Part shown: positions 1-64,000 of the stretch, piece by piece
Numbering within the stretch: the stretch's first letter is position 1
Layout: every line of letters begins with the position of its first letter
Origin: Pontivivens marinum
GTDB lineage: Bacteria > Pseudomonadota > Alphaproteobacteria > Rhodobacterales > Rhodobacteraceae
Direction: 5' to 3'
Assembly (NCBI RefSeq): GCF_900231835.1
Contig: NZ_OCTN01000002.1
Span: 248,001 to 312,000, forward strand
Length of the DNA: 64,000 bases
Program-made: the position numbers and the translations under genes
Notes under the pieces: model-generated
What the model saw: only the letters and a program-made list of their open reading frames with translations
The model's database searches: none
What the model was told of the DNA's origin: nothing

Positions 1-316
1 CGGCGATGGCGGCGACCAGATCACCGTCATTCTGCTCAATGGCGATATACAGATCGGTCTTGGCACAGCGATGCAGCATGGAGATGTCGATTCCCCGCTC
101 AGCAAGCAATTCGCGCAACAGGATGCCGTCCTCGTCCTCTCCGATACAGGCGGTTAGGGCGACGGGATGCCCCAATCGGGCGAGCTGCCGTGCGATATTG
201 CCCGCAACGCCACCGGGGCGACGCTCAACAAGGCCGGGCACGTCATCGCCCAAGCGCACACACGTATCGGCACGGGCGATAATATCCCAATGGGCAGAAC
301 CAGCGCAGAGCAACAT
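1..316 (-). CDS. PfkB-family carbohydrate/nucleoside kinase, N-terminal part (runs off the window)
   Basis: Only the first 105 codons lie in the window; the gene continues beyond base 1. The protein opens MLLCAGSAHWDIIAR and then carries the PfkB glycine-rich segment RPGGVAGNIARQLARLG (about residues 34-50) followed by a GEDEDG stretch, the usual N-terminal half of a ribokinase/PfkB sugar kinase. The ATP-site half is not visible. Its ATG shares one base with the stop of the upstream permease gene (TGATG), so the two are probably co-translated. In related bacteria such pairs often belong to pseudouridine or nucleoside breakdown; that is inference and no substrate can be read from this fragment. 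Confidence 0.8.
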   Translation of the reverse strand, partial: MLLCAGSAHWDIIARADTCVRLGDDVPGLVERRPGGVAGNIARQLARLGHPVALTACIGEDEDGILLRELLAERGIDISMLHRCAKTDLYIAIEQNDGDLVAAIA

Positions 317-1236
317 CAGCCGACCCACCCTAGAACTGCGGTGAGAGTGATGACGGATATAACAGTGGAAAACAAAATGGCGGTCGATGCTCGTTGGGGC
401 GCAACCTCGTAATGCTGCGCGATGATGTAGATGTTGCCGGCAACCGGCATAGCGGCGGCTGCAATCATCATAGAGGCAAGGAATGGATCCAGATCGTAGA
501 TGTACAACGCAAAGATCGCCACCAGCAACGGGTGCAGGGCAAGTTTCAGCGAGGATAACCACAGCGCAACGCTGGGTCGTTCCGCTGATTTTCCGGCAAG
601 GCTGGCCCCGATGGCAAACAGCGCAGCGGGCGTGGCTGCGGCGCCGAGGATCGACATGAACTCCCCCATTGGCAGCGGCACTGGCAGGTCTGCCAGTGAC
701 CACAACAGGCCGGCGGTGATCGACATCACCATTGGATTGGTCAGCAACCCCTTGCCGATGGTCAGCACGATTGCGGGCTCCAACTTGCCCCGACTGCCGG
801 TAATCACAGCCACAACCAGACTGCCAAAGATCAACAGATCAACGCTCAGCACCATCAGAACCGGCGCTGCGGCCCGTTCGCCGAACAGACCAACCAGCAT
901 GGGGATACCTAGAAAGCCGACATTGCCGATAACCGCGCATTGCGCCTCGATCGCGGCGACGGATGCCGTATTGCCCCGCATTAGCGATACAGCCGTCGCA
1001 ATCACGTAAACGATTATAGATGCGGACAGATAGCAAAGCAGAAATGGCACATTCGCGATGTCGCTGAATTCTAGTGTGGCTGTGAAATTGAACAGCATCG
1101 CGCTAAGCGCAAACCAGAACACAAATTTCGTTAACGCAACCGCCGCCTCGCGTGAGAAGAACTTCGTCGCAGCGGAGGCAAAGCCCAGCCCGATCAACAA
1201 AAAGAAGGGTAAGGTCTTGAGGAAAATGGGGAGCAT
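316..1236 (-). CDS. AEC-family (auxin efflux carrier type) permease
   Basis: A 306-residue inner-membrane transporter with about ten hydrophobic segments in two five-helix halves and the GNVGFLGIP motif near residues 104-112, typical of the AEC family (malonate/malate carriers and relatives). The ATG at 1236 is preferred because AGGTG lies just upstream; a GTG two codons earlier is possible. Its stop overlaps the ATG of the PfkB-type kinase, so it is the first gene of a transporter-kinase pair and may import the kinase's substrate. Family assignment is firm; the solute is unknown. Confidence 0.85.
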   Translation of the reverse strand: MLPIFLKTLPFFLLIGLGFASAATKFFSREAAVALTKFVFWFALSAMLFNFTATLEFSDIANVPFLLCYLSASIIVYVIATAVSLMRGNTASVAAIEAQCAVIGNVGFLGIPMLVGLFGERAAAPVLMVLSVDLLIFGSLVVAVITGSRGKLEPAIVLTIGKGLLTNPMVMSITAGLLWSLADLPVPLPMGEFMSILGAAATPAALFAIGASLAGKSAERPSVALWLSSLKLALHPLLVAIFALYIYDLDPFLASMMIAAAAMPVAGNIYIIAQHYEVAPQRASTAILFSTVISVITLTAVLGWVG

Positions 1237-1580
1237 TGGCACCTGCGGTGAAAACGGGACGGCTCAGGTTTAGCATGTTTGGGCCGCTTGACCAGCGTGC
1301 AGCAGGCAACGCGAAACCTACCCACCATACCGATTTATTATACGGTTGAAATTAATGGATTGAAACAGGGCGCACTATCGACGTTTCGCGAGTTTTCATC
1401 CTGATGTGCCCTCAGCTCTGGTTGGATGATAGCCCGTGCTAATCACTGCAATAGCTAAAACCGTGAGGTGGTCGATCAGATTTTGAATATATTATCCTTA
1501 CAAAAATATATATGCGAGAAGAATGAATCAGGTGCTCTCGGCTTAAAATGAAGAGCGCGATTATGTGTGGGAGAAATTTT
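1237..1580. other. Divergent intergenic region between the permease and the xylose-type binding protein
   Basis: About 340 bases with no convincing gene. It must hold the promoter of the minus-strand permease-kinase pair and of the plus-strand binding protein. The last 100 bases are clearly AT-rich. A weak dyad, ACCG/CGGT, flanks an AT-rich centre near 1325-1345. No recognisable operator or RNA gene is visible. Confidence 0.5.
1483..1512 (+). promoter_or_regulatory. Candidate sigma70-type promoter of the binding-protein gene
   Basis: TTGAAT (1483-1488) and TATATA (1507-1512) are separated by 18 bases in the only AT-rich stretch upstream of the gene. Position and spacing fit a housekeeping promoter, but the match is by eye and AT-rich DNA produces such matches easily. 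Confidence 0.3.
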
Positions 1581-2609
1581 GTGAATATACTCAAGCCTCT
1601 TTTGGTTGCGGTGACCGCTGTATCAGCCACCGCAGCGACTGCTGATGACCTGATTGTCGGTGTCAGTTGGTCCAATTTTCAGGAGGAGCGCTGGAAAACC
1701 GATGAGGCGGCAATCATCCGTGGGCTTGAGTCCAACGGCGCACAGTATATTTCCGCAGATGCGCAATCCTCTGCGTCAAAGCAGCTCGCAGATATTGAGG
1801 CATTGATCGCACAGGGTGCGGATGCGTTGATTATTCTGGCGCAGGATGCTTCGGCAATCGGGTCCGCGGTTCAGTTGGCTGCGGATGAGGGCATTCCGGT
1901 GATTGCCTATGATCGTCTGATTGAAAACCCCGACGTGTTTTATCTGACATTCGACAATGTTGAGGTTGGCCGGATGCAGGCCCGTGCCATTTTGCAGGCG
2001 CAACCCAATGGCAACTACGTGATGATCAAGGGATCGCCGACCGACGCAAACGCTGATTTCTTGCGTGGCGGACAACAGGAAATCTTGCAGGCCGCGATTA
2101 ATGCCGGTGAGATTACGATTGTGGCCGAGGCCTATACGGACGGCTGGCTGCCCGCGAATGCGCAACGCAATATGGAGCAAATCCTGACCGCCCAGGATAA
2201 TGACGTGGATGCGGTCGTCGCGTCAAATGACGGCACCGCTGGCGGTGTTGTGGCCGCCCTTTCGGCACAGGGAATGGATGGCATTCCGGTATCGGGGCAG
2301 GACGGCGACCATGCCGCGCTGAACCGTGTGGCACTGGGAACGCAGACGGTTTCGATTTGGAAGGATTCACGTGATCTGGGCGATGCGGCCGCAAAGATTG
2401 CTGTGATCCTTGCCGATGGCGTGCCGCTGGACGATATCTTTTATGCCGAGGATTGGACCTCCCCATCGGGCACTGTGATGAACGCGATGTTTCTAGAGCC
2501 TGTCGCGATCCAGCGGGATAATCTGGAACGTGTCGTGCGTGCGCAGTGGATCACGCAGGAGGTGCTATGTCAGAACGTACCAGCGGGAACCGTTGAAATT
2601 TGTGGCTAA
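1581..2609 (+). CDS. Periplasmic sugar-binding protein of the XylF (D-xylose ABC transporter) type
   Basis: Exported binding protein, 342 residues from the GTG at 1581, which follows GGGAGA at 1569-1574 with a 6-base spacer; an in-frame ATG at 1548 has a poorer site and would spoil the short signal peptide. The peptide is MNILKPLLVAVTAVSATAAT, cut near ATA-DD. The mature protein (LIVGVSWSNFQEERW, LIILAQDASAIG, VIAYDRLI, VASNDGTAGGVVAAL, VSGQDGDHAAL) matches the type 1 periplasmic fold of XylF. Two cysteines near the C-terminus may form a disulfide. No ATPase or permease gene follows (the next gene is rpsB), so it is an orphan whose partner must be elsewhere. Xylose specificity is inferred from family resemblance. 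Confidence 0.82.
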   Translation: MNILKPLLVAVTAVSATAATADDLIVGVSWSNFQEERWKTDEAAIIRGLESNGAQYISADAQSSASKQLADIEALIAQGADALIILAQDASAIGSAVQLAADEGIPVIAYDRLIENPDVFYLTFDNVEVGRMQARAILQAQPNGNYVMIKGSPTDANADFLRGGQQEILQAAINAGEITIVAEAYTDGWLPANAQRNMEQILTAQDNDVDAVVASNDGTAGGVVAALSAQGMDGIPVSGQDGDHAALNRVALGTQTVSIWKDSRDLGDAAAKIAVILADGVPLDDIFYAEDWTSPSGTVMNAMFLEPVAIQRDNLERVVRAQWITQEVLCQNVPAGTVEICG

Positions 2610-2788
2610 AGCGTGGGTGTGGGGCATGAATGGGGCTGCGGCCCTTGCATCCCCACGCAAACCGGTCTAATGGCACCCCACTGAAACCGCAGGCGGGGAC
2701 GGGCCGGTCGGGGAGAAATCCTGCACGGTCCACCGGTTGGGCAAACGCCCTCTCCCCCGTCGAGGCGAAACCGGAAAAGGAAAACACG
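2610..2788 (+). promoter_or_regulatory. Structured GC-rich leader upstream of rpsB
   Basis: The 179 bases before rpsB can fold extensively. First, a long hairpin at about 2611-2658: GCGTGGG (2611-2617) can pair with CCCACGC (2652-2658), or GTGGGG (2619-2624) with CCCCAC (2651-2656), around an inner GGGC-TGCG-GCCC hairpin. Second, a compound stem at 2698-2761: GACG (2698-2701) with CGTC (2758-2761), GGGGAG (2710-2715) with CTCCCC (2752-2757), capped by GGGC-AAAC-GCCC (2739-2750). The second ends just before the rpsB ribosome-binding site. Ribosomal protein operons are commonly autoregulated through such leaders; that this one binds S2 is inference. The first hairpin lacks a T run and could instead be the 3' end of the preceding transcript. 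Confidence 0.45.
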
Positions 2789-3559
2789 ATGGCTCTTCCC
2801 GAGTTCACGCTGCGTCAGCTGTTGGAAGCTGGCGTTCACTTCGGCCACCAGAAGCACCGCTGGAACCCACGTATGGGCCAGTACATCTATGGTGACCGTA
2901 ACGGCATCCACATTCTCGACCTGACACAGACCGTGCCACTGCTCGACGCAGCGCTGCACGCTGTTCAGCAGACTGTTGCAAAGGGCGGCCGCGTTCTGTT
3001 CGTCGGCACCAAGCGTCAGGCACAGAAATCTGTTGCTGAATCCGCTGAGCGTTGCGCACAGTACTACATGAACCACCGTTGGCTGGGCGGCACGCTGACC
3101 AACTGGAAAACCGTTTCCAACTCCATCGCGCGCATGAAAACGCTTGATGAGCAGCTGGGCGGCGAGGGCGCCGGCTACACCAAGAAAGAGCGTCTTCAGC
3201 TCGACCGTGAGCAGGCAAAACTGACTGCTTCGTTGGGCGGCATCCGCGACATGGGCGGCGTTCCTGACATCATCTTCGTTGTGGACACCAACAAGGAATC
3301 TCTGGCCATCGCAGAAGCGAAAAAGCTGGGCATCCCTGTTATTGCGGTTCTCGACTCCAACTCGAACCCTGAGGGCATCGATTACCCGATCCCCGGCAAC
3401 GACGATGCTGCACGCGCAATCTCGCTGTATTGCGATCTGATCGCACGCGCTGCTCTGGACGGCATGGCTGACCAGTTGGGCGCAGCAGGCGTTGATCTGG
3501 GCGAAATGGAAGAGGCGATGGGCGAAGAAGCTCTGGCAGAGGCCGGCGCAGAGGGCTAA
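2789..3559 (+). CDS. rpsB: 30S ribosomal protein S2
   Basis: Small-subunit ribosomal protein of 256 residues. The ATG at 2789 follows GGAAAAGG and gives the standard N-terminus [20 protein letters not shown]; the open frame extends further upstream, but that part is the leader. Conserved blocks are seen throughout: [66 protein letters not shown]. The acidic tail ([20 protein letters not shown]) is typical of alphaproteobacterial S2. tsf follows 80 bases downstream across a strong hairpin. Confidence 0.97.
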
Positions 3560-3590
3560 TCGCCCCGCGCTGAACGTCACCAAACTGAAA

Positions 3591-3615
3591 CGCGCTCCTG
3601 CTAGACAGGAGCGCG
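3591..3615 (+). terminator. Perfect 10-bp hairpin between rpsB and tsf
   Basis: CGCGCTCCTG (3591-3600) and CAGGAGCGCG (3606-3615) form a perfect stem with a CTAGA loop. The sequence after it, ACCTATCTTTTC, is only loosely T-rich, so it may be a partial terminator, an RNA-processing site or a stabiliser that sets the rpsB:tsf ratio. It stops 12 bases before the tsf AGGAGA ribosome-binding site. Confidence 0.55.
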
Positions 3616-3639
3616 ACCTATCTTTTCAGGAGAGATAAC

Positions 3640-4515
3640 ATGGCAATCACCGCTGCAATGGTGAAAGAACTGCGCGACTCGACCGGCGCAGGCATGATGG
3701 ACGCAAAAAAAGCCCTGACCGAGAACGAGGGCAACATGGAAGCAGCCATCGATTGGCTGCGTACCAAGGGCCTCGCAAAGGCTGCTAAGAAATCCGGCCG
3801 TACCGCGGCTGAGGGCCTTGTCGCTGTTCAATCCGAGGGCGGCGTTGCTGTCGCTGTCGAGGTGAACTCCGAGACCGATTTCGTTGCACGTAACGGCGAC
3901 TTCCAGCAGATGGTTGGTCAGGTTGCCAACATCGCAATGGGCGTTGCTGATACCGAAGCGCTGGCGGCTGCTAACATGGACGGAAAGTCCGTGACCGACG
4001 CGATCACCGCTAAGGTTGCAACCATCGGTGAGAACATGTCCCTGCGCCGGATGGTTCGGGTTGAGGGCGAAAGCGTTGCATCCTATGTGCACGGCGCGAT
4101 TGTACCCGGCATGGGCAAAATCGGCGTTATCGTTTCCTTCAAGGGCGACAATGCTGATTTCGGCAAGCAGGTAGCGATGCACGTTGCTGCAACGAACCCA
4201 GCGTCACTGTCCGAAAACGATCTGGATCAAACGCTGGTTGAGCGTGAGAAGCAGGTTCTGACCGATCAGGCACGTGAATCCGGCAAGCCGGACGCAGTGA
4301 TCGAGAAAATGATCGTTGGCCGCATGAAGAAGTACTTCGAGGAAGTTACCCTTCTGAACCAGAAGTTCGTGATGAACCCTGACGTCACCGTAGCGCAAGC
4401 TGCGAAAGATGCAGGCGTGGAAATCACTGCTTATGCGCGCGTCGAAGTTGGCGAAGGCATTGAAAAAGAAGAAGAAGATTTCGCAGCGGAAGTTGCAAAG
4501 ACGATGGGCAAGTAA
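3640..4515 (+). CDS. tsf: Translation elongation factor Ts
   Basis: Nucleotide-exchange factor for EF-Tu, 291 residues, cytoplasmic. The UBA-like N-terminal domain with the first EF-Ts signature ([16 protein letters not shown], residues 11-26) is followed by the second signature containing TDFVARN (79-85) and the dimerisation core. The start is fixed by AGGAGA at 3628-3633. The gene lies in the classic rpsB-tsf pair and ends just before a terminator at 4540-4567. Length is as expected for alphaproteobacteria. Confidence 0.97.
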
Positions 4516-4539
4516 GCCTTTAACTTCTTTGAATTTGAA

Positions 4540-4567
4540 CGCCGCGCGGGAAACCGTGCGGCGTTTT
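4540..4567 (+). terminator. Rho-independent terminator after tsf
   Basis: CGCCGCGCGG (4540-4549), loop GAAA, and CCGTGCGGCG (4554-4563) form a 10-bp stem with one mismatch, followed at once by TTTT. It lies 24 bases after the tsf stop and closes the rpsB-tsf unit. Confidence 0.75.
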
Positions 4568-4673
4568 GCGTTTGTGGCATGCGTGGTTCACCTATTTTGC
4601 GGCAGCCGGATAGTTTAAGAGCAAGGCGTGGCATTGGGTCAGGGCCCTTGACGTGTCTCGCAAAGTAAGCGAC

Positions 4674-5345
4674 ATGAGTAAGATGTCTATGCTGCACCGC
4701 AACAACGAAGCCGGCCAACTTGCGCGGCGCTTTGCCCACTGGGAGGGAACCTCGACGGTTCACTCGGTGCTGGAGGACGCGCAGGGAATTACCGCTAGCG
4801 TTATCTCCACCGCGTTTGGCCTTGCACTATATCAGGCAGTTGGACTGGTTACATCTGGTATGGCGGGGCTGGCGCTGGTGCTGTCATATGCTTCGGGGAT
4901 TGATGCAGGCGTTTTGTTCTGGACGCTGAACCTGCCATTCTACCTGCTGGCCATTATGCGGATGGGATGGGCGTTTACGATCAAGACATTCCTTGCCATC
5001 AGCCTGCTATCCGTTTTGGTTTCTGTTCAGGGGCAATGGTTTAGCTTGGCTACGATACATATCGGATATGCGGCAATTGCCGGTGCTGTTCTGATTGGGT
5101 TCGGGTTATTGGGGCTGTTTCGTCACCGCTCCAGCTTGGGCGGGATTGGTATTTTGGCGCTTTACTTGCAGGACAGGATCGGCTGGCGCCCCGGGATAAC
5201 GCAGTTGGTCTTTGATCTGGGGATCGTCGCGATTGGCTTTTTTGTCCTGCCATGGGGTGCGATGCTGTGGTCGCTGGTCGGAGCAGTTGTGTTGAACCTG
5301 TTTTTGACAGTGAACCACCGGCTGGATCGATATATCGCCCGTTGA
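4674..5345 (+). CDS. YitT-like integral membrane protein
   Basis: About 223 residues with five or six hydrophobic segments and a soluble N-terminus. The pattern (TAFGLALYQAVGLVTSGMAG, SYASGIDAGVLFWTLNLPFY, then a GGIGILALYLQDR loop and HRLDRYIAR end) resembles the membrane part of YitT/DUF161 proteins, whose role is unknown. Several ATGs (4674, 4683, 4689) could be the start and none has a clear ribosome-binding site. A TTGACG at 4648-4653 could be a -35 element, so a very short leader is possible. It stands alone between the tsf terminator and pyrH. Confidence 0.7.
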   Translation: MSKMSMLHRNNEAGQLARRFAHWEGTSTVHSVLEDAQGITASVISTAFGLALYQAVGLVTSGMAGLALVLSYASGIDAGVLFWTLNLPFYLLAIMRMGWAFTIKTFLAISLLSVLVSVQGQWFSLATIHIGYAAIAGAVLIGFGLLGLFRHRSSLGGIGILALYLQDRIGWRPGITQLVFDLGIVAIGFFVLPWGAMLWSLVGAVVLNLFLTVNHRLDRYIAR

Positions 5346-5450
5346 ACTGCGCCGCGAGCCGATATCTATACCTTTGATCGCTACGCCCCATGCGAAATAT
5401 GCTGTATCGCAATGTGATCGACAGACTTCAGACACAGCCCAAACGTTAAC

Positions 5451-5465
5451 AAAACGCCGCGTTTT
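5451..5465. repeat. Short perfect palindrome upstream of pyrH
   Basis: AAAACGC and GCGTTTT are separated by a single C. The centre is too tight for an RNA hairpin, so if functional it is more likely a protein-binding dyad. It lies 61 bases before the pyrH start, where a promoter would be expected. No known regulator can be assigned. Confidence 0.3.
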
Positions 5466-5526
5466 CGATTGATTGTGGACGCATTTGCGGGCAGTGTTCG
5501 CGCGAACCGAGCTTCAGGAGAATTGC

Positions 5527-6255
5527 ATGCCCGATACGGCCCCGAACCCAAATTATTCGCGTGTAATGCTCAAGATTTCAGGCGAGGCGTTGATGGGCGA
5601 TCAGGGGTTTGGCTTGCATCCCCCGACGGTTGAGCGTGTTGCGCGTCAAGTGCAGGAACTGCACGAAATGGGCGTTGAGGTCTGTATGGTTATCGGCGGT
5701 GGCAACATCTTTCGCGGATTGCAGGGCTCGGCTCAGGGTATGGAGCGGACAACCGCCGATTACATGGGTATGTTGGCGACGGTGATGAATGCGCTGGCCG
5801 TTCAATCCGCGCTTGAGGCCCTACAGGTGAACACCCGCGTTATTTCAGCCATTCCGATGGATCAGGTTTGCGAGCCATATATTCGCCGCCGCGCTGTGCG
5901 CCATCTTGAGAAAAAGCGCGTTTGTATCTTTGCCGCGGGCACCGGCAACCCGTTCTTCACAACGGACACTGCCGCCACATTGCGCGCGAACGAGATGAAA
6001 TGTCAGGCTATCTTTAAGGGCACGCAGGTTGACGGGATTTATGATAGCGATCCTAAAACCAATCCAGATGCCGTGCGCTATCAGACGGTTAGCTATGATG
6101 AGGTTCTGACGAAGAACCTGAAAGTAATGGATGCCAGCGCGATTGCACTGGCCCGTGATAATAAACTTCCCATTGTGGTATTTTCCCTCACAGCGCCCGG
6201 CGGTTTGGCCGGGGTCTTGAGCGGGCAGGGGAAATTCACCATGGTGAAAGAATAA
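5527..6255 (+). CDS. pyrH: Uridylate (UMP) kinase
   Basis: Phosphorylates UMP to UDP with ATP for pyrimidine nucleotide and cell-envelope sugar synthesis. 242 residues of the amino-acid-kinase fold: [12 protein letters not shown] (residues 13-24, phosphate-binding Lys and Gly), [10 protein letters not shown], the [14 protein letters not shown] helix, [17 protein letters not shown] and the C-terminal KIVVFSL-like strand. The ATG at 5527 follows AGGAG at 5516-5520. It heads the block pyrH-frr-uppS-cdsA-dxr-rseP-bamA. Bacterial PyrH is usually activated by GTP and inhibited by UTP, which is family knowledge. Confidence 0.96.
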
Positions 6256-6268
6256 GACGAGGGAACTC

Positions 6269-6832
6269 ATGTCCGACGACATTGATATCGATATTGACGC
6301 CATCACAAAGCGGATGAACGGCGCGTTGACCAGCCTGCGTGGCGATTTCGCCAGTTTGCGTACAGGCCGCGCGTCGTCCTCTATGCTGGATGTTGTGCAG
6401 GTTGACGCATATGGCTCGATGATGCCGATCAATCAGGTTGCGACCATCAACGTGCCTGAGCCGCGCATGGTTACGGTCAGCGTTTGGGATAAATCCATGG
6501 TTGGTGCCGTGGATAAGGCGATCCGCAATGCCGGCCTTGGCATCAATCCGGTTATGGATGGTACAACTCTGCGATTGCCAATTCCTGAGCTGAACGAGGA
6601 GCGTCGCCGTGATCTGGCAAAGGTCGCCGGAACCTACGCAGAAAATGCTCGGATTTCGGTTCGTAACGTGCGTCGTGACGGTATGGATCAGATCAAAAAG
6701 GGTAAGGCCAACGGCATGCCCGAGGATGATCAAAAGGTCTATTCCGACGAGATCGAAGACATCACCAAGTCGCATATTGGTAAAATTGATGCGGCACTAG
6801 AAGCCAAGCAAGAAGAGATCATGCAGGTTTAA
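6269..6832 (+). CDS. frr: Ribosome recycling factor
   Basis: With EF-G it splits post-termination ribosomes. 187 residues, the normal length: the three-helix bundle begins [22 protein letters not shown], carries the [11 protein letters not shown] loop, a beta domain ([14 protein letters not shown]), [13 protein letters not shown], and ends with a helix rich in Lys and Glu. It starts 13 bases after pyrH, with GAGGGA as ribosome-binding site. The pyrH-frr order is widespread in bacteria. Confidence 0.96.
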
Positions 6833-6881
6833 GCATATTTCTTGCCCCGCCTGCGCGCGAAACGTTCACCAAAGGACAGTC

Positions 6882-7607
6882 ATGACCTGTAATAGACCAA
6901 GCAATGTCGCCATTATTATGGATGGCAACGGGCGTTGGGCAGTTCGTCGTGGCTTGCCTCGGGTGGCGGGGCACAAAAAGGGTGTGCAGCGCGTGCGTGA
7001 TATCGTGCGCGCGTGCCCTGATTTGGGCGTCAAAACACTAACCCTCTACGCATTTTCAACCGAAAACTGGAAACGCCCGGTGATTGAGGTTGCGGCCCTA
7101 ATGCGCCTGTTTCGCATCTATATTCGGATGGAGGCGGCGGCTCTGGAAAGCAGCGGCGTGCGGGTTCGGTTTCTGGGGGAACGCAGCGCCCTTGCCCCAG
7201 ATATCCAGCGGATGATGGATGGGCTGGAAGCACGAACGGTCGATAATGACGTTCTGACCCTGCAAATCGCGCTGAACTATGGTGGGCGCGACGAGATTGT
7301 GCGTGCAGCACAACGTATCGCGGCTGAGGTTGCCAGTGGCCAGATGCAGGTTTCCGACATTACGCAGGATAGCTTTAGCGCCGCCCTGGATACTGGCGGT
7401 GTTGAGGATCCGGAGCTGATCGTAAGGACCAGCGGTGAATATCGTACATCGAATTTCCTGCCCTGGCAGGCGGCATATGCAGAATATGCCTTTGTTGCTG
7501 AATGCTGGCCCGATTTCACGCCAACCATCTTTGGTGAGTTGCTGGATGAATTCGGAACACGTGAGCGACGGTTTGGTGCCATTGAGGCGCAGGGCGGCAA
7601 CGTTTGA
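6882..7607 (+). CDS. uppS: Isoprenyl transferase (undecaprenyl diphosphate synthase)
   Basis: Cis-prenyltransferase of 241 residues that elongates farnesyl diphosphate with isopentenyl diphosphate to make the C55 carrier lipid for peptidoglycan and O-antigen. The catalytic MDGNGRWA loop is at residues 13-20 (Asp14), followed by GLPRVAGHKKG, TLYAFSTENWKRP and the C-terminal RTSGEYRTSNFLPWQAAYAE segment that binds the diphosphate. AAAGGA precedes the ATG. Its stop overlaps the TTG start of cdsA. dxr, which feeds the same isoprenoid pathway, is two genes downstream. Confidence 0.95.
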   Translation: MTCNRPSNVAIIMDGNGRWAVRRGLPRVAGHKKGVQRVRDIVRACPDLGVKTLTLYAFSTENWKRPVIEVAALMRLFRIYIRMEAAALESSGVRVRFLGERSALAPDIQRMMDGLEARTVDNDVLTLQIALNYGGRDEIVRAAQRIAAEVASGQMQVSDITQDSFSAALDTGGVEDPELIVRTSGEYRTSNFLPWQAAYAEYAFVAECWPDFTPTIFGELLDEFGTRERRFGAIEAQGGNV

Positions 7608-8419
7608 CTAAATCTTCTTCCAAGTTTGCCGATCTTCGGCTTCGCCTGATTTCGGCACTGGTTTTGGCCGGTGTCGCATTGGTTGTCTTCCTTTTTGGTG
7701 GATTGTGGAGCGCTGTTCTGCTTGCCATTGGCACCGGTGCGATGGTTTGGGAATGGCGCGAAATGGTCGTCGGGCAGGGGCAGGGATTACGGCCGCCCGG
7801 CATCCTGATGATCGCTGTCGCTGCCATCGCTGTGATCGTGTCGGATCAGTTCAATCCAATCACTGGTATGGCGGTTTTGGTCGTCGGAACGTTGATCAGT
7901 GCAGCATGGGAACGTGAGCGGCTACGTTTTACCGTCACCGGTGCGCTATATATCGGCGTCGCGATGATTTGTATCGAGGCACTGCGTGCGGATTCCCGTT
8001 TCGGTTTCCTAGCTGTTTTGTGGTTGGTTCTGGTGGTGGTTGCCGTTGATGTTGGCGGCTATTTTGGCGGGCGCGTTTTTGGCGGGCCAAAGCTGTGGCA
8101 GCGGGTCAGCCCCAAGAAAACATGGTCCGGCCTGATCGGCAGTGTGGGTTGCGCGCAGTTCGTTGGCTTTATTTTCGCGCTGGTAGTCGGGTTGAGTTAT
8201 CCGGCTGAGGTAGCGTTGATGTCTGCCCTTGTCGCGCTGGTCGCCGTCGGTGGGGATTTGGTTGAGAGCGCGGCCAAACGGTTCTTTGGCGTTAAGGATT
8301 CCAGTCGCTTGATGCCCGGACATGGCGGCATATTGGATCGCTTGGATGGCCTAATGGCCGCGGCAATTCTGGTTGCGGTGGTTAGCTTTGTGCGCGGGCA
8401 GAGCATCTTTCTGTGGTAA
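7604..8419 (+). CDS. cdsA: Phosphatidate cytidylyltransferase (CDP-diglyceride synthase)
   Basis: Makes CDP-diacylglycerol from phosphatidate and CTP, the branch point of phospholipid synthesis; inner-membrane enzyme of 271 residues with about eight helices. The CDS signature is clear near the C-terminus: GGDLVESAAKR then KDSSRLMPGHGGILDRLDG. The TTG start at 7604 overlaps the uppS stop (TTGA), and the end overlaps dxr by 7 bases, so translation is coupled on both sides. Confidence 0.94.
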   Translation: MTKSSSKFADLRLRLISALVLAGVALVVFLFGGLWSAVLLAIGTGAMVWEWREMVVGQGQGLRPPGILMIAVAAIAVIVSDQFNPITGMAVLVVGTLISAAWERERLRFTVTGALYIGVAMICIEALRADSRFGFLAVLWLVLVVVAVDVGGYFGGRVFGGPKLWQRVSPKKTWSGLIGSVGCAQFVGFIFALVVGLSYPAEVALMSALVALVAVGGDLVESAAKRFFGVKDSSRLMPGHGGILDRLDGLMAAAILVAVVSFVRGQSIFLW

Positions 8420-9573
8420 AACGTCGCATAACTGTTTTGGGTGCAACCGGTTCCATCGGCACCAGCACGCTGGACCTACTGGATCGTGCCGGTGGGGCGG
8501 AGGCGTTTGACGTTGTCGCGCTAACTGGTTCCCGCAATATTGCAGGGCTGGCAAGTGCAGCAAAACGGCTGCGGGCCGAGGTTGCAGTTACGGCTGATCC
8601 AACACGACTGGCTGATTTACAGGATGCGCTGGCGGGGTCTGGTGTGAGTGCAGCTGCTGGCCCACAGGCGTTGCTAGACGCGGCTGCTGAGCCTGCTGAT
8701 TGGACGATGAGCGCGATTGTCGGTTCTGCGGGCCTAGCGCCCACATTACGAGCGGCGCAGCGTGGCGGCACCTTAGCCTTGGCCAATAAGGAAAGCCTAG
8801 TCTGCGGTGGTCAGTTACTGCTGGACGAATGCGCGCGATCAGGTGCAGTCCTGTTACCCGCTGACAGTGAACATAGCGCAATTTTTCAATGTCTTAGGGG
8901 CGAACGCTCAGCAGAGATTGAGCGTGTGATTGTCACTGCATCCGGTGGTCCTTTCCGTGATTTCACCCTTGCGCAGATGCAGGATGTAACGCCGGAGCAA
9001 GCGATTGCGCACCCAAACTGGGACATGGGCGTCGGCATCTCAATTGATAGTGCCAGCATGTTCAACAAAGCACTGGAACTTATTGAGGCTAAATACCTTT
9101 TCGGCCTTCGGTCGAGCCAGATTGAAGTTTTGGTGCACCGCCAATCCATTATTCATTCCATGGTCGGTTTTACCGATGGATCGATCATTGCGCAGATGGG
9201 GCCGCCTGATATGCGCGGGGCAATTGGCTTCGCGCTGAATTACCCTGACCGTCCTGATTTGCCGGTGGAGCGAGTGGATTTTGCCGCGCTGGCAACGTTG
9301 GATTTTACGGCACCAGATTCCGAACGGTTCCCCGCGCTACGCCTTGCCCAACAGGTGTTAGAGATGGGCGGGCTGGCAGGGACGGTTTTAAACGCGGCCA
9401 AGGAGGCAGCCATGCAGGGCTTCCTTGATCGTAAGATCGGATTTCTAACGATGGCTGACCTTGTTGAAGGGGCGCTAAACGTCCTACCTTGTGTCGGAGA
9501 GCCGAGCGACCTGACCTCCGTTGTGGAGTTGGACGCTGCTGCGCGTGCATATGTACGCGCTCAAATTTGTTAA
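8413..9573 (+). CDS. dxr: 1-deoxy-D-xylulose-5-phosphate reductoisomerase
   Basis: Second step of the MEP isoprenoid pathway: NADPH-dependent conversion of DXP to MEP. 386 residues. The N-terminal nucleotide-binding loop GATGSIGTSTLDLL begins at residue 10; substrate and metal motifs include LALANKESLVCGG, LPADSEHSAIFQCL, TASGGPFRD and HPNWDMGVGISIDSASMFNK. The GTG at 8413 lies inside the end of cdsA. ispG, a later step of the same pathway, is at 60.8 kb. Confidence 0.96.
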   Translation: MVKRRITVLGATGSIGTSTLDLLDRAGGAEAFDVVALTGSRNIAGLASAAKRLRAEVAVTADPTRLADLQDALAGSGVSAAAGPQALLDAAAEPADWTMSAIVGSAGLAPTLRAAQRGGTLALANKESLVCGGQLLLDECARSGAVLLPADSEHSAIFQCLRGERSAEIERVIVTASGGPFRDFTLAQMQDVTPEQAIAHPNWDMGVGISIDSASMFNKALELIEAKYLFGLRSSQIEVLVHRQSIIHSMVGFTDGSIIAQMGPPDMRGAIGFALNYPDRPDLPVERVDFAALATLDFTAPDSERFPALRLAQQVLEMGGLAGTVLNAAKEAAMQGFLDRKIGFLTMADLVEGALNVLPCVGEPSDLTSVVELDAAARAYVRAQIC

Positions 9574-9585
9574 GGACGGCGTTTC

Positions 9586-10926
9586 ATGATCGAATTGATT
9601 TCCAGCATCCCGCTTGTCGGCGGCTTTCTGTCGTCTGTTTTGCCCTTTATCGTCGTTATCGGGATTGTCGTGTTTATCCACGAATTCGGTCACTATATCG
9701 TGGGGCGCTGGTGCGGCATCCATGCTGAGGTATTTAGCCTCGGCTTTGGTAAGGAAATCTTTAACCGCGTGGACAAGCGTGGAACCCGTTGGCGGATCGG
9801 CATCCTGCCACTGGGCGGTTATGTGAAGTTTCTGGGCGATGCCGATGCCTCCAGTCGCACCGATCTCAGTGCTGTTGAATTTATGGACGACGATACCTTG
9901 GCGCGCAGCTTTCCGGGCGCCTCGCTGTGGAAGCGGGCGCTGACGGTCGTTGCGGGGCCGGTTGCGAACTTTATCCTGACGATTGTGATTTATCTGGGCC
10001 TTGTCACATGGACTGGCGTTGCGGTGGATGAGGCACGCATTGGTGAAATTCCCGCCTCTGTCGCGGGGGAAACGCCGCTGATTCAAGGCGATCTGGTGCT
10101 CGCGGTGAATGGTCAACCGGTTGAAAGCTTTGGTGATCTGGCAACCGCCGTTAGTGAGGTAGAGGACGGCCTGCCTGTCACCCTTGATGTTGAGCGCAGC
10201 GGCACTCCGTTGGAACTGGAAGTTGCCAATCTACGCCCCCCCTATGTTGCGGGCGTGCGTCCACTCTCCGCCGCCAGCCGCGCAGGCATTCGGTCGGGTG
10301 ATTTGTTGCTAAGCGCAGGTGGTCAGGCCCTGCCTGATATCGCGATGCTGCAACAGGTTGTGCAGGCATCTGAGGGGCAACCGCTTGAGATTGTTCTACG
10401 TCGTGGTGCCGACACCCTGACATTGGAAATGGTCCCGACCGAGGAGGACGTGCCCCAGCCGGACGGCACCTTCGCACGGCAGGTCATCATTGGTGTTAGC
10501 GTCACAACCTATCTGCAACCGCAGGTTCGGAGCCCTGGTCCGATCGAGGCGCTTACCATCTCTGTTGATCGAATGGTGGGCATCATCACGGGAACATTCG
10601 ATGGCATTGGCCAGATGATATCCGGTAATGTCAGCCCGACCAATTTGCAGGGTCCACTGGGAATCGCTCAGGTTTCGGGGGAATCTGCGGGGCAGGGATT
10701 GGTTAATTTTATCCTGTTGATCGCGATGATTTCGACAGCGATTGGATTGATGAACCTGTTCCCGATACCCGTGCTGGATGGCGGCCACCTTGTTTTCTAT
10801 GCAATTGAGGCAGTTACAGGGCGTGTTCCAGCCGGTAAATGGGTGGATGTCGCAATGGCCGTTGGTCTCGCAATGGTGTTGTCCCTAATGCTTTTCGCAA
10901 CGTATAACGACATTACACGTCTGTAG
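9586..10926 (+). CDS. rseP: Site-2 zinc metalloprotease RseP (regulated intramembrane proteolysis)
   Basis: Inner-membrane protease of 446 residues. The zinc motif HEFGH is at residues 32-36 in the first membrane segment; the third zinc ligand sits in the C-terminal PIPVLDGGHL motif. Two PDZ-like domains lie between, near residues 125-200 and 215-300 (RAGIRSGDLLLSAGG is the substrate-binding loop of the second). In relatives it cleaves anti-sigma factors and leftover signal peptides. It sits between dxr and bamA, the conserved order that links it to envelope stress. Confidence 0.94.
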   Translation: MIELISSIPLVGGFLSSVLPFIVVIGIVVFIHEFGHYIVGRWCGIHAEVFSLGFGKEIFNRVDKRGTRWRIGILPLGGYVKFLGDADASSRTDLSAVEFMDDDTLARSFPGASLWKRALTVVAGPVANFILTIVIYLGLVTWTGVAVDEARIGEIPASVAGETPLIQGDLVLAVNGQPVESFGDLATAVSEVEDGLPVTLDVERSGTPLELEVANLRPPYVAGVRPLSAASRAGIRSGDLLLSAGGQALPDIAMLQQVVQASEGQPLEIVLRRGADTLTLEMVPTEEDVPQPDGTFARQVIIGVSVTTYLQPQVRSPGPIEALTISVDRMVGIITGTFDGIGQMISGNVSPTNLQGPLGIAQVSGESAGQGLVNFILLIAMISTAIGLMNLFPIPVLDGGHLVFYAIEAVTGRVPAGKWVDVAMAVGLAMVLSLMLFATYNDITRL

Positions 10927-10976
10927 GCGGTTTGCCGCCACAGATGCAGAATTGTCCTGAGAAAAAGGCGGGTCAG

Positions 10977-13340
10977 ATGCTCTCCACCACCAAGAACCTC
11001 GTTGTGCGCGGACCGCGTGCCGCACTTCTGGCCTGCGTTGCAAGCGCGGCGTTGTTCAGTGCCGCGCCCATCGCGGCGCAGCAAATCCCGTCCAGCTTCG
11101 TGCTTAGCGGCGTGGAGGTTGAGGGCAACCGCCGGATTGAGGCGGAGACAGTCCGTGTTTACACCCAGCTCTCCGCGGGTGAGACGGTAACGCCATCGGA
11201 TCTGAACGCAGCGGTTCAGGCACTATACGCAACTGGCTTGTTCGAGGATGCACAGATATTGGTGCAGGGTACGACCCTGCGCGTCGTAGTCGTTGAAAAC
11301 CCCTCGATCAATCAGATTGCCTTTGAGGGGAATGACGTCATTTCAGACGATCTGCTTCAAGGGAATATCGAGATCCGCCCACGGCTTGCCTATAACCGCG
11401 CCGCAATTGAGGCTGACGCAGCAACGCTGATCGCTATTTACCGATCCATTGGCCGTTTCGATGCACAGGTTACGCCCGTCATTATTGAGCGCCCGGAAAA
11501 CCGCGTTGATGTCGTGTTCGAGATTTTCGAGGGTGAAGTCACAGAGATTGAGCGCATCACTTTCGTGGGAAACGCGGTCTTTTCCGACGGCGATTTGCAG
11601 GACGTCATCGCCAGCCGTCAGGCGGGTATTCTGTCTTCCTTCTTCAGCAATGATACATACGATCCCAGCAAGGTTCGCCTGGATGAGGAGCTGCTGCGGC
11701 AATTCTACCTTGAAAACGGGTTCGCCGAATTTGAGGTGGATAGCTCGATTGTTGAACTTTCCGCCGATCGGCAGGGCTTTTTCCTGACCTATACGATCAA
11801 TGAGGGGCCGCGTTATACCTTTGGTGACCTCTATGTTGATCCGCTGGTTGAAGGGCTGGAGCCAAACGATTTCCTCGAGGCTATTCCCGCAGAAACCGGT
11901 GACAGCTTCGACCAGCGTGTGGTCGATGATGCGGTTGCAAACATTCTGGAGATCACAGGTCAGCGCGGCTTTGCGTTTGCCAATGTTTCCCCGCGCGTGC
12001 GCCAAAATGCCGAGGAGCGCACCGTCGATATCGTCTTTGAGGTTGTAGACGGTAACCGTGTCTTTGTTGAGCGGATCGACATTAGCGGTAACACCGCAAC
12101 ATTGGACCGCGTCATTCGGCGTGAGTTTGATCTGGTTGAGGGGGACGCCTTCAACGCAACCTCCGTTCGTGAAACAGCGGATCGCCTACGAGGAACCGGC
12201 TTCTTCTCGGATGTCTCGGTCGATATTCAAGAGGGCTCGGCTCCGGATCGGGCGGTCGTGGAAACCGTGGTCGATGAACGACTTACCGGTTCTGTGAACT
12301 TCGGTGTCGCCTATTCGTCCGCCTCGGGTGTTGGCGGTTCGGTTGCCCTGTCCGAGAGTAACTTCCTCGGCCGTGGTCAATCGGTTTCCGTTGAGTTCTC
12401 AACGGGTACCGATGAAAATATCTATAGCCTGTCCTTCACCGAACCAAACTTTATGGATCGTGAAGTGGCCGCTGGATTTGATCTGTATTATCAAGAAATT
12501 GATCGCGATACGTCCAATTTCGATGAAACAAATATCGGGTTTGAGCCTCGCTTTACATTCCCTGTTAGCGATAATGGCACATTACAGCTGCGCTATCGTA
12601 TTTCCGAGGATGAGATTTCAACGGACTCTACCACGGATGTTTCTGCTGCGATCCTCGCGGATGAGGGTAGCGAGCTTACCTCGTCCATCGGCTTTACCTA
12701 TCAGTATGATCGCCGGAACAGCACCGCCGCACCAACACGCGGCTACATTCTGACATTCACCGGTGATTTGGCTGGTTTAGCTGGGGACGCACAGTATCTG
12801 AAGGGTACGGCGACCGGTCGTATCTATCGCAGCTTTAACAACGATCAGGTTGTTACCTATCTTGAGGGTGAGGTCGGTGCGCTGGCGTCTAGCTCCGGTG
12901 GTTCTCGGATTACGGATCGCTTCTTCTTAGGTGGTTCCAGCTTCCGTGGCTTCCAATCCGGTGGCTTCGGTCCTCGTGATACCGACAATACCGGTGCAAC
13001 TGATGTGGATGCGGCGCTCGGCGGCAACTATTACGCTGTGATCCGTGCGCAAGCATCGTTCCCCCTTGGCCTGCCTGAGGAAGTTGGCCTTTATGGCGGT
13101 GTCTTCGCCAATGTCGGCTCTCTCTGGGGGTTGAACGAAACGACTTTCTCGGATGCGGCACGTAATGGAGGCACAGCCTATACCATTGATGACAGCGCCG
13201 AATTGCGATCCGCGGTTGGATTCTCGCTGTTCTGGGACAGCCCGATTGGTGCGCTGCGCATCGATTACGCGGTTCCAGTTACCACAGTTGAGGGTGACGA
13301 TGAGGAGCGGTTCCGCCTGTCGGGCGGCCGCCGCTTCTGA
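10977..13340 (+). CDS. bamA: Outer membrane protein assembly factor BamA
   Basis: Central component of the BAM complex that inserts beta-barrel proteins. About 787 residues from the ATG at 10977: signal peptide ending IAAQQ, five POTRA repeats (from about residue 40 to 420; for example VEGNRRIEAETVRVYTQL at the first), then a 16-strand barrel with the conserved DRFFLGGSSFRGF segment and C-terminal aromatic GGRRF. The frame stays open upstream to a TTG at 10932, but the signal peptide supports 10977. The stop overlaps the skp-like gene (TGATG). Confidence 0.95.
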   Translation: MLSTTKNLVVRGPRAALLACVASAALFSAAPIAAQQIPSSFVLSGVEVEGNRRIEAETVRVYTQLSAGETVTPSDLNAAVQALYATGLFEDAQILVQGTTLRVVVVENPSINQIAFEGNDVISDDLLQGNIEIRPRLAYNRAAIEADAATLIAIYRSIGRFDAQVTPVIIERPENRVDVVFEIFEGEVTEIERITFVGNAVFSDGDLQDVIASRQAGILSSFFSNDTYDPSKVRLDEELLRQFYLENGFAEFEVDSSIVELSADRQGFFLTYTINEGPRYTFGDLYVDPLVEGLEPNDFLEAIPAETGDSFDQRVVDDAVANILEITGQRGFAFANVSPRVRQNAEERTVDIVFEVVDGNRVFVERIDISGNTATLDRVIRREFDLVEGDAFNATSVRETADRLRGTGFFSDVSVDIQEGSAPDRAVVETVVDERLTGSVNFGVAYSSASGVGGSVALSESNFLGRGQSVSVEFSTGTDENIYSLSFTEPNFMDREVAAGFDLYYQEIDRDTSNFDETNIGFEPRFTFPVSDNGTLQLRYRISEDEISTDSTTDVSAAILADEGSELTSSIGFTYQYDRRNSTAAPTRGYILTFTGDLAGLAGDAQYLKGTATGRIYRSFNNDQVVTYLEGEVGALASSSGGSRITDRFFLGGSSFRGFQSGGFGPRDTDNTGATDVDAALGGNYYAVIRAQASFPLGLPEEVGLYGGVFANVGSLWGLNETTFSDAARNGGTAYTIDDSAELRSAVGFSLFWDSPIGALRIDYAVPVTTVEGDDEERFRLSGGRRF

Positions 13341-13879
13341 TGCGGGCACTTGTTCTTGCGTTAATGTTGATGCTGCCCAGTGGCATTGCGTTCGCGCAGG
13401 AACAGCTGCGTCAGGCCCCTGCAATTTTGCTTGTTGATCCAAGAGTGATCTTAGAAGACTCCGTTTTGGGTCAACAAATTGTGGAGGGTAACCGCGCCGA
13501 CCGTGCCGCATTACAGGCTGAGGCGGATGCCGTGTCCGAGGCATTCGAGGACGAAGAACAACAGCTTGCTGCCCGTCGTAGCCTGCTAACCCGCGATGCC
13601 TTTGCCGTCCTCGCCACTGACTTTGATCGCCGCGTGCGTGAGGCACGAGCCCAGCAGGATCAGCGTGCTCAGGAACTTATCGCCCAGATTGAAGCGCGCG
13701 AAAGGGAGTTTTCCGAGCAACTCACCCCGATTTACGCAGAGATTTTGAACGAGGTAGGGGGCGCGGCTGTTATCGATCTTCGTAATGTGATCCTCGCCAA
13801 TGCTCGACTGGATATTAGTCAGGAGGTCATCCGCCGACTTGACCTTAGACTGCTTGACCCCGAGCAATCACCCGAATAA
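13340..13879 (+). CDS. skp: OmpH/Skp-family periplasmic chaperone
   Basis: 179 residues. A signal peptide ([20 protein letters not shown]) is followed by a short beta strand ([13 protein letters not shown]) and a long charged helical region rich in Glu, Arg and Gln (about residues 60-130) that should form the coiled-coil tentacles of the Skp trimer, then a returning strand (INEVGG-like, [10 protein letters not shown]). It overlaps bamA by one base. Skp proteins carry unfolded outer-membrane proteins to BamA. Family placement rests on architecture and position rather than strong motifs. Confidence 0.85.
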
Positions 13880-13913
13880 GAATTTTTCCCCATACCCAGC
13901 AAGGAGCGTATCG

Positions 13914-14387
13914 GTGACAGATCAATCCACGCCATTCAAGCCCACGGCCGATCTGGCTGAGATTAAGCGGATGATTCCGCACCGCTATCCCTTTCTGTTG
14001 ATCGACAAAGTGCGTGATATGGTTGAGGGCAAATTTGCAATCGGCATCAAAAATGTCACCGCAAATGAGCCCCATTTTGAGGGGCACTTCCCGCAGGAAG
14101 CGGTCATGCCAGGCGTGTTGCAGATTGAGGCATTGGCGCAAACATCCGCTGTGCTTGTCTCCGCCTCTATGGGTCTGATCGACAAGAGCGCGTTGGTCTA
14201 CTTCATGACTGTAGATGAATGCCGTTTCCGCCGTAAGGTTGTTCCGGGTGACGTTCTCGAACTGCATGTGACAACTATTCGTGGCCGTGGAAAAGTCTGG
14301 AAATTCAAGGGTGAAGCACGCGTCGACGGTGAGCTCGCAACTGAATGCGTTTTTGCAGCGATGATCGTTCCCCCCGAGGAAGGCTGA
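13914..14387 (+). CDS. fabZ: (3R)-hydroxyacyl-ACP dehydratase FabZ
   Basis: Hot-dog-fold dehydratase of type II fatty acid synthesis, 157 residues. The GTG at 13914 follows AAGGAG (13901-13906) and gives a normal-length protein. Motifs: [15 protein letters not shown] (19-33), [20 protein letters not shown] (57-76) with catalytic His58 and Glu72. It precedes lpxA, which uses the same hydroxyacyl-ACP pool. lpxD, often found between skp and fabZ in other proteobacteria, is absent here. Confidence 0.95.
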
Positions 14388-14388
14388 G

Positions 14389-15189
14389 ATGAGCATTGCG
14401 CCCGACGTCATAATCCACCCAACAGCAATTGTTGAGGATGGCGCCCGTATCGGCGCCGGTTCATCCATCGGCCCCTTTTGCATGGTTGGGCCAAATGTTG
14501 TCCTAGGCGAACGGGTGCAATTATTTTCGCATGTGGTTGTCACTGGATGGACGTCGATTGGTGACGAGACGCGCATCTGGCCATTTGCCTCTATCGGACA
14601 CCAACCGCAGGATTTGAAATTTTCTGGTGAACAAACCCGTGTCGAAATCGGCAAACGGAACATGATCCGTGAATCGACTTCGATTAACCCGGGTACATCC
14701 GGCGGAACGGGCGTTACAATTATTGGCGACGACAACCTGATGATGCTGGGAACCCATGTCGGGCACGATTGCAAACTTGGCAATCACATTGTTCTCGCAA
14801 ATAATGCCGCAATAGCTGGGCATTGCGTGCTTGAGGATAACGTGATCGTCGGCGGTCAATCCGGCGTCCATCAATTCGTACACATTGGCCGCGGCGCGAT
14901 GATTGGCGCAGTTTCAATGGTGACGAAGGACGTAATTCCCTATGGTTCGGTCGTCGGTAATCGGGGTGCATTGGCCGGATTGAACATCACAGGCCTAAAA
15001 CGGCGCGGGGTTGAGCGCGCGCAACTTCATGCATTGCGCGCCGCGTATCAGGCAATATTTGTTGATGGAACAGGTACACTGCATGAGCGGTCGCGCCGAA
15101 CTGCGGATGATCATCCAGATAATGAGCTGGTTCAAGAAATCGTCGGCTTCATTTTGTCCGAGCATGCCCGATCGGTCGCAACACCGTGA
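14389..15189 (+). CDS. lpxA: UDP-N-acetylglucosamine acyltransferase LpxA
   Basis: First step of lipid A synthesis: transfers a hydroxyacyl chain from ACP to the 3-OH of UDP-GlcNAc. 266 residues; left-handed beta-helix hexapeptide repeats cover about residues 10-190 (IHPTAIVEDGARIGAGSSIG), with the catalytic His in the MMLGTHVGHDCKLGN region, then a C-terminal helical domain (GLNITGLKRRG onward). It begins one base after the fabZ stop and overlaps lpxI (GTGA). Confidence 0.96.
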   Translation: MSIAPDVIIHPTAIVEDGARIGAGSSIGPFCMVGPNVVLGERVQLFSHVVVTGWTSIGDETRIWPFASIGHQPQDLKFSGEQTRVEIGKRNMIRESTSINPGTSGGTGVTIIGDDNLMMLGTHVGHDCKLGNHIVLANNAAIAGHCVLEDNVIVGGQSGVHQFVHIGRGAMIGAVSMVTKDVIPYGSVVGNRGALAGLNITGLKRRGVERAQLHALRAAYQAIFVDGTGTLHERSRRTADDHPDNELVQEIVGFILSEHARSVATP

Positions 15190-16004
15190 CGGCTGGACCT
15201 GCGACGTCGTTGGGCATAATCGCGGGGCGTGGCTCATTACCGAAATCGGTGGCTGAGGCACGTTTGGCCGCGGGATTACCCTATTTCGTTGTTGGATTGC
15301 AGGGCTTCGCAGGCGATTGGATAATCGAGCACCCGCATAGGATCGTCTCGATCCTAGCTGTGGGAAAACTGCTGAATGCGTTCAAAGAGGCCGAGTGTAC
15401 GCACGTAACGATGGCAGGTGGGGTTGAACGTCCGTCGATCAACCAATTGAAACTGGATGCGAAAGCGCTCAGCTGGCTACCTAAATTGCTACCCGCCCTT
15501 CGTAGGGGTGACGACAATTTACTGCGTACAATTCGGGAGCTGCTTGAGGCGGAAGGATTAATCCTAGTTGGTGCGGATACCATTTTGCCACTGACGCATG
15601 ATGACGCGACCCTAACGATTACTCAGCCAAGCGCCGAGGATATCTCCGATGTTGATCGTGCCGAGGGATTGCTTCGCGATCTTGCTCCGCACGACGTTGG
15701 GCAGGGTGTTGTCGTCGCGCAGGGTTTGGTGCTGGGAATTGAGACGATTCAGGGCACCGACTCTATGCTGAATTTCGTCGCATCTGACCGTCGAGGGCAG
15801 GGCGGTGTATTGGTTAAGCGTTTGAAATTAGGGCAGGATCGTGCGCTAGATATGCCAGTTATTGGGCCAAATACGATTAAGAGTGCAGTTGCGGCCGGAT
15901 TAAATGGAATAGTGGTTGAGGCAAACGGTGTCATGATTCTGGAGCGCGCTGAAACCATAGCGGCTGCAAATGCTGCCAAGATCTTTATATGGGTAAAATC
16001 ATGA
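15186..16004 (+). CDS. lpxI: UDP-2,3-diacylglucosamine diphosphatase LpxI
   Basis: Hydrolyses UDP-2,3-diacylglucosamine to lipid X and UMP; the alphaproteobacterial alternative to LpxH. 272 residues with the DUF1009/LpxI blocks: SLGIIAGRGSLPKSVAEA at the N-terminus, MAGGVERPSINQLKLD, ELLEAEGLILVGAD, and C-terminal QDRALDMPVIGPNTI and VVEANGVMILE. The GTG overlaps the lpxA stop, and its own stop overlaps the lpxB ATG (ATGA), so lpxA-I-B is a coupled unit. Confidence 0.93.
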   Translation: MTAGPATSLGIIAGRGSLPKSVAEARLAAGLPYFVVGLQGFAGDWIIEHPHRIVSILAVGKLLNAFKEAECTHVTMAGGVERPSINQLKLDAKALSWLPKLLPALRRGDDNLLRTIRELLEAEGLILVGADTILPLTHDDATLTITQPSAEDISDVDRAEGLLRDLAPHDVGQGVVVAQGLVLGIETIQGTDSMLNFVASDRRGQGGVLVKRLKLGQDRALDMPVIGPNTIKSAVAAGLNGIVVEANGVMILERAETIAAANAAKIFIWVKS

Positions 16005-17176
16005 AGGTATTCCTGATCGCTGGCGAGGCTTCTGGTGATAAACTTGGCGCTGCCTTGATGATTGGGTTAAAGCATCTTCGTCCTGACATTCAATTTTTCG
16101 GGATTGGTGGGCCGCAAATGCAGGCGCAGGGGCTGACTAGCCTCTTCCCGATGGAGGAGCTCAGCGTTATGGGGCTGGTCGAGGTTTTACCTCGACTTCG
16201 CAGTTTGTTTCGGCGACGTGATCAAGCCGCCAATTCCATTCTTAAGTTGAAGCCTGATGCTCTGATTACGATCGATAGCCCTGATTTTTGTCTGCGGGTC
16301 GCGAAAAAAGTTCGCAAGCGTCAAGAAATTCCGGTGATCCACTATGTTGCGCCATCGGTCTGGGTCTGGCGTGAAGGACGGGCGGCCAAGATGGCGCAGC
16401 ATGTCGATCATGTCTTGGCGTTGCTGCCGTTCGAGCCGCCATACATGCGGGCAGTTGGAATGACGTGTGACTTTGTCGGTCATCCTGTTACCGCAGAACC
16501 GCAACCAAAACCGGATGAAATTGCAGCGTTACGCGCGGAGTTGAATATTCCGCCTGAAAATCGGGTGCTTGTAATTTTGCTTGGGTCACGGAGCGGCGAA
16601 GTTGCTCGGCTTTCAGAACATTTTGGCGCATCTATCGCTCTCCTGAATCGAAACAATTTGAGCGTTGTCGTACCGACAGTTGGCCATCTATACGATCAGG
16701 TTGCTGAGGCCGTACAGGATTGGCCATTTCAGGTCACTTTACTTGACCCGCGTGATTTTGATGCAGCGCAGGCCGAGGCCCGAAAACGTTCGCTCTTCCA
16801 TATGGCCGATGCCGGGCTTGCTGCTTCGGGTACCGTTGGCTTAGAGCTGGGTATGGCCGGTTGTCCGTCAGTGATTGCTTATCGCATGGCGCCGCTCAGT
16901 TGGTTTTTTGTAAAGCGTTTGGTCAAAACGAAATATGTGAACCTTATCAATATTTTACTACAGCGTTCCGTTGTGCCGGAGCTGATTCAGCACGATTGCA
17001 CCGCTGCCAATATCGCATCGGCCTTACGGCCAATCTTGGACCGCCCTGAAGTTGCAGCGGCGCAGCGTGATGGATTGATTGAGGCAATGGTGATGCTGGG
17101 AACGGCTCAGGATGCGCCGGGATTACGCGCCGCACGATCTGTTTTGGCTGCGGTGCAGCGGCACTCAAACAACTAA
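16001..17176 (+). CDS. lpxB: Lipid-A-disaccharide synthase LpxB
   Basis: Family 19 glycosyltransferase that joins lipid X with UDP-2,3-diacylglucosamine to form the lipid A disaccharide. 391 residues from the ATG at 16001, which overlaps the lpxI stop; an ATG at 15989 is also in frame but lengthens the N-terminus unusually. Motifs: LIAGEASGDKLGA, FGIGGPQMQAQGL, PDFCLRVAKK, YVAPSVWVWREGRA, LLGSRSGEVARL, AASGTVGLELGMAG. The last gene of the envelope block; a terminator follows. Confidence 0.95.
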   Translation: MKVFLIAGEASGDKLGAALMIGLKHLRPDIQFFGIGGPQMQAQGLTSLFPMEELSVMGLVEVLPRLRSLFRRRDQAANSILKLKPDALITIDSPDFCLRVAKKVRKRQEIPVIHYVAPSVWVWREGRAAKMAQHVDHVLALLPFEPPYMRAVGMTCDFVGHPVTAEPQPKPDEIAALRAELNIPPENRVLVILLGSRSGEVARLSEHFGASIALLNRNNLSVVVPTVGHLYDQVAEAVQDWPFQVTLLDPRDFDAAQAEARKRSLFHMADAGLAASGTVGLELGMAGCPSVIAYRMAPLSWFFVKRLVKTKYVNLINILLQRSVVPELIQHDCTAANIASALRPILDRPEVAAAQRDGLIEAMVMLGTAQDAPGLRAARSVLAAVQRHSNN

Positions 17177-17190
17177 TCCAACTCGAACTG

Positions 17191-17217
17191 AAAAGGGGCG
17201 CCCAATTGGACGCCCCT
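17191..17217 (-). terminator. Terminator between convergent lpxB and gltA
   Basis: GGGGCGCCC (17195-17203), loop AATT, and GGACGCCCC (17208-17216) pair with one mismatch. Read on the minus strand the stem is followed by a run of four T (plus-strand AAAA at 17191-17194), so it best fits gltA; on the plus strand the tail is TAATT, which could weakly serve lpxB. Confidence 0.7.
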
Positions 17218-17223
17218 AATTCA

Positions 17224-18516
17224 TTAGCGATTTTCGACGTCTACATAGTCACGATGCGCAGCGCCGGTATAGAGCTGGCGAGGGCGACCGATTTTTTGCT
17301 TCTCATCGGCAATCATCTCTTTCCACTGGGCGATCCAACCAACAGTGCGCGACAGTGCAAAGATTGGTGTGAACATGGACGTTGGGAAGCCCATCGCGTC
17401 GAGAATGATACCCGAATAGAAATCAACGTTCGGATAAAGCTTACGCTCAACGAAGTACGGATCCTCTAGCGCGATTTTCTCCAGCTCTTTAGCAACCTGC
17501 AATGTCGGGTTGTTTTCAACGCCGAGCAGGGCGAGAACCTCATCGGCGCTCTCCTTCATTACTTTGGCGCGCGGATCGAAGTTCTTGTAAACGCGGTGGC
17601 CAAAGCCCATCAGGCGGAACGGATCGTCCTTGTCCTTCGCCTTGGCGATGTACTCGGGAATACGATCAACCGAACCGATTTCACGCAGCATGTTCAGCGC
17701 AGCCTCGTTCGCGCCACCATGTGCCGGTCCCCACAGGCAAGCAACGCCCGCTGCGATACATGCAAATGGGTTTGCGCCGGACGAGCCGGCCAAACGAACC
17801 GTGGATGTCGATGCGTTCTGCTCATGATCCGCGTGCAGAGTGAAAATCCGGTCCATCGCGCGCGATAGAATTGGATCAACAACATATTCCTCGGCCGGAA
17901 CAGCGAAGCACATGCGCAGGAAGTTCGATGCATAGTCCAGATCGTTCGACGGATACACGAATGGCTGACCGACCGAGTACTTATAGGCCCAAGCGGTGAT
18001 CGTAGGCAGCTTTGCAATCATGCGGATCGAGGCAACTTCACGCTGCCATGGATCATTCACATCGGTAGAGTCGTGATAGAAGGCGGACATTGCACCAACA
18101 ACACCGCAAACAATCGCCATTGGGTGCGCATCGCGACGGAAACCACGGTAGAACTGCATCATCTGCTCGTGCAGCATTGTGTGGTTCGTCACGCGGTTGG
18201 TGAAATCCTCCAGCTGCTGCGCGGTTGGTAGCTCACCGTAGAGAAGCAGATAGCACACTTCGAGATAGTGCGATTTCGAAGCAAGCTCACCGATCGCATA
18301 TCCACGGTGCAGCAGTTCGCCCTTGTCACCATCAATGAAGGTGATTGCGCTTTCGCACGATGCTGTGGACGTAAAGCCGGGGTCGAAGGTGAACACGTCA
18401 GCCTGCGCGTACAGCTTGGAAATATCGACGACGTCCGGGCCCAAAGTCGGGCTCTTCACGGCAAGTTCTAGATCCTTGCCGTTAACGTTCAATTGAGCGG
18501 TGCGTTTTTCAGTCAT
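17224..18516 (-). CDS. gltA: Citrate synthase
   Basis: Condenses acetyl-CoA with oxaloacetate, entry to the TCA cycle. 430 residues, the type II Gram-negative size. Motifs: [19 protein letters not shown] (N-terminal), [23 protein letters not shown], the catalytic [17 protein letters not shown] region and [10 protein letters not shown] with the catalytic Asp. Monocistronic in appearance, 115 bases after gltX on the same strand, with its own terminator. sdhE at 58.4 kb is the other TCA-linked gene in the window. Confidence 0.97.
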
Positions 18517-18631
18517 TCGTACATCCCTGTCATGCGGGCAGGACTAGCCAGCCGCGAGTGGTCTCATATCCGGGGATTTGGGCCCCCTTTAGTTGGATCC
18601 TGTCCAACAGCGAGATGGCCCGCGCCGCGCG

Positions 18632-20035
18632 TTATGCGGCGGCGAGCATGTCGTCGATCCGTGCCAGACTCTCCTCACGTCCTAGGTGGACGAGCACGTC
18701 AAATATGCTGGGAGAAGTTGAGCGGCCTGTCAGCACCGAACGCATCGGTTGCATAACCTTGCCAAGTTTTAATTCTTCTTCCCCGGCAAAGGCCTTAATC
18801 GCAGCCTCCAGATCGTTATGTGACCAGTTAGCATTCCGCAGTCGCACAGTCAATCTTTCCAGCATACCACGGGATACATCATTGATCTGAGCTGCTGCTT
18901 TTTCGTCCATCTCAATAGGGCGAGCAGTCAGCAAATAGTGACCCATTTCAAGGAGGTCCGGGATTTTCTTCGCCCGATCTTTCAGAGCAGGCATCGCGAC
19001 GGTCAACTTTGCGCGGGTGTCCTGATTGGGCACAGGCATTTGTTGCAGTGCCATATAATCTGTAAGGAGTTCCGTAAGTTCCACGTCATCCATGGCCCGC
19101 AAATGCTGTCCGGACAAATTGTCTAATTTTTTAAAGTCGAATCGAGCCGCACCCTTGGAGATTGTATCGAGGCCAAACCATTCGATTGCTTGCTCGGTGG
19201 TGAAAAATTCCTCGTCACCATGGCTCCAACTCAAACGCGCCAGATAATTGCGCATAGCTTCAGCAGGATAGCCCATGTCGCGATAATCCTCGACGCCCGG
19301 CGCGCCGTGACGTTTTGAAAACTTTGCCCCATCCTCACCGTGAATCAGTGGAATATGCGCGTAGGTGGGTCGCGACCATTCCATCGCATCTAGGATCAGC
19401 ACCTGACGGGCCGCGTTGGTCAGGTGATCGTCACCACGGATAACATGAGTCACGCCCATGTCGTGGTCATCGACAACCACTGCCAGCATATAGGTTGGCG
19501 TTCCATCCGAACGTAGCAGGATCAGATCGTCCAGCGTTTCATTCTTCCACGCGACACGCCCCTGAACGACATCCTCAACAACCGTTTCGCCATCACGCGG
19601 TGCCCGCAGGCGAACAACATAGGGCGCATCGGGCAGGTCGGTGGCATCACGCCATGGCGAACGGAATACGGTGGAGCGGCCCTCATCCTTGGCCGTCTCG
19701 CGATATTGAGCGATTTCCTCTTGCGTAGAAAAGCACTTATACGCGGCACCCTTGGCCAGCAATTCCTGTGCAACCTCGGCATGGCGCTCAATTCGCTCAA
19801 ACTGGCTTACCGCCTCATCATCCCAGTCAAGGCCCAGCCATTTGAGTCCTGCGAAAATCGCTTCAGTTGCCTCAGGGGTCGAACGTGCGCGATCCGTATC
19901 CTCGATCCGCAGCAGGAATTTACCGCCATTCGCGCGGGCAAACAGCCAGTTGAACAGTGCAGTGCGTGCGCCTCCGATATGAAGGAAACCGGTGGGCGAA
20001 GGGGCGAATCGCGTAACGACAGGCGTTGTGGTCAT
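18632..20035 (-). CDS. gltX: Glutamyl-tRNA synthetase
   Basis: Charges tRNA-Glu; class I synthetase of 467 residues. The HIGH-type motif is in [20 protein letters not shown] (residues 8-27) and the KMSKS-type loop in [12 protein letters not shown] (near 245). The anticodon-binding domain follows. Alphaproteobacteria often carry two GluRS paralogues, one charging tRNA-Gln that is later amidated; whether this is the discriminating one cannot be decided from the sequence. The neighbour comEC diverges 27 bases upstream. Confidence 0.95.
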
Positions 20036-20062
20036 GGGGCGTTAACTTTCCGGTAACTCTGC

Positions 20063-22168
20063 TTGGCACAAGATGTCCCTGTGTCTAATGCAATCGCGCA
20101 ACCGTCGACAAGGCGCTCGGCTCTGACTCGGCTCGATGCAGCCCTAGAACCGCAACGACGTCAGCTCGTTTTGTGGGTCCCGGTGCTGTTTGGCGCGGGC
20201 ATTGGTGTCTATTTCGCGCTACATCAGGAGCCAACATGGGGTTTGTGCATCCTCGTTTTGGCCATTGCGGCGCTGGCATTGCTGGGGTTTCGGGGCGGGT
20301 TAACTGCCGGAACTGTCGCGCTGATTATTGCGATACCCTGTTTCGGATTCGTTAATGCGACAATCAGAACGGAAATCGTCAGCCACCCAGTGTTGGAGCG
20401 TGATTTCTACGGGTCAATCTCTGGCCGTGTTATCGATATTGGGCGATCATCGGCCGGAAATCCGCGTGTTTTGCTCGATAATGTGACGTTATATGGCGGA
20501 CCTCAGGTGGCGCGAATACGCGTTTCATTAACTGGTGATGAGGTATTGCCCCATCATATCGCCGGTCGGGTTGTCCTTTTAACTGCACGAATTGGCCCAC
20601 CGGGGCGACCGGTTGCACCGGGCGGTTTTGATTTCAGGCGATTGGCATGGTTCGATCACCTTAGCGCGGTTGGCTACACCGATATGCCCGTGATGGTGCT
20701 TGAGGGTCAGCCAAGCGCCCCGGTATTTCGTGCGCGGATGATCCTTGCCGACGGGATTCGCGCAGGAATGCAGGAGCCCGCTGCCGGTTTTGCCGCCGCG
20801 ATCCTGACCGGAGATCGTTCAACGGTAGATCAGGAGGTGCTGGCTGATCTACGCGCGTCAAATTTGGCCCATCTGCTCGCGATCTCCGGTTTGCATATGG
20901 GGCTACTGACGGCCTTCATATTTGCATTGGTGCGCAGGGGACTCGCGCTGATCCCCGGTCTTGCGCTGCGATATCCGGTCAAGAAATGGGGCGCTGTTGC
21001 GGCGATGTTGGCTGGTATTGGATATTTGGCGCTGTCGGGCGCATCGGTGCCAACTCAACGTGCATTTGTGATGGTTGCCGTCGTGCTAACCGCAGTTCTA
21101 CTTGATCGCCCCGCATTTACCCTGCGCGGCGTGGCATTGGCCGCGATGTTGATTCTATTGGTGCGACCGGAAAGTGTCTTGCAAGCAGGCTTCCAGCTGT
21201 CATTTGCGGCAACGTCGGCGCTGGTGGCTGTATTCGAAAAATTGCGTCGCTATAACTGGTGGCGGGATGAGGCAAAGGGCTGGGTCAGTCAGTATCGTCC
21301 TGGAATCGCGCTCCTAATCACATCCAGTGTTGCAGGATTGGCGACCGCACCCTTTGGCGCGTTTCATTTCAATCAAGTATCGCAGCTAGGCTTGATCGCC
21401 AACTTGATGGCGGTGCCACTAATGGGCGCCGTAATTATGCCAGCGGGGGTCGTCGCTGGCGTGCTCGCCCTGTTCGGATTGCAGGGGGCCGCGCTGTGGG
21501 TGATGTCGTTCGGAATTGAAACAGTTCTGGGTGTTGCGCACTGGGTTGCCGGATTGGAGGGGGCCACACGTGGAGTGAAGGCTGGACCATGGTACATCCT
21601 CCCAATGATCGGCCTCGCTGGTATTTGGATGATCCTTTGGCGAGGGCGCGGCATTTGGCTGGGACCGACGCTGTTCGCTGTCGCCCTGTTTTTGTGGCAA
21701 GCCAGTTCCCGACCTGATTTGTTGATCAGCGATAGCGGGCGTTTGATCGGCGCGATGACCCCGCAGGGACGTGCCCTCAACCGCAGTTCCGGGAACACGT
21801 TTGCCGCAAATAACTGGCTGACGGATGATGGTGATCCGTCGGATCGGCCATATGCTGTTGCGCGTTGGCAGCCACGTCAGGGGCAGGGCTGGCAGCGAGT
21901 TTCCCTTACAAATTCATGGCACCTGATTGCCGTCACAAGTCGCAGCCGTTGGCCCTCCGATATTCCGCTATGTGATGCCAAAACAATACTGATCGTTGCC
22001 GCATGGTCTGGCGAAGTCCCACTACCAGATCAGACCAACGAGTGCGCGCAGGTCTGGCAGCGGGATGCCCTGAAACAAAGCGGCGGACTTGCCTACTGGC
22101 TGCGGCCAGATGGATTCACATTGCAAACTGTGTCTGATGCCGAGGCGCAGCGCCCATGGGTGCGCTAA
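20063..22168 (+). CDS. comEC: ComEC/Rec2-family DNA-uptake channel protein
   Basis: Integral membrane protein of about 700 residues related to ComEC, which carries single-stranded DNA across the inner membrane during transformation. The N-terminal hydrophobic and DUF4131-type region (to about 230) precedes the Competence domain (about 240-510), recognised by ANLAHLLAISGLHMGLLTAF-like sequence and the GASVPTQRAFVM motif. The C-terminal part is short and I see no metallo-beta-lactamase HxHxDH motif. The start is unclear: TTG 20063 or GTG 20081, neither with a good ribosome-binding site. It ends 4 bases before lexA, in convergent orientation. Confidence 0.85.
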   Translation: MAQDVPVSNAIAQPSTRRSALTRLDAALEPQRRQLVLWVPVLFGAGIGVYFALHQEPTWGLCILVLAIAALALLGFRGGLTAGTVALIIAIPCFGFVNATIRTEIVSHPVLERDFYGSISGRVIDIGRSSAGNPRVLLDNVTLYGGPQVARIRVSLTGDEVLPHHIAGRVVLLTARIGPPGRPVAPGGFDFRRLAWFDHLSAVGYTDMPVMVLEGQPSAPVFRARMILADGIRAGMQEPAAGFAAAILTGDRSTVDQEVLADLRASNLAHLLAISGLHMGLLTAFIFALVRRGLALIPGLALRYPVKKWGAVAAMLAGIGYLALSGASVPTQRAFVMVAVVLTAVLLDRPAFTLRGVALAAMLILLVRPESVLQAGFQLSFAATSALVAVFEKLRRYNWWRDEAKGWVSQYRPGIALLITSSVAGLATAPFGAFHFNQVSQLGLIANLMAVPLMGAVIMPAGVVAGVLALFGLQGAALWVMSFGIETVLGVAHWVAGLEGATRGVKAGPWYILPMIGLAGIWMILWRGRGIWLGPTLFAVALFLWQASSRPDLLISDSGRLIGAMTPQGRALNRSSGNTFAANNWLTDDGDPSDRPYAVARWQPRQGQGWQRVSLTNSWHLIAVTSRSRWPSDIPLCDAKTILIVAAWSGEVPLPDQTNECAQVWQRDALKQSGGLAYWLRPDGFTLQTVSDAEAQRPWVR

Positions 22169-22172
22169 TTCC

Positions 22173-22859
22173 TCAATAGGTCCGTATCAGGCCAACAAGC
22201 CGCCCCTGAACCTTTACCTGATCTGACCGATAAATGCGGGTTTCATAGGCTGGATTTGCTGCCTCCAAGGCGATGGCGCTACCTTGCTTGCGAAGCCGCT
22301 TTAGCGTGGCCTCCTGATCCTCGACCAGTGCAACGACGATATCGCCGGTATTTGCATCGTCTTGTTCCTGAATAACAACGATATCACCGTTATTAATGCC
22401 GGCATCTTTCATCGAGTCGCCCTTGACCTCCAGCGCGTAATGGCGGCCACCGCGTGTGATCATTCCACCTGGAACGGCAACATGGCTGGAGACCTGCTGG
22501 ATCGCTTCGATCGGGGTACCAGCAGCGATGCGGCCCATGACCTGAAGCTCAACCGAGCCGCTGCTATGTACCGGCATCGCGGCAGATGGGCGTTCGCTTA
22601 ACCCACCCTGAATAGCAGTAGGACGAAATCCGGATGGCTCTGCGCTGTCAGGCAGGCGCACAATCTCAATGGCACGTGCGCGATGTGCCAAGCGGCGGAT
22701 AAATCCGCGTTCCTCCAGTGCTGTGATCAGGCGGTGAATGCCGGATTTAGAGCGTAGATCCAGCGCCTCCTTCATTTCGTCAAATGAGGGGGACACCCCA
22801 TCCGCTTGTACTCGTGCATGAATAAAATTGAGCAAATCGAGTTGCTTACGCGTCAGCAT
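22173..22859 (-). CDS. lexA: SOS repressor LexA
   Basis: Repressor that cleaves itself when RecA is activated by DNA damage. 228 residues: winged-helix DNA-binding domain (1-70), linker, and an S24 peptidase-like domain. The cleavage bond Ala113-Gly114 sits in [12 protein letters not shown]; the catalytic dyad is Ser149 (KGDSMKDAG) and Lys187 (EATLKRL). A SOS box lies 64 bases upstream of the start, so it should repress itself. It follows moeA on the same strand but has its own promoter region. Confidence 0.96.
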
Positions 22860-22922
22860 GGCGTCACTCCCAGTCGTGGCGACCCGAAATTGACGGGTTG
22901 GCGCAGGTATCGGTTCGCTCAG

Positions 22923-22937
22923 GTTCTACAAAGGTTC
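22923..22937. promoter_or_regulatory. LexA operator (alphaproteobacterial SOS box)
   Basis: GTTC (22923-22926), seven bases, GTTC (22934-22937): an exact match to the GTTC-N7-GTTC box known from Rhodobacter, Rhizobium and Caulobacter. It lies between moeA and lexA, upstream of lexA. A third GTTC at 22913-22916 is spaced by only six bases and probably does not form a second box. Confidence 0.8.
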
Positions 22938-22963
22938 TCGTTTTGTGTCAACGCGCGCTATGG

Positions 22964-24133
22964 TTAATGCAGCGGGATCGTTTCAACCATATCACCCGCT
23001 ATGCGTGCAGGATCGTTTGGCGCACGCACTACGAGTATGTCAGACGCATCCAAAACGCTAAGCAGAGAACTATCCTGCCGATCATAAACCCGTACGCCGT
23101 CCCCCTCACGCACGGCACGCATATAGTGTTCGCGGCCTGCATTCGGCCCCAGCGCCTTGGTTAACGGCATCACGCTGCGCGGCAGGGGTGCACCTGTTCC
23201 GCCCAGCATTCGATCCAGTGCGGGGCGCAGAAAGACATGAGCGCAAACGAACGCTGACACCGGATTTCCGGGCAGGCCGATCATAATTGCGTCGCCCAAA
23301 CGCCCGGCCATTAACGGTTTTCCGGGACGCATGGCCACCTTATAGAAATCGAGGGCCAACCCAGCGTCGCCAGCAACCTGTGCCACCAAATCATGATCCC
23401 CAACCGATGCACCGCCAAGTGTTACGATCAGATCCGCGCCGCGCGCCATATCCAGAACGTCGCGCAAACCGTCCAAAGTATCCGGGGCAATTGGCAATAT
23501 TCTAGGGGTCGCCCCAGCGGCCTGAACAATTGCCGTAACGGCGTAAATATTCGAGCTGACGATCTGATCCGGCCCCGGCTGTTCACCGGGCACGACCAGC
23601 TCATCCCCCGTAGCGATCAGCGCAACGACTGGGCGCCGATATACCGGAACCTCCGCAATGTTCATAGCTGCCAGCAGGGCAATCCGAGCAGGTGTGATCA
23701 GGCCCGCCGAGACGATATCGCCCTTGGAAAAATCAGCACCTGCGGGGCGGATGTGCAAACCCTGATCGATCGAATTCAGGGTGATGCTGTCCAAGGACCG
23801 AGTAACATCCTCCTGAATCACAACCCGTTGTGCGCCGGATGGCACAGGTGCGCCCGTGAAAATTCTCACCGCACAACCGGCGGAGACCTCTCCGTTAAAC
23901 CCCAGCCCTGCCTGTGATTCACCAACCACGCGCAAGCTGTGCCCAACCTGAGCATCGCTCTCGCCAATCGCATATCCGTCCATTGCCGACGCAGCAAAGG
24001 GCGGCTGGGTCCGGCGCGCCGATACAGGCTGTGCGAGGATACGTCCCGCGCATTCCCGCAATGGAACATGCTCAACCGGCATCGTGGATAACAGGGCGCA
24101 GATACGATCTAGGGCTTCAGCTACGGGGATCAT
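22964..24133 (-). CDS. moeA: Molybdopterin molybdenumtransferase
   Basis: Inserts molybdate into adenylylated molybdopterin, the last step of molybdenum cofactor synthesis. 389 residues with MoeA order: PLRECAGRILAQPV and SAMDGYAI (N-terminal), GADFSKGDIV, LIATGDELVVPGE and the TLGGASVGDHDLV catalytic loop, then GNPVSAFVCAHVF and the C-terminal barrel. moaC lies 17 bases upstream on the same strand, so the two are co-transcribed at the end of the trp cluster. Confidence 0.95.
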   Translation of the reverse strand: MIPVAEALDRICALLSTMPVEHVPLRECAGRILAQPVSARRTQPPFAASAMDGYAIGESDAQVGHSLRVVGESQAGLGFNGEVSAGCAVRIFTGAPVPSGAQRVVIQEDVTRSLDSITLNSIDQGLHIRPAGADFSKGDIVSAGLITPARIALLAAMNIAEVPVYRRPVVALIATGDELVVPGEQPGPDQIVSSNIYAVTAIVQAAGATPRILPIAPDTLDGLRDVLDMARGADLIVTLGGASVGDHDLVAQVAGDAGLALDFYKVAMRPGKPLMAGRLGDAIMIGLPGNPVSAFVCAHVFLRPALDRMLGGTGAPLPRSVMPLTKALGPNAGREHYMRAVREGDGVRVYDRQDSSLLSVLDASDILVVRAPNDPARIAGDMVETIPLH

Positions 24134-24150
24134 GCGATGCTCCAGTGGAG

Positions 24151-24618
24151 TTATTCTGCCTCGAAACGACCGGATTTTCCGCCATCCTTATAGGTCAGAC
24201 GGATGTCGGTGATTTCCATATCCTTCTGCACGGCCTTAAGCATGTCATAGACGGTCAGCGCGGCGATGGACACGGCGGTCAGGGCTTCCATCTCAACACC
24301 GGTTTGGCCCGTCGTGCGAACAGTGGCGGAGATTTCGACGCCAATATCCGACAGGTCCAATTCCAATGACACCTTGGATAATGGCAGCGGATGGCACAGC
24401 GGGATCAGGTCGGCAGTTTTCTTTGACGCCATAATTCCGGCAAGCCGCGCAACGGCTAGAACGTCACCCTTTTTAGCGGTGCCGTCACGCACCAATGCAC
24501 GGGTCGCCTCGGCCATGCGCACCGATCCACGCGCAGTGGCGGTGCGGGTGGTGATGTCCTTATCCGTAACATCAACCATATGGGCGTCGCCCTTGGCGTC
24601 GAAATGGGTCAGGCTCAT
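24151..24618 (-). CDS. moaC: Cyclic pyranopterin monophosphate synthase
   Basis: Second enzyme of molybdenum cofactor synthesis, acting after MoaA. 155 residues. The N-terminus [20 protein letters not shown], then [20 protein letters not shown] (active site Lys and His region), [19 protein letters not shown] and the final [12 protein letters not shown] are diagnostic. Its ATG overlaps the trpC stop by four bases. moaA is not in the window. Confidence 0.96.
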
Positions 24619-25430
24619 TGGCGTGCGCTCATCGATACGGGATTGGCGAGCAGGGTGCGTGTCGCTGCCTCAACATCGGTTTGGCGCATCAGGCTTTCCC
24701 CAATCAGGAAGGTCCGCGCACCATATCCAGCCACCACGGCCAGATCATCAGCAGTGGACATACCGCTTTCCGAGACCAGCAGCCGATCCTCTGGCACGCC
24801 GACTGACAGATCGCGGGTGGTGTTAAGAGATGTCTCGAACGTCTTGAGATTACGGTTATTAATTCCCAGTAGGGGTGACCGCAATTTTAACGCGCGCTCC
24901 AATTCAGGCGCGTCATGTACCTCAATTAGTACGGACATTTTCCAATCCTCGGCGGCGCTTTCCAGCTCCGCTGCCTGCTCATCAGACACGCTGGCCATGA
25001 TGATAAGGATGCAATCCGCGCCAAGGCTTCGGGCCTCCGCCACCTGCCACGGATCATACATGAAATCCTTGCGCAGCACGGGCAGGTTCACGGCGCCGCG
25101 GGCGGCGATCAGGTAATCCTCATGCCCCTGAAAACTTGGCGCGTCGGTCAGAACACTCAGACAGGTGGCGCCGCCAGCCTCATATGCCGCGGCCAGCGTT
25201 GCGGGGTGGAAATCCTCGCGGATCAGGCCCTTTGAGGGGCTGGCCTTTTTAACCTCGGCAATCAGAGCATAGTCACCACGCGCCACGGTGGATTGCAGCG
25301 CACCGGCGAAATCGCGCACCTTTGGCGCCCCCCATGCCAGCGCCTCGATATCGCCCTGTGATCGGACAGCCTTACGCGCGGCGACTTCTTCTAGCTTATA
25401 GGCTTTGATGCGGTCCAAAACATTGGTCAT
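24615..25430 (-). CDS. trpC: Indole-3-glycerol phosphate synthase
   Basis: Closes the indole ring in tryptophan synthesis. 271 residues, a single-domain TIM barrel without the TrpF fusion seen in enterobacteria. Motifs: [18 protein letters not shown] with catalytic Lys, [50 protein letters not shown]. It overlaps moaC and follows ung by 24 bases, so it is in one unit with trpG-trpD-ung. Confidence 0.96.
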
Positions 25431-25454
25431 GGGACTACCTTTCCGTGGGGGCGT

Positions 25455-26123
25455 TCAGCTTTGATTGCTTTTGCCGATCCAGTCAATTGGGCGAAGATCG
25501 CGCGCGCGCAGCCAGTCATTCACCTGGCTAAAGGGGCGAGACCCGAAAAATCCACGGCGCGCGGATAGGGGCGAGGGATGGGAGGTTTCGATCAGCAGAT
25601 GATCACCTGCGCCGATATATTTACGCAGTCCCTGCGCGTGTCGGCCCCAAAGAATATAGGCGGTGGGCCGCTGCGATGTTAGGTCCAGCACTTCACGGGC
25701 CAGATGTTCCCAGCCCTGCTTGGCATGCGAACCGGCCTGACCCTCACGCACGCTCAATGCCGTGTTCAGCAGCAGAACGCCCTGCGCGGCCCAATGGGAT
25801 AGATCGCCGCTGGTGGGTGTATCATCAAGGTCGTTCTGCAATTCCTTGAATATATTACCCAATGAGCGGGGCAGGGGCGTAACATTAGCGTTCACAGAGA
25901 AGGCCAACCCGTTACCGTGACCCGCCGTGGGATAGGGGTCTTGCCCCAAAATCACCACACGTACATCCGCAGGTGTAACCGCACTCAATGCCGCAAAACG
26001 CAGGTGAGCGGGAGGCAGAACATCATCTGCACCCGCCAAATGCGTCGCGATTTGCGGATAGCGATCCGTGAAAAACGGCAGATGCGCCCATGCCTGCGGG
26101 ATATGTGTCATGGGCTCGCTCAT
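25455..26123 (-). CDS. ung: Uracil-DNA glycosylase (family 1)
   Basis: Removes uracil from DNA at the first step of base excision repair. 222 residues from the ATG at 26123. The water-activating loop is VVILGQDPYPTAGHGNGLAF (catalytic Asp in GQDPY); LLLNTALSVREGQAGSHA and the HPSPLSARRGFFGSRPFS loop with the catalytic His follow. The Pro after GQDPY, where E. coli has His, also occurs in other bacterial Ung proteins. It sits between trpD and trpC on the same strand with 10- and 24-base gaps, an unrelated passenger in a biosynthetic operon. Confidence 0.94.
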   Translation of the reverse strand: MSEPMTHIPQAWAHLPFFTDRYPQIATHLAGADDVLPPAHLRFAALSAVTPADVRVVILGQDPYPTAGHGNGLAFSVNANVTPLPRSLGNIFKELQNDLDDTPTSGDLSHWAAQGVLLLNTALSVREGQAGSHAKQGWEHLAREVLDLTSQRPTAYILWGRHAQGLRKYIGAGDHLLIETSHPSPLSARRGFFGSRPFSQVNDWLRARDLRPIDWIGKSNQS

Positions 26124-26133
26124 CGGTCCGGGT

Positions 26134-27147
26134 TTACGCCTGTGTCGCCTTTGCCAGCGCCTCAACCTTGCCCAATGCGGCGCGGCTGTCGATACTTTCG
26201 CGTGCCATGGCTACACCATCCTTTAGGTTCGTTACCTTTTCAGCGACATAAAGCGCGGCAGCGGAATTCAGCAGAACGGCATCACGATAGGCACCCTGTT
26301 CCCCGTTCAGCAACGCACGAAAGGCGACTGCATTTTCAGCAGGATCACCGCCCAGAATATCCTCGAACGGATGTACAGGCAGGCCCGCTTCCTCGGGGTG
26401 CAGCTCACGATCAGTAACGGTGCCGTTTTCAAGCGCAGCAATCCAGCTAACGCCCGCGATGCTCAGCTCATCCGTGCCATCCGATCCATGAACCAACCAT
26501 GCGCGGTCAGAGCCGAGGATCTGCAACGTCTCGGCCATCGGGCGGATCAGATCGCGTGAGAATGCACCGGTGAGCTGCCGCTTTACCCCTGCGGGATTGG
26601 TCAGTGGGCCGAGGATGTTGAAAATGGTCCGCGTGCCCAGCTCCTGCCGTGCGGGCATAACGTGCCGCATCGCGGTGTGGTGCATCGGCGCCATCATAAA
26701 TGCGATGCCGATGTTTTGGAGCGCGTCCTCGACAACCTTCGGCCCGACCATAACGTCGATCCCCATTTGTCCTAGCGCATCAGCCGCACCGGATTTCGAG
26801 GACAGATTGCGGTTGCCGTGCTTCGCAACAACCACACCAGCCCCGGCAACGACAAAGGCCGTGGCGGTAGAGATGTTTAGCGTTCCCTTACCGTCACCGC
26901 CCGTGCCGACGATGTCCATCGCCCCCTCAGGCGCAGTCACAGCGGCACATTTGGCACGCATCACACTGGCGGCAGCGGTGTATTCGTCCACCACCTCACC
27001 ACGGGTGCGCAGTGTCATCAGAAAGCCGCCGATCTGGTGGGCTGTCGCCTCACCGGTCATCAACACGTCAAAGGCTTGCTCGGCCTCCGCACGGGTCAGC
27101 GGGCGTTCGACTGCGGCGGCGATCAGGGGCTTCAGGCGATCAGACAT
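26134..27147 (-). CDS. trpD: Anthranilate phosphoribosyltransferase
   Basis: Second step of tryptophan synthesis: joins anthranilate with PRPP. 337 residues from the ATG at 27147. The PRPP-binding loop [19 protein letters not shown] and [21 protein letters not shown] are clear, as is [20 protein letters not shown]. It overlaps the end of trpG by 8 bases. No fusion to TrpG. Confidence 0.96.
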
Positions 27148-27736
27148 GGGCAGGCATCTTTTGATTAGGGGCGAGGTCAAGGAATGTGCGCAGCATGTGC
27201 CGCCCATATTCCGACGCAATAGATTCGGGGTGGAATTGCACACCGTGGATCGGCAGCTCGCGGTGGCTAAGCCCCATCACGGTGCCGTCGGCCACATCAG
27301 CGGTGATTTCCAGACAATCGGGAATCGAGTCGCGCGCAACGGTCAGGGAATGATATCGCGTCGCCTGAAACGATCCAGCAATGCCAGCAAATGGCCCGCG
27401 ACCGGTGTGGCGGATCGTATCCACCTTGCCGTGCATAATCGCATCGGCGCGCACAACCTTGCCCCCGAAATGTTGGCCAATAGATTGATGGCCAAGGCAA
27501 ACTCCCATCAACGGCGTGCGCTTTTCCGCCGCTGCGGCCACCAGATCGAGGCATATTCCCGCCTGATCCGGGTCGCATGGACCCGGGCTGAGCAATATGG
27601 CCGATGGCTTTAGCGCCATTGCCTCCTGCACATTCATCGCATCATTGCGCTCCACGCGCACTTCGACACCCAATTCGCCCACATAATGAACAAGATTATA
27701 GGTGAAGCTGTCATAATTATCGATCAGCAGCAGCAT
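27140..27736 (-). CDS. trpG: Anthranilate synthase component II (glutamine amidotransferase)
   Basis: Supplies ammonia to TrpE for anthranilate formation. 198 residues, class I amidotransferase: [17 protein letters not shown] at the N-terminus, nucleophile in [15 protein letters not shown], and the His-Glu pair in [11 protein letters not shown]. The ATG at 27736 starts [10 protein letters not shown]. It leads trpG-trpD-ung-trpC. Its partner trpE is 1.6 kb away, beyond an opposite-strand gene. Confidence 0.95.
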
Positions 27737-27902
27737 GGCGGGCCCGTTTCTATAGCTGCGCGGCACCAAATTGGTCGCGCGGGGTCATCGGTTCGCACAT
27801 TCAGGCTGTTACACCGACGCGCGCGCGGTATAAATGCGGGGAAGTCTACGCCGGGGTCAAGGGACCACGACGGGTAGAGTACCGATTGTGGGGGAATAGG
27901 AC

Positions 27903-29303
27903 ATGGCACAACGACAGGGTGGCGCAGGATTTATCACCGGATTTGCGGGCGGTCTCGTGCTCAGCGCAGGTGCCTTTGTCGCATCGGCGGTCCTGATCCC
28001 GCCTGCGGCGGTCGAACCGGTCCCCGTTGCCGAGGAAATTCCGGTTCCGCCACGCCTGCCGAGCATTACGGAACCGACCAATACCGGACCCGAAACCCAG
28101 CAAACACAGGCCGTGCGCCCCAATACGTCAGAACCTCAGGTGCCAACTAGCGCACCAGCTGTTGATCCCGCGATCAATCAGGGCGGCGTCGCATTGGCAC
28201 CAGCCCCCGCCATAAACCTTGAGGAGCAGAGCGGTGCGCCGATTGCTCGCGCGCCCTCCAGCGGATTTACCGCTCCGCAAAGCTCGGGCGGGCTTGGCTC
28301 CCCATCCGTTGAAACGGCATCGCTGAGCGCTGGCGCAACGGCACCTGCGCGCCCCCGCGCGGGAATCGGCGCACCGGCCGGTGGTGCCGGATTGGAGGCC
28401 GCTGTTCTGGCGCCAAGTGCTGCACCCACCGCAACTTTGCCGAGCATGAACACAGACGGCTCGCTGGCACGTCCCCGCGTCACTGCAATTCAGCCAGAGG
28501 CAGCGCCGCAAAGCGTCGATACCGCGCCCGAGGCATCAACCCCACCACCGCCACCGCCTAGTATTCCCGCAGTTACCCCTGTCAGCGAATCCGTTGTGCC
28601 AGAACAGGCACCGCGACGAATTTATGCCGCTGATTTTGAAGTAACGACCGACCAGCCCCTGATTTCGGTCATTCTGGTTGATAGCGGTGCCGAGGCATTT
28701 CCCCAAGCAACGATAGATGCGTTGAGCCTGCCACTGACCATCGCAATCCCCGCTGATGCACGGGATGCTGTTGAACGCTCCGCCGCGTTTCGCCGCGCAG
28801 GGTTTGAGGTTTTGGCGATGATCCCCGCCGATATCGCCGTCCAGATGGGCAGCATGACGGAACAGCAGATCACCGAAACACTGGCCGGTGTTTTTGCCGC
28901 TGTGCCTGAGGCCGTCGGCGTGATCGACGCTGAGGGCGGCGCGATGAGTTCCAGCAGCACCGTCACGCGCACCGCGTTGGAATATCTTGCCCTAACCGGC
29001 CATGTGATCGTGACGCAGGCCGGGCAGGGCTTTAACCAATCCGACCGCCTCGCCGCGGCGGAGGGCGTGCCAAGCGCGATGGTTGAGCGCCGCCTGAACA
29101 GCACCTTTGGCGGTGGCGCGATGGTGAACGGCCTGCAACGGGTCGCACTGGATGCACGCAGCCGTGGTGGAGCCATCCTGATCGGGCAGAGCGATGCTGA
29201 GACGATTACCAGCATCCTGACATGGGCTTTTTCCCCCAGCAGCCGCGCCGTATCGCTGGCGCCGGTTACACCGCTATTGGAGCGGTTCGAGGATAGCCGT
29301 TAA
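27903..29303 (+). CDS. Divergent polysaccharide deacetylase (YibQ/DUF610) protein
   Basis: 466 residues. A single N-terminal hydrophobic anchor (GFITGFAGGLVLSAGAFVAS) is followed by a 200-residue low-complexity region rich in Pro, Ala and Thr, then a C-terminal domain from about residue 240 (ISVILVDSGAEAFPQATIDA, LPLTIAIPADA, AGFEVLAMIP, VIDAEGGAMSSSSTVT) matching the divergent polysaccharide deacetylase family. The linker would let the domain reach across the periplasm. Many family members follow ctpA or envC peptidoglycan genes; here it stands alone on the plus strand between trpG and trpE. Confidence 0.82.
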   Translation: MAQRQGGAGFITGFAGGLVLSAGAFVASAVLIPPAAVEPVPVAEEIPVPPRLPSITEPTNTGPETQQTQAVRPNTSEPQVPTSAPAVDPAINQGGVALAPAPAINLEEQSGAPIARAPSSGFTAPQSSGGLGSPSVETASLSAGATAPARPRAGIGAPAGGAGLEAAVLAPSAAPTATLPSMNTDGSLARPRVTAIQPEAAPQSVDTAPEASTPPPPPPSIPAVTPVSESVVPEQAPRRIYAADFEVTTDQPLISVILVDSGAEAFPQATIDALSLPLTIAIPADARDAVERSAAFRRAGFEVLAMIPADIAVQMGSMTEQQITETLAGVFAAVPEAVGVIDAEGGAMSSSSTVTRTALEYLALTGHVIVTQAGQGFNQSDRLAAAEGVPSAMVERRLNSTFGGGAMVNGLQRVALDARSRGGAILIGQSDAETITSILTWAFSPSSRAVSLAPVTPLLERFEDSR

Positions 29304-29316
29304 TCAATGTGGAATG

Positions 29317-29347
29317 GTGAGGAGCGGTTGCGCTCCTCACAGATTTT
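29317..29347 (+). terminator. Rho-independent terminator after the YibQ-like gene
   Basis: GTGAGGAGCG (29317-29326), loop GTTG, CGCTCCTCAC (29331-29340): a perfect 10-bp stem followed by AGATTTT. It overlaps the end of convergent trpE, and the T run favours the plus strand. Confidence 0.8.
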
Positions 29348-30857
29348 AGCGATTTCCTCGGCGTGCCTGTGAAATCGCGTCCCGAGCGGCAGCCATCAGC
29401 GCACCGGCCTTGTTGACCGTCTCCTGATATTCCGCCTCTGGATCGCTGTCATAAACAACGCCACCACCGGCCTGCACATACAGCGTCTCGTCCTTGAGCA
29501 CGGAGGTGCGCAGCGCGATGCAGATATCCATGTCACCATCAGCCGAGAAATAGCCGACGCCGCCGCCATAGACACCGCGTTTTTCGGTTTCCAGCTCGTC
29601 AATGATCTGCATCGCCCGCACCTTGGGCGCGCCAGATACCGTGCCGGCGGGCAGACCAGCCAGCAGGGCGTCCAGCGCATCAACGCCGGGGCGTAACTGC
29701 CCCTCAACATTGCTGACGATGTGCATCACGTGGGAATAACGCTCGATAATAAATGTCTCGGTCGGGTTCACGGTGCCGATTTCAGCCACGCGGCCAACAT
29801 CGTTGCGACCCAGATCCAGCAGCATCAGATGTTCGGCCCGTTCCTTTGGATCAGCGAGCAGTTCGTGCTCCAATGCCAAATCAGCCTGAGGGGTCACGCC
29901 ACGCTTGCGTGTGCCGGCAATCGGGCGGATCGTGACCTTACCGTCGCGCACCTGCACCAGAATTTCGGGGCTGGCACCGATAACCTGAAACCCGCCAAAG
30001 TCGAAATAGAACATATAGGGCGAGGGGTTGGTCCGCCGCAGCGACCGGTACAGTGCGAAGGGCGGCTCCTGAAATGGCAGGGACCAACGCTGCGATGGAA
30101 CAACCTGAAAGATGTCACCGGCGCGGATGTAGTCCTTGGCCTTTTCAACGATGATGTCGTACCCCGCGCGTGTGGTGTTCGACACGGGTTCTGGCATTTC
30201 GCCCGCACCGGTTACCTCCTGACGGGCACCGGTTGGGGCGCGATCCAGATCGGCAACGACGTCCATCACACGCTCCGCCGCCTGCGCATGGGCCGCGCGG
30301 GCGCTTTGCCCGCTGGCCGCCCAAACAGGGGAGACGATGATAACCTCATCCTTCACCGCATCAACAATCGCCACAACTGTCGGGCGCATCATTACTGCAT
30401 CTGGCAGGCCCAGCGGATCAGGGTTCACGTTAGGCAAGTGCTCAACATGGCGCACCATATCATAGCCCAGATACCCGAACAGGCCGGCAGCCATTGGCGG
30501 CAATTCTTCAGGTGTATCAATCCGGCATTCGGCCAGCAATTCGCGCAGGCTGTCCAGTGGAGCGCTTTCCTCCGCGACGAAGCTATCTGCATCGAAACGA
30601 GCGTTGCGGTTAATCTCCGCCTGAGGACCACGGCAGCGCCAGATCAGGTCAGGCTTCAACCCGATGACAGAATAGCGCCCACGGTTTTCACCACCGGTCA
30701 CGGATTCCAGCATGAAACTGTCACGCCGAGAGCCCGCAATTTTCAGCATCACACTGACCGGCGTGTCCAGATCAGCGACCAGGCGGGTCCAAACGACTTG
30801 GTTCCGTCCAGCCTCAAATTCAGCGGTAAAGTCGGAGAGTTCGGGATGTAACTGCAT
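29346..30857 (-). CDS. trpE: Anthranilate synthase component I
   Basis: Chorismate to anthranilate, using ammonia from TrpG. 503 residues. The Trp-binding feedback element SFMLESVTGGENRGRYSVIG lies near residues 47-66, the chorismate-binding region includes PSPYMFYFDFGGFQVIGASP, and GTVSGAPKVRAMQIIDELE and CIALRTSVLKD near the C-terminus are diagnostic. It starts 3 bases after the PpiD-like gene and is probably expressed with it. It is separated from trpG-D-C by the opposite-strand YibQ-like gene. Confidence 0.95.
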   Translation of the reverse strand: MQLHPELSDFTAEFEAGRNQVVWTRLVADLDTPVSVMLKIAGSRRDSFMLESVTGGENRGRYSVIGLKPDLIWRCRGPQAEINRNARFDADSFVAEESAPLDSLRELLAECRIDTPEELPPMAAGLFGYLGYDMVRHVEHLPNVNPDPLGLPDAVMMRPTVVAIVDAVKDEVIIVSPVWAASGQSARAAHAQAAERVMDVVADLDRAPTGARQEVTGAGEMPEPVSNTTRAGYDIIVEKAKDYIRAGDIFQVVPSQRWSLPFQEPPFALYRSLRRTNPSPYMFYFDFGGFQVIGASPEILVQVRDGKVTIRPIAGTRKRGVTPQADLALEHELLADPKERAEHLMLLDLGRNDVGRVAEIGTVNPTETFIIERYSHVMHIVSNVEGQLRPGVDALDALLAGLPAGTVSGAPKVRAMQIIDELETEKRGVYGGGVGYFSADGDMDICIALRTSVLKDETLYVQAGGGVVYDSDPEAEYQETVNKAGALMAAARDAISQARRGNR

Positions 30858-30860
30858 GAT

Positions 30861-32720
30861 TTAACGCAAGCTCAGAACGATTTGATCGAGGATCGATTGG
30901 TTCACAGTGATGCCGCGCTCATCCGCGATGGCATTGGCGAAATACCCGATAGTGTCGGCCTCAACATCTGCGCGGGTCTGCTCAATGAACAAGGTGCGCA
31001 GGGTTTGTGCTGCCTCATCCTCCAGATTGTAGGGGGTGATGGCGCTGAGCGAGATCAGGATCGCACCAGCCTCGTCCGAGATGACCAGCGTATCGCCGAC
31101 TTCGCCCTCGAAAAGCTGTGCGATTGTATCTGCGGGTAGAAAGCCGACATCGGCGTCGCGGGTGATTCCGTCATCCGACTGCAATTGCAGGTCCTCACGC
31201 TCGGCCAGCAGGCTAAGCGTCAGGCCGTCGGAAAGGGCGGTCTGCAATGCCTCAGCCCGCTGAACAGCGGCATCCCGTGCAGCGTCGTCACGCCATGCCT
31301 CGGAGACAGCATCGCGGATATCGGCCAAATCGGGCAGGGTGGGTTCGATAATCTCGTCCACGCGCACGGCGTAATAGGACAGGGTTCCCGCCTCAACCTG
31401 ATCACGATCCGCGCCGATATCACTGGCAAATGCCTCTGCAACTACCTCGGGCGGCAGACCTCCCACCTGACCTTGCGATACGGTGGTGGTGCCGAATTCA
31501 TAGGCGGTTTCCTCGGCGATGTTTTCGATGGTTGCGCCACCTGCGATCAGCTCCTCGACGTTCAGGCTTTCATCGATAACGATATCCTCTGCCTCGATGA
31601 TGGCGAGGTTGCTCTGAATGGTCGCGCGGGCATCCTCGAACGAGGTTTCATTTGCAGGAACGATTGCATTCACTGCGAACAATACCGGACCCAGATCGGT
31701 ATTTACGGGGCCGACAATGCCGGTTTCCTCAGTTGCGAAAACGACCTCACGCGCGGCGCGTTCCAGCGAGGTTGCATCGATCAGGCCCAGCGAAATGCTG
31801 CTTGCGTCCAAGCCACGCTCAACCGCCAAATCGGCCAGCGACGTTTCACCAGCATCAATCGCGGTGCGGGCTGCTTCGGCTGCGGCGCTGTCGGAAAACG
31901 CCAAGCGGTCAACGATGCGCTGCTCGGGTGTCTGATACTGGAACAAATCCCGCTCATATTCAGCGCGCAGTGCGTCGTCATCATAGTCAAGAGTTGCTGC
32001 AATCATCGCTGGCGTCAGGCGTGCATACGAGATCACGCGCTGTTCCGGAGTACGGAACTGGTCGGCGTTTTCCTCCAGATATGTTTGCAAAACATCATCA
32101 CCGGCAAGGTCGAGGATAAGCGGATCGGCTGGAACGAGAACCCAGTCGATGCTGCGCTCCTCACCCAGAAAGGTCAGCAATGTATCGGCAGCGACGGGTG
32201 GCAGGGCGGACCCCTCACCCACGAGGGTACTGACGGTGGCGACAGTTTCGGAATCGCGCATCAGCGCCTCGAACCGCGCAGGGTTCAGACCGCGCTGGCT
32301 GAGGAAGAAGTTATAGCTGGCCGTATCGAACTGACCCGCCGCGTTCGCCAGACCGGGTGTTTCCAGCAATTGGCGCTGAACAACCTCATCCGGTGTGGAA
32401 ACGCCCAGTTGCGTCGCCTCGTCCCGCAGCGCGGCGGAGCGCAGCAATTCGCCCAGCACCTGTTGGTCAATACCCTGTGCCTGTGCGGTTTGCGCATCAA
32501 TGCTGATGCCAAACTGGTTCTGGATCGCATTCACGCGGTTTTCAAAGGCGACGCGGTATTCGGTCACGGTAACATCCGTCTTACCGACCTTCGCAACGCT
32601 GGAGGCACTGCCGCCGGTCAGGATATCGGTGAACCCGAATGCGCCCAGACCCGCGATCAACAGAATGATGAGGATCCAGCCAAAGAAGCCGGATTTCTTT
32701 GAACGCATGGTGCTGAGCAT
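30861..32720 (-). CDS. ppiD: PpiD-like membrane-anchored peptidyl-prolyl isomerase/chaperone
   Basis: 619 residues. A short cytoplasmic tail and one membrane segment (SGFFGWILIILLIAGLGAFG, residues 10-29) anchor a periplasmic part with a SurA N-terminal-type domain (about 40-180) and a parvulin-like region in the middle (about 250-380). The parvulin part is divergent and may not be catalytic, as in E. coli PpiD. Such proteins help proteins leaving the Sec translocon to fold. The pairing with trpE is positional; a functional link is not evident. Confidence 0.82.
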   Translation of the reverse strand: MLSTMRSKKSGFFGWILIILLIAGLGAFGFTDILTGGSASSVAKVGKTDVTVTEYRVAFENRVNAIQNQFGISIDAQTAQAQGIDQQVLGELLRSAALRDEATQLGVSTPDEVVQRQLLETPGLANAAGQFDTASYNFFLSQRGLNPARFEALMRDSETVATVSTLVGEGSALPPVAADTLLTFLGEERSIDWVLVPADPLILDLAGDDVLQTYLEENADQFRTPEQRVISYARLTPAMIAATLDYDDDALRAEYERDLFQYQTPEQRIVDRLAFSDSAAAEAARTAIDAGETSLADLAVERGLDASSISLGLIDATSLERAAREVVFATEETGIVGPVNTDLGPVLFAVNAIVPANETSFEDARATIQSNLAIIEAEDIVIDESLNVEELIAGGATIENIAEETAYEFGTTTVSQGQVGGLPPEVVAEAFASDIGADRDQVEAGTLSYYAVRVDEIIEPTLPDLADIRDAVSEAWRDDAARDAAVQRAEALQTALSDGLTLSLLAEREDLQLQSDDGITRDADVGFLPADTIAQLFEGEVGDTLVISDEAGAILISLSAITPYNLEDEAAQTLRTLFIEQTRADVEADTIGYFANAIADERGITVNQSILDQIVLSLR

Positions 32721-32797
32721 GGTATCGCGACCCTTGTCTTATAAAGTTATCGAAGTGTTATTTGATGGGCACAGGATGCGCAAGCAAGCGCCCGCCC

Positions 32798-33970
32798 TTA
32801 GCCGGTGAAAGCGGCAATCCTGCGGGCCATTTCCTGCAATCCAGACACATCAGCATTGGCAAAGGCAACGCGCATCGTTCGCTCCGCAAAACCATCCGTT
32901 CCCGTTGGCGCAAACATTGTGCCGGGCAAGAGTAGCAGGGATTGATCGTCCACCAGACGCTGCGCCAGAACCTCGGATGACATATCAAACGGATGTTGCA
33001 GATATGCGAAATACGCACCCGAGCCCAGCCGTTGCCACCCGTTCAAATCATCCGTCAGGCGGTCAATTTCTGCGCGCCGAGAGAGGATCTCCGCTCGCTC
33101 ACCCGCCACCCAGTCGGATAGGTTTTGCAGGCCGTATAGCGCCGCGCGCTGTCCCAGCTGGTTCGGGCAAATGGTGACGGTGTCGAGGAACTTCTCAACC
33201 TGTACCATCCGCGCAGGGCCAGCAATAATTGCTCCTACGCGATGCCCCGTCAGGCGAAACGCCTTGGAGAATGAATATAGGTGGATCAGCGTGTCGCTCC
33301 AGTCAGGGTCAGCAAACAGGTCATGAGGTGCGCCCTCAACCGAATGAAAATCGCGGTATGTTTCATCGACGATCAGGGCGAGGCCGTGCTTGCGCGCTAG
33401 ATCAAAAAACGCACGCAGCAGCCCCGCCGGATATTCCGCACCAGTAGGGTTGTTCGGTGTCACAAGAACGATCGCCTTGGTCCGCGCATCGATCAGGGCC
33501 TCGGCCTCATCCACGTCGGGCAACATGCCGTCACCACAGGGCAGGGCGCGGGTTTCAACGCCGCTCATCCCCAACCACATCCGGTGGTTGAAATACCATG
33601 GCGAGGGCAGGATCACATTATCGCCAGCTTGCGCTAAGGTCGCCAGTGCCGCGCAAAACGCTTGGTTGCAGCCGGAAGTGATCGCAACCTGACTGCCCGC
33701 GATCTGCCCGCCATAGATTTTGCCCCATTGCTGTGCCACGGTATCGCGCAGTTCAGGCAAGCCCAGAACCGGTCCGTATAGATGTGCGCCGGGATCGTTC
33801 AGCACAATCTCCGCCATGGCCTGCCGCATCGGTTCGGGTGGCGGATCAACCGGGGCCGCTTGGGATAGGTTCAACAATGGGCGTTCAGCAGGGAAGATTT
33901 TTCCGGTTATCCACGTGCGTGCCTGCATGACTGGTGGAGAGAATGTAGCGGTAAAATCAGGGTTGGTCAT
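32798..33970 (-). CDS. Class I/II pyridoxal-phosphate aminotransferase
   Basis: Cytoplasmic fold-type I aminotransferase, 390 residues from the ATG at 33970, which follows GGAGAG. Motifs: YGPVLGLPELRDTVAQQWG, VAITSGCNQAFCAALATL, VTPNNPTGAEYP, LIVDETYRDF and the PLP lysine in YSFSKAFRLTGHRVGAI. The substrate is not clear from sequence; it is a different subfamily from the aspartate aminotransferase at 55.6 kb. Directly upstream on the same strand is the small secreted protein whose reading frame has been altered by a tandem duplication. Confidence 0.88.
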   Translation of the reverse strand: MTNPDFTATFSPPVMQARTWITGKIFPAERPLLNLSQAAPVDPPPEPMRQAMAEIVLNDPGAHLYGPVLGLPELRDTVAQQWGKIYGGQIAGSQVAITSGCNQAFCAALATLAQAGDNVILPSPWYFNHRMWLGMSGVETRALPCGDGMLPDVDEAEALIDARTKAIVLVTPNNPTGAEYPAGLLRAFFDLARKHGLALIVDETYRDFHSVEGAPHDLFADPDWSDTLIHLYSFSKAFRLTGHRVGAIIAGPARMVQVEKFLDTVTICPNQLGQRAALYGLQNLSDWVAGERAEILSRRAEIDRLTDDLNGWQRLGSGAYFAYLQHPFDMSSEVLAQRLVDDQSLLLLPGTMFAPTGTDGFAERTMRVAFANADVSGLQEMARRIAAFTG

Positions 33971-34036
33971 TGGTCTCTCCACAACTGCCACGGGCAATGC
34001 ATGTACGAAATAGCTGCACGACGGCTGGCGCTGGAT

Positions 34037-34492
34037 CTATAATTGGGTTCGGCAAACATAAATTGGGTTCGGCAAACATAGTTGATCAGTATAGCTAAGC
34101 TGTCCCTCGTCAAGATTGAGAAAAACGAGAGCCTGCGGTCCAGCCTGCTCGCCGTGGGCATATGGCGGCGGGGCGCGGTCATCACCACCGATCTGCGGCT
34201 CGTTCGGACGGCGCGAAACCCAATAGGCGGTGAGCTCTTGTTCAAACGGCTGGTCCAGCGCGGCGTCAGCGGACAGCAAAATACCATCAAATGTAAACGT
34301 GGCCTGACCCTGCATATATTCATCAGGCGTCAGAACCGCGTCACGCCAAAATGTACCCAGCGCCAATACGTAGTTTTGCGGTGACGCCGCCATGCTATTA
34401 AACATCTGCGCAGGGCCAGTTTCACGGCAGGATAGCGCGAATACCGGCGTTGCAAGCACCATTAGGCAGCACGCAAAAACTGTGGATTTCAT
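34037..34492 (-). CDS. Small secreted protein, C-terminus altered by a 20-bp duplication
   Basis: Unrecognised exported protein, 151 residues from the ATG at 34492 (GGGGGAA upstream). The signal peptide MKSTVFACCLMVLATPVFA is followed by LSCRETGPAQMF. The last seven residues, YVCRTQL, are encoded by the second copy of a perfect 20-bp tandem repeat. Reading with only one copy extends the protein to 171 residues with a new 27-residue tail containing two cysteines (in LFRTCIARGSCGETND) and a stop at 33957-33959, overlapping the aminotransferase start. The present form is therefore probably a recent frameshift derivative. It may have lost a disulfide partner for the mature N-terminal cysteine. 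Confidence 0.7.
   Translation of the reverse strand: MKSTVFACCLMVLATPVFALSCRETGPAQMFNSMAASPQNYVLALGTFWRDAVLTPDEYMQGQATFTFDGILLSADAALDQPFEQELTAYWVSRRPNEPQIGGDDRAPPPYAHGEQAGPQALVFLNLDEGQLSYTDQLCLPNPIYVCRTQL
34041..34080. repeat. Perfect 20-bp tandem duplication
   Basis: AATTGGGTTCGGCAAACATA at 34041-34060 is repeated exactly at 34061-34080. Twenty is not a multiple of three, so the duplication shifts the minus-strand reading frame of the secreted-protein gene near its 3' end. Nothing in the flanks suggests a transposon footprint; replication slippage is the likely cause. Confidence 0.97.
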
Positions 34493-34546
34493 CGTAATTC
34501 CCCCCGAAATGAATGTGCCGTTGCGCAGTGTTGCATTCAAGCTCTC

Positions 34547-34575
34547 TTGACGTGGCCCTCCGTCCCAGCCAATTG
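34547..34575 (+). promoter_or_regulatory. Candidate promoter of the ABC-F gene
   Basis: TTGACG (34547-34552) and CAATTG (34570-34575) with a 17-base spacer lie directly before the ATG at 34582. The -35 is good and the -10 poor; transcription would begin almost at the start codon, giving a very short leader. Confidence 0.3.
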
Positions 34576-34581
34576 AGGCGC

Positions 34582-36393
34582 ATGGCACAACCTCCTCTAC
34601 TGACCCTTTCCGATATCGCGCTGACTTTTGGTGGCGATCCTTTGTTCAACGGTGCGAGCCTGATCGTACAACCGGCAGACCGTGTATGTCTGGTCGGGCG
34701 TAACGGTTCGGGCAAATCCACGTTGATGAAAATCATGGCCGGTTTGGTCGAGGCGGATAGCGGCGAGCGCTTTATGCGCCCCGGTATGAACGTCTCCTAT
34801 ATGGACCAAGACCCTGACTTCACTGGATATGCCACGCTGGGTGACTTCGCGATGGAAGGTCTGGAATTTGGCATGGAGTGGAAGGTTTACGCCGCCGCTG
34901 AGGGGCTGAAGCTGGCACTGGAACGCGACCCCGCACAGGCATCAGGGGGAGAGCGCCGCCGCGCTGCTCTGGCAAAATTGCTGGCCGCTGAACCCGATTT
35001 GATGCTGCTGGACGAGCCGACGAACCACTTGGACATTCAGGCGATTGCCTGGCTTGAGGAGCATTTGAAGCAAACACGCTCTGCATTTGTGATGATTTCG
35101 CACGACCGAACCTTCCTGCGCGAACTAACTCAAGCGACCCTATGGGTTGATCGGGGCGTTGTGCGCCGGCAGGAGCGTGGCTTTGAAGGGTTCGAGGATT
35201 GGCGTGACAAAACCTTCGAGGAGGAGGATTTGCAGCGTCACAAGTTGAATCGCCTAATCAAGGATGAGGCGCGTTGGGCTGTTGAGGGTATCTCCGGACG
35301 GCGTAAGCGGAACCAGGGGCGTGTGCGCCGCCTAGGTGAATTGCGTGACGAGCGGTCAAGCCAAATCCGGCGTCAGGGGACGGCTGCGATGGGGTTCATG
35401 GCGGGGTCAAAATCCGGCCGCTTGGTGGTTGAGGCCACAGATATATCCAAGACCTATGAAGATACCGTTATCGTCAACGATTTTTCGATCCGCGTGATGC
35501 GTGGCGAACGGCTGGCACTGGTTGGGCCGAACGGCGCTGGCAAAACATCGCTGCTTAAGCTGCTGATCGGAGAGGAAAATCCGGACACCGGTACGGTAAA
35601 GATCGGCACCGGTCTAAACCCCGTTGTGTTTGATCAGAACCGTGCCGCGCTCGACCTGAATGCCAGCTTGTGGGAGAGCCTTGCCGGTGATCCGCTGCTG
35701 GGTGTTTCGGGGCGTTCGGATCAGGTTATGGTGCGCGGTACGCCGCGCCATGTTGTTGGCTATCTGAAGGATTTCCTGTTTGATGATCAACAGGTTAGAT
35801 CGCCTGTTAAGGCGCTGTCCGGTGGTGAGAAGGCACGTTTGTTGCTGGCCAAATTGATGGCGCGGGAAAGCAACCTGTTGATCCTCGACGAACCTACAAA
35901 CGATCTGGATGTTGAAACGCTGGATCTGTTGCAGGAGCTCGTAACAGATTATGATGGCACGGTTATTTTGGTCAGCCACGACCGTGACTTCCTTGACCGC
36001 GTGGCCACAACGACGATCCTGATGCAGGGTCAGGGGCGCACGCAGGTTTACGCCGGCGGGTGGTCCGATCTGGAGGCGCAGGGCGCGAAATTCGGTGAAA
36101 ATGCCGAGGCTGCTATCGGGCTGCAAAGTGCCAGCTCTACGGCTGCGCAGAAAAAGACTCAGGAATTACCCAAGGCCGCGCCCGTTGCCGCCAATCCGGT
36201 GAAGGTCGCTGCGCTGGAGGCCGAGATGGAAAAGCTGCAAGCGGAGATCGCAAAGCTGGAAAGCTTCCTCGCGGACCCTGACCTCTACGCCAAATCCCCC
36301 GCCAAGTTCGACAAGGCGACCGCTGGTCTGGTGGAGCGGCAGGAGAAGCTGGCGAAGGTTGAGGAGGAGTGGTTGGAGTTGTCGGAGGGGTGA
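34582..36393 (+). CDS. uup: ABC-F family ATPase of the Uup type
   Basis: Soluble protein of 603 residues with two ABC domains and no membrane part. First domain: Walker A GRNGSGKST, signature SGGERRRAALAKL, Walker B LMLLDEPTNHLD. Second: GPNGAGKTS, LSGGEKARLLLAKL, LLILDEPTNDLD. The C-terminal 80 residues (VKVAALEAEMEKLQAEIAKL onward) form a coiled coil, as in Uup. ABC-F proteins act on ribosomes or DNA intermediates; Uup loss raises transposon excision in E. coli. The ATG at 34582 gives the usual start before LLTLSDIALTFGG. Confidence 0.9.
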   Translation: MAQPPLLTLSDIALTFGGDPLFNGASLIVQPADRVCLVGRNGSGKSTLMKIMAGLVEADSGERFMRPGMNVSYMDQDPDFTGYATLGDFAMEGLEFGMEWKVYAAAEGLKLALERDPAQASGGERRRAALAKLLAAEPDLMLLDEPTNHLDIQAIAWLEEHLKQTRSAFVMISHDRTFLRELTQATLWVDRGVVRRQERGFEGFEDWRDKTFEEEDLQRHKLNRLIKDEARWAVEGISGRRKRNQGRVRRLGELRDERSSQIRRQGTAAMGFMAGSKSGRLVVEATDISKTYEDTVIVNDFSIRVMRGERLALVGPNGAGKTSLLKLLIGEENPDTGTVKIGTGLNPVVFDQNRAALDLNASLWESLAGDPLLGVSGRSDQVMVRGTPRHVVGYLKDFLFDDQQVRSPVKALSGGEKARLLLAKLMARESNLLILDEPTNDLDVETLDLLQELVTDYDGTVILVSHDRDFLDRVATTTILMQGQGRTQVYAGGWSDLEAQGAKFGENAEAAIGLQSASSTAAQKKTQELPKAAPVAANPVKVAALEAEMEKLQAEIAKLESFLADPDLYAKSPAKFDKATAGLVERQEKLAKVEEEWLELSEG

Positions 36394-36449
36394 GGTCTCC
36401 CCACAGGCAGGTTATTAGAAATAGGTTAGCCCAGTCTAGGTGCCTTAAA

Positions 36450-37007
36450 TCATGCGCAGATTGCAAAGATGAATGCCGCAGTCGGCATAAAAAACTGTAT
36501 CATAAGTACGCTACGACCGCTTCTCTTATTAAAATGCGTACCTTCAAAACGATCCCTATTCATAAATTCAGGGATTTTTTCGTAAAAACGCTCAACAAAA
36601 ATATCTACTATTTCATCATTTTTCACATCAAAATTATTAGGCATCTCCCACATAAATCTCTTTAGACTGCCATTTGTGCTCAAACCGCTGGATTCACCCC
36701 TCGCTGTCGTCTCTATGAAGTCGTTTAGGTGGCGAGCAGAGTTGTGCAATATTGAAAATTTGTCGCTCGCGATTTCGCTGTGTAAGTGTAGGGAAAAGCT
36801 TGCGTAAAAAAACATTAACAATGAGTTTAATAGAGTCTCAAATAACCTCTCGTCGGGGTTCAGTCGAAGGCCAAGAAACTCAAAATTTGTCCAATCGACG
36901 TTCATCACTTTTGCTAGAACACACGTAAATATTGCGCCATATAGCAGAGCAACAGCCTCTTCAGAGTTTCTGGCGACAAACCGCTTGCCATCGGTGCTTT
37001 TAAACAA
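36450..37007 (-). CDS. AT-rich orphan membrane protein
   Basis: Unrecognised, 185 residues. Three hydrophobic stretches are visible: AVALLYGAIFTCVLAKVM (about 18-35), LLNSLLMFFYASFSLHL (about 60-76) and SVLMIQFFMPTAAFIFAICA at the extreme C-terminus. Between the second and third lies a soluble region with many charged residues. The gene and its flanks are much richer in A and T, and use codons such as ATT, AAA and TTT more, than uup and parE on either side, which suggests acquisition from another genome. No neighbour shares its direction closely (parE starts 2 kb upstream and ends 37 bases before it). Function unknown. Confidence 0.6.
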   Translation of the reverse strand: MFKSTDGKRFVARNSEEAVALLYGAIFTCVLAKVMNVDWTNFEFLGLRLNPDERLFETLLNSLLMFFYASFSLHLHSEIASDKFSILHNSARHLNDFIETTARGESSGLSTNGSLKRFMWEMPNNFDVKNDEIVDIFVERFYEKIPEFMNRDRFEGTHFNKRSGRSVLMIQFFMPTAAFIFAICA

Positions 37008-37044
37008 TTTTGCTCAACGTCCCAATCAGATTCTATTCCGAAAC

Positions 37045-39006
37045 TCAAACATCCACATCCTCCACAAATCTAGCGTTCTCCTGAATGTACTGAAAGCGCA
37101 ATTCCGGCTTCTTACCCATCAGGCGTTCGACTAGGCCGCCGGTTTCGCCGGGGGAGTCTTCGTCTACTGTTACTTTAATCAGCGTCCGCTTGAGCGGGTT
37201 CATTGTGGTGTCTTTGAGGTCTTTTGCGTCCATTTCACCCAGACCCTTAAAGCGGGAGATGTCGATTTTGCCGCGACCGCCGATGCCTTTTTCCAGCAAG
37301 CGGTCCTTTTCGGCATCGTCGCGAGCGTAGACGCTGATCGCGCCCTGTTTCAGTCGGTAAAGCGGTGGGGCGGCGAGGTATAGGTGGCCGCTATCGATGA
37401 GTGGGCGCATTTGACTGAAGAAGAATGTCATCAGCAGCGCCGCGATATGTGCGCCGTCCACGTCCGCATCGGTCATGATGATGACCTTGTCATAGCGCAG
37501 GTCGTCTATCCGGAATTTGGTGCCCATGCCTGTGCCGAGCGCTTGGGTCAGGTCGCTGATTTCCTGGTTCGAGGTCAGTTTCGACGACGCCGCGCCCAGT
37601 ACGTTCAGGATTTTTCCGCGCAGGGGCAGTAGGGCCTGCGTTTTGCGGTTGCGCGCCATCTTGGCCGAGCCGCCCGCGCTGTCACCCTCGACCAGAAACA
37701 GTTCGGTGCCGTCGCGGGTGGCGGTGGAGCAGTCCACCAGCTTGCCCGGTAGGCGCAGTTTTTTGGTCGCGGTTTTGCGCGCGGTTTCCTTTTCCTGACG
37801 GCGGCGCAGGCGTTCCTCGGCCTTGAGCACCAGATAGTCGAGGATCGCGCCGGCGGATTTAGGGTCTGCTGCCAGCCATGTATCAAAGCGGTCGCGGATC
37901 GCGGTTTCGACGAGGCGCTGCGCCTCGGTTGTGGCGAGGCGGTCCTTGGTCTGCCCCACGAATTCAGGCTCCGCGATGAACACGGAGATCAGCGAGGAGG
38001 CGCCGGCCATCACGTCGTCGCGGGTAATTTGCGCGGCTTTCTTGTTGTGGGCCAGTTCACCGTAGGCGCGAATGCCCTTGGTTAATGCAGCCCAGAAACC
38101 GGCGACATGGGTTCCGCCCTCGGGCGTGGGGACGGTGTTACAGTAGGACGACATGAAGGCGTCGCGCGCCGGCGTCCAGTGAATTGCCCACTCGACGGAG
38201 CCGGGCAGGTTGAAGCGCTCGCCAAAATCGACCTTACCTGCGAAGGGATTTTCTGCATAGGTTACAGCGCCCTCAAGGATTTCCTTGAGGTAATCTGCCA
38301 GACCGCCGGGGAATTTGAAGGTGGCCTCTGCCGGAACATCCGGTGCCTCGATCGCGGTTTTCCAGCGGATTTCGACGCCGGAGAACAGGTATGCTTTGGA
38401 TCGCACCATTTTCAGCAAGCGGGCCGGTTTGAAGCGAGCGGCGGCGCCGAAAATCTCCGCGTCCGGATGGAAGGTGACGGTCGTGCCGCGCCGGTTCGGG
38501 GCTGCGCCAACCTTGGCCACCTTGCCCTGCGGGATGCCGCGTGAGAATTCTTGGGCAAAGAGCTCCTTGTTCCGCGCAACCTCAACCCGAACATGGTCGG
38601 ACAGGGCGTTCACAACCGAGATACCAACGCCGTGCAAACCGCCCGATGTCTGGTATGCCTTGCCCGAGAATTTACCGCCTGCGTGCAGGGTACACAGGAT
38701 TACCTCAAGCGCGGATTTGTCGGGGAAGCGGGGATGGGGATCAATCGGAATGCCGCGGCCATTATCGCGGATCGTCACGGAGTAGTCGGCGTTCAGCTCA
38801 ACCTCGATCCGGTTGGCGTGACCGGCCACGGCCTCATCCATCGAGTTGTCGAGAACCTCGGCCACCAGATGGTGCAGGGCGCGTTCGTCGGTGCCGCCGA
38901 TATACATGCCGGGACGCTTGCGCACAGGCTCCAGACCCTCCAACACTTCGATAGAGGAGGCGTCGTAGGATTGCTCTGCGGCATCTTTGAAGAGATCGTC
39001 GGCCAA
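37045..39006 (-). CDS. parE: DNA topoisomerase IV subunit B
   Basis: ATPase subunit of the type IIA topoisomerase that decatenates daughter chromosomes. 653 residues from a TTG at 39006, chosen because GGGGAG lies 6 bases before it and it gives the family start LADDLF; an in-frame ATG at 39042 would add 12 unusual residues. GHKL ATPase motifs: EVLDNSMDEAVAGHA, IRDNGRGIPIDPHP, TSGGLHGVGISVVNAL. The TOPRIM domain is seen in LFLVEGDSAGGSAK and IMTDADVDGAHI. Its size is the short ParE class rather than GyrB, which would carry an extra insert. Confidence 0.93.
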   Translation of the reverse strand: MADDLFKDAAEQSYDASSIEVLEGLEPVRKRPGMYIGGTDERALHHLVAEVLDNSMDEAVAGHANRIEVELNADYSVTIRDNGRGIPIDPHPRFPDKSALEVILCTLHAGGKFSGKAYQTSGGLHGVGISVVNALSDHVRVEVARNKELFAQEFSRGIPQGKVAKVGAAPNRRGTTVTFHPDAEIFGAAARFKPARLLKMVRSKAYLFSGVEIRWKTAIEAPDVPAEATFKFPGGLADYLKEILEGAVTYAENPFAGKVDFGERFNLPGSVEWAIHWTPARDAFMSSYCNTVPTPEGGTHVAGFWAALTKGIRAYGELAHNKKAAQITRDDVMAGASSLISVFIAEPEFVGQTKDRLATTEAQRLVETAIRDRFDTWLAADPKSAGAILDYLVLKAEERLRRRQEKETARKTATKKLRLPGKLVDCSTATRDGTELFLVEGDSAGGSAKMARNRKTQALLPLRGKILNVLGAASSKLTSNQEISDLTQALGTGMGTKFRIDDLRYDKVIIMTDADVDGAHIAALLMTFFFSQMRPLIDSGHLYLAAPPLYRLKQGAISVYARDDAEKDRLLEKGIGGRGKIDISRFKGLGEMDAKDLKDTTMNPLKRTLIKVTVDEDSPGETGGLVERLMGKKPELRFQYIQENARFVEDVDV

Positions 39007-39101
39007 TTTTGGCTCCCCAGTCTGGTGTTGGCGGTTTCTCATTAGACCAGATGCAGCGGCGGGCTACCAGTGCTGCCGCCCGCGAAAACAGGGAGAATGA
39101 G

Positions 39102-39476
39102 ATGAAGCTGAGCGGATTTTTGAAAGCGTTGGCCGTGGGCATCACGTTGACTGTCCCAGCAATGGCACAGCAAGTCGGACGTATCACCAGTGAGGAGGTG
39201 TTTCGCGCCTACGCGCTGAACCGTCTATGGCTGGCCGACGGCGGACAGGTCGAGATTTTCGCGGATGGACGGCTGCGTGCTGATTGGGGCGGTCGTATTC
39301 TAAATGCGCAATGGCAATGGGATGCGCAGCGCCAGATGATGTGTCGTGAGGGGGATTTCGACGGGGCGGCGCGTCCCTATGAATGCCAGATAATCAGCCT
39401 GACAGAAACCGGTATGAGCATCAGCCGGTTCGAGGGGCGCGGGCCGACATTTCGATTTGTCGAGGCCGTAGAGTAG
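39102..39476 (+). CDS. Small exported protein, unrecognised
   Basis: 124 residues from the ATG at 39102 after GGGAGA. A signal peptide (MKLSGFLKALAVGITLTVPAMA) is followed by a compact domain with ITSEEVFRAYALNRLWLAD, a beta-rich stretch (GGQVEIFADGRLRADWGGRI, QWQWDAQRQMMCREG) and two cysteines about 14 residues apart that could form a disulfide. The repeated strand pattern resembles small periplasmic beta proteins, but no family is recognised. Divergent from parE and convergent with xerD; apparently monocistronic. Confidence 0.7.
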   Translation: MKLSGFLKALAVGITLTVPAMAQQVGRITSEEVFRAYALNRLWLADGGQVEIFADGRLRADWGGRILNAQWQWDAQRQMMCREGDFDGAARPYECQIISLTETGMSISRFEGRGPTFRFVEAVE

Positions 39477-39559
39477 AGGGCAGGTGCCTCCGGCGGGGAT
39501 ATTTGGGGAATGCGATGGGTGGCGGTCGCGATATCCGCACGGACGGGTTTGTAATTTGG

Positions 39560-40486
39560 TCAGGCTAGCGGATGTTTCTCCAGCACCAGATCGCGCAGGC
39601 GTTCATCTAGGACATGGGTATAGATTTCGGTCGTGGAAATATCCGCGTGCCCCAGCAGCATCTGGATGGCACGCAGGTCGGCGCCGCCTTGCAGCAGGTG
39701 TGTGGCGAAGGCATGGCGCAATTTGTGGGGGCTGATCTTGGCCGGATCGAGATTTGCTTTGATCGCGATCTGTTTAAGCGTCAGGAAGAAGCTGACCCGC
39801 GTTAGGTGACCGGATTTGCCCCGTGACGGGAACAGGAATTTCGACGGGGTTGCGCCACGTTGCAGGTCGTCCTCGGCCGCGTCGCGGGTGTTCAGCCATG
39901 CGGTTAGCGCGGTGTGGGCGTCGTCGGAGAGGGGGACCATGCGGTCGCGCCCCCCCTTGCCCCGTATCAGGATCATGCGGGGCCGTCCCCGAGCGGATGC
40001 GACTGGCAGGCTGACCAATTCCGTCACGCGCAGGCCTGTCGCATAGAGCATTTGCAACATGCAGGTATTGCGCAGGCGGTCCGATTCCGTTCGCCCGACA
40101 GTGGGGGCGGCGGCGAGCAGGGCGTCTACCTCGTCCATATCCAGCGAGCCGGGGATACGCTTTGCCTTGGCCGGTCCACGGATCAGAGCGGCGGGATCGT
40201 CGGCGCGAAACCCTTCAACAAAGGCAAACCGATAGAATTGCCGCAGCGCGCTGAGACGGCGGGCGCGGGTTGCGGTCGCCATGCCCTCAACCTCCAGCGA
40301 GCTCAGGAATGCCTCGATATCCGCGCGGGTGGCGGATTCCACCGGGGTGCGATCCTGTTGGAATTCCATGAACAGCCGGATATCGCGGGTATAGGCGGCC
40401 AATGTGTTCGTGGCGGCGTCCTGCTCGGCCCGAATAGTGTCGAGAAAGGCGCGCAGCCAGCCATCAGCCGTGCCGGTATGGCTCAT
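39560..40486 (-). CDS. xerD: Site-specific tyrosine recombinase XerD
   Basis: With XerC it resolves chromosome dimers at dif. 308 residues: N-terminal SAM-like core-binding domain (about 5-100) and C-terminal catalytic domain with Arg153 (ATGLRVTELVSL), Lys177 (RGKGGRDR), His254 and Arg257 (SPHKLRHAFATH), His280 (LLGHADIST) and nucleophile Tyr289 (TEIYTHV). All catalytic residues are present. Its ATG overlaps the stop of the upstream secreted-protein gene (ATGA). The dif site is not in this window as far as I can see. Confidence 0.94.
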   Translation of the reverse strand: MSHTGTADGWLRAFLDTIRAEQDAATNTLAAYTRDIRLFMEFQQDRTPVESATRADIEAFLSSLEVEGMATATRARRLSALRQFYRFAFVEGFRADDPAALIRGPAKAKRIPGSLDMDEVDALLAAAPTVGRTESDRLRNTCMLQMLYATGLRVTELVSLPVASARGRPRMILIRGKGGRDRMVPLSDDAHTALTAWLNTRDAAEDDLQRGATPSKFLFPSRGKSGHLTRVSFFLTLKQIAIKANLDPAKISPHKLRHAFATHLLQGGADLRAIQMLLGHADISTTEIYTHVLDERLRDLVLEKHPLA

Positions 40487-41949
40487 ATCCGGTCGCCCAG
40501 AAACAATGTCTCGACCGCTATGTCACGGGCCAGAATGTCCTGTCCGGCGCGGCGTAGCAAAATCAGGGCACGGCGCAGGTCATCCGGCTCCACCCCTGTT
40601 CCGGCATCTAGGATACGCAGCGCGTCCAGTAACCGCGTGCCCGTCGCACCGGGTGGGAAGGGAGTATCTGCCGGCGCGGAAAAGGCCGCATAGATCGCAT
40701 AGGCCAAAATGTCCCGATCCCGCTGAATGGGCTCCTGCGGGATTTCAGCCAAGGGTTGGATTTGAATGGCCAGCGCAATCCGGTCGCTGAGCGGAGCGGG
40801 GTCCGGCATCCATGCGCGAGCACCGGCACTACGGCCATCCAGCAGCATATAGCGGGCCATCAGGTCATCTGCCTCACCCACCGGAATTGCGCCGAGGCTG
40901 GCACCGTATTCGCGTGCAGCAGCAGCGCGCAGTCCTAGCGGTGCGATCTGCGAGTCCATCTCATGCAATGCGGCCAGAACGGTTGTGGGATCGCGGGTCA
41001 GCAGTGCCTCGTCCAGATCCTGCACCGCGTGCATCCGGCCCCATATCCCGCCAGAGGCAGCAGGTGCACCCGCGCGATAGGTGGAAAACAGCACCGATGC
41101 TGGCAGAACGCCGCCGCGCGACAGGGCCTCCGCCGCAGAAATCCGCGCACGCAGGGTGTGATTGCCGCTGAGGTCACCATCCAGCCATGCCAAGGGCAGC
41201 GGGCCCGAGGGGCGCAATTGTCCGGTGCTTTCCCGCAGGGCGAAAGTCAGCGCGGTAACGGGATCGGGCAGGGGAAGCTGCGTTTCAGGCGGGAATGCCT
41301 CATTATCCAGAAACCAGCGCAGGTGATCGGCGGTGACGGAATCGAATTGTTCCAGTGCAATGGCCGTTTCCAGCGTCAGGCGCGCAATCATCCATTCGCC
41401 ATGCCGCGCCTTGCACCAAATCGTGTGGCTAAGGCCGGGGGACAGACCGGGCCGCGCGGCGAGCCGTGCGCAGGCTGGTCCAGAGCGGTTGGTCAGGGCG
41501 GCGACATCCAATGCGAGGGCGACAATCTCCTGATCGCTGGCATCCAGTGGGGCGCGGGCCAGCATCGCCTCCGCCGCATCCAGACTGCCAAGGGTCAGTA
41601 ATGCCTCGATCCGTGCGGCCAGAACGTCACCGGTATCACCCTGTGGGGGGATCGCCTCGGCCAGCATCAAACGCTCAAACAACGCGCGGCTGCTGGGTGT
41701 GCCGGTGCCGTGCAGGTTGCCGATATTGTTGACCAGCCGCTGTGCAGTGCTGGACGCCCACAGATTGGTAGGAAGGCCGGTTGCGCGAGATGGCAACAGG
41801 CCCAATGCGGTGCCGTCGATCCCCGGCAAAACCTGTTGCTGTACATTTGCCGTCGGTGCGGTTTGCGCAAACGCGCTAAACGAAACCGTCCCTGACAGTA
41901 AAGCAGCCGAGATCAGGGCGACGCCTCTGGCGCGGGCCCCCATGGTCAT
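40483..41949 (-). CDS. Large exported Ala-rich protein upstream of xerD
   Basis: 488 residues, function unknown. The signal peptide (about 1-29, ending VSFSAFAQ) is followed by a largely helical, Ala- and Leu-rich periplasmic part that looks like a chain of helical repeats (ALFERLMLAEAIPPQGDTGD, ARIEALLTLGSLDAAEAMLA, and similar), possibly TPR-like. Its ATG overlaps the stop of a small membrane-protein gene and its own stop overlaps xerD, both as ATGA, so the three genes are translated as a coupled unit. No catalytic motif is visible. A role with cell division or the envelope would be a guess. Confidence 0.8.
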   Translation of the reverse strand: MTMGARARGVALISAALLSGTVSFSAFAQTAPTANVQQQVLPGIDGTALGLLPSRATGLPTNLWASSTAQRLVNNIGNLHGTGTPSSRALFERLMLAEAIPPQGDTGDVLAARIEALLTLGSLDAAEAMLARAPLDASDQEIVALALDVAALTNRSGPACARLAARPGLSPGLSHTIWCKARHGEWMIARLTLETAIALEQFDSVTADHLRWFLDNEAFPPETQLPLPDPVTALTFALRESTGQLRPSGPLPLAWLDGDLSGNHTLRARISAAEALSRGGVLPASVLFSTYRAGAPAASGGIWGRMHAVQDLDEALLTRDPTTVLAALHEMDSQIAPLGLRAAAAREYGASLGAIPVGEADDLMARYMLLDGRSAGARAWMPDPAPLSDRIALAIQIQPLAEIPQEPIQRDRDILAYAIYAAFSAPADTPFPPGATGTRLLDALRILDAGTGVEPDDLRRALILLRRAGQDILARDIAVETLFLGDRI

Positions 41950-42083
41950 GACCCCGATTGCAGGTCAATCTGAACCTCAACAGGGGCGATGGGCGCCTGT
42001 GGGGGAACAACAACCGAATACACGGCAAATCCTGCCGCAATCAGTAGCAGCAGAACGAATATGTAGAAAATGACCTTGCCCAT
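41946..42083 (-). CDS. 45-residue single-helix membrane protein
   Basis: MGKVIFYIFVLLLLIAAGFA starts a single membrane segment, followed by a short periplasmic tail (VVVPPQAPIAPVEVQIDLQS). It begins at 42083, with a G-rich stretch (GGCGGGGG) upstream; an in-frame ATG at 42104 would add seven residues. Its stop overlaps the ATG of the next gene (ATGA), which supports both the reading frame and the start of the neighbour. It is divergent from aroK. Function unknown; comparable small proteins at this site would confirm it. Confidence 0.65.
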   Translation of the reverse strand: MGKVIFYIFVLLLLIAAGFAVYSVVVPPQAPIAPVEVQIDLQSGS

Positions 42084-42230
42084 GGAGCCCCCGCCTGTGC
42101 GCATCATGTCCGGATTTCGCGTTGTGCCTTGCCCGGACGCCTCATTTTTGTCAGATGCTAACGCGACGCCGCGGCAGGGTCCAGCATGGCCCTGCATCAG
42201 TTCGGCACAATTCGAAAGAAGGCCACGACA

Positions 42231-42776
42231 ATGAATGATATTGTTGATCCAGTTCCGGGGCGCTCGATCGTATTGATAGGTTTGATGGGCGCGGGAAAGA
42301 CCAGCGTGGGCAAACGGCTGGCTGCGCGACTGGACCGGCCATTTGTCGATTCGGATCATGAGATTGAAGCCGCCGCTGGTCAGGACATCCCCTCCATCTT
42401 TTCCACACTGGGTGAGGAAGCGTTTCGCGATGGCGAGCGTCGTGTCATCGGGCGACTGTTAACCGGACCGGCAAAGGTGATTGCCACGGGTGGTGGCGCA
42501 TGGATGAACGCAGATACCCGCGCGGCAATCGGTGAGCAGGCGATTTCTGTTTGGCTGGATGCGAAACTGAACACCCTATATGGCCGCGTGGCGGACAAGC
42601 CCGGGCGGCCGTTGCTGGACGGTCAGGATGCACGCAAAGTGCTCGAAGATCTGATGGCGGCGCGCTATCCGGTTTATCAGCAAGCTGACGTGCGGGTTCT
42701 GTCCACTGCGGGTGCAAATCATGAGAAGATGGTGGACCGAATTATTGCCGCCCTCGAACAAGGAATGAAGCCATGA
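42231..42776 (+). CDS. aroK: Shikimate kinase
   Basis: Phosphorylates shikimate in aromatic amino acid synthesis. 181 residues from the ATG at 42231. P-loop GLMGAGKTSVGK at 17-28, shikimate-binding DSDHEIEAAAGQDI, FRDGERRVI, TGGGAWM and the lid RPLLDG. It overlaps aroB by 4 bases. The aroK-aroB order supplies chorismate, the substrate of trpE in this window. Confidence 0.95.
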   Translation: MNDIVDPVPGRSIVLIGLMGAGKTSVGKRLAARLDRPFVDSDHEIEAAAGQDIPSIFSTLGEEAFRDGERRVIGRLLTGPAKVIATGGGAWMNADTRAAIGEQAISVWLDAKLNTLYGRVADKPGRPLLDGQDARKVLEDLMAARYPVYQQADVRVLSTAGANHEKMVDRIIAALEQGMKP

Positions 42777-43912
42777 TAAATGATATCAAACCCTTGCGTG
42801 AATTGGTTCATGTGAATTTAGGCACGCGCAGCTACGATATCATCATTGGTCCCGATCTGCTGCGCGAGGGGGTTGAGCGCATCAATGCGTTGCTACCGCG
42901 CAAGCGGGTTTGCATTGTTACCGAGGAGCGCGTTGCGGCGCTGCATCTGGAAAAACTGCAATCCGCGTTGAGCGCCGGCGGTATCACCAGCGAGGCATTG
43001 ATCCTGCCCCCCGGTGAAAGCACCAAGAGCTGGCCGCATCTGGAACGCACGGTCGAATGGCTGATCGAACAGAAGGTCGAGCGGGACGATCTGGTACTGG
43101 CCTTTGGCGGTGGCGTGATCGGTGATCTGGCGGGCTTTGCTGCGGCAATCCTCCGGCGCGGGGTCGGCTTTGTGCAGATGCCGACATCCCTGCTGGCGCA
43201 GGTCGATAGTGCGGTTGGCGGCAAGACGGGGATCAATTCTACCCGTGGTAAAAACCTTATCGGTGCATTTCACCAGCCACGCTTGGTTGTCGCGGATATG
43301 GATCTGCTGGGTACGTTGCCGCCCCGTGATTTTCTGGCTGGTTATGGTGAGGTCGTGAAATACGGCCTGCTGGGCGATGCAGATTTCTTTGCGTGGTTGG
43401 AGCTGTATGCGTCATCCATGGCAACAGGTGATGTGGCCGCGCGCGCCCGCGCCGTGCAACGGTCCTGCGAAATGAAAGCGGAGATTGTCGCGCGGGATGA
43501 GCAGGAGCGCGGGGATCGCGCCCTGTTAAATCTGGGCCATACTTTCGGCCATGCGCTGGAGGCGGCGACCGGCTATTCCGACCGCTTGCTGCACGGTGAG
43601 GGGGTGGCGATTGGTTGCACCTTGGCGTTCCAGCTATCCGCCCGACTGGGCCTGTGCTCGCAGGAGGCACCCAGCCGTGTCGCCGCACATTTGCGCGCCA
43701 TGGGGATGAAGGCGACACTGGCCGATATTGCAGGTGAGCTGCCCGATGCAGACGGTCTGATCGCGCTGATGGGGCAGGATAAGAAGGTCAAGGACGGGCA
43801 GGTGACGTTCATTCTGGCCCGCGATATCGGTGATGCCTTTGTGGCGAATGGCGTGGATATGGCGCAGGTTAGCGCCCTGTTGGCTGAGGAGTTGGCTGCG
43901 CGCCCCAACTAG
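42773..43912 (+). CDS. aroB: 3-dehydroquinate synthase
   Basis: Second step of the shikimate pathway, NAD- and metal-dependent. 379 residues. Motifs: LPPGESTKSWPHLERTVEWL, the NAD-binding AFGGGVIGDLAGFAAAILRRG, TSLLAQVDSAVGGKTGIN, GYGEVVKYGLLGD, and metal-ligand histidines in LNLGHTFGHALEAATGY and LLHGEGVAIGC. Translation is coupled to aroK. It ends by overlapping a convergent permease gene by 4 bases. Confidence 0.96.
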   Translation: MINDIKPLRELVHVNLGTRSYDIIIGPDLLREGVERINALLPRKRVCIVTEERVAALHLEKLQSALSAGGITSEALILPPGESTKSWPHLERTVEWLIEQKVERDDLVLAFGGGVIGDLAGFAAAILRRGVGFVQMPTSLLAQVDSAVGGKTGINSTRGKNLIGAFHQPRLVVADMDLLGTLPPRDFLAGYGEVVKYGLLGDADFFAWLELYASSMATGDVAARARAVQRSCEMKAEIVARDEQERGDRALLNLGHTFGHALEAATGYSDRLLHGEGVAIGCTLAFQLSARLGLCSQEAPSRVAAHLRAMGMKATLADIAGELPDADGLIALMGQDKKVKDGQVTFILARDIGDAFVANGVDMAQVSALLAEELAARPN

Positions 43913-44805
43913 CGTTGGCGTGCGTGGACGACACCGGATGCGAGCAACACGCCGAGGGCGACAATGGTGATGCCTGCCGCCTTGACCATGCTGATCGGCT
44001 CACCCAGAAAAATCCACCCGCCGATTGCCGCCATTACAGGGACGAGGGCCGCGCAGGCCGCCACCTTGCTGGGTGCGATTTTGGACAGGGCATAGCCATA
44101 GGTCATTGTGGACACGAACCCGCTCAACCCGCCCTGCATCACGATTTGCAGGATCAGGGCCGATGGGGGTGTTTCGGGGATACGGCTGGGGATGAAGGGC
44201 AGCAGCGCCAGAAAGGCCAGCGACGACCAGAAGCAGATCATCGCGGCCGCATCCACGGGGCCAATCGTGCTGCGCTTATACGCCACAGTATAGCACGCCC
44301 ATAGCATTGCACCGGCAGAGATCAGCAGATGCCCGCGCCATGCACCCGATTGCGCGTTGGTCAAAGCCTCCCACCCGCCAACGCCTAGTGCGCCAGCAAG
44401 GATCAGCGCAAAGCCGATGATCCGCAGGGTTGAGAAGCGCTCCCCCAGAAACACAAAGGACAGCGCCGCCACGTATAGCGGCAACATCGACGGGGCGAAC
44501 ACGCCGCCATCTGCCACAGGCGCGTATTGCAGTCCCCATGAAAGCAGGAAAACAAAGGCGAAGCCGCCGACCAAGCCGATTGTGATAACCTCAACCCAGC
44601 GCGCACTGGGGGGGATGGGCGACCGGCGTAACCAGACGGGCGCGAAGAGCAGGGCGGCTGGTAAAAATCGCAAAATCCCCACATCCGCCGGACTAAGCTG
44701 CGAAGTGGCAGCCGCGCGGGTTGCGACCAGAAAGCTGGCCCAGATGGTCAGGGTGACGGCAACCGCGCCCCATGCCAGCGCAGCCTCACGACCCTGCATG
44801 GTCAT
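43909..44805 (-). CDS. DMT-superfamily (EamA) permease
   Basis: 298 residues with ten hydrophobic helices in two EamA repeats (about 10-140 and 155-290). The first half holds FLPAALLFAPVWLRRSP and LSWGLQYAPVADGG, the second GLSGFVSTMTYGYALSKIAPS and PVMAAIGGWIFLGEP. Such proteins export amino acids or other metabolites; the substrate cannot be read. The ATG at 44805 or 44799 begins the protein. Convergent with aroB, with a 4-base overlap. Confidence 0.88.
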   Translation of the reverse strand: MTMQGREAALAWGAVAVTLTIWASFLVATRAAATSQLSPADVGILRFLPAALLFAPVWLRRSPIPPSARWVEVITIGLVGGFAFVFLLSWGLQYAPVADGGVFAPSMLPLYVAALSFVFLGERFSTLRIIGFALILAGALGVGGWEALTNAQSGAWRGHLLISAGAMLWACYTVAYKRSTIGPVDAAAMICFWSSLAFLALLPFIPSRIPETPPSALILQIVMQGGLSGFVSTMTYGYALSKIAPSKVAACAALVPVMAAIGGWIFLGEPISMVKAAGITIVALGVLLASGVVHARQR

Positions 44806-44888
44806 TGTTCAGACCCGCAGGGCTGGCGATGGATCGTGCGGATGTTTTGCATTTTGGGCCTGCTGGACGAGGAGTTCGCAGTGGCCTT

Positions 44889-45842
44889 TTACGCCGAACA
44901 ACTGGCCCCGCCAAGGACGCAGAATTTTGCGCAATGCGGGTGGTTCAGTTTCACAGGGCGCTCGGCCTGTTCCAGTGTTGAGCCCATCTCGAATTCCGGC
45001 GCGTAGGGCAGCAATGTGCAGGCCAGAACGGCGGGGGTCTCCGCGCCCTTACGCTTGACCACCATGCGCGACGAGGCGCACATGATTTCACGCGGGGATT
45101 TGTTTAAGATACCCCAGCAAGCGGTTGTAATTTCGGGAACATCGACCTTTTCGTCCATCTCGGGGAACAGCACGGTCTGTCCCGGATTTGTGGCATCGAT
45201 GGGGAAATTTTCGGCGGCGAATAGCGCGGCATAGCCTGCGCGGCTTTCAATATCGGTATCGCCCCACAGGGTACGTCCGGCGACGGCCATGGCGAAGCCC
45301 TCATCCCGCAACCAGCGCATCCCGTCGAGGGTGACGGCATATGCTCCCTTACCCCGTTCCTCATCATGCATTTCGGGCAGGAAGTGATCGAGGGAGACGC
45401 GCATCGTCAGCTTACCCGGATAGGCATCACGTAGATCGCGCAGTCCCTGCTGTACCTGTGGGCGCATCATCGGGCGCATGGCGTTGGTCAGGATCAGCAC
45501 CTCGAACCCCGCGGCCAGCGAACGGCGCGTCATCTCGATCATTTGCGGGTTCATGAAGGGCTCACCACCGGTAAAGGCGATTTCGCGCACGGACCATTTG
45601 CGATCAAAGATTTGGGTCAGGTAGTCGCTGACCTCATCCGCAGTGATATATTCCAGGCGATCATTGGTGGGTGAGCTTTCGATATAGCAGTTCACGCATT
45701 GGATGTTGCACAGCGTGCCGGTGTTGAACCACAGCGTCTCGGCCTTCATCAATGGAACGGAGGCGCGCGCCTCACCCTTTGCCGTCACATCAGGGTCGGT
45801 GAATTTGGCGGCGGGCAGTGGTGGGACGATATGCGTGTTCAA
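44889..45842 (-). CDS. Orphan radical SAM enzyme with C-terminal cysteine cluster
   Basis: 317 residues. The radical SAM cluster ligands Cys45, Cys49 and Cys52 (GTLCNIQCVNCYIES) are followed by GGEPFMNPQ, the S-adenosylmethionine-binding strand. C-terminal cysteines in TTACWG, IMCASS, VLACTL and finally Cys304, Cys308 and Cys315 suggest a second iron-sulfur cluster as in SPASM or twitch enzymes, which modify peptides or proteins. The start is a TTG at 45842 with GAGGAG 7 bases before it. No precursor peptide or partner is adjacent: the neighbours are a DMT permease and a GNAT acetyltransferase. Substrate unknown. Confidence 0.82.
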   Translation of the reverse strand: MNTHIVPPLPAAKFTDPDVTAKGEARASVPLMKAETLWFNTGTLCNIQCVNCYIESSPTNDRLEYITADEVSDYLTQIFDRKWSVREIAFTGGEPFMNPQMIEMTRRSLAAGFEVLILTNAMRPMMRPQVQQGLRDLRDAYPGKLTMRVSLDHFLPEMHDEERGKGAYAVTLDGMRWLRDEGFAMAVAGRTLWGDTDIESRAGYAALFAAENFPIDATNPGQTVLFPEMDEKVDVPEITTACWGILNKSPREIMCASSRMVVKRKGAETPAVLACTLLPYAPEFEMGSTLEQAERPVKLNHPHCAKFCVLGGASCSA

Positions 45843-46002
45843 CTCTCAGCTCCTCGGATCAGGATATCCTATCGACCTAGCTTGCGCGGGCGATCATTGC
45901 CAGATGGTTTGCGTTCACAAAAACATGTGGAAACGCGATCATTCAGGCTGTTGCAGTGCATTTGTCACGTAAAAACGTCGAAATTTGGAGGGGCGGCACG
46001 GC

Positions 46003-46485
46003 CTATAGCTGTTTTTCGTAACGCCATGCCGGTAAGGTTAGCGTTATGTGACGCAGGTTCAACGTAACGTTATGTGTCGTCGCCCGTACCCAGCCCTGCT
46101 TTTCATAGAACCGAGCGGCGCGGATATTACCTACGGCGCAGGACAGCCATGCCACCTGATGGCCGTTTGCCGCAATCCGCGCCTTAGCATCCATGACCAA
46201 CTGCTCTGCCAGTCCAGTTCCGCGTGCGGCTGTATCCAGAAACAGATGGCTGAGCTGATCCTGCGCCGTGATGCACAATCCCGTAGGCGCGCCAAACGGA
46301 CCTGCAATTCGCAGGTCAGTCCATTCACGATCCACACGCGGCAGGAAGGACGGAAAGTCGCGCTCGGCAATCAGTTCTTGTGGGGATAGTTCGGCATGTG
46401 AATCGTGCCATGCGGCGTGCCACAGGGTGGCAATTGCCTCACGCTCGAACAAATGGGGGGTTCGGACGGGATCACCCATCAGCAT
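46003..46485 (-). CDS. GNAT-family N-acetyltransferase
   Basis: 160 residues. The acetyl-CoA-binding pattern is seen in LSHLFLDTAARGTGLAEQL (the Q/RxxGxG/A region as RGTGLA) and in NIRAARFYEKQGW near the end. The N-terminus (LFEREAIATLWHAAWHDSHA) is typical of the family. The frame runs upstream through the tRNA-Gly gene, but that part is not protein; starts at 46485 or 46479 are plausible and no strong ribosome-binding site is seen. It lies 17 bases downstream of the tRNA gene on the same strand and may be co-transcribed with it. Acceptor unknown. Confidence 0.82.
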   Translation of the reverse strand: MLMGDPVRTPHLFEREAIATLWHAAWHDSHAELSPQELIAERDFPSFLPRVDREWTDLRIAGPFGAPTGLCITAQDQLSHLFLDTAARGTGLAEQLVMDAKARIAANGHQVAWLSCAVGNIRAARFYEKQGWVRATTHNVTLNLRHITLTLPAWRYEKQL

Positions 46486-46502
46486 CGTCCGAGGGGGGAT
46501 AC

Positions 46503-46576
46503 TGGAGCGGGTGAAGGGAATCGAACCCTCGTCATCAGCTTGGGAAGCTGCTTCTCTACCATTGAGATACACCCGC
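46503..46576 (-). tRNA. tRNA-Gly (anticodon CCC)
   Basis: Cloverleaf on the minus strand: acceptor GCGGGTG/CACCCGC, D arm TCTC/GAGA with loop AATGGTA, anticodon stem GCAGC/GCTGA (one end mismatch) around TTCCCAA giving anticodon CCC, T arm GAGGG/CCCTT with TTCGATT. Discriminator T and CCA are encoded (46503-46506). CCC reads the GGG glycine codon. Confidence 0.95.
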
Positions 46577-46590
46577 ATTTCAATACGGGT

Positions 46591-46619
46591 TGGCTACGAC
46601 AGGTCCGGGCGGGCGTCAA
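46591..46619 (-). promoter_or_regulatory. Candidate tRNA-Gly promoter
   Basis: On the minus strand TTGACG (46614-46619) and TAGCCA (46591-46596) are 17 bases apart, placing the start about 8 bases before the mature tRNA. Strong -35 with a relaxed -10 is common for alphaproteobacterial stable RNA genes. By-eye match. Confidence 0.45.
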
Positions 46620-46650
46620 GCGGTCCCGCGCCGGATCGTCATATCCTGCA

Positions 46651-46800
46651 TCAGAAACCAGGTGCGATATGTGTCAGGTTCAGGTTGTTCATAGGTGCGG
46701 ATTCAGTCGGTGCAAAATGCATTGGTCCGTGGCCGGGGCCAGCACAGGCAGCGAGCAGGGCGACGAGCGATAGGGCGGCGAGCGATTTTACAGCGGTCAT
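46651..46800 (-). CDS. 49-residue lipoprotein
   Basis: A short gene reading MTAVKSLAALSLVALLAACA, with a clear lipobox (LLAAC, lipidated Cys near residue 19), then a mature peptide of about 30 residues rich in Gly, Pro, His and Asn (GPGHGPMHFAPTES and a TESAPMNNLNLTH stretch) ending PGF. AAGGGA lies 8 bases before the ATG at 46800. It is divergent from the AraC-type regulator, and the shared intergenic region carries three phased direct repeats, so regulation by that protein is plausible. Small lipoproteins of this kind can be entericidin-like or envelope stress sensors; nothing more specific can be claimed. Confidence 0.6.
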   Translation of the reverse strand: MTAVKSLAALSLVALLAACAGPGHGPMHFAPTESAPMNNLNLTHIAPGF

Positions 46801-46878
46801 GATCATAATCCCTTATGGTGGGGGTGTTTCGTTGGTAAATTGCAGTTGGGAAACGGCCGCCTTTGCTGCCCTGCAAAA

Positions 46879-46930
46879 TTGAAAATCGTCATGATCTGTT
46901 GGAAATCGACCGGTCTTTTTTGAAAATGAC
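46879..46930. promoter_or_regulatory. Three phased direct repeats between the lipoprotein and AraC-type genes
   Basis: TTGAAAATCGTC (from 46879), TTGGAAATCGAC (from 46899) and TTGAAAATGACA (from 46920) start 20 and 21 bases apart, two turns of the helix. Direct half-sites with about 21-bp phasing are the classic arrangement for AraC-family proteins. The repeats lie about 50-100 bases before the regulator gene and about 80 bases upstream of the divergent lipoprotein gene. Confidence 0.5.
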
Positions 46931-46975
46931 AAGCAATCGGGGCGCTTCTTCCCCACATCGATCTGCACAGCGATA

Positions 46976-48007
46976 ATGACGGGAACAAACGTGATGCACG
47001 ACCTAGAGGTGATCGGATATATGCTCAGCGGTGGTGGCGCGGCATTGATGATCTTGCTAGCGGTTCGGTTCTACGCGATGCGGGATCAATCCTGTATCGA
47101 GGTGACCGGATTTCTGTTTTGCATCCTCACCGCCATTCACATGCTGACCGACCACCACACAGCTATGGCTGATCAATCGCTGTTTGGTCAGATGGCGCTG
47201 ATGCTGGGTGTTCTGGATCGGGCGGTATTCTGGGTGTTCGCACAAAGTCTGTTCGACGATAAGTTCCGTATGCGGCCCCTGCACGCCCTGCCTGCCGCCG
47301 CGATTACGGCCACGTGGTTCCTGCCATATGGGTGGCTGATGCGGGATATGCTGATTATCGGGTTGATGGTACATGTCGTGGTGATCGGACTGCACGGTTA
47401 CCAATCTGATCTGGTGCCATCGCGCCGCCGGTTGCGTCTGGCTTTGGCGATTTTGGTGCCCTTCATGGTGGTTACAACGACCATCAGCAATATGTTCGTG
47501 CCCGTGGATAGCCACATGATGGCGGCTATAAATGCCCTTAAGTTTAGCGGTTTAGCCCTGTTATTTGCGATATGGCTGACGCGACTGGATGCTAGCTTGC
47601 TTGAGGGGCACACGCCCACGCAGGTGAGTGACCCGCGCCCTGTTGTCGTTGCGGATCAGTTGGAGCTGGACCGCATCCGGCGCGAGGTTGAGGGCGGTGC
47701 GTGTTTTGAAACCGGCCTGACCATCGGCGCCTTTGCTGCGCGCATAGATATTCCGGAGCATCGACTGCGGCGCCTGATTAATCAGGGGCTAGGCTATCGC
47801 AACTTTGCTGCCTTCCTCAACGATCACCGCATTGAGGAGGCCAAGCGGCGGCTGGCTGATCCGGGGCAGGCGCGTGAGCAGATCCTCAGCCATGCCTTTG
47901 CGCTCGGCTATAACTCGCTCGCTCCGTTTAATCGTGCTTTCAAGGAACGCGTAGGGCTAAGCCCGACCGAGTATCGGGCCGCCGCGCTGGCGCAAGCTAT
48001 CGCCTGA
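46976..48007 (+). CDS. AraC-family regulator with a membrane-embedded N-terminal domain
   Basis: 343 residues. The N-terminal 200 residues contain six or seven hydrophobic helices (for example SGGGAALMILLAVRFYAM, ALTATWFLPYG-like, LALAILVPFMVVTT), so the sensor sits in the inner membrane. The C-terminal 100 residues are an AraC double helix-turn-helix: IGAFAARIDIPEHRLRRLIN and ILSHAFALGYNSLAPFNRAF, ending GLSPTEYR. This layout is known for a subgroup of AraC regulators that read a membrane or small-molecule signal. Start at 46976 or at 46994 (GGGAAC upstream). Phased repeats upstream suggest autoregulation. The urease operon starts 70 bases after its stop. Confidence 0.85.
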   Translation: MTGTNVMHDLEVIGYMLSGGGAALMILLAVRFYAMRDQSCIEVTGFLFCILTAIHMLTDHHTAMADQSLFGQMALMLGVLDRAVFWVFAQSLFDDKFRMRPLHALPAAAITATWFLPYGWLMRDMLIIGLMVHVVVIGLHGYQSDLVPSRRRLRLALAILVPFMVVTTTISNMFVPVDSHMMAAINALKFSGLALLFAIWLTRLDASLLEGHTPTQVSDPRPVVVADQLELDRIRREVEGGACFETGLTIGAFAARIDIPEHRLRRLINQGLGYRNFAAFLNDHRIEEAKRRLADPGQAREQILSHAFALGYNSLAPFNRAFKERVGLSPTEYRAAALAQAIA

Positions 48008-48076
48008 TTTCTGCACAGCAGTCGAAAAATTGCATAAGGCGTTGCCAGTTCTGCGTGAGGCTGCTTAATTTATGCG

Positions 48077-48904
48077 ATGCAGCAATTACGCACCCTTTCT
48101 GGCACACCGACGGCCCCGCATCAGCGGGCGCAGGGTCATGCGCGTGTGGTTTTCGGTAGCCATGGCCGCTTGACCCGTTTGCGACAGCAGGGTTCGGCCA
48201 AGGCGATGCTGCCCCGTGTGCACAACACGATGCCCGAGGTTGTTTTCGTGAATACCTGCGGTGGCGTGACCGGTGGCGATCATTTCCGCTGGGAATTGTC
48301 TGTGGAGCAGGGCGCCGCCGTGACCGGCACGACGCAGGCTGCGGAGAGGCTCTATCAGGCCTCAAGCGGTCGCGGACGGATCGAGACTGTGCTGCGTGCC
48401 GGTAATGGGGCGCGTCTGCACTGGTTGCCCATGGAAACAATCCTGTTTCAGGAATGCTCGGTTGATCGTCAGATCGATGTGGAGCTAGAGGGCGATGCCG
48501 AATTTCTGGGCGTTGAAGCATTGATCCTAGGCCGCGCCGCCATGGGTGAGGTGCTGCGCAACGCGCATTTCACAGATAATTGGCGCATCCGGCGCAATGG
48601 ACGCTTGGTTCAGGCCGAGGCATTTCGGCTGAGCGGCGATCTGGCCGATGTGTTGGGCGGCTCTGCAACGCTGGGCGGTGTGGGTGCGCTGGCGACGATT
48701 GTGCTTAGCGCGCGGGATGCTGCGGACAGGTTGGAACCGCTGCGTGCACGTTTGCCCGACAGTGTGACCTGCGGTGCGTCTGCGTGGAACGGACAATTGG
48801 TGGTGCGGCTACATGCGCCGGATCACAGGCCGCTAAAGGTGGCATTGATTGAGATACTGACCTGGCTGCGGGGCGCATCCCTGCCGCGTGTCTGGAATAT
48901 GTGA
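48077..48904 (+). CDS. ureD: Urease accessory protein UreD
   Basis: Scaffold that, with UreF and UreG, loads nickel into apo-urease. 275 residues. Motifs: [72 protein letters not shown], and a PLRARLP-GALAT-type C-terminus. It heads the operon ureD-A-x-x-B-C-x-E-F-x-G. No clear ribosome-binding site precedes the ATG at 48077. ureA starts 8 bases after its stop. Confidence 0.93.
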
Positions 48905-48911
48905 GGACCAA

Positions 48912-49214
48912 ATGAACCTGACCCCCCGAGAAAAAGACAAGCTGCTGATCAGCCTCGCCGCCATGGTCGCCCGTGGTCGGTTGGAGCGGGGCGTAAAGCT
49001 GAACCACCCCGAGGCAATCGCTCTGATCACCGATTTCGTGGTTGAGGGCGCGCGGGCCGGTCGCTCCGTCGCCGATTTGATGGAGGCAGGGGCGGAGGTC
49101 ATCACCCGTGAGATGTGCATGGATGGCATCGCCGAGATGATCCACGACGTACAGGTCGAGGCGACATTCCCTGACGGGACCAAGCTGGTCACCGTGCATC
49201 AGCCGATCCGGTAG
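48912..49214 (+). CDS. ureA: Urease subunit gamma
   Basis: Structural subunit, 100 residues, the usual bacterial length. [40 protein letters not shown] and VTVHQPI at the end are diagnostic. The ATG at 48912 matches the family start. In most bacteria ureB follows directly; here two foreign genes (His-rich peptide and potassium channel) lie between. Confidence 0.97.
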
Positions 49215-49248
49215 CAGCAGATTGTTTAAGAAAACTAAGGTACGGAAT

Positions 49249-49404
49249 ATGAGAATTTCAGTTTTGGCACTCAGCCTGATGCCGAGCGTCGCAATGGCAC
49301 ATGGCAGCACAGCAATTCACGCGCACCCCCACGGTGCCGAGGGGTTAATCGGCGGTTTGGCCCTGATCGCACTGGCGGCTGGCGCGGCGTGGTTGCGCCG
49401 GTGA
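49249..49404 (+). CDS. 51-residue His-rich exported membrane peptide inside the urease operon
   Basis: From the ATG at 49249, with CTAAGG about 8 bases upstream. Signal peptide MRISVLALSLMPSVAMA, then HGSTAIHAHPHGAEG with four His in the first 12 residues, then a hydrophobic helix (LIGGLALIALAAGAAWL) and a final RR. After cleavage the peptide would present a His cluster to the periplasm, anchored by one helix. HxH-rich stretches bind nickel or zinc in many proteins, so a metal role near urease is plausible but unproved. It lies between ureA and the channel gene. Confidence 0.65.
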   Translation: MRISVLALSLMPSVAMAHGSTAIHAHPHGAEGLIGGLALIALAAGAAWLRR

Positions 49405-49432
49405 CTTTACGAACAAAGGGATTGCGCATCGG

Positions 49433-50179
49433 ATGAGAGTCGTTGCCCGATCAAAGGAGGCACGTGTGCGTGTGCAGTCATTGCTGGATGGCAGTGATCC
49501 TGAATGGGGGCACATGATGCTTGTCGCACAGCAAAGTGTGATCCTACTGGCGATTGTAGCGTTTACGATTTCGACGATGCCGGACCTGCCTGAATGGCTG
49601 GATAATATGCTGGACGTGGTCAACATGTTTGTTCTGGTGATCTTTGCATCAGAATACCTGCGACGGCTTTGGGCGGCGCTGTCGCGTTTGGGATACATGT
49701 TCAGTCTGTGGGGCATTATTGATCTGCTGTCCTTTCTACCGACGATGCTGATCGCGTCGACGCAGTCACAGGGCGTACGCGCATTGCGGCTGCTGCAACT
49801 GGTCCGCATTGCCAAAGTCGGGCGTTACAGTCGGGCTTTGCTGCGATTGGCGCGGGCGTTGAACGAGGTGCGCAGCGAGCTGACCCTTGGCCTGTTTCTT
49901 GCTGGCTTGGTGCTATACGTCGCGGCCAGTGGCATCTGGATTTTCGAGAGGTCTGCACAGCCGGAGCTATTCGGCTCCATCTTTGACTGCTTGTGGTGGG
50001 CGATCGTGACGATGTCCACCGTTGGTTATGGCGATGCCTATCCGATAACTGCGGGTGGGCGCATTTTTACAGCTTTGGTGCTGGTTGTTGGGCTTGCGGT
50101 GATCGCGCTCCCGACGGCGTTAATTTCTGCTGCGTTGGTGCGTAGCGAATTTGAGGAGCATGATGATGATACCCGGTGA
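49433..50179 (+). CDS. Six-helix voltage-gated-type potassium channel inside the urease operon
   Basis: 248 residues. Helices S1-S4 (about 30-140), with S4 carrying regularly spaced charges (Arg116, Arg119, Arg125, Lys128, Arg131, Arg134 in [20 protein letters not shown]), then S5, pore helix and selectivity filter TVGYGD at 196-201, and S6. The filter is the canonical potassium form. The short C-terminus lacks a nucleotide-binding or RCK domain. Its last 14 bases overlap the ureB start (ATG 50166), so it is translationally coupled to urease. Whether it balances potassium or ammonium during urea hydrolysis is inference. Weakly supported start; AAAGGGA is 12 bases upstream. Confidence 0.88.
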
Positions 50180-50474
50180 AATCCTGCCAATGGCGGGTGA
50201 GATTGAGTTGAATTCCGGCGCGCCTGTCATCGTGCTGACCGTGGCCAATACAGGCGACCGCCCCGTGCAGGTCGGTAGCCACTATCATTTTGCCGAGACA
50301 AATCCGGCGCTGGATTTTGACCGTGATGCGGCGCGTGGCCTGCGGCTGGACATCGCGGCGGGAACGGCGGTGCGGTTTGAGCCGGGGCAATCGCGTGATG
50401 TTGCCTTGGTGCCCTACGGCGGCGCGCGCAAGGTCTACGGCTTTAACGGCGCTGTTATGGGCGCGTTGGACTAA
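50166..50474 (+). CDS. ureB: Urease subunit beta
   Basis: Structural subunit of 102 residues. The ATG at 50166 follows GAGGAG (50153-50158) inside the end of the channel gene and gives the family start MIPGEI. Motifs: [49 protein letters not shown]. ureC follows after 57 bases. Confidence 0.97.
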
Positions 50475-50531
50475 AACTTATTCGGCGGGCTGTGCAGGTT
50501 TGCCCCGCGACATCTGAACGAGGATACGACA

Positions 50532-52232
50532 ATGCCAACCCATATTTCCCGCGCCTCCTATGCCGATATGTATGGCCCGACCACTGGCGATCGTGTTCGG
50601 CTGGCGGATACAGATTTGATTATCGAGGTTGAGAAAGATCTGACAACCTACGGGGAAGAAGTGAAATTCGGCGGTGGTAAGGTCATCCGCGACGGAATGG
50701 GCCAATCGCAGGCAACACGCGCCGAAGGGTCCGCTGATACGGTTATTACCAACGCGCTGATCGTGGATCATAGCGGCATCTACAAGGCGGATGTAGCCCT
50801 GCGTGACGGGCGAATTTCCAAGATTGGCAAGGCTGGAAATCCCGACACACAAAGCGGCGTTGATATCATCATCGGACCAGGGACGGAGATCATCGCGGGC
50901 GAGGGCCGTATCCTGACCGCAGGTGGTTTTGACAGCCACATCCACTTCATCTGCCCGCAACAGGTGGAAGATGCGCTGCATTCCGGCATCACTACTATGC
51001 TGGGCGGCGGTACGGGACCGGCGCATGGAACGCTGGCAACCACCTGCACCCCCGGTCCGTGGCATATCGGGCGGATGTTGCAGGCGCTGGACGGATTGCC
51101 AATGAATTTCGGGCTGTCGGCGAAGGGTAATGCCTCGCGTCCTGATGCCCTGGTCGAGATGGTCAAGGCAGGTGCCTGCGCCATGAAGCTGCACGAGGAT
51201 TGGGGGACCACACCCGCCGCCATCGATACTTGCCTCAGCGTGGCGGATGACATGGATGTTCAGGTGATGATCCACACCGATACGTTGAACGAGAGCGGCT
51301 TTGTCGAGAATACCGTGGGCGCGATCAAGGGGCGCACCATCCATGCCTTCCACACCGAGGGGGCGGGCGGTGGTCACGCGCCTGATATCATCAAGGTCTG
51401 TGGTTACTCCAACGTCATCCCGTCCTCGACCAACCCGACGCGCCCCTACACGGTGAACACGTTGGAGGAGCATTTGGATATGTTGATGGTATGCCACCAC
51501 CTCGACAAATCGATCCCCGAGGATGTCGCCTTTGCCGAGAGCCGCATCCGGCGCGAAACCATTGCGGCAGAGGATATCCTGCACGATATGGGCGCGTTCT
51601 CGATCATCGCGTCTGATAGTCAGGCGATGGGCCGTGTGGGTGAGGTTGCCATTCGCACGTGGCAAACCGCTGATAAGATGCGCAAACAGCGTGGACGTTT
51701 GCCCGAGGAAACTGGTGATAACGATAACATGCGTGTGCGCCGTTACATCGCGAAATACACCATCAATCCGGCAATTGCCCACGGGATCAGCCGCGAAATC
51801 GGCTCGATTGAGGAGGGCAAGCGCGCCGATCTGGTGCTGTGGTCGCCTGCATTCTTTGGCGTGAAGCCCGAGATGGTCCTGATCGGTGGCACCATCGCAA
51901 TGGCTCAGATGGGCGATCCGAATGCGAGCATCCCGACGCCGCAACCCGTCTATTCCCGCCCGATGTTCGGCGCGCTAGGCCGTGCGCAGGAGGTTGCCTC
52001 GGTCCATTTCGTCAGTGCCGCGGCGGAGGTCGGTCATCTGGGCCTGCGCAAGGGAACCGTCGCGGTTGAGAATACGCGGGGTGGCATCGGCAAAGCCTCA
52101 ATGATCCACAACGATTACTGCCCCGATATTGATGTGAATCCAGAAACCTACGAGGTGCGCGCCGATGGTGAACTGCTGACCTGCGAACCGGCCGAGGTTC
52201 TGCCGATGGCGCAGCGGTATTTTATGTTTTGA
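50532..52232 (+). CDS. ureC: Urease subunit alpha (catalytic)
   Basis: Hydrolyses urea to ammonia and carbamate with a dinuclear nickel centre. 566 residues. All nickel and catalytic residues are present: His136 and His138 (DSHIHFICP), carbamylated Lys219 ([12 protein letters not shown]), His248 (MIHTDT), His274 ([13 protein letters not shown]), Asp362 ([10 protein letters not shown]) and the mobile flap Cys321-His322 ([13 protein letters not shown]). So the enzyme should be active. Beyond its stop the operon is interrupted by the AbiJ-like gene before ureE. Confidence 0.98.
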
Positions 52233-52241
52233 GGGTGAGTG

Positions 52242-53084
52242 ATGAAGTTTTCGCAACGATACGGCATCACATCGCCACCACAAAAACTATCAATGGAGGC
52301 AATGCCAGATCAGTTGCGCGCTGGTTTATGGAATGCCGTGCGTGCCACGTTTTTAATCTCTGACTTTGAGGAATATAATTACCTTGATCCGCGTCTGTCT
52401 GCCCTCGCAGACTCTATTTGGGGTGATCACTTCAAGGAGCCGACTGATAGTTACCCGGATAGAGTCAACCGGCTTACTTTTGAAATTCGATCTCGTTTCT
52501 TCGAGTTTAAATGGTACGAAGTTTACGACTTTATCGAGTTTCTAACTAATGAAAAATTTCAGGGTGGCCTCTTCTACCCAATAGACAACGTTAGTAAATT
52601 TGCGGCAACGTGTAACGACGTTCTTGCAAGGGAAATGGCGCTGGTTCGCTTCGTTAATCTTAAGCTAACCACCATCTCGGATGAGCAGGAAATCGTAGAG
52701 ATCGAGACAGCAACAAGTTCGCCCCATGCCCCTATCGCCGAGCATTTCAAGCAGGCGTTAGCGTTTCTATCAGACCGTAAATCACCTGATTATAAAAACA
52801 GTATTAAAGAATCCATCAGCGGTGTCGAGGCCGCAGCGAAGTTCGCGACGGGGGATAGTAAAGCTACGCTTGGGCAGGCATTAGGGCAGCTAGAAAAAAA
52901 TAGGGAACTCCACACGGCTTTAGCTAAAGGCTTTAAAAACCTTTATGGCTGGACCAGTGATAAATCGGGTATCAGACATGCCTTGATGGATGGAGATACA
53001 GATCTTTCGCAAGATGATGCGCGCTACATGCTTGTAAGCTGTAGTGCGTTTGCAAATTACCTCATTGCTTCTAAGGCTGATTAA
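52242..53084 (+). CDS. AbiJ-NTD4-type putative phage-defence (abortive infection) protein in the urease operon
   Basis: 280 residues from the ATG at 52242. The N-terminus (MKFSQRYGITSP, then LRAGLWNAVR) matches the AbiJ N-terminal domain 4 family. The C-terminal part (about 185-280) looks like the HEPN-related domain linked to it: KATLGQALGQLEKN, LYGWTSDKSGIRHALM with Arg245 and His246, and YMLVSCSAFANYLI at the end. HEPN domains are usually RNases; the exact active site is not proved here. Base composition and codon use are more AT-rich than the flanking ure genes, so it was probably inserted between ureC and ureE. Ribosome-binding site GAGGGTGAG. ureE starts 1 base after its stop. Confidence 0.8.
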   Translation: MKFSQRYGITSPPQKLSMEAMPDQLRAGLWNAVRATFLISDFEEYNYLDPRLSALADSIWGDHFKEPTDSYPDRVNRLTFEIRSRFFEFKWYEVYDFIEFLTNEKFQGGLFYPIDNVSKFAATCNDVLAREMALVRFVNLKLTTISDEQEIVEIETATSSPHAPIAEHFKQALAFLSDRKSPDYKNSIKESISGVEAAAKFATGDSKATLGQALGQLEKNRELHTALAKGFKNLYGWTSDKSGIRHALMDGDTDLSQDDARYMLVSCSAFANYLIASKAD

Positions 53085-53085
53085 T

Positions 53086-53529
53086 ATGCGCGCCACACAC
53101 CTAGCCCATTCCCACGAGGTCCCAGCCGATACGCTGACCCTGACCTATGATGACCGGTATCGGCGGCGGATGGCGATGCAATCCGATAACGGGCTGTCGT
53201 TCCTGCTGGATTTGCCCGAGGCGCAGGACATGCGGGCGGGCGATAGCCTTGTTCTGGAGGATGGGCGCTTGATCCGTATCGTCGCGGCGGATGAACCGTT
53301 GATGGAAGCGGTGCCTGCGGATATCGCCAACTTACCCCGCGTGGCGTGGCATGTGGGGAACCGGCATCTGACGTGCCAAATCCTCGGCGATCGGTTGGTG
53401 CTGCGCGCGGATAAGGTGATCGGGCATATGCTGGAGCATTTGGGCTGCACAGTGACGTTCCGCGATGGGCCGTTCACGCCTGAGGGCGGGGCTTACGGGC
53501 AGGGGCGCACGCATTCGCATGAACACTGA
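53086..53529 (+). CDS. ureE: Urease accessory protein UreE (nickel metallochaperone)
   Basis: Delivers nickel to the urease activation complex. 147 residues from the ATG at 53086. The N-terminal domain has DTLTLTYDDRYRRRM and LDLPEAQDMRAGDSLVLEDG; the metal-binding domain has HVGNRHLTCQI and IGHMLEHLGCTV, and a modest His tail (THSHEH). It starts directly after the AbiJ-like gene and overlaps ureF by 11 bases. Confidence 0.94.
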   Translation: MRATHLAHSHEVPADTLTLTYDDRYRRRMAMQSDNGLSFLLDLPEAQDMRAGDSLVLEDGRLIRIVAADEPLMEAVPADIANLPRVAWHVGNRHLTCQILGDRLVLRADKVIGHMLEHLGCTVTFRDGPFTPEGGAYGQGRTHSHEH

Positions 53530-54166
53530 GGATCTGCGCCACGCGCAATTGCTGCATCAATGGTTATCCCCCGGTTATCCCACAGGCGCATTTGCATGGT
53601 CGCATGGCCTGGATCGGTTGATTGATGATGGGGAGATTGCGGATGCGGCGGGGCTGGAGTGTTGGCTGCGCGGCGTGCTGGGATATGGGTCCGGCTGGAC
53701 CGATGCAGTCTTGCTGGCCAATGCCTATCGCGCTCCTGAGCGTGCGGATGAAGTTGCCGAACTGGCCGCCGCGCTGGCCCCATCGCGTGAGCGGTTTGCG
53801 GAAACCCTGGATCAGGGGACCGGCTTTGCACGGGTGACATCGGCGGTTGCTGGCGGGTCGGAAACGCCGCGTGCCTATCCGGTTGCGCTGGCCGTTGCGG
53901 CGGCGCGTGAGGGGGTCGGGTTGGATTTGACGCTGACGCTGTACCTACAGGCCTTCGTCGCGAATCTGGTCAGTGCGGCAGTGCGCGCCGTACCGTTGGG
54001 TCAAACGGACGGCCAGCGGGTCATCACGGCGTTATCTGGAACATGTATCACCGTTGCGCAGGCGGCGCGGGATACTGATTTGACACAGGTTGGCGGTGCC
54101 GCCATCCGCGCCGATATGGCGTCGCTGCATCATGAAACCCAGTATTCGAGGATGTTCCGATCATGA
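53519..54166 (+). CDS. ureF: Urease accessory protein UreF
   Basis: Helical GTPase-regulating partner of UreG in the activation complex. 215 residues from the ATG at 53519. [54 protein letters not shown] and [16 protein letters not shown] are conserved blocks. The start overlaps ureE and its stop overlaps the next gene (ATGA). Confidence 0.94.
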
Positions 54167-54543
54167 GCGATACAACCGAGCGCGGGCGCGCGCTATCCGA
54201 GGAATTGAACCCCGGAATGGAGGCTGCGCTGGATGCGCGATATGGCCATCTGCTGCCCGGAATGGCCGAGGGGATTGTAGACTTTGCCTATGGCCGGCAA
54301 TACGGACGGCCGGGCTTGCCACTGCGTGATCGCTATATTGCGACCATTGCTGCACTAACCGCGCTGGGTGGTCAGACCCGCCCGCAGCTAAAGGTAAATG
54401 TCGCAGGTGGGCGCAAGGCTGGTTTGAGCCGTGAAGAAATCGCCGAGACGATTTGGCAGATGAGCCTGTATGGCGGATTACCGTCTGCGATCAATGGACT
54501 GAACGCGGCACTTGAAGTGTTCGCGGAGGAAGATGAGGCGTGA
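54163..54543 (+). CDS. Carboxymuconolactone-decarboxylase-like protein between ureF and ureG
   Basis: 126 residues of the CMD/AhpD-like helical fold: [40 protein letters not shown], and [20 protein letters not shown]. It has no cysteine, so it cannot have the CxxC thiol chemistry of AhpD; it is closer to the gamma-CMD type. Its ATG overlaps the ureF stop, which ties it to urease translation, and AGGA lies upstream. A role in urease maturation is not known for this family; possibly a passenger or an unstudied accessory. ureG starts 30 bases later. Confidence 0.83.
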
Positions 54544-54573
54544 TCGAAGGATTGCGTACGGAGTGAGGGACGA

Positions 54574-55188
54574 ATGAGCAAATCGCAAAATGGACCGCTG
54601 CGGGTTGGCCTGGGCGGGCCGGTTGGTGCGGGAAAAACCGCGCTGATGGAACAGCTTTGCAAGGCGATGACAGGCAAATATTCCGTCGCTGCAATCACCA
54701 ATGATATCTACACGCGTGAGGATGCGGAGTTTCTGATGCGCGCGCAGGCGCTGCCGCTGGAACGCATTCTGGGTGTGGAAACCGGTGGCTGTCCGCATAC
54801 GGCGATCCGAGAGGATTGCTCGATCAATCTGAATGCCATTGATACGATGGTCGAGAAATTTCCCGATCTGGAACTGGTGCTGATCGAAAGTGGTGGTGAC
54901 AATCTGTCGGCTACATTCTCACCCGAGCTGGCGGACATCACCATTTATGTGATCGACGTTTGTGCCGGCGATAAAATTCCGCGCAAGGGCGGGCCGGGCA
55001 TTACGCGCGCTGATCTGCTGGTCATCAACAAGATTGATTTGGCACCGCATGTTGGTGCCTCGCTGGATGTCATGGATCGGGATGCGAAGGTGCAACGCGG
55101 GGCGCGGCCAACGGTGTTCACCAATGTGAAGGCTGGCGACGGCGTGGCCGAGATCGTTCGGTTTATTGAGACGGCTGGCGGTTTGTAA
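54574..55188 (+). CDS. ureG: Urease accessory protein UreG (GTPase)
   Basis: SIMIBI GTPase that drives nickel insertion. 204 residues. P-loop GPVGAGKT at 15-22, [36 protein letters not shown] with the Cys-Pro-His nickel site, [15 protein letters not shown] and [20 protein letters not shown] before the ATG. Last gene of the operon; a hairpin follows at 55194. Confidence 0.97.
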
Positions 55189-55193
55189 GTTCA

Positions 55194-55220
55194 ATCCCCG
55201 CCGACAAATGCGGCGGGGAT
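55194..55220. terminator. Hairpin between convergent ureG and the 131-residue protein gene
   Basis: ATCCCCGCCG (55194-55203), loop ACAAATG, CGGCGGGGAT (55211-55220): a perfect 10-bp stem 6 bases after the ureG stop. Neither side has a proper T run, so it may be a weak bidirectional terminator or a 3'-end stabiliser. Confidence 0.6.
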
Positions 55221-55237
55221 GATTGGGCGGGGCGGGG

Positions 55238-56853
<1,616 letters not shown>

Positions 56854-56991
56854 TCAACACTCCATCACCTGACCTAGCGTGCGCAATAGTTCAAGCGCCG
56901 CGTCGGATGGTTATGGGATCATGTCGCATTTGGGGGAGGACAATTTGCACCCAGCACCTATGTTGCAGCGTAACCGAAAGGGAGAGACGAT

Positions 56992-57387
56992 ATGACGGAT
57001 GAGCAGACAAGCACCGACGAAGCGTATTTCCACGAGGATATGGCGACCTTCGGGGATCGAATGGCCGCCGCACGCGACAGCTTGGGACTGGAACAAAACC
57101 AACTTGCGCGCCGTTTGGGCGTAAAGGGCAGCACGATTGCCGGTTGGGAGGATGACCGCGCCGAGCCCCGCGCAAACCGCCTGCAAATGCTGGCTGGTGT
57201 TCTAGGGGTTTCGATCACATGGCTGCTAAGCGGGCAGGGTGATGGCCCGACCGCAGTTGCAGAGGATGATGTCAGCGCCGATACCATGGCGCTGCTGGCT
57301 GAAATGCGCCGCATTCGTACGGAACAGGCCCGCCTGACAGAGCGGTTGGGTATTGTTGAAAAGCGCCTGCGCGCGGCCCTGAGTTAA
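56992..57387 (+). CDS. XRE-family helix-turn-helix regulator
   Basis: 131 residues. HTH at about 20-75 (MAAARDSLGLEQNQLARRLG, VKGSTIAGWEDDRAEPRANR, LQMLAGVLGVSITWLLSG), then a linker and a short C-terminal coiled coil (TMALLAEMRRIRTEQARLTE). AAGGGAGAG precedes the ATG. No ligand domain. Neighbours are the divergent aatA and the downstream ROK kinase; its target genes are unknown, possibly its own promoter. Confidence 0.85.
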   Translation: MTDEQTSTDEAYFHEDMATFGDRMAAARDSLGLEQNQLARRLGVKGSTIAGWEDDRAEPRANRLQMLAGVLGVSITWLLSGQGDGPTAVAEDDVSADTMALLAEMRRIRTEQARLTERLGIVEKRLRAALS

Positions 57388-57460
57388 GCATCAGACTTGC
57401 CAGCGGGCCTCAGCTTCGTAATAAAGCTTTTCAAAGCGCTTACAATTACGGGAATATGGC

Positions 57461-58375
57461 ATGCCCATCGGTGTGGATTACGGCGGTACGAAGATTGAGG
57501 CGATCGCCATTGCGCCGGACGGGCGGGAGCTGTGCCGTCGGCGTGTCGCAACGCCGCGGCATGACTATTCGGGCTCGCTGGACGCAATCGCGCGCATCGT
57601 GGCCGAGGTTCGCGAACTGTCCGGTTTGCATGACGAACCCGTCGGTATTGGCATTCCCGGCGCGGTCGATGCAGATGGACGGGTGTTTAACGGCAACTCC
57701 ACTTGGTTGGTCGGACAGCCGCTGGCCGCTGATTTGCAGGAACGCATGGGATGTGTGGTTCGGGTCGCAAATGACGCGAACTGCTTTGTGTTGTCCGAGG
57801 CAATCGACGGTGCGGGCCGTGGTGCAAAGATCGTGTTTGGCGCAATCCTTGGCACCGGTGTTGGCGGCGGCTTGGTGATCAACGGCACGATGGTTGAGGG
57901 TGCATCCGGCATGGCAGGTGAATGGGGCCATTCGCCAATGCCCATCGGTGATATCGGCGAGTTTCCCGGACCGCAGTGCTTTTGCGGGCAACATGGCTGT
58001 GTTGAGCAATGGCTGGCAGGGCCGGGCTTGGAGGCGGATTACGCGCGCGACTGCGCAATCCCCAGTGGAACCGGCCCCCGCGTTCAGGAAATCGTCGCTC
58101 GCGCCCAGCAGGGTGAGGCGCAGGCTGAGGCCGCTTTGCAACGCCATCGCCGCCGTTTGGCCCGTGCGCTGGCCAGTGTGGTTAACGTGCTGGACCCAGA
58201 TGTGATCGTCTTGGGCGGCGGTGTTTCGAATTTACCCGGCTTGGCCGAGGAGCTGCCGGAATTGATGCGTCCCTATATCTATTCCACCCACAGCGCGGTG
58301 ACTGTACGACGGGCAGTATACGGTGATAGCTCTGGCGTGCGCGGCGCGGCCCGCATTGCTGATGGGGAGGTTTGA
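57461..58375 (+). CDS. ROK-family sugar kinase
   Basis: 304 residues. MPIGVDYGGTKIEAIAIAPD is the N-terminal phosphate-binding element, GIPGAVDADGRVFNGNSTWL and VANDANCFVLSEAIDGAGRG follow, and the ROK zinc motif is CFCGQHGCVEQWLAGPGL. The DNA-binding N-terminus of ROK repressors is absent, so it is a kinase, perhaps for fructose, glucose or N-acetylglucosamine. sdhE starts directly after its stop. Confidence 0.88.
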   Translation: MPIGVDYGGTKIEAIAIAPDGRELCRRRVATPRHDYSGSLDAIARIVAEVRELSGLHDEPVGIGIPGAVDADGRVFNGNSTWLVGQPLAADLQERMGCVVRVANDANCFVLSEAIDGAGRGAKIVFGAILGTGVGGGLVINGTMVEGASGMAGEWGHSPMPIGDIGEFPGPQCFCGQHGCVEQWLAGPGLEADYARDCAIPSGTGPRVQEIVARAQQGEAQAEAALQRHRRRLARALASVVNVLDPDVIVLGGGVSNLPGLAEELPELMRPYIYSTHSAVTVRRAVYGDSSGVRGAARIADGEV

Positions 58376-58376
58376 G

Positions 58377-58637
58377 ATGCAAGAGACACATGAGAACCGG
58401 CTGAAGCGTCTGCGGATGCGGTCATGGCGGCGCGGGATCAAAGAGATGGACCTGATCCTCGGCCCCTATGCAGACAGCCATTTGACCAGCTTGGCGGCTG
58501 AGCAGATCGAAGATTATGAAGCTTTACTCGACGAGAACGACCAAGACCTGTATTCTTGGTTCTCAGGGCGTGAAAATGCTCCCGAACGCCATTTGCCTAT
58601 GATTGCCACTGTTATGCAGGGGCGCAGTCTTCGTTAA
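58377..58637 (+). CDS. sdhE: Succinate dehydrogenase assembly factor SdhE (FAD assembly factor)
   Basis: 86 residues; helps attach FAD to SdhA. The RGxxE motif is RGIKEMD at 19-25, followed by ILGPYADSHLTSLA, EDYEALLDENDQDLYSWFSG. GGGGAGG precedes the ATG at 58377, 1 base after the ROK gene. The sdh operon itself is elsewhere. Confidence 0.92.
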   Translation: MQETHENRLKRLRMRSWRRGIKEMDLILGPYADSHLTSLAAEQIEDYEALLDENDQDLYSWFSGRENAPERHLPMIATVMQGRSLR

Positions 58638-58649
58638 GGACTTTGTAAC
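58634..58649 (+). promoter_or_regulatory. CtrA-like site before the MarR-type gene
   Basis: TTAA (58634-58637), seven bases, GTAAC (58645-58649): the CtrA consensus TTAA-N7-TTAAC with one mismatch. It overlaps the sdhE stop and lies 55 bases before the regulator gene. A single near match can be chance. Confidence 0.25.
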
Positions 58650-58703
58650 GAATGACTGATTAGGTGAACCGGAGATGCTTAACGCGATATTCAGGTGATG
58701 CCC

Positions 58704-59213
58704 ATGAACGACCTTTCGGAAATGCCCCCAGCGCCAGATGCGGCGGATATCGGTGAGTTTCTGGGTTCGTATCTGGAAACGCTCTCTATGGTTGAGCGAC
58801 TACACCGTCTACTGCTGGATGTTATTAAGGATGAGTTCGAGCGCCTACAGGTGATCGATATCAACCCCGTGCAGGCGCTGCTATTGTTCAATGTCGGCGA
58901 TAATGTACTGACAGCGGGTGAGCTTAAGAGCCGCGGTTACTATCAGGGCTCAAACGTCTCCTATAACCTCAAGAAGCTGGTTGAATCCGAATATATGCAT
59001 CACGAGCGTTGCATCGCGGATCGCCGTGCCGTGCGTGTTCGGTTGACCGAGCGCGGGATTGAGGTACGCGATCTGGTCTCCGCTCTATTTGAGCGTCACG
59101 CCCATGGCATTCTGCGCCGTGGTGTTTTGCCCGAGGGCCGGATTACGGAGATTAACGCGGATCTACGTGGGGTTGAGGCATATTGGACCGAGCAGATTCG
59201 TTACATCTACTGA
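58704..59213 (+). CDS. MarR-type winged-helix regulator
   Basis: 169 residues from the ATG at 58704 (AGGTG 6 bases upstream; ATG 58698 is too close to it). The winged helix is INPVQALLLFNVGDN, LTAGELKSRGYYQGSNVSYN recognition helix, LKKLVESEYMHHERC and the wing RRAVRVRLTERG. The helical ends (IGEFLGSYLETLSMVERLHR) form the dimer interface. It resembles the conserved alphaproteobacterial LdtR-like group linked to cell-wall transpeptidase control; that identity is tentative. Confidence 0.82.
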   Translation: MNDLSEMPPAPDAADIGEFLGSYLETLSMVERLHRLLLDVIKDEFERLQVIDINPVQALLLFNVGDNVLTAGELKSRGYYQGSNVSYNLKKLVESEYMHHERCIADRRAVRVRLTERGIEVRDLVSALFERHAHGILRRGVLPEGRITEINADLRGVEAYWTEQIRYIY

Positions 59214-59421
59214 ATCAGGTTTCAAGATGATCGGTGCCCTTGCCTAGATTTCGCCAAGATATAGGCGATTTATCGCTCAACTGGCGTTCATATGACCCAG
59301 AAAAATGCACTTGCGACCCTTTTGCTCAGATATACGCGTGGAAATTGCATAATTGCTGTTCTTGCGCGGATTAGGTTCTGCTAACGTGATTGTATAAGCA
59401 AAGCGCGCAAAGCGTTGGACT

Positions 59422-60681
59422 ATGGGACAGGTTTGCGGAAGGTCTGCGAGCCAGGGTAGATTGGGCATAAACGTGGCGTGGGACACTGACGGCACACTTT
59501 CGGGTTTTGATTCCTATGAGGTCACTCTCGGCGATCAGCTGCGGGGTGAGCGGGCGACCAAGGGGAAATCACTGCTCGACGTGCAGCGCGAATTGCGGAT
59601 TAAGGCGGCGTATATCGCGGCCATCGAAAACTGCGATTTGCAAGTGTTTCCGAATCCCGGTTTTGTTGCCGGCTATGTGCGCAGCTACGCACGTTATCTT
59701 AGCCTAAACCCCGAGGAAATTTATCAGCGGTTTTGCCTGCATTCCGGCTTTGGCGGCGTTAATGCCGACATACAGGGCCGTCAGAACCGTGGTGCAAAGG
59801 CTGGCACAGTTCCGCTGAAGATCGACTTCAAAAACGACCCATTGTCCCGTGGTAAACTATCAGGGCAACCGAGCGGGTTGAATATTGATGTGCGGGCAAT
59901 GCTTGGCGGCGCGATGTCGCTGCTGGTTATGGCCGGTTTGCTGGGTGGTGTCGGATACGGTGGTTGGCGCGTTTTGCAGGAGGTGCAACGTGTTGAACTG
60001 GCTCCAATCGCCCAAACACCGACTGTTGCCTCTGACATCGTGGTTCTTTCCGAGCTTTCCATTGAACAGCGGGAAGTTGCTGTCGTTGCCGATAATTCCC
60101 GTGCGCAACGTGATGCCGCGCTGACACGCCTTTACAGTCCGGACCCGTTGGTTCCGGTAATGGCGCCGCGCGATGGCCCTATTGCGTCCATCGATCCGGA
60201 ATTGGTTGGCAGTTTTGTGCGTAGTACCAGCGACGAGGCTCGTACCGCGATACAGGTCGTTGCAGAAAACATGGACCCGCTGCCGACAAGCGCGGCGGAC
60301 CTTTTGGCCTCTGTCGAATTGCCGCCGCTACCTCCGACTGTGGCAATTGTTGCCTCACAGGCCGCGTGGATTCGCGTCAGTCAGCGTGACGGTGCGACTT
60401 TGTTCGAAACGATCCTTGCCGCTGGTGAGAGTTACTCGGTACCCGCCGGTGTTGATGCTCCAGAGCTGCGCGCGGGTAATTCCGGTTCGGTTTTCCTAAT
60501 GGTTGGCGATCAGGTTTATGGTCCGTTGGGCAATGGCCCGCGTGTTGCAAAGCAGGTTTCGCTCTTGGCTGAGGATATTCCGATGCAGTGGACGCTTGCG
60601 GAACCAACGCCAGAGCAAAGCGCCGCATTGCAAGGGGCGATGATCGCCACCGCCGAGCGGACAGCCCACGCAACCGAGTAG
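59422..60681 (+). CDS. RodZ-like helix-turn-helix membrane protein
   Basis: About 419 residues. The N-terminal cytoplasmic HTH (LGDQLRGERATKGKSLLDVQ, IKAAYIAAIENCDLQVFPNP, GFVAGYVRSYARYLSLNPEE) is the HTH_25 type of RodZ; one membrane helix (GGAMSLLVMAGLLGGVGYGG, about 155-175) and a long periplasmic part follow, with a C-terminal DUF4115-like domain (AAWIRVSQRDGATLFETILA, APELRAGNSGSVFLMVGDQV). RodZ ties MreB to the wall machinery and keeps cells rod-shaped. The start may be ATG 59422 or GTG 59473. ispG follows. Confidence 0.85.
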   Translation: MGQVCGRSASQGRLGINVAWDTDGTLSGFDSYEVTLGDQLRGERATKGKSLLDVQRELRIKAAYIAAIENCDLQVFPNPGFVAGYVRSYARYLSLNPEEIYQRFCLHSGFGGVNADIQGRQNRGAKAGTVPLKIDFKNDPLSRGKLSGQPSGLNIDVRAMLGGAMSLLVMAGLLGGVGYGGWRVLQEVQRVELAPIAQTPTVASDIVVLSELSIEQREVAVVADNSRAQRDAALTRLYSPDPLVPVMAPRDGPIASIDPELVGSFVRSTSDEARTAIQVVAENMDPLPTSAADLLASVELPPLPPTVAIVASQAAWIRVSQRDGATLFETILAAGESYSVPAGVDAPELRAGNSGSVFLMVGDQVYGPLGNGPRVAKQVSLLAEDIPMQWTLAEPTPEQSAALQGAMIATAERTAHATE

Positions 60682-60766
60682 TTAAAAAACTGACGTATTG
60701 CTCTGGGTGACATATGTCGCTGGGGCACCTATGTTCTGGGAAACGACAGTTAACAGGGCCATCCAG

Positions 60767-61897
60767 ATGCACAATCATATCCGCCCATGGCGCAATATCG
60801 ACCGTCGCGTTAGCCGTAAAATTCATGTTGGGTCTGTTCCGGTTGGTGGTGATGCGCCGATCTCTGTTCAAACCATGACAAATACGCTGACCCACGATGC
60901 CAAGGCGACAATCGAGCAGGTTCTGGCCTGTGCGGAGGCCGGTGCTGATATCGTGCGCGTGTCATGTCCGGATGAGCCGAGCACAGCAGCATTGGCTGAA
61001 ATTGTTCGGGAAAGCCCGGTCCCAATCGTGGCTGACATTCATTTTCACTATAAACGCGCGATTGAGGCGGCGGAGGCTGGCGCGGCCTGCCTACGGATCA
61101 ATCCGGGCAATATCGGTTCAGCGGAACGTGTTCGTGAGGTGGTCAAGGCCGCCAAGGACCACGGATGTTCCATGCGGATCGGCGTGAACGCGGGTAGCCT
61201 GGAACGACATCTGCTAGAAAAATACGGTGAGCCGTGCCCCGACGCGATGGTTGAGAGTGGTTTGGACCACATCAAACTATTGCAAGATAACGATTTTCAC
61301 GAGTTTAAGATCAGTGTGAAGGCATCGGATGTCTTCCTCGCCTCTGCCGCCTATATGGCGATTGCCGACGCAACCGACGCCCCGCTGCATCTGGGTATAA
61401 CCGAGGCTGGATCACATTACGCCGGCACCGTGAAATCAGCTATCGGGATGGGCAACCTGCTATGGGCCGGATTGGGTGACACCATTCGTGTCAGTCTGTC
61501 CGCCGATCCGGTTGAGGAGGTGAAGGCCGGTTTCGAAATTCTGAAGGCACTGGGCCTGCGCCATCGCGGCGTGAATATTATCTCGTGTCCATCCTGCGCA
61601 CGGCAGGGCTTTGACGTGATCGCCACGGTTTCCGAATTGGAGCAACGGCTGGAGCATGTCAAAACACCTATGTCGCTGAGCATCATTGGCTGTGTGGTGA
61701 ACGGCCCGGGTGAGGCATTGATGACCGATGTTGGCTTTACGGGCGGCGGCAATGGTGCCGGCATGATCTACATGGCGGGCAAGCAGGATCACAAACAAGG
61801 CAATGATGGTATGATTGACCACATCGTCGAATTGGTTGAAAAGCGCGCAGAACAAATTGAAACCGAGCGCGTGGCCGCTCAGGAGGCTGCGGAGTGA
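60767..61897 (+). CDS. ispG: (E)-4-hydroxy-3-methylbut-2-enyl-diphosphate synthase (GcpE)
   Basis: Iron-sulfur enzyme that converts MEcPP to HMBPP in the MEP pathway. 376 residues from the ATG at 60767. TIM-barrel blocks: [51 protein letters not shown], and the 4Fe-4S ligands in [13 protein letters not shown] and [12 protein letters not shown]. dxr from the same pathway is at 8.4 kb. Its end overlaps the next gene by four bases. Confidence 0.96.
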
Positions 61898-62403
61898 TCG
61901 GTAAGTTGTTTTTCTGGTTGGCAATTGCTGTAATCGTCGGTGGTTTGGCAGCGGTTTATATGATCCGCAACGTGTCCCATGATCCTGCGCTGTGGCACGT
62001 TGACCCGCTGACAGTACCCACACCAACCACACCGAATTCCTTCCGCATGGTTCCTGTGATCGAGGGGTATGATCCTGTAACCGAGGAGCGGATCGACCTT
62101 GCTTCACCGATCTACGACGCAAATCCAGCGCTGATTTCACAGGCTTTTGATGAGTTTGTGCTGCGCCAACCCCGCACCCAACGTATTGCAGGCACGCCAG
62201 AAACTGGTTGGATGACCTATGTTCAACAGACGGAGTTAATGCGTTTTCCCGACTATATCTCGGTTCTGTTTTTGGATCTGGGAAATGGGCAGTCAACGGT
62301 CGCGATCTTCTCGCGCTCGCGCTATGGCCGGTCCGATCTGGGCGTGAATGGGCAGCGTGTGGAACGTTGGTTGGAGCCATTAAGCTCGTTCGTGGCGGAG
62401 TAG
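61894..62403 (+). CDS. DUF1499-family membrane-anchored protein
   Basis: 169 residues. GTG start at 61894 overlapping the ispG stop. One N-terminal membrane helix ([20 protein letters not shown]), then a soluble domain ([60 protein letters not shown]) that fits the DUF1499 family. Role unknown; its conserved place between ispG and prfA is positional only. Confidence 0.75.
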
Positions 62404-62441
62404 GGCTTGACCATTGGACCTCGCTGGGGACAGATCAAGCA

Positions 62442-63503
62442 ATGATACCTTCAGATAAAATCGACGATATTCTGGGCCGCTTTGATTACCTCGAAGCGAA
62501 GATGGCGACAGGTTTGAGCGGCGCTGACATGGTCGCGACCGCTCAGGAATATGCCGAGCTGCGTCCAGTGGTTGAGCAGGCGCGGTCCTATCGCACATTG
62601 CTAAACGATATTTCCGGTGCGGAGGAAATGCGCGCCGATCCGGAAATGCGCGCAATGGCGGATGAGGAATTATACGAACTGCGCGGTTCGCTGCCCGAGG
62701 TTGAGGCCGCATTACAACGCGCTTTGTTACCCAAGGACGCGGCGGATGCACGGCCTGCGATTCTAGAAATTCGGGCCGGTACTGGTGGCGACGAGGCGGC
62801 GCTGTTCGCAGCCGACCTGTTTCGCATGTACCAACGGTTTTGCGAGGAAAACGGCTGGCGCGTTGAGGTCGTTGAGGAAGCATCAACCGAGTTGGGTGGC
62901 TTTAAGGAGATTGTCGCAAATATTAACGGCGCCAACGTCTTTGCTCGTTTGAAATTCGAAAGCGGCGTGCATCGTGTTCAACGTGTACCAAGCACCGAAA
63001 GCGGCGGACGTATTCATACCTCGGCTGCGACAGTTGCCGTTCTGCCAGAGGCGGAAGAGGTTGATGTTGAAATCCGGAACGAGGATATACGTATTGATAC
63101 GATGCGTGCGAGTGGTGCCGGTGGGCAGCACGTTAACACCACGGATAGTGCCGTTCGGATCACGCATATTCCCAGCGGGATTGTGGTGACGAGTTCAGAA
63201 AAATCTCAACATGCCAACCGCGCAAAGGCGATGCAGGTGTTGCGGACGCGCCTATATGACATGCAGCGCGCCGCCGCGGATGCTGAACGCGCGGCTGATC
63301 GGCGCGGGCAGGTGGGATCGGGTGATCGTTCGGAACGGATTCGGACGTATAATTTCCCGCAGGGTCGCCTGACGGATCACCGCATTAACCTGACGCTGTA
63401 TAAGTTGGATCAAATTATGCAGGGCGATCTGACAGAAGTTATTGATGCGCTAACCGCAGCGGATGAGGCGGAGCGCCTGGCCGCGATGGCCGAACGTGCC
63501 TGA
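62442..63503 (+). CDS. prfA: Peptide chain release factor 1
   Basis: Terminates translation at UAA and UAG. 353 residues from the ATG at 62442, family length; the frame is open upstream but that part overlaps the preceding gene. GGQ motif: [19 protein letters not shown]. The tripeptide that reads the stop codon is PST ([10 protein letters not shown]), a PxT variant. The overlapping next gene, prmC, methylates its GGQ glutamine. Confidence 0.96.
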
Positions 63504-64000
63504 TATTGCAACGATTTTACGTGCTGGTGCCGCACGTTTGAATGCGGCTGGTGTGCCTGATCCAGCAGGTGACGCACGCCGATTACTGTCGCGACATGTC
63601 ACCGGAACTCTGGCCGCGATGATGCGAGATGAGATTGCGCCAGTTGTGGCGGAGCTGTTCGAGGCCGATATTGCGCAGCGTGAGAAGCGGCGGCCTGTCT
63701 CACATATCTTAGGCTGGCGTGAATTTTGGGGGAGACGTTTTGTTGTCACTCAGGATGTATTGGATCCGCGGCCAGACACTGAGACATTGATCGAGGCTGC
63801 GCTCTGCGGGTCAATCCCAACGCGAATTTTAGATTTAGGCACAGGTAGCGGCGCAATATTGGCTACTCTGTTGGCCGAGTGGCCACAGGCAACGGGGGTG
63901 GCAACGGATATTTCAGATGCAGCGCTTTCCGTAGCGCGTGAAAATCTGGCGTCACATGCGCCAAATCGTTGGCAGGCTATCCGGTCTGACTGGTTCACAG
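63496..64000 (+). CDS. prmC: Release factor glutamine methyltransferase PrmC, N-terminal part (runs off the window)
   Basis: GTG start at 63496 inside the end of prfA (8-base overlap). The N-terminal helical domain with [13 protein letters not shown] and RPDTETLIE is followed by the SAM-binding strand [19 protein letters not shown]. About 168 codons are visible; the catalytic NPPY motif lies beyond base 64000. Function follows from the prfA-prmC pair and the motifs. Confidence 0.93.

Follow-up and report, generated by a model that had tools for sequence, protein, structure and literature searches.

The urease operon and its two additional membrane genes

The window analyzed here is the whole 64,000-nucleotide stretch of Pontivivens marinum DNA (contig NZ_OCTN01000002.1, positions 248,001 to 312,000), and all coordinates refer to its first letter. 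It carries the complete urease gene set ureDABCEFG in that order, as identified by Pfam and NCBIfam matches and, for ureG, by inspection of its sequence. All genes lie on the forward strand in the order ureD, ureA, a peptide gene, a channel gene, ureB, ureC, an AbiJ-type reading frame, ureE, ureF, a carboxymuconolactone-decarboxylase (CMD)-family reading frame and ureG, and the principal features are as follows.

48077..48904, + strand: ureD, urease accessory protein and first gene of the operon (Pfam UreD, 2e-44)
48912..49214, + strand: ureA, urease gamma subunit (Pfam Urease_gamma, 1.6e-44; NCBIfam PRK13241.1 above cut-off)
49249..49404, + strand: 51-residue peptide, reading frame from ATG 49249 to TGA 49404, with a signal sequence, mature His1, an HxHPHG cluster, one helix and an RR end
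49433..50179, + strand: 248-residue six-helix Kv-type cation channel of the purine-operon channel clade (Ion_trans, 1.4e-27; Ion_trans_2, 1.1e-15; tree clade support 95/93)
50153..50158, + strand: GAGGAG, probable ureB ribosome-binding site within the last codons of the channel gene, 7 nt before ATG 50166
50166..50474, + strand: ureB, urease beta subunit (Pfam Urease_beta, 1.5e-44)
50532..52232, + strand: ureC, urease alpha (catalytic) subunit (NCBIfam PRK13207.1, 1027 bits)
53086..53529, + strand: ureE, nickel chaperone with a short His-containing tail, RTHSHEH (UreE_N and UreE_C)
53519..54166, + strand: ureF (Pfam UreF, 1.5e-33)
54574..55188, + strand: presumably ureG, named from the look of its reading frame, which has a loop motif

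The arrangement thus bears out an earlier note on this DNA, which had described ureA, a His-rich anchored 51-residue peptide, a 248-residue channel and ureB, as well as a 14-base overlap between channel and ureB with the ribosome-binding site lying inside the channel gene. Three in-frame ATG codons are found at the start of ureB (50160, 50163 and 50166), and the overlap amounts to 14 bases if ATG 50166 is used and to 20 bases for the first of the three. Among the 15 plasmid records listed of 159, the window's ureC is 81.7-85.1% identical to copies from Ruegeria, Sulfitobacter and their kin, which points to a host in the Rhodobacterales.

The ureA-ureB junction is a variable slot

To place the two genes in a family context, we collected 125 ureB loci, consisting of 122 matches in 118 of 149 family genomes together with the three genus mates, and based all slot statistics on the 124 loci that have ureA. 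The ureA-ureB gap is shorter than 60 bases in 40 of these loci and at least 60 bases in the remaining 84, so that the view that the two genes are normally adjacent or fused, on which the earlier note relied, does not describe the rule in this family. The most frequent occupant is a short exported His-containing peptide, found in 45 of the 124 loci (44 called by script and L170 by eye); this count includes three reading frames of HupE-like appearance (L114, L160 and L162) and leaves out an exported one with few histidines (L095). HupE occupies the slot in 11 loci and HD-domain proteins in eight (L067, L070, L087, L105, L111, L173, L174 and L184), both assigned by motif, and a two-helix reading frame of 91-154 residues, often with an AEPH motif, is found in six loci by script (L069, L071, L072, L073, L108 and L131) and by eye in L103, L113 and L149. 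DUF1272 proteins are present in two loci and a channel in one, that of the window; some loci hold two types of occupant at once, and 11 gaps, several of just 63-134 bases, have no assigned occupant. The Pfam names of the HupE, HD-domain and DUF1272 occupants were confirmed on one example each, with the L184 protein identified as HD_4, and neither Pfam nor NCBIfam matches the one two-helix reading frame scanned (L071). The HD-domain proteins resemble small (p)ppGpp-hydrolase-like enzymes, and a stringent-response-type enzyme inside a urease operon would merit a separate study.

The overlap with ureB is likewise a recurrent feature. In 40 of the 42 cases where a script-called peptide directly precedes ureB, the two genes share 4 bases, and last-placed HD-domain, two-helix and other reading frames often overlap ureB as well. 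Since most other occupants show a similar overlap, close coupling to ureB is, judging from gene arrangement across these loci, a property of the slot and is not specific to the channel. We therefore rejected the 14-base overlap as a sign of a special bond between channel and enzyme, which is how the earlier note had read it. The region between ureA and ureB is hence a variable slot in this family, and the peptide and the channel are two unrelated membrane genes with different histories. Among the 125 urease loci they are found together only in the window, and a joint function of the two is therefore unsupported.

Urease operons containing foreign genes have precedents in other lineages. Miksch et al. 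are said to have described in 1994 that the urease genes of Rhizobium meliloti are interrupted by other open reading frames, and the two systems share the presence of non-urease reading frames among the ure structural genes. In Acidihalobacter, the cyanase gene cynS lies between ureA and ureB, and the authors found no other account of cynS there (PMC9062700); this supports the slot idea in that an additional gene of relevance to nitrogen and pH occupies the same position, although the product is a cyanase and the host belongs to another bacterial class. In Roseobacter, the neighborhoods of hupE/ureJ are described as highly variable (PMC4771312), and the available part of PMC2667541 contains nothing on the ureA-ureB slot.

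A conserved urease-linked peptide with a putative metal-binding N-terminus

The window's 51-residue peptide reads MRISVLALSLMPSVAMA up to a cleavage site placed by eye, followed by HGSTAIHAHPHG... AAWLRR, which would leave a free-standing mature peptide of ~34 residues. Its overall pattern, namely a signal-like front, one hydrophobic stretch and a basic end, recurs among the family's slot peptides: in the 44 slot peptides scored by script, AxA directly followed by His or Asp is found in 43, HxH in 42, HPH in 33 and a basic end in all 44. Within the genus, two of the three mates carry a slot peptide (L185 and L186), and the third (L184) has the HD-domain gene in its place. We then built a profile from 33 of the 45 slot peptides and ran it on 240 genomes of the class regardless of whether they contain urease (E ≤ 1e-4). 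Seven of its eight matches lie between ureA and ureB (L270-L276): one is the window peptide itself, two others come from its family, and the remaining four each belong to a different family. The eighth and weakest (L277) falls on a 1,857-base piece devoid of urease genes. With eight matches in 240 genomes, either the peptide is rare beyond the family or the profile overlooks copies of it.

Existing annotation offers little guidance. The equivalent in Ruegeria sp. THAF33 (L312:3538-3699), of 53 residues, is annotated as 'peptidase M23' and those in two other named records as 'hypothetical protein'. The window peptide has no Pfam match; DUF6732, of which we found no mention in the open-access library searched, is matched by 15 of 33 short slot reading frames at E ≤ 1 (best 0.0032, below the Pfam gathering cut-off) and not by the window's, and the NCBIfam GVDTG_CTERM sorting signal matches the peptide weakly (E 0.035; 14.4 bits against a cut-off of 29). 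Taken by its sequence pattern and genomic position, the peptide is thus a conserved, unstudied, urease-linked small protein.

PMC12537917 describes the Anglerase domains Ang-1 and Ang-2, the former exemplified by a protein from a Rhodobacteraceae bacterium, as carrying a mature N-terminal His outside the membrane that is proposed to act as a metal catch, and provides the more general precedent of metal-binding proteins, among them domains linked to HupE/UreJ-2, in which a His comes first once the signal peptide is removed. The mature N-terminal His is shared with the slot peptide, whereas Anglerases, as characterized there, are folded domains fused to HupE/UreJ-2 and the peptide consists of 51 unfused residues. 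Based on its His pattern, its link to urease and this precedent of N-terminal-His proteins (PMC12537917), we propose that the peptide is probably a periplasmic metal-binding anchor: it would be exported and cleaved to leave an N-terminal His followed by HxHPHG, remain anchored in the inner membrane by its single helix, and most likely bind a transition metal on the periplasmic face, the obvious candidate being Ni2+ destined for urease. Present in many urease operons of this family and in some of other alphaproteobacterial families, this small exported protein with its cluster of histidines may be an overlooked part of nickel supply to urease.

An alternative origin, which we consider unlikely, is that the peptide is a shrunken HupE/UreJ nickel permease, that is, an N-terminal fragment that has kept the His-bearing front and the first helix. 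The peptide and HupE/UreJ indeed share an exported front, a His right past the likely cleavage site and the ureA-ureB slot, which HupE itself fills in the 11 loci mentioned above; furthermore, two short slot reading frames match HupE_UreJ (L162 at 5.3e-9, above cut-off, and L114 at 0.002, below it), and one HupE N-terminus weakly matches DUF6732 (4e-5, below cut-off), as do the 15 short reading frames. The peptide, however, contains a single helix, lacks the DH motif of HupE and gives no significant match by profile, HupE_UreJ being among the Pfam families that fail to detect the window's copy. When a profile of 42 mature peptides was compared by hhalign with one of 11 HupE N-termini, the probability was 0.43% (E 0.14, score 9.7), a score surpassed by at least 15 of the 40 controls with shuffled columns (best 17.0). 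As the profile comparison failed against shuffled controls, descent of the peptide from HupE is not supported.

The channel is a short Kv-type protein

The earlier note had also recognized a six-helix channel with a TVGYGD filter and a charged S4, and this identification is upheld by structure prediction. An AlphaFold2 model computed with 34 sequences has a mean pLDDT of 90.0 and contains six transmembrane-length helical segments and a pore helix. The 50 best Foldseek matches are all Kv1, Kv2, Kv4, Shaker or KCNQ chains, and phmmer against PDB chains retrieves the Kv1.2/Kv2.1 chimera at 1.2e-24. The filter reads STVGYGD, in which TVGYGD is the K+ signature; basic residues are found at every third position of S4 (R116, R119, R125, K128, R131 and R134, with Q at 122), and acidic partners are present in S2/S3 (E74 and D97), whose roles, like those of the S4 charges, we take from Kv channels. 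The protein is full-length, and 28 columns are invariant over the 34 sequences, its own included. By family and predicted fold it is thus a Kv-type potassium channel, with predicted voltage gating and K+ selectivity. Its S1-S6 helices, charged S4, pore helix and TVGYGD filter are shared with bacterial six-helix Kv-type K+ channels (Pfam Ion_trans; KvAP, Kv1/Kv2/Kv4), from which it differs in being short, in being encoded within a urease operon and in lacking a cytoplasmic regulatory domain. Indeed, Pfam detects channel domains only, and in the model a helix spanning residues 207-247 extends to the C terminus. The window's genome contains a single Ion_trans_2 match.

Most family relatives of the channel reside in putative purine-type operons

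Within the genus, the channel is found in one of four genomes, that of the window, and is absent from all three genus mates (E ≤ 1e-10). Across the family, 38 of 394 genomes, the window's included, have a homologue at E ≤ 1e-40, with a best identity of 50% to the window's protein. In 33 of the 37 other genomes the channel sits in an ABC transporter locus, as read by tblastn in 32 (pieces L224-L248, L250, L251, L253, L254 and L257-L259, with L255 and L256 repeating L224 and L225) and by coordinates in G237. The operon order there is ATPase, two permeases, channel and BMP/PnrA-like binding protein, and the channel lies immediately ahead of the BMP gene in 32 of the 33, with about 2.3 kb between the two in G366. 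Of the 20 long pieces, 18 give a match to xdhB and/or xdhC, which is weak in one case (L225, 43%). In L229, for example, the permease gene ends at 7123, the channel gene spans 7133-7888 and the BMP gene starts at 7890; the encoded proteins carry Pfam Bmp, BPD_transp_2, ABC_tran and XdhC domains, and TIGR02965 (xdhB) and TIGR02964 (xdhC) score above cut-off. Given its BMP-family protein and the nearby xanthine dehydrogenase genes, the operon would encode a purine-type importer, for which NCBIfam returns only 'putative B6' transporter matches below cut-off. Four genomes depart from this context: in G014, G059 and G175 the channel clusters with sequences from gammaproteobacteria and others, and in G267 it is 21 kb away from the BMP gene.

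No ureA, ureB, ureC or ureD was detected on 62 channel-homologue pieces read with flanks of 1.5 or 6 kb, contig permitting (16 of them named, mostly gammaproteobacterial), or on 20 read with flanks of up to about 7 kb. Outside the family, a profile search of 240 genomes of the class (E ≤ 1e-50) identified a channel in 30 others, at 34 places, and in the 29 places read no BMP, permease or urease neighbor was found within about 1.5 kb; the purine link is therefore local to this family. A search of the plasmid collection returned seven records, all below 60% identity (28-34% for those listed) and none from the window's taxonomic order. The urease position of the channel is thus confined to a single genome, with no second species among those searched. 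Nor does purine use regularly involve the channel, as 356 of the 394 family genomes have no homologue at the above threshold.

In light of its absence from the genus mates and of urease genes from the homologue pieces, we rejected the idea that the channel is a conserved partner of urease. The earlier note had proposed a urease-coupled system of peptide and channel and had named, as one part of what would count against it, the absence of both from relatives with urease. Such absence is seen for the channel, given the three genus mates without it and the 62, 20 and 29 pieces without urease, and not for the peptide, which recurs in 45 of 124 family loci and in the slot in seven of eight class-wide matches.

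Phylogenetic reconstruction is consistent with this distribution. In a tree of 61 channel sequences, the window's channel falls in a 34-row clade (support 95/93) together with 32 purine-located rows and G267, and its nearest set (L003, L198, L009 and L195), supported at 90/88 and so short of the strict threshold, is entirely purine-located. Forcing the 32 purine-located rows together with the window's channel left outside worsens the tree by 5.7 log units, a difference that the AU test does not reject (p-AU 0.185). Tree placement thus assigns the channel to the purine-operon lineage; it may have left a purine operon for the urease slot or have branched off earlier, as nested and sister placements both fit the tree. 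With members of this clade, such as L229:7133-7888, the window's protein shares 39-49% identity over the alignment and, largely, an FExxAQPExFxSI stretch before the pore; it differs in its tail, which is shorter than most, and in its position between peptide and ureB instead of between ABC permease and BMP. Since it is diverged (best identity 50%, end branch 1.42), relaxed constraint is possible. The window's genome has a purine locus of its own, comprising xdhA (by eye), xdhB, xdhC, an ABC ATPase, two permeases and BMP in order; it contains no channel, with 43 bases separating permease and BMP, and the purine loci of the three genus mates are likewise channel-free.

A proposed role in ion balance during nitrogen release

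Purine breakdown proceeds through xanthine, urate, allantoin and ureidoglycolate and releases urea. Ureidoglycolate lyase, which catalyzes the urea-releasing step, is encoded in 10 of 10 genomes tested, that of the window included. Because purine breakdown yields urea and urease converts urea to ammonium, the purine and urease positions of the channel belong to one nitrogen-releasing pathway. The idea of an ion- and pH-balancing channel gains support from this relation, in that purine-type operons are where the family's channel clade is found and urea is the end product of the purine pathway.

We therefore favor, with a probability of about one half, an explanation that combines a conserved urease-linked metal-binding peptide with a Kv channel of purine-operon lineage that balances ions in the urease operon. 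Ammonia made by urease would be protonated in the cytoplasm, raising the pH and the cation load; depolarization or a local ion change would open the channel, K+ would exit (or NH4+ leak), and K+ exit would keep charge, pH and cation load within bounds. Gene order, protein families, clade and distribution are observed; within this explanation we infer the purine substrate of the importer, the move into the slot, metal binding, ion balancing and co-expression. A broader reading, which we put forward tentatively, is that of a voltage-sensing K+ channel lineage dedicated to organic-nitrogen breakdown, located in the purine uptake/xanthine dehydrogenase operon of dozens of genera and once in a urease operon, which would serve the final step of that pathway. 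If so, the channel would be the ion-balancing part of a catabolic pathway whose substrates have little or no charge. Little is known, to our knowledge, of what Kv-type channels do in bacterial physiology, and among the papers listed from the open-access library searched we recognized none that places a K+ channel in an operon for urease or for purines. A channel line that accompanies purine breakdown, and here urease, would suggest a concrete and testable role, namely charge and pH balance upon ammonia release.

The main rival, given the urease position in one genome only and the long branch, is that the channel is a neutral or selfish passenger: the junction would tolerate inserts that restore the start/stop overlap with ureB, and the channel would be one recent occupant with no role in urea use. 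The high variability of the slot, empty in 40 of 124 loci and otherwise filled by peptide, HupE, HD-domain, two-helix or DUF1272 proteins, fits such a history, as do the single occurrence at urease and the long end branch. The reading frame, pore and voltage sensor are nevertheless intact, and the newcomer is not random, its family relatives belonging to the same nitrogen pathway, and we consider a mere passenger rather unlikely. A second alternative, which appears distinctly improbable, is an ammonium valve that exports NH4+ when urea or purine use exceeds the nitrogen need, with K+ flux secondary. The placement of the channel line at two ammonia-yielding operons and the fact that K+ channels let some NH4+ pass would agree with it; TVGYGD, however, is the standard K+ filter and passes NH4+ less well than K+. 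Electrical signaling, in which voltage-gated K+ release would inform neighbors of the nitrogen state in the manner of YugO, the channel of K+ signaling in Bacillus biofilms, is very hard to uphold: the S4 charges are present, but there is no regulatory domain by Pfam, and the terminal helix reaches the C terminus. Finally, an assembly artefact joining a purine-locus channel onto the urease operon would agree with the placement in only one genome and is scarcely credible, as none of the other family copies found exceeds 50% identity to the channel, the genome shows a single copy, both junctions are gene-precise within a 704-kb contig, and the purine locus is intact without a channel. We thus retain ion balance by a purine-lineage channel as the preferred explanation.

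Further variation in and around the operon

Three slot reading frames elsewhere (L162, L114 and, by eye, L275) look like HupE cut behind its first helix. Downstream of the slot, a 281-residue reading frame with an AbiJ_NTD4 domain (1.3e-25) lies between ureC and ureE (52239-53084); with a GC content of 0.457 against 0.575 for the window, it is probably a recent arrival and perhaps a defense gene, and relatives are found in two of the 125 urease loci, the window and L101. The carboxymuconolactone-decarboxylase-family reading frame between ureF and ureG (54163-54543) has relatives in four of the 125 loci, the window included. The ureB-ureC junction is variable too: across the 125 loci, it measures less than 100 bases in 47, 100-400 in 17, 400-1000 in 27 and more than 1000 in 30, the other four being without a usable ureC.
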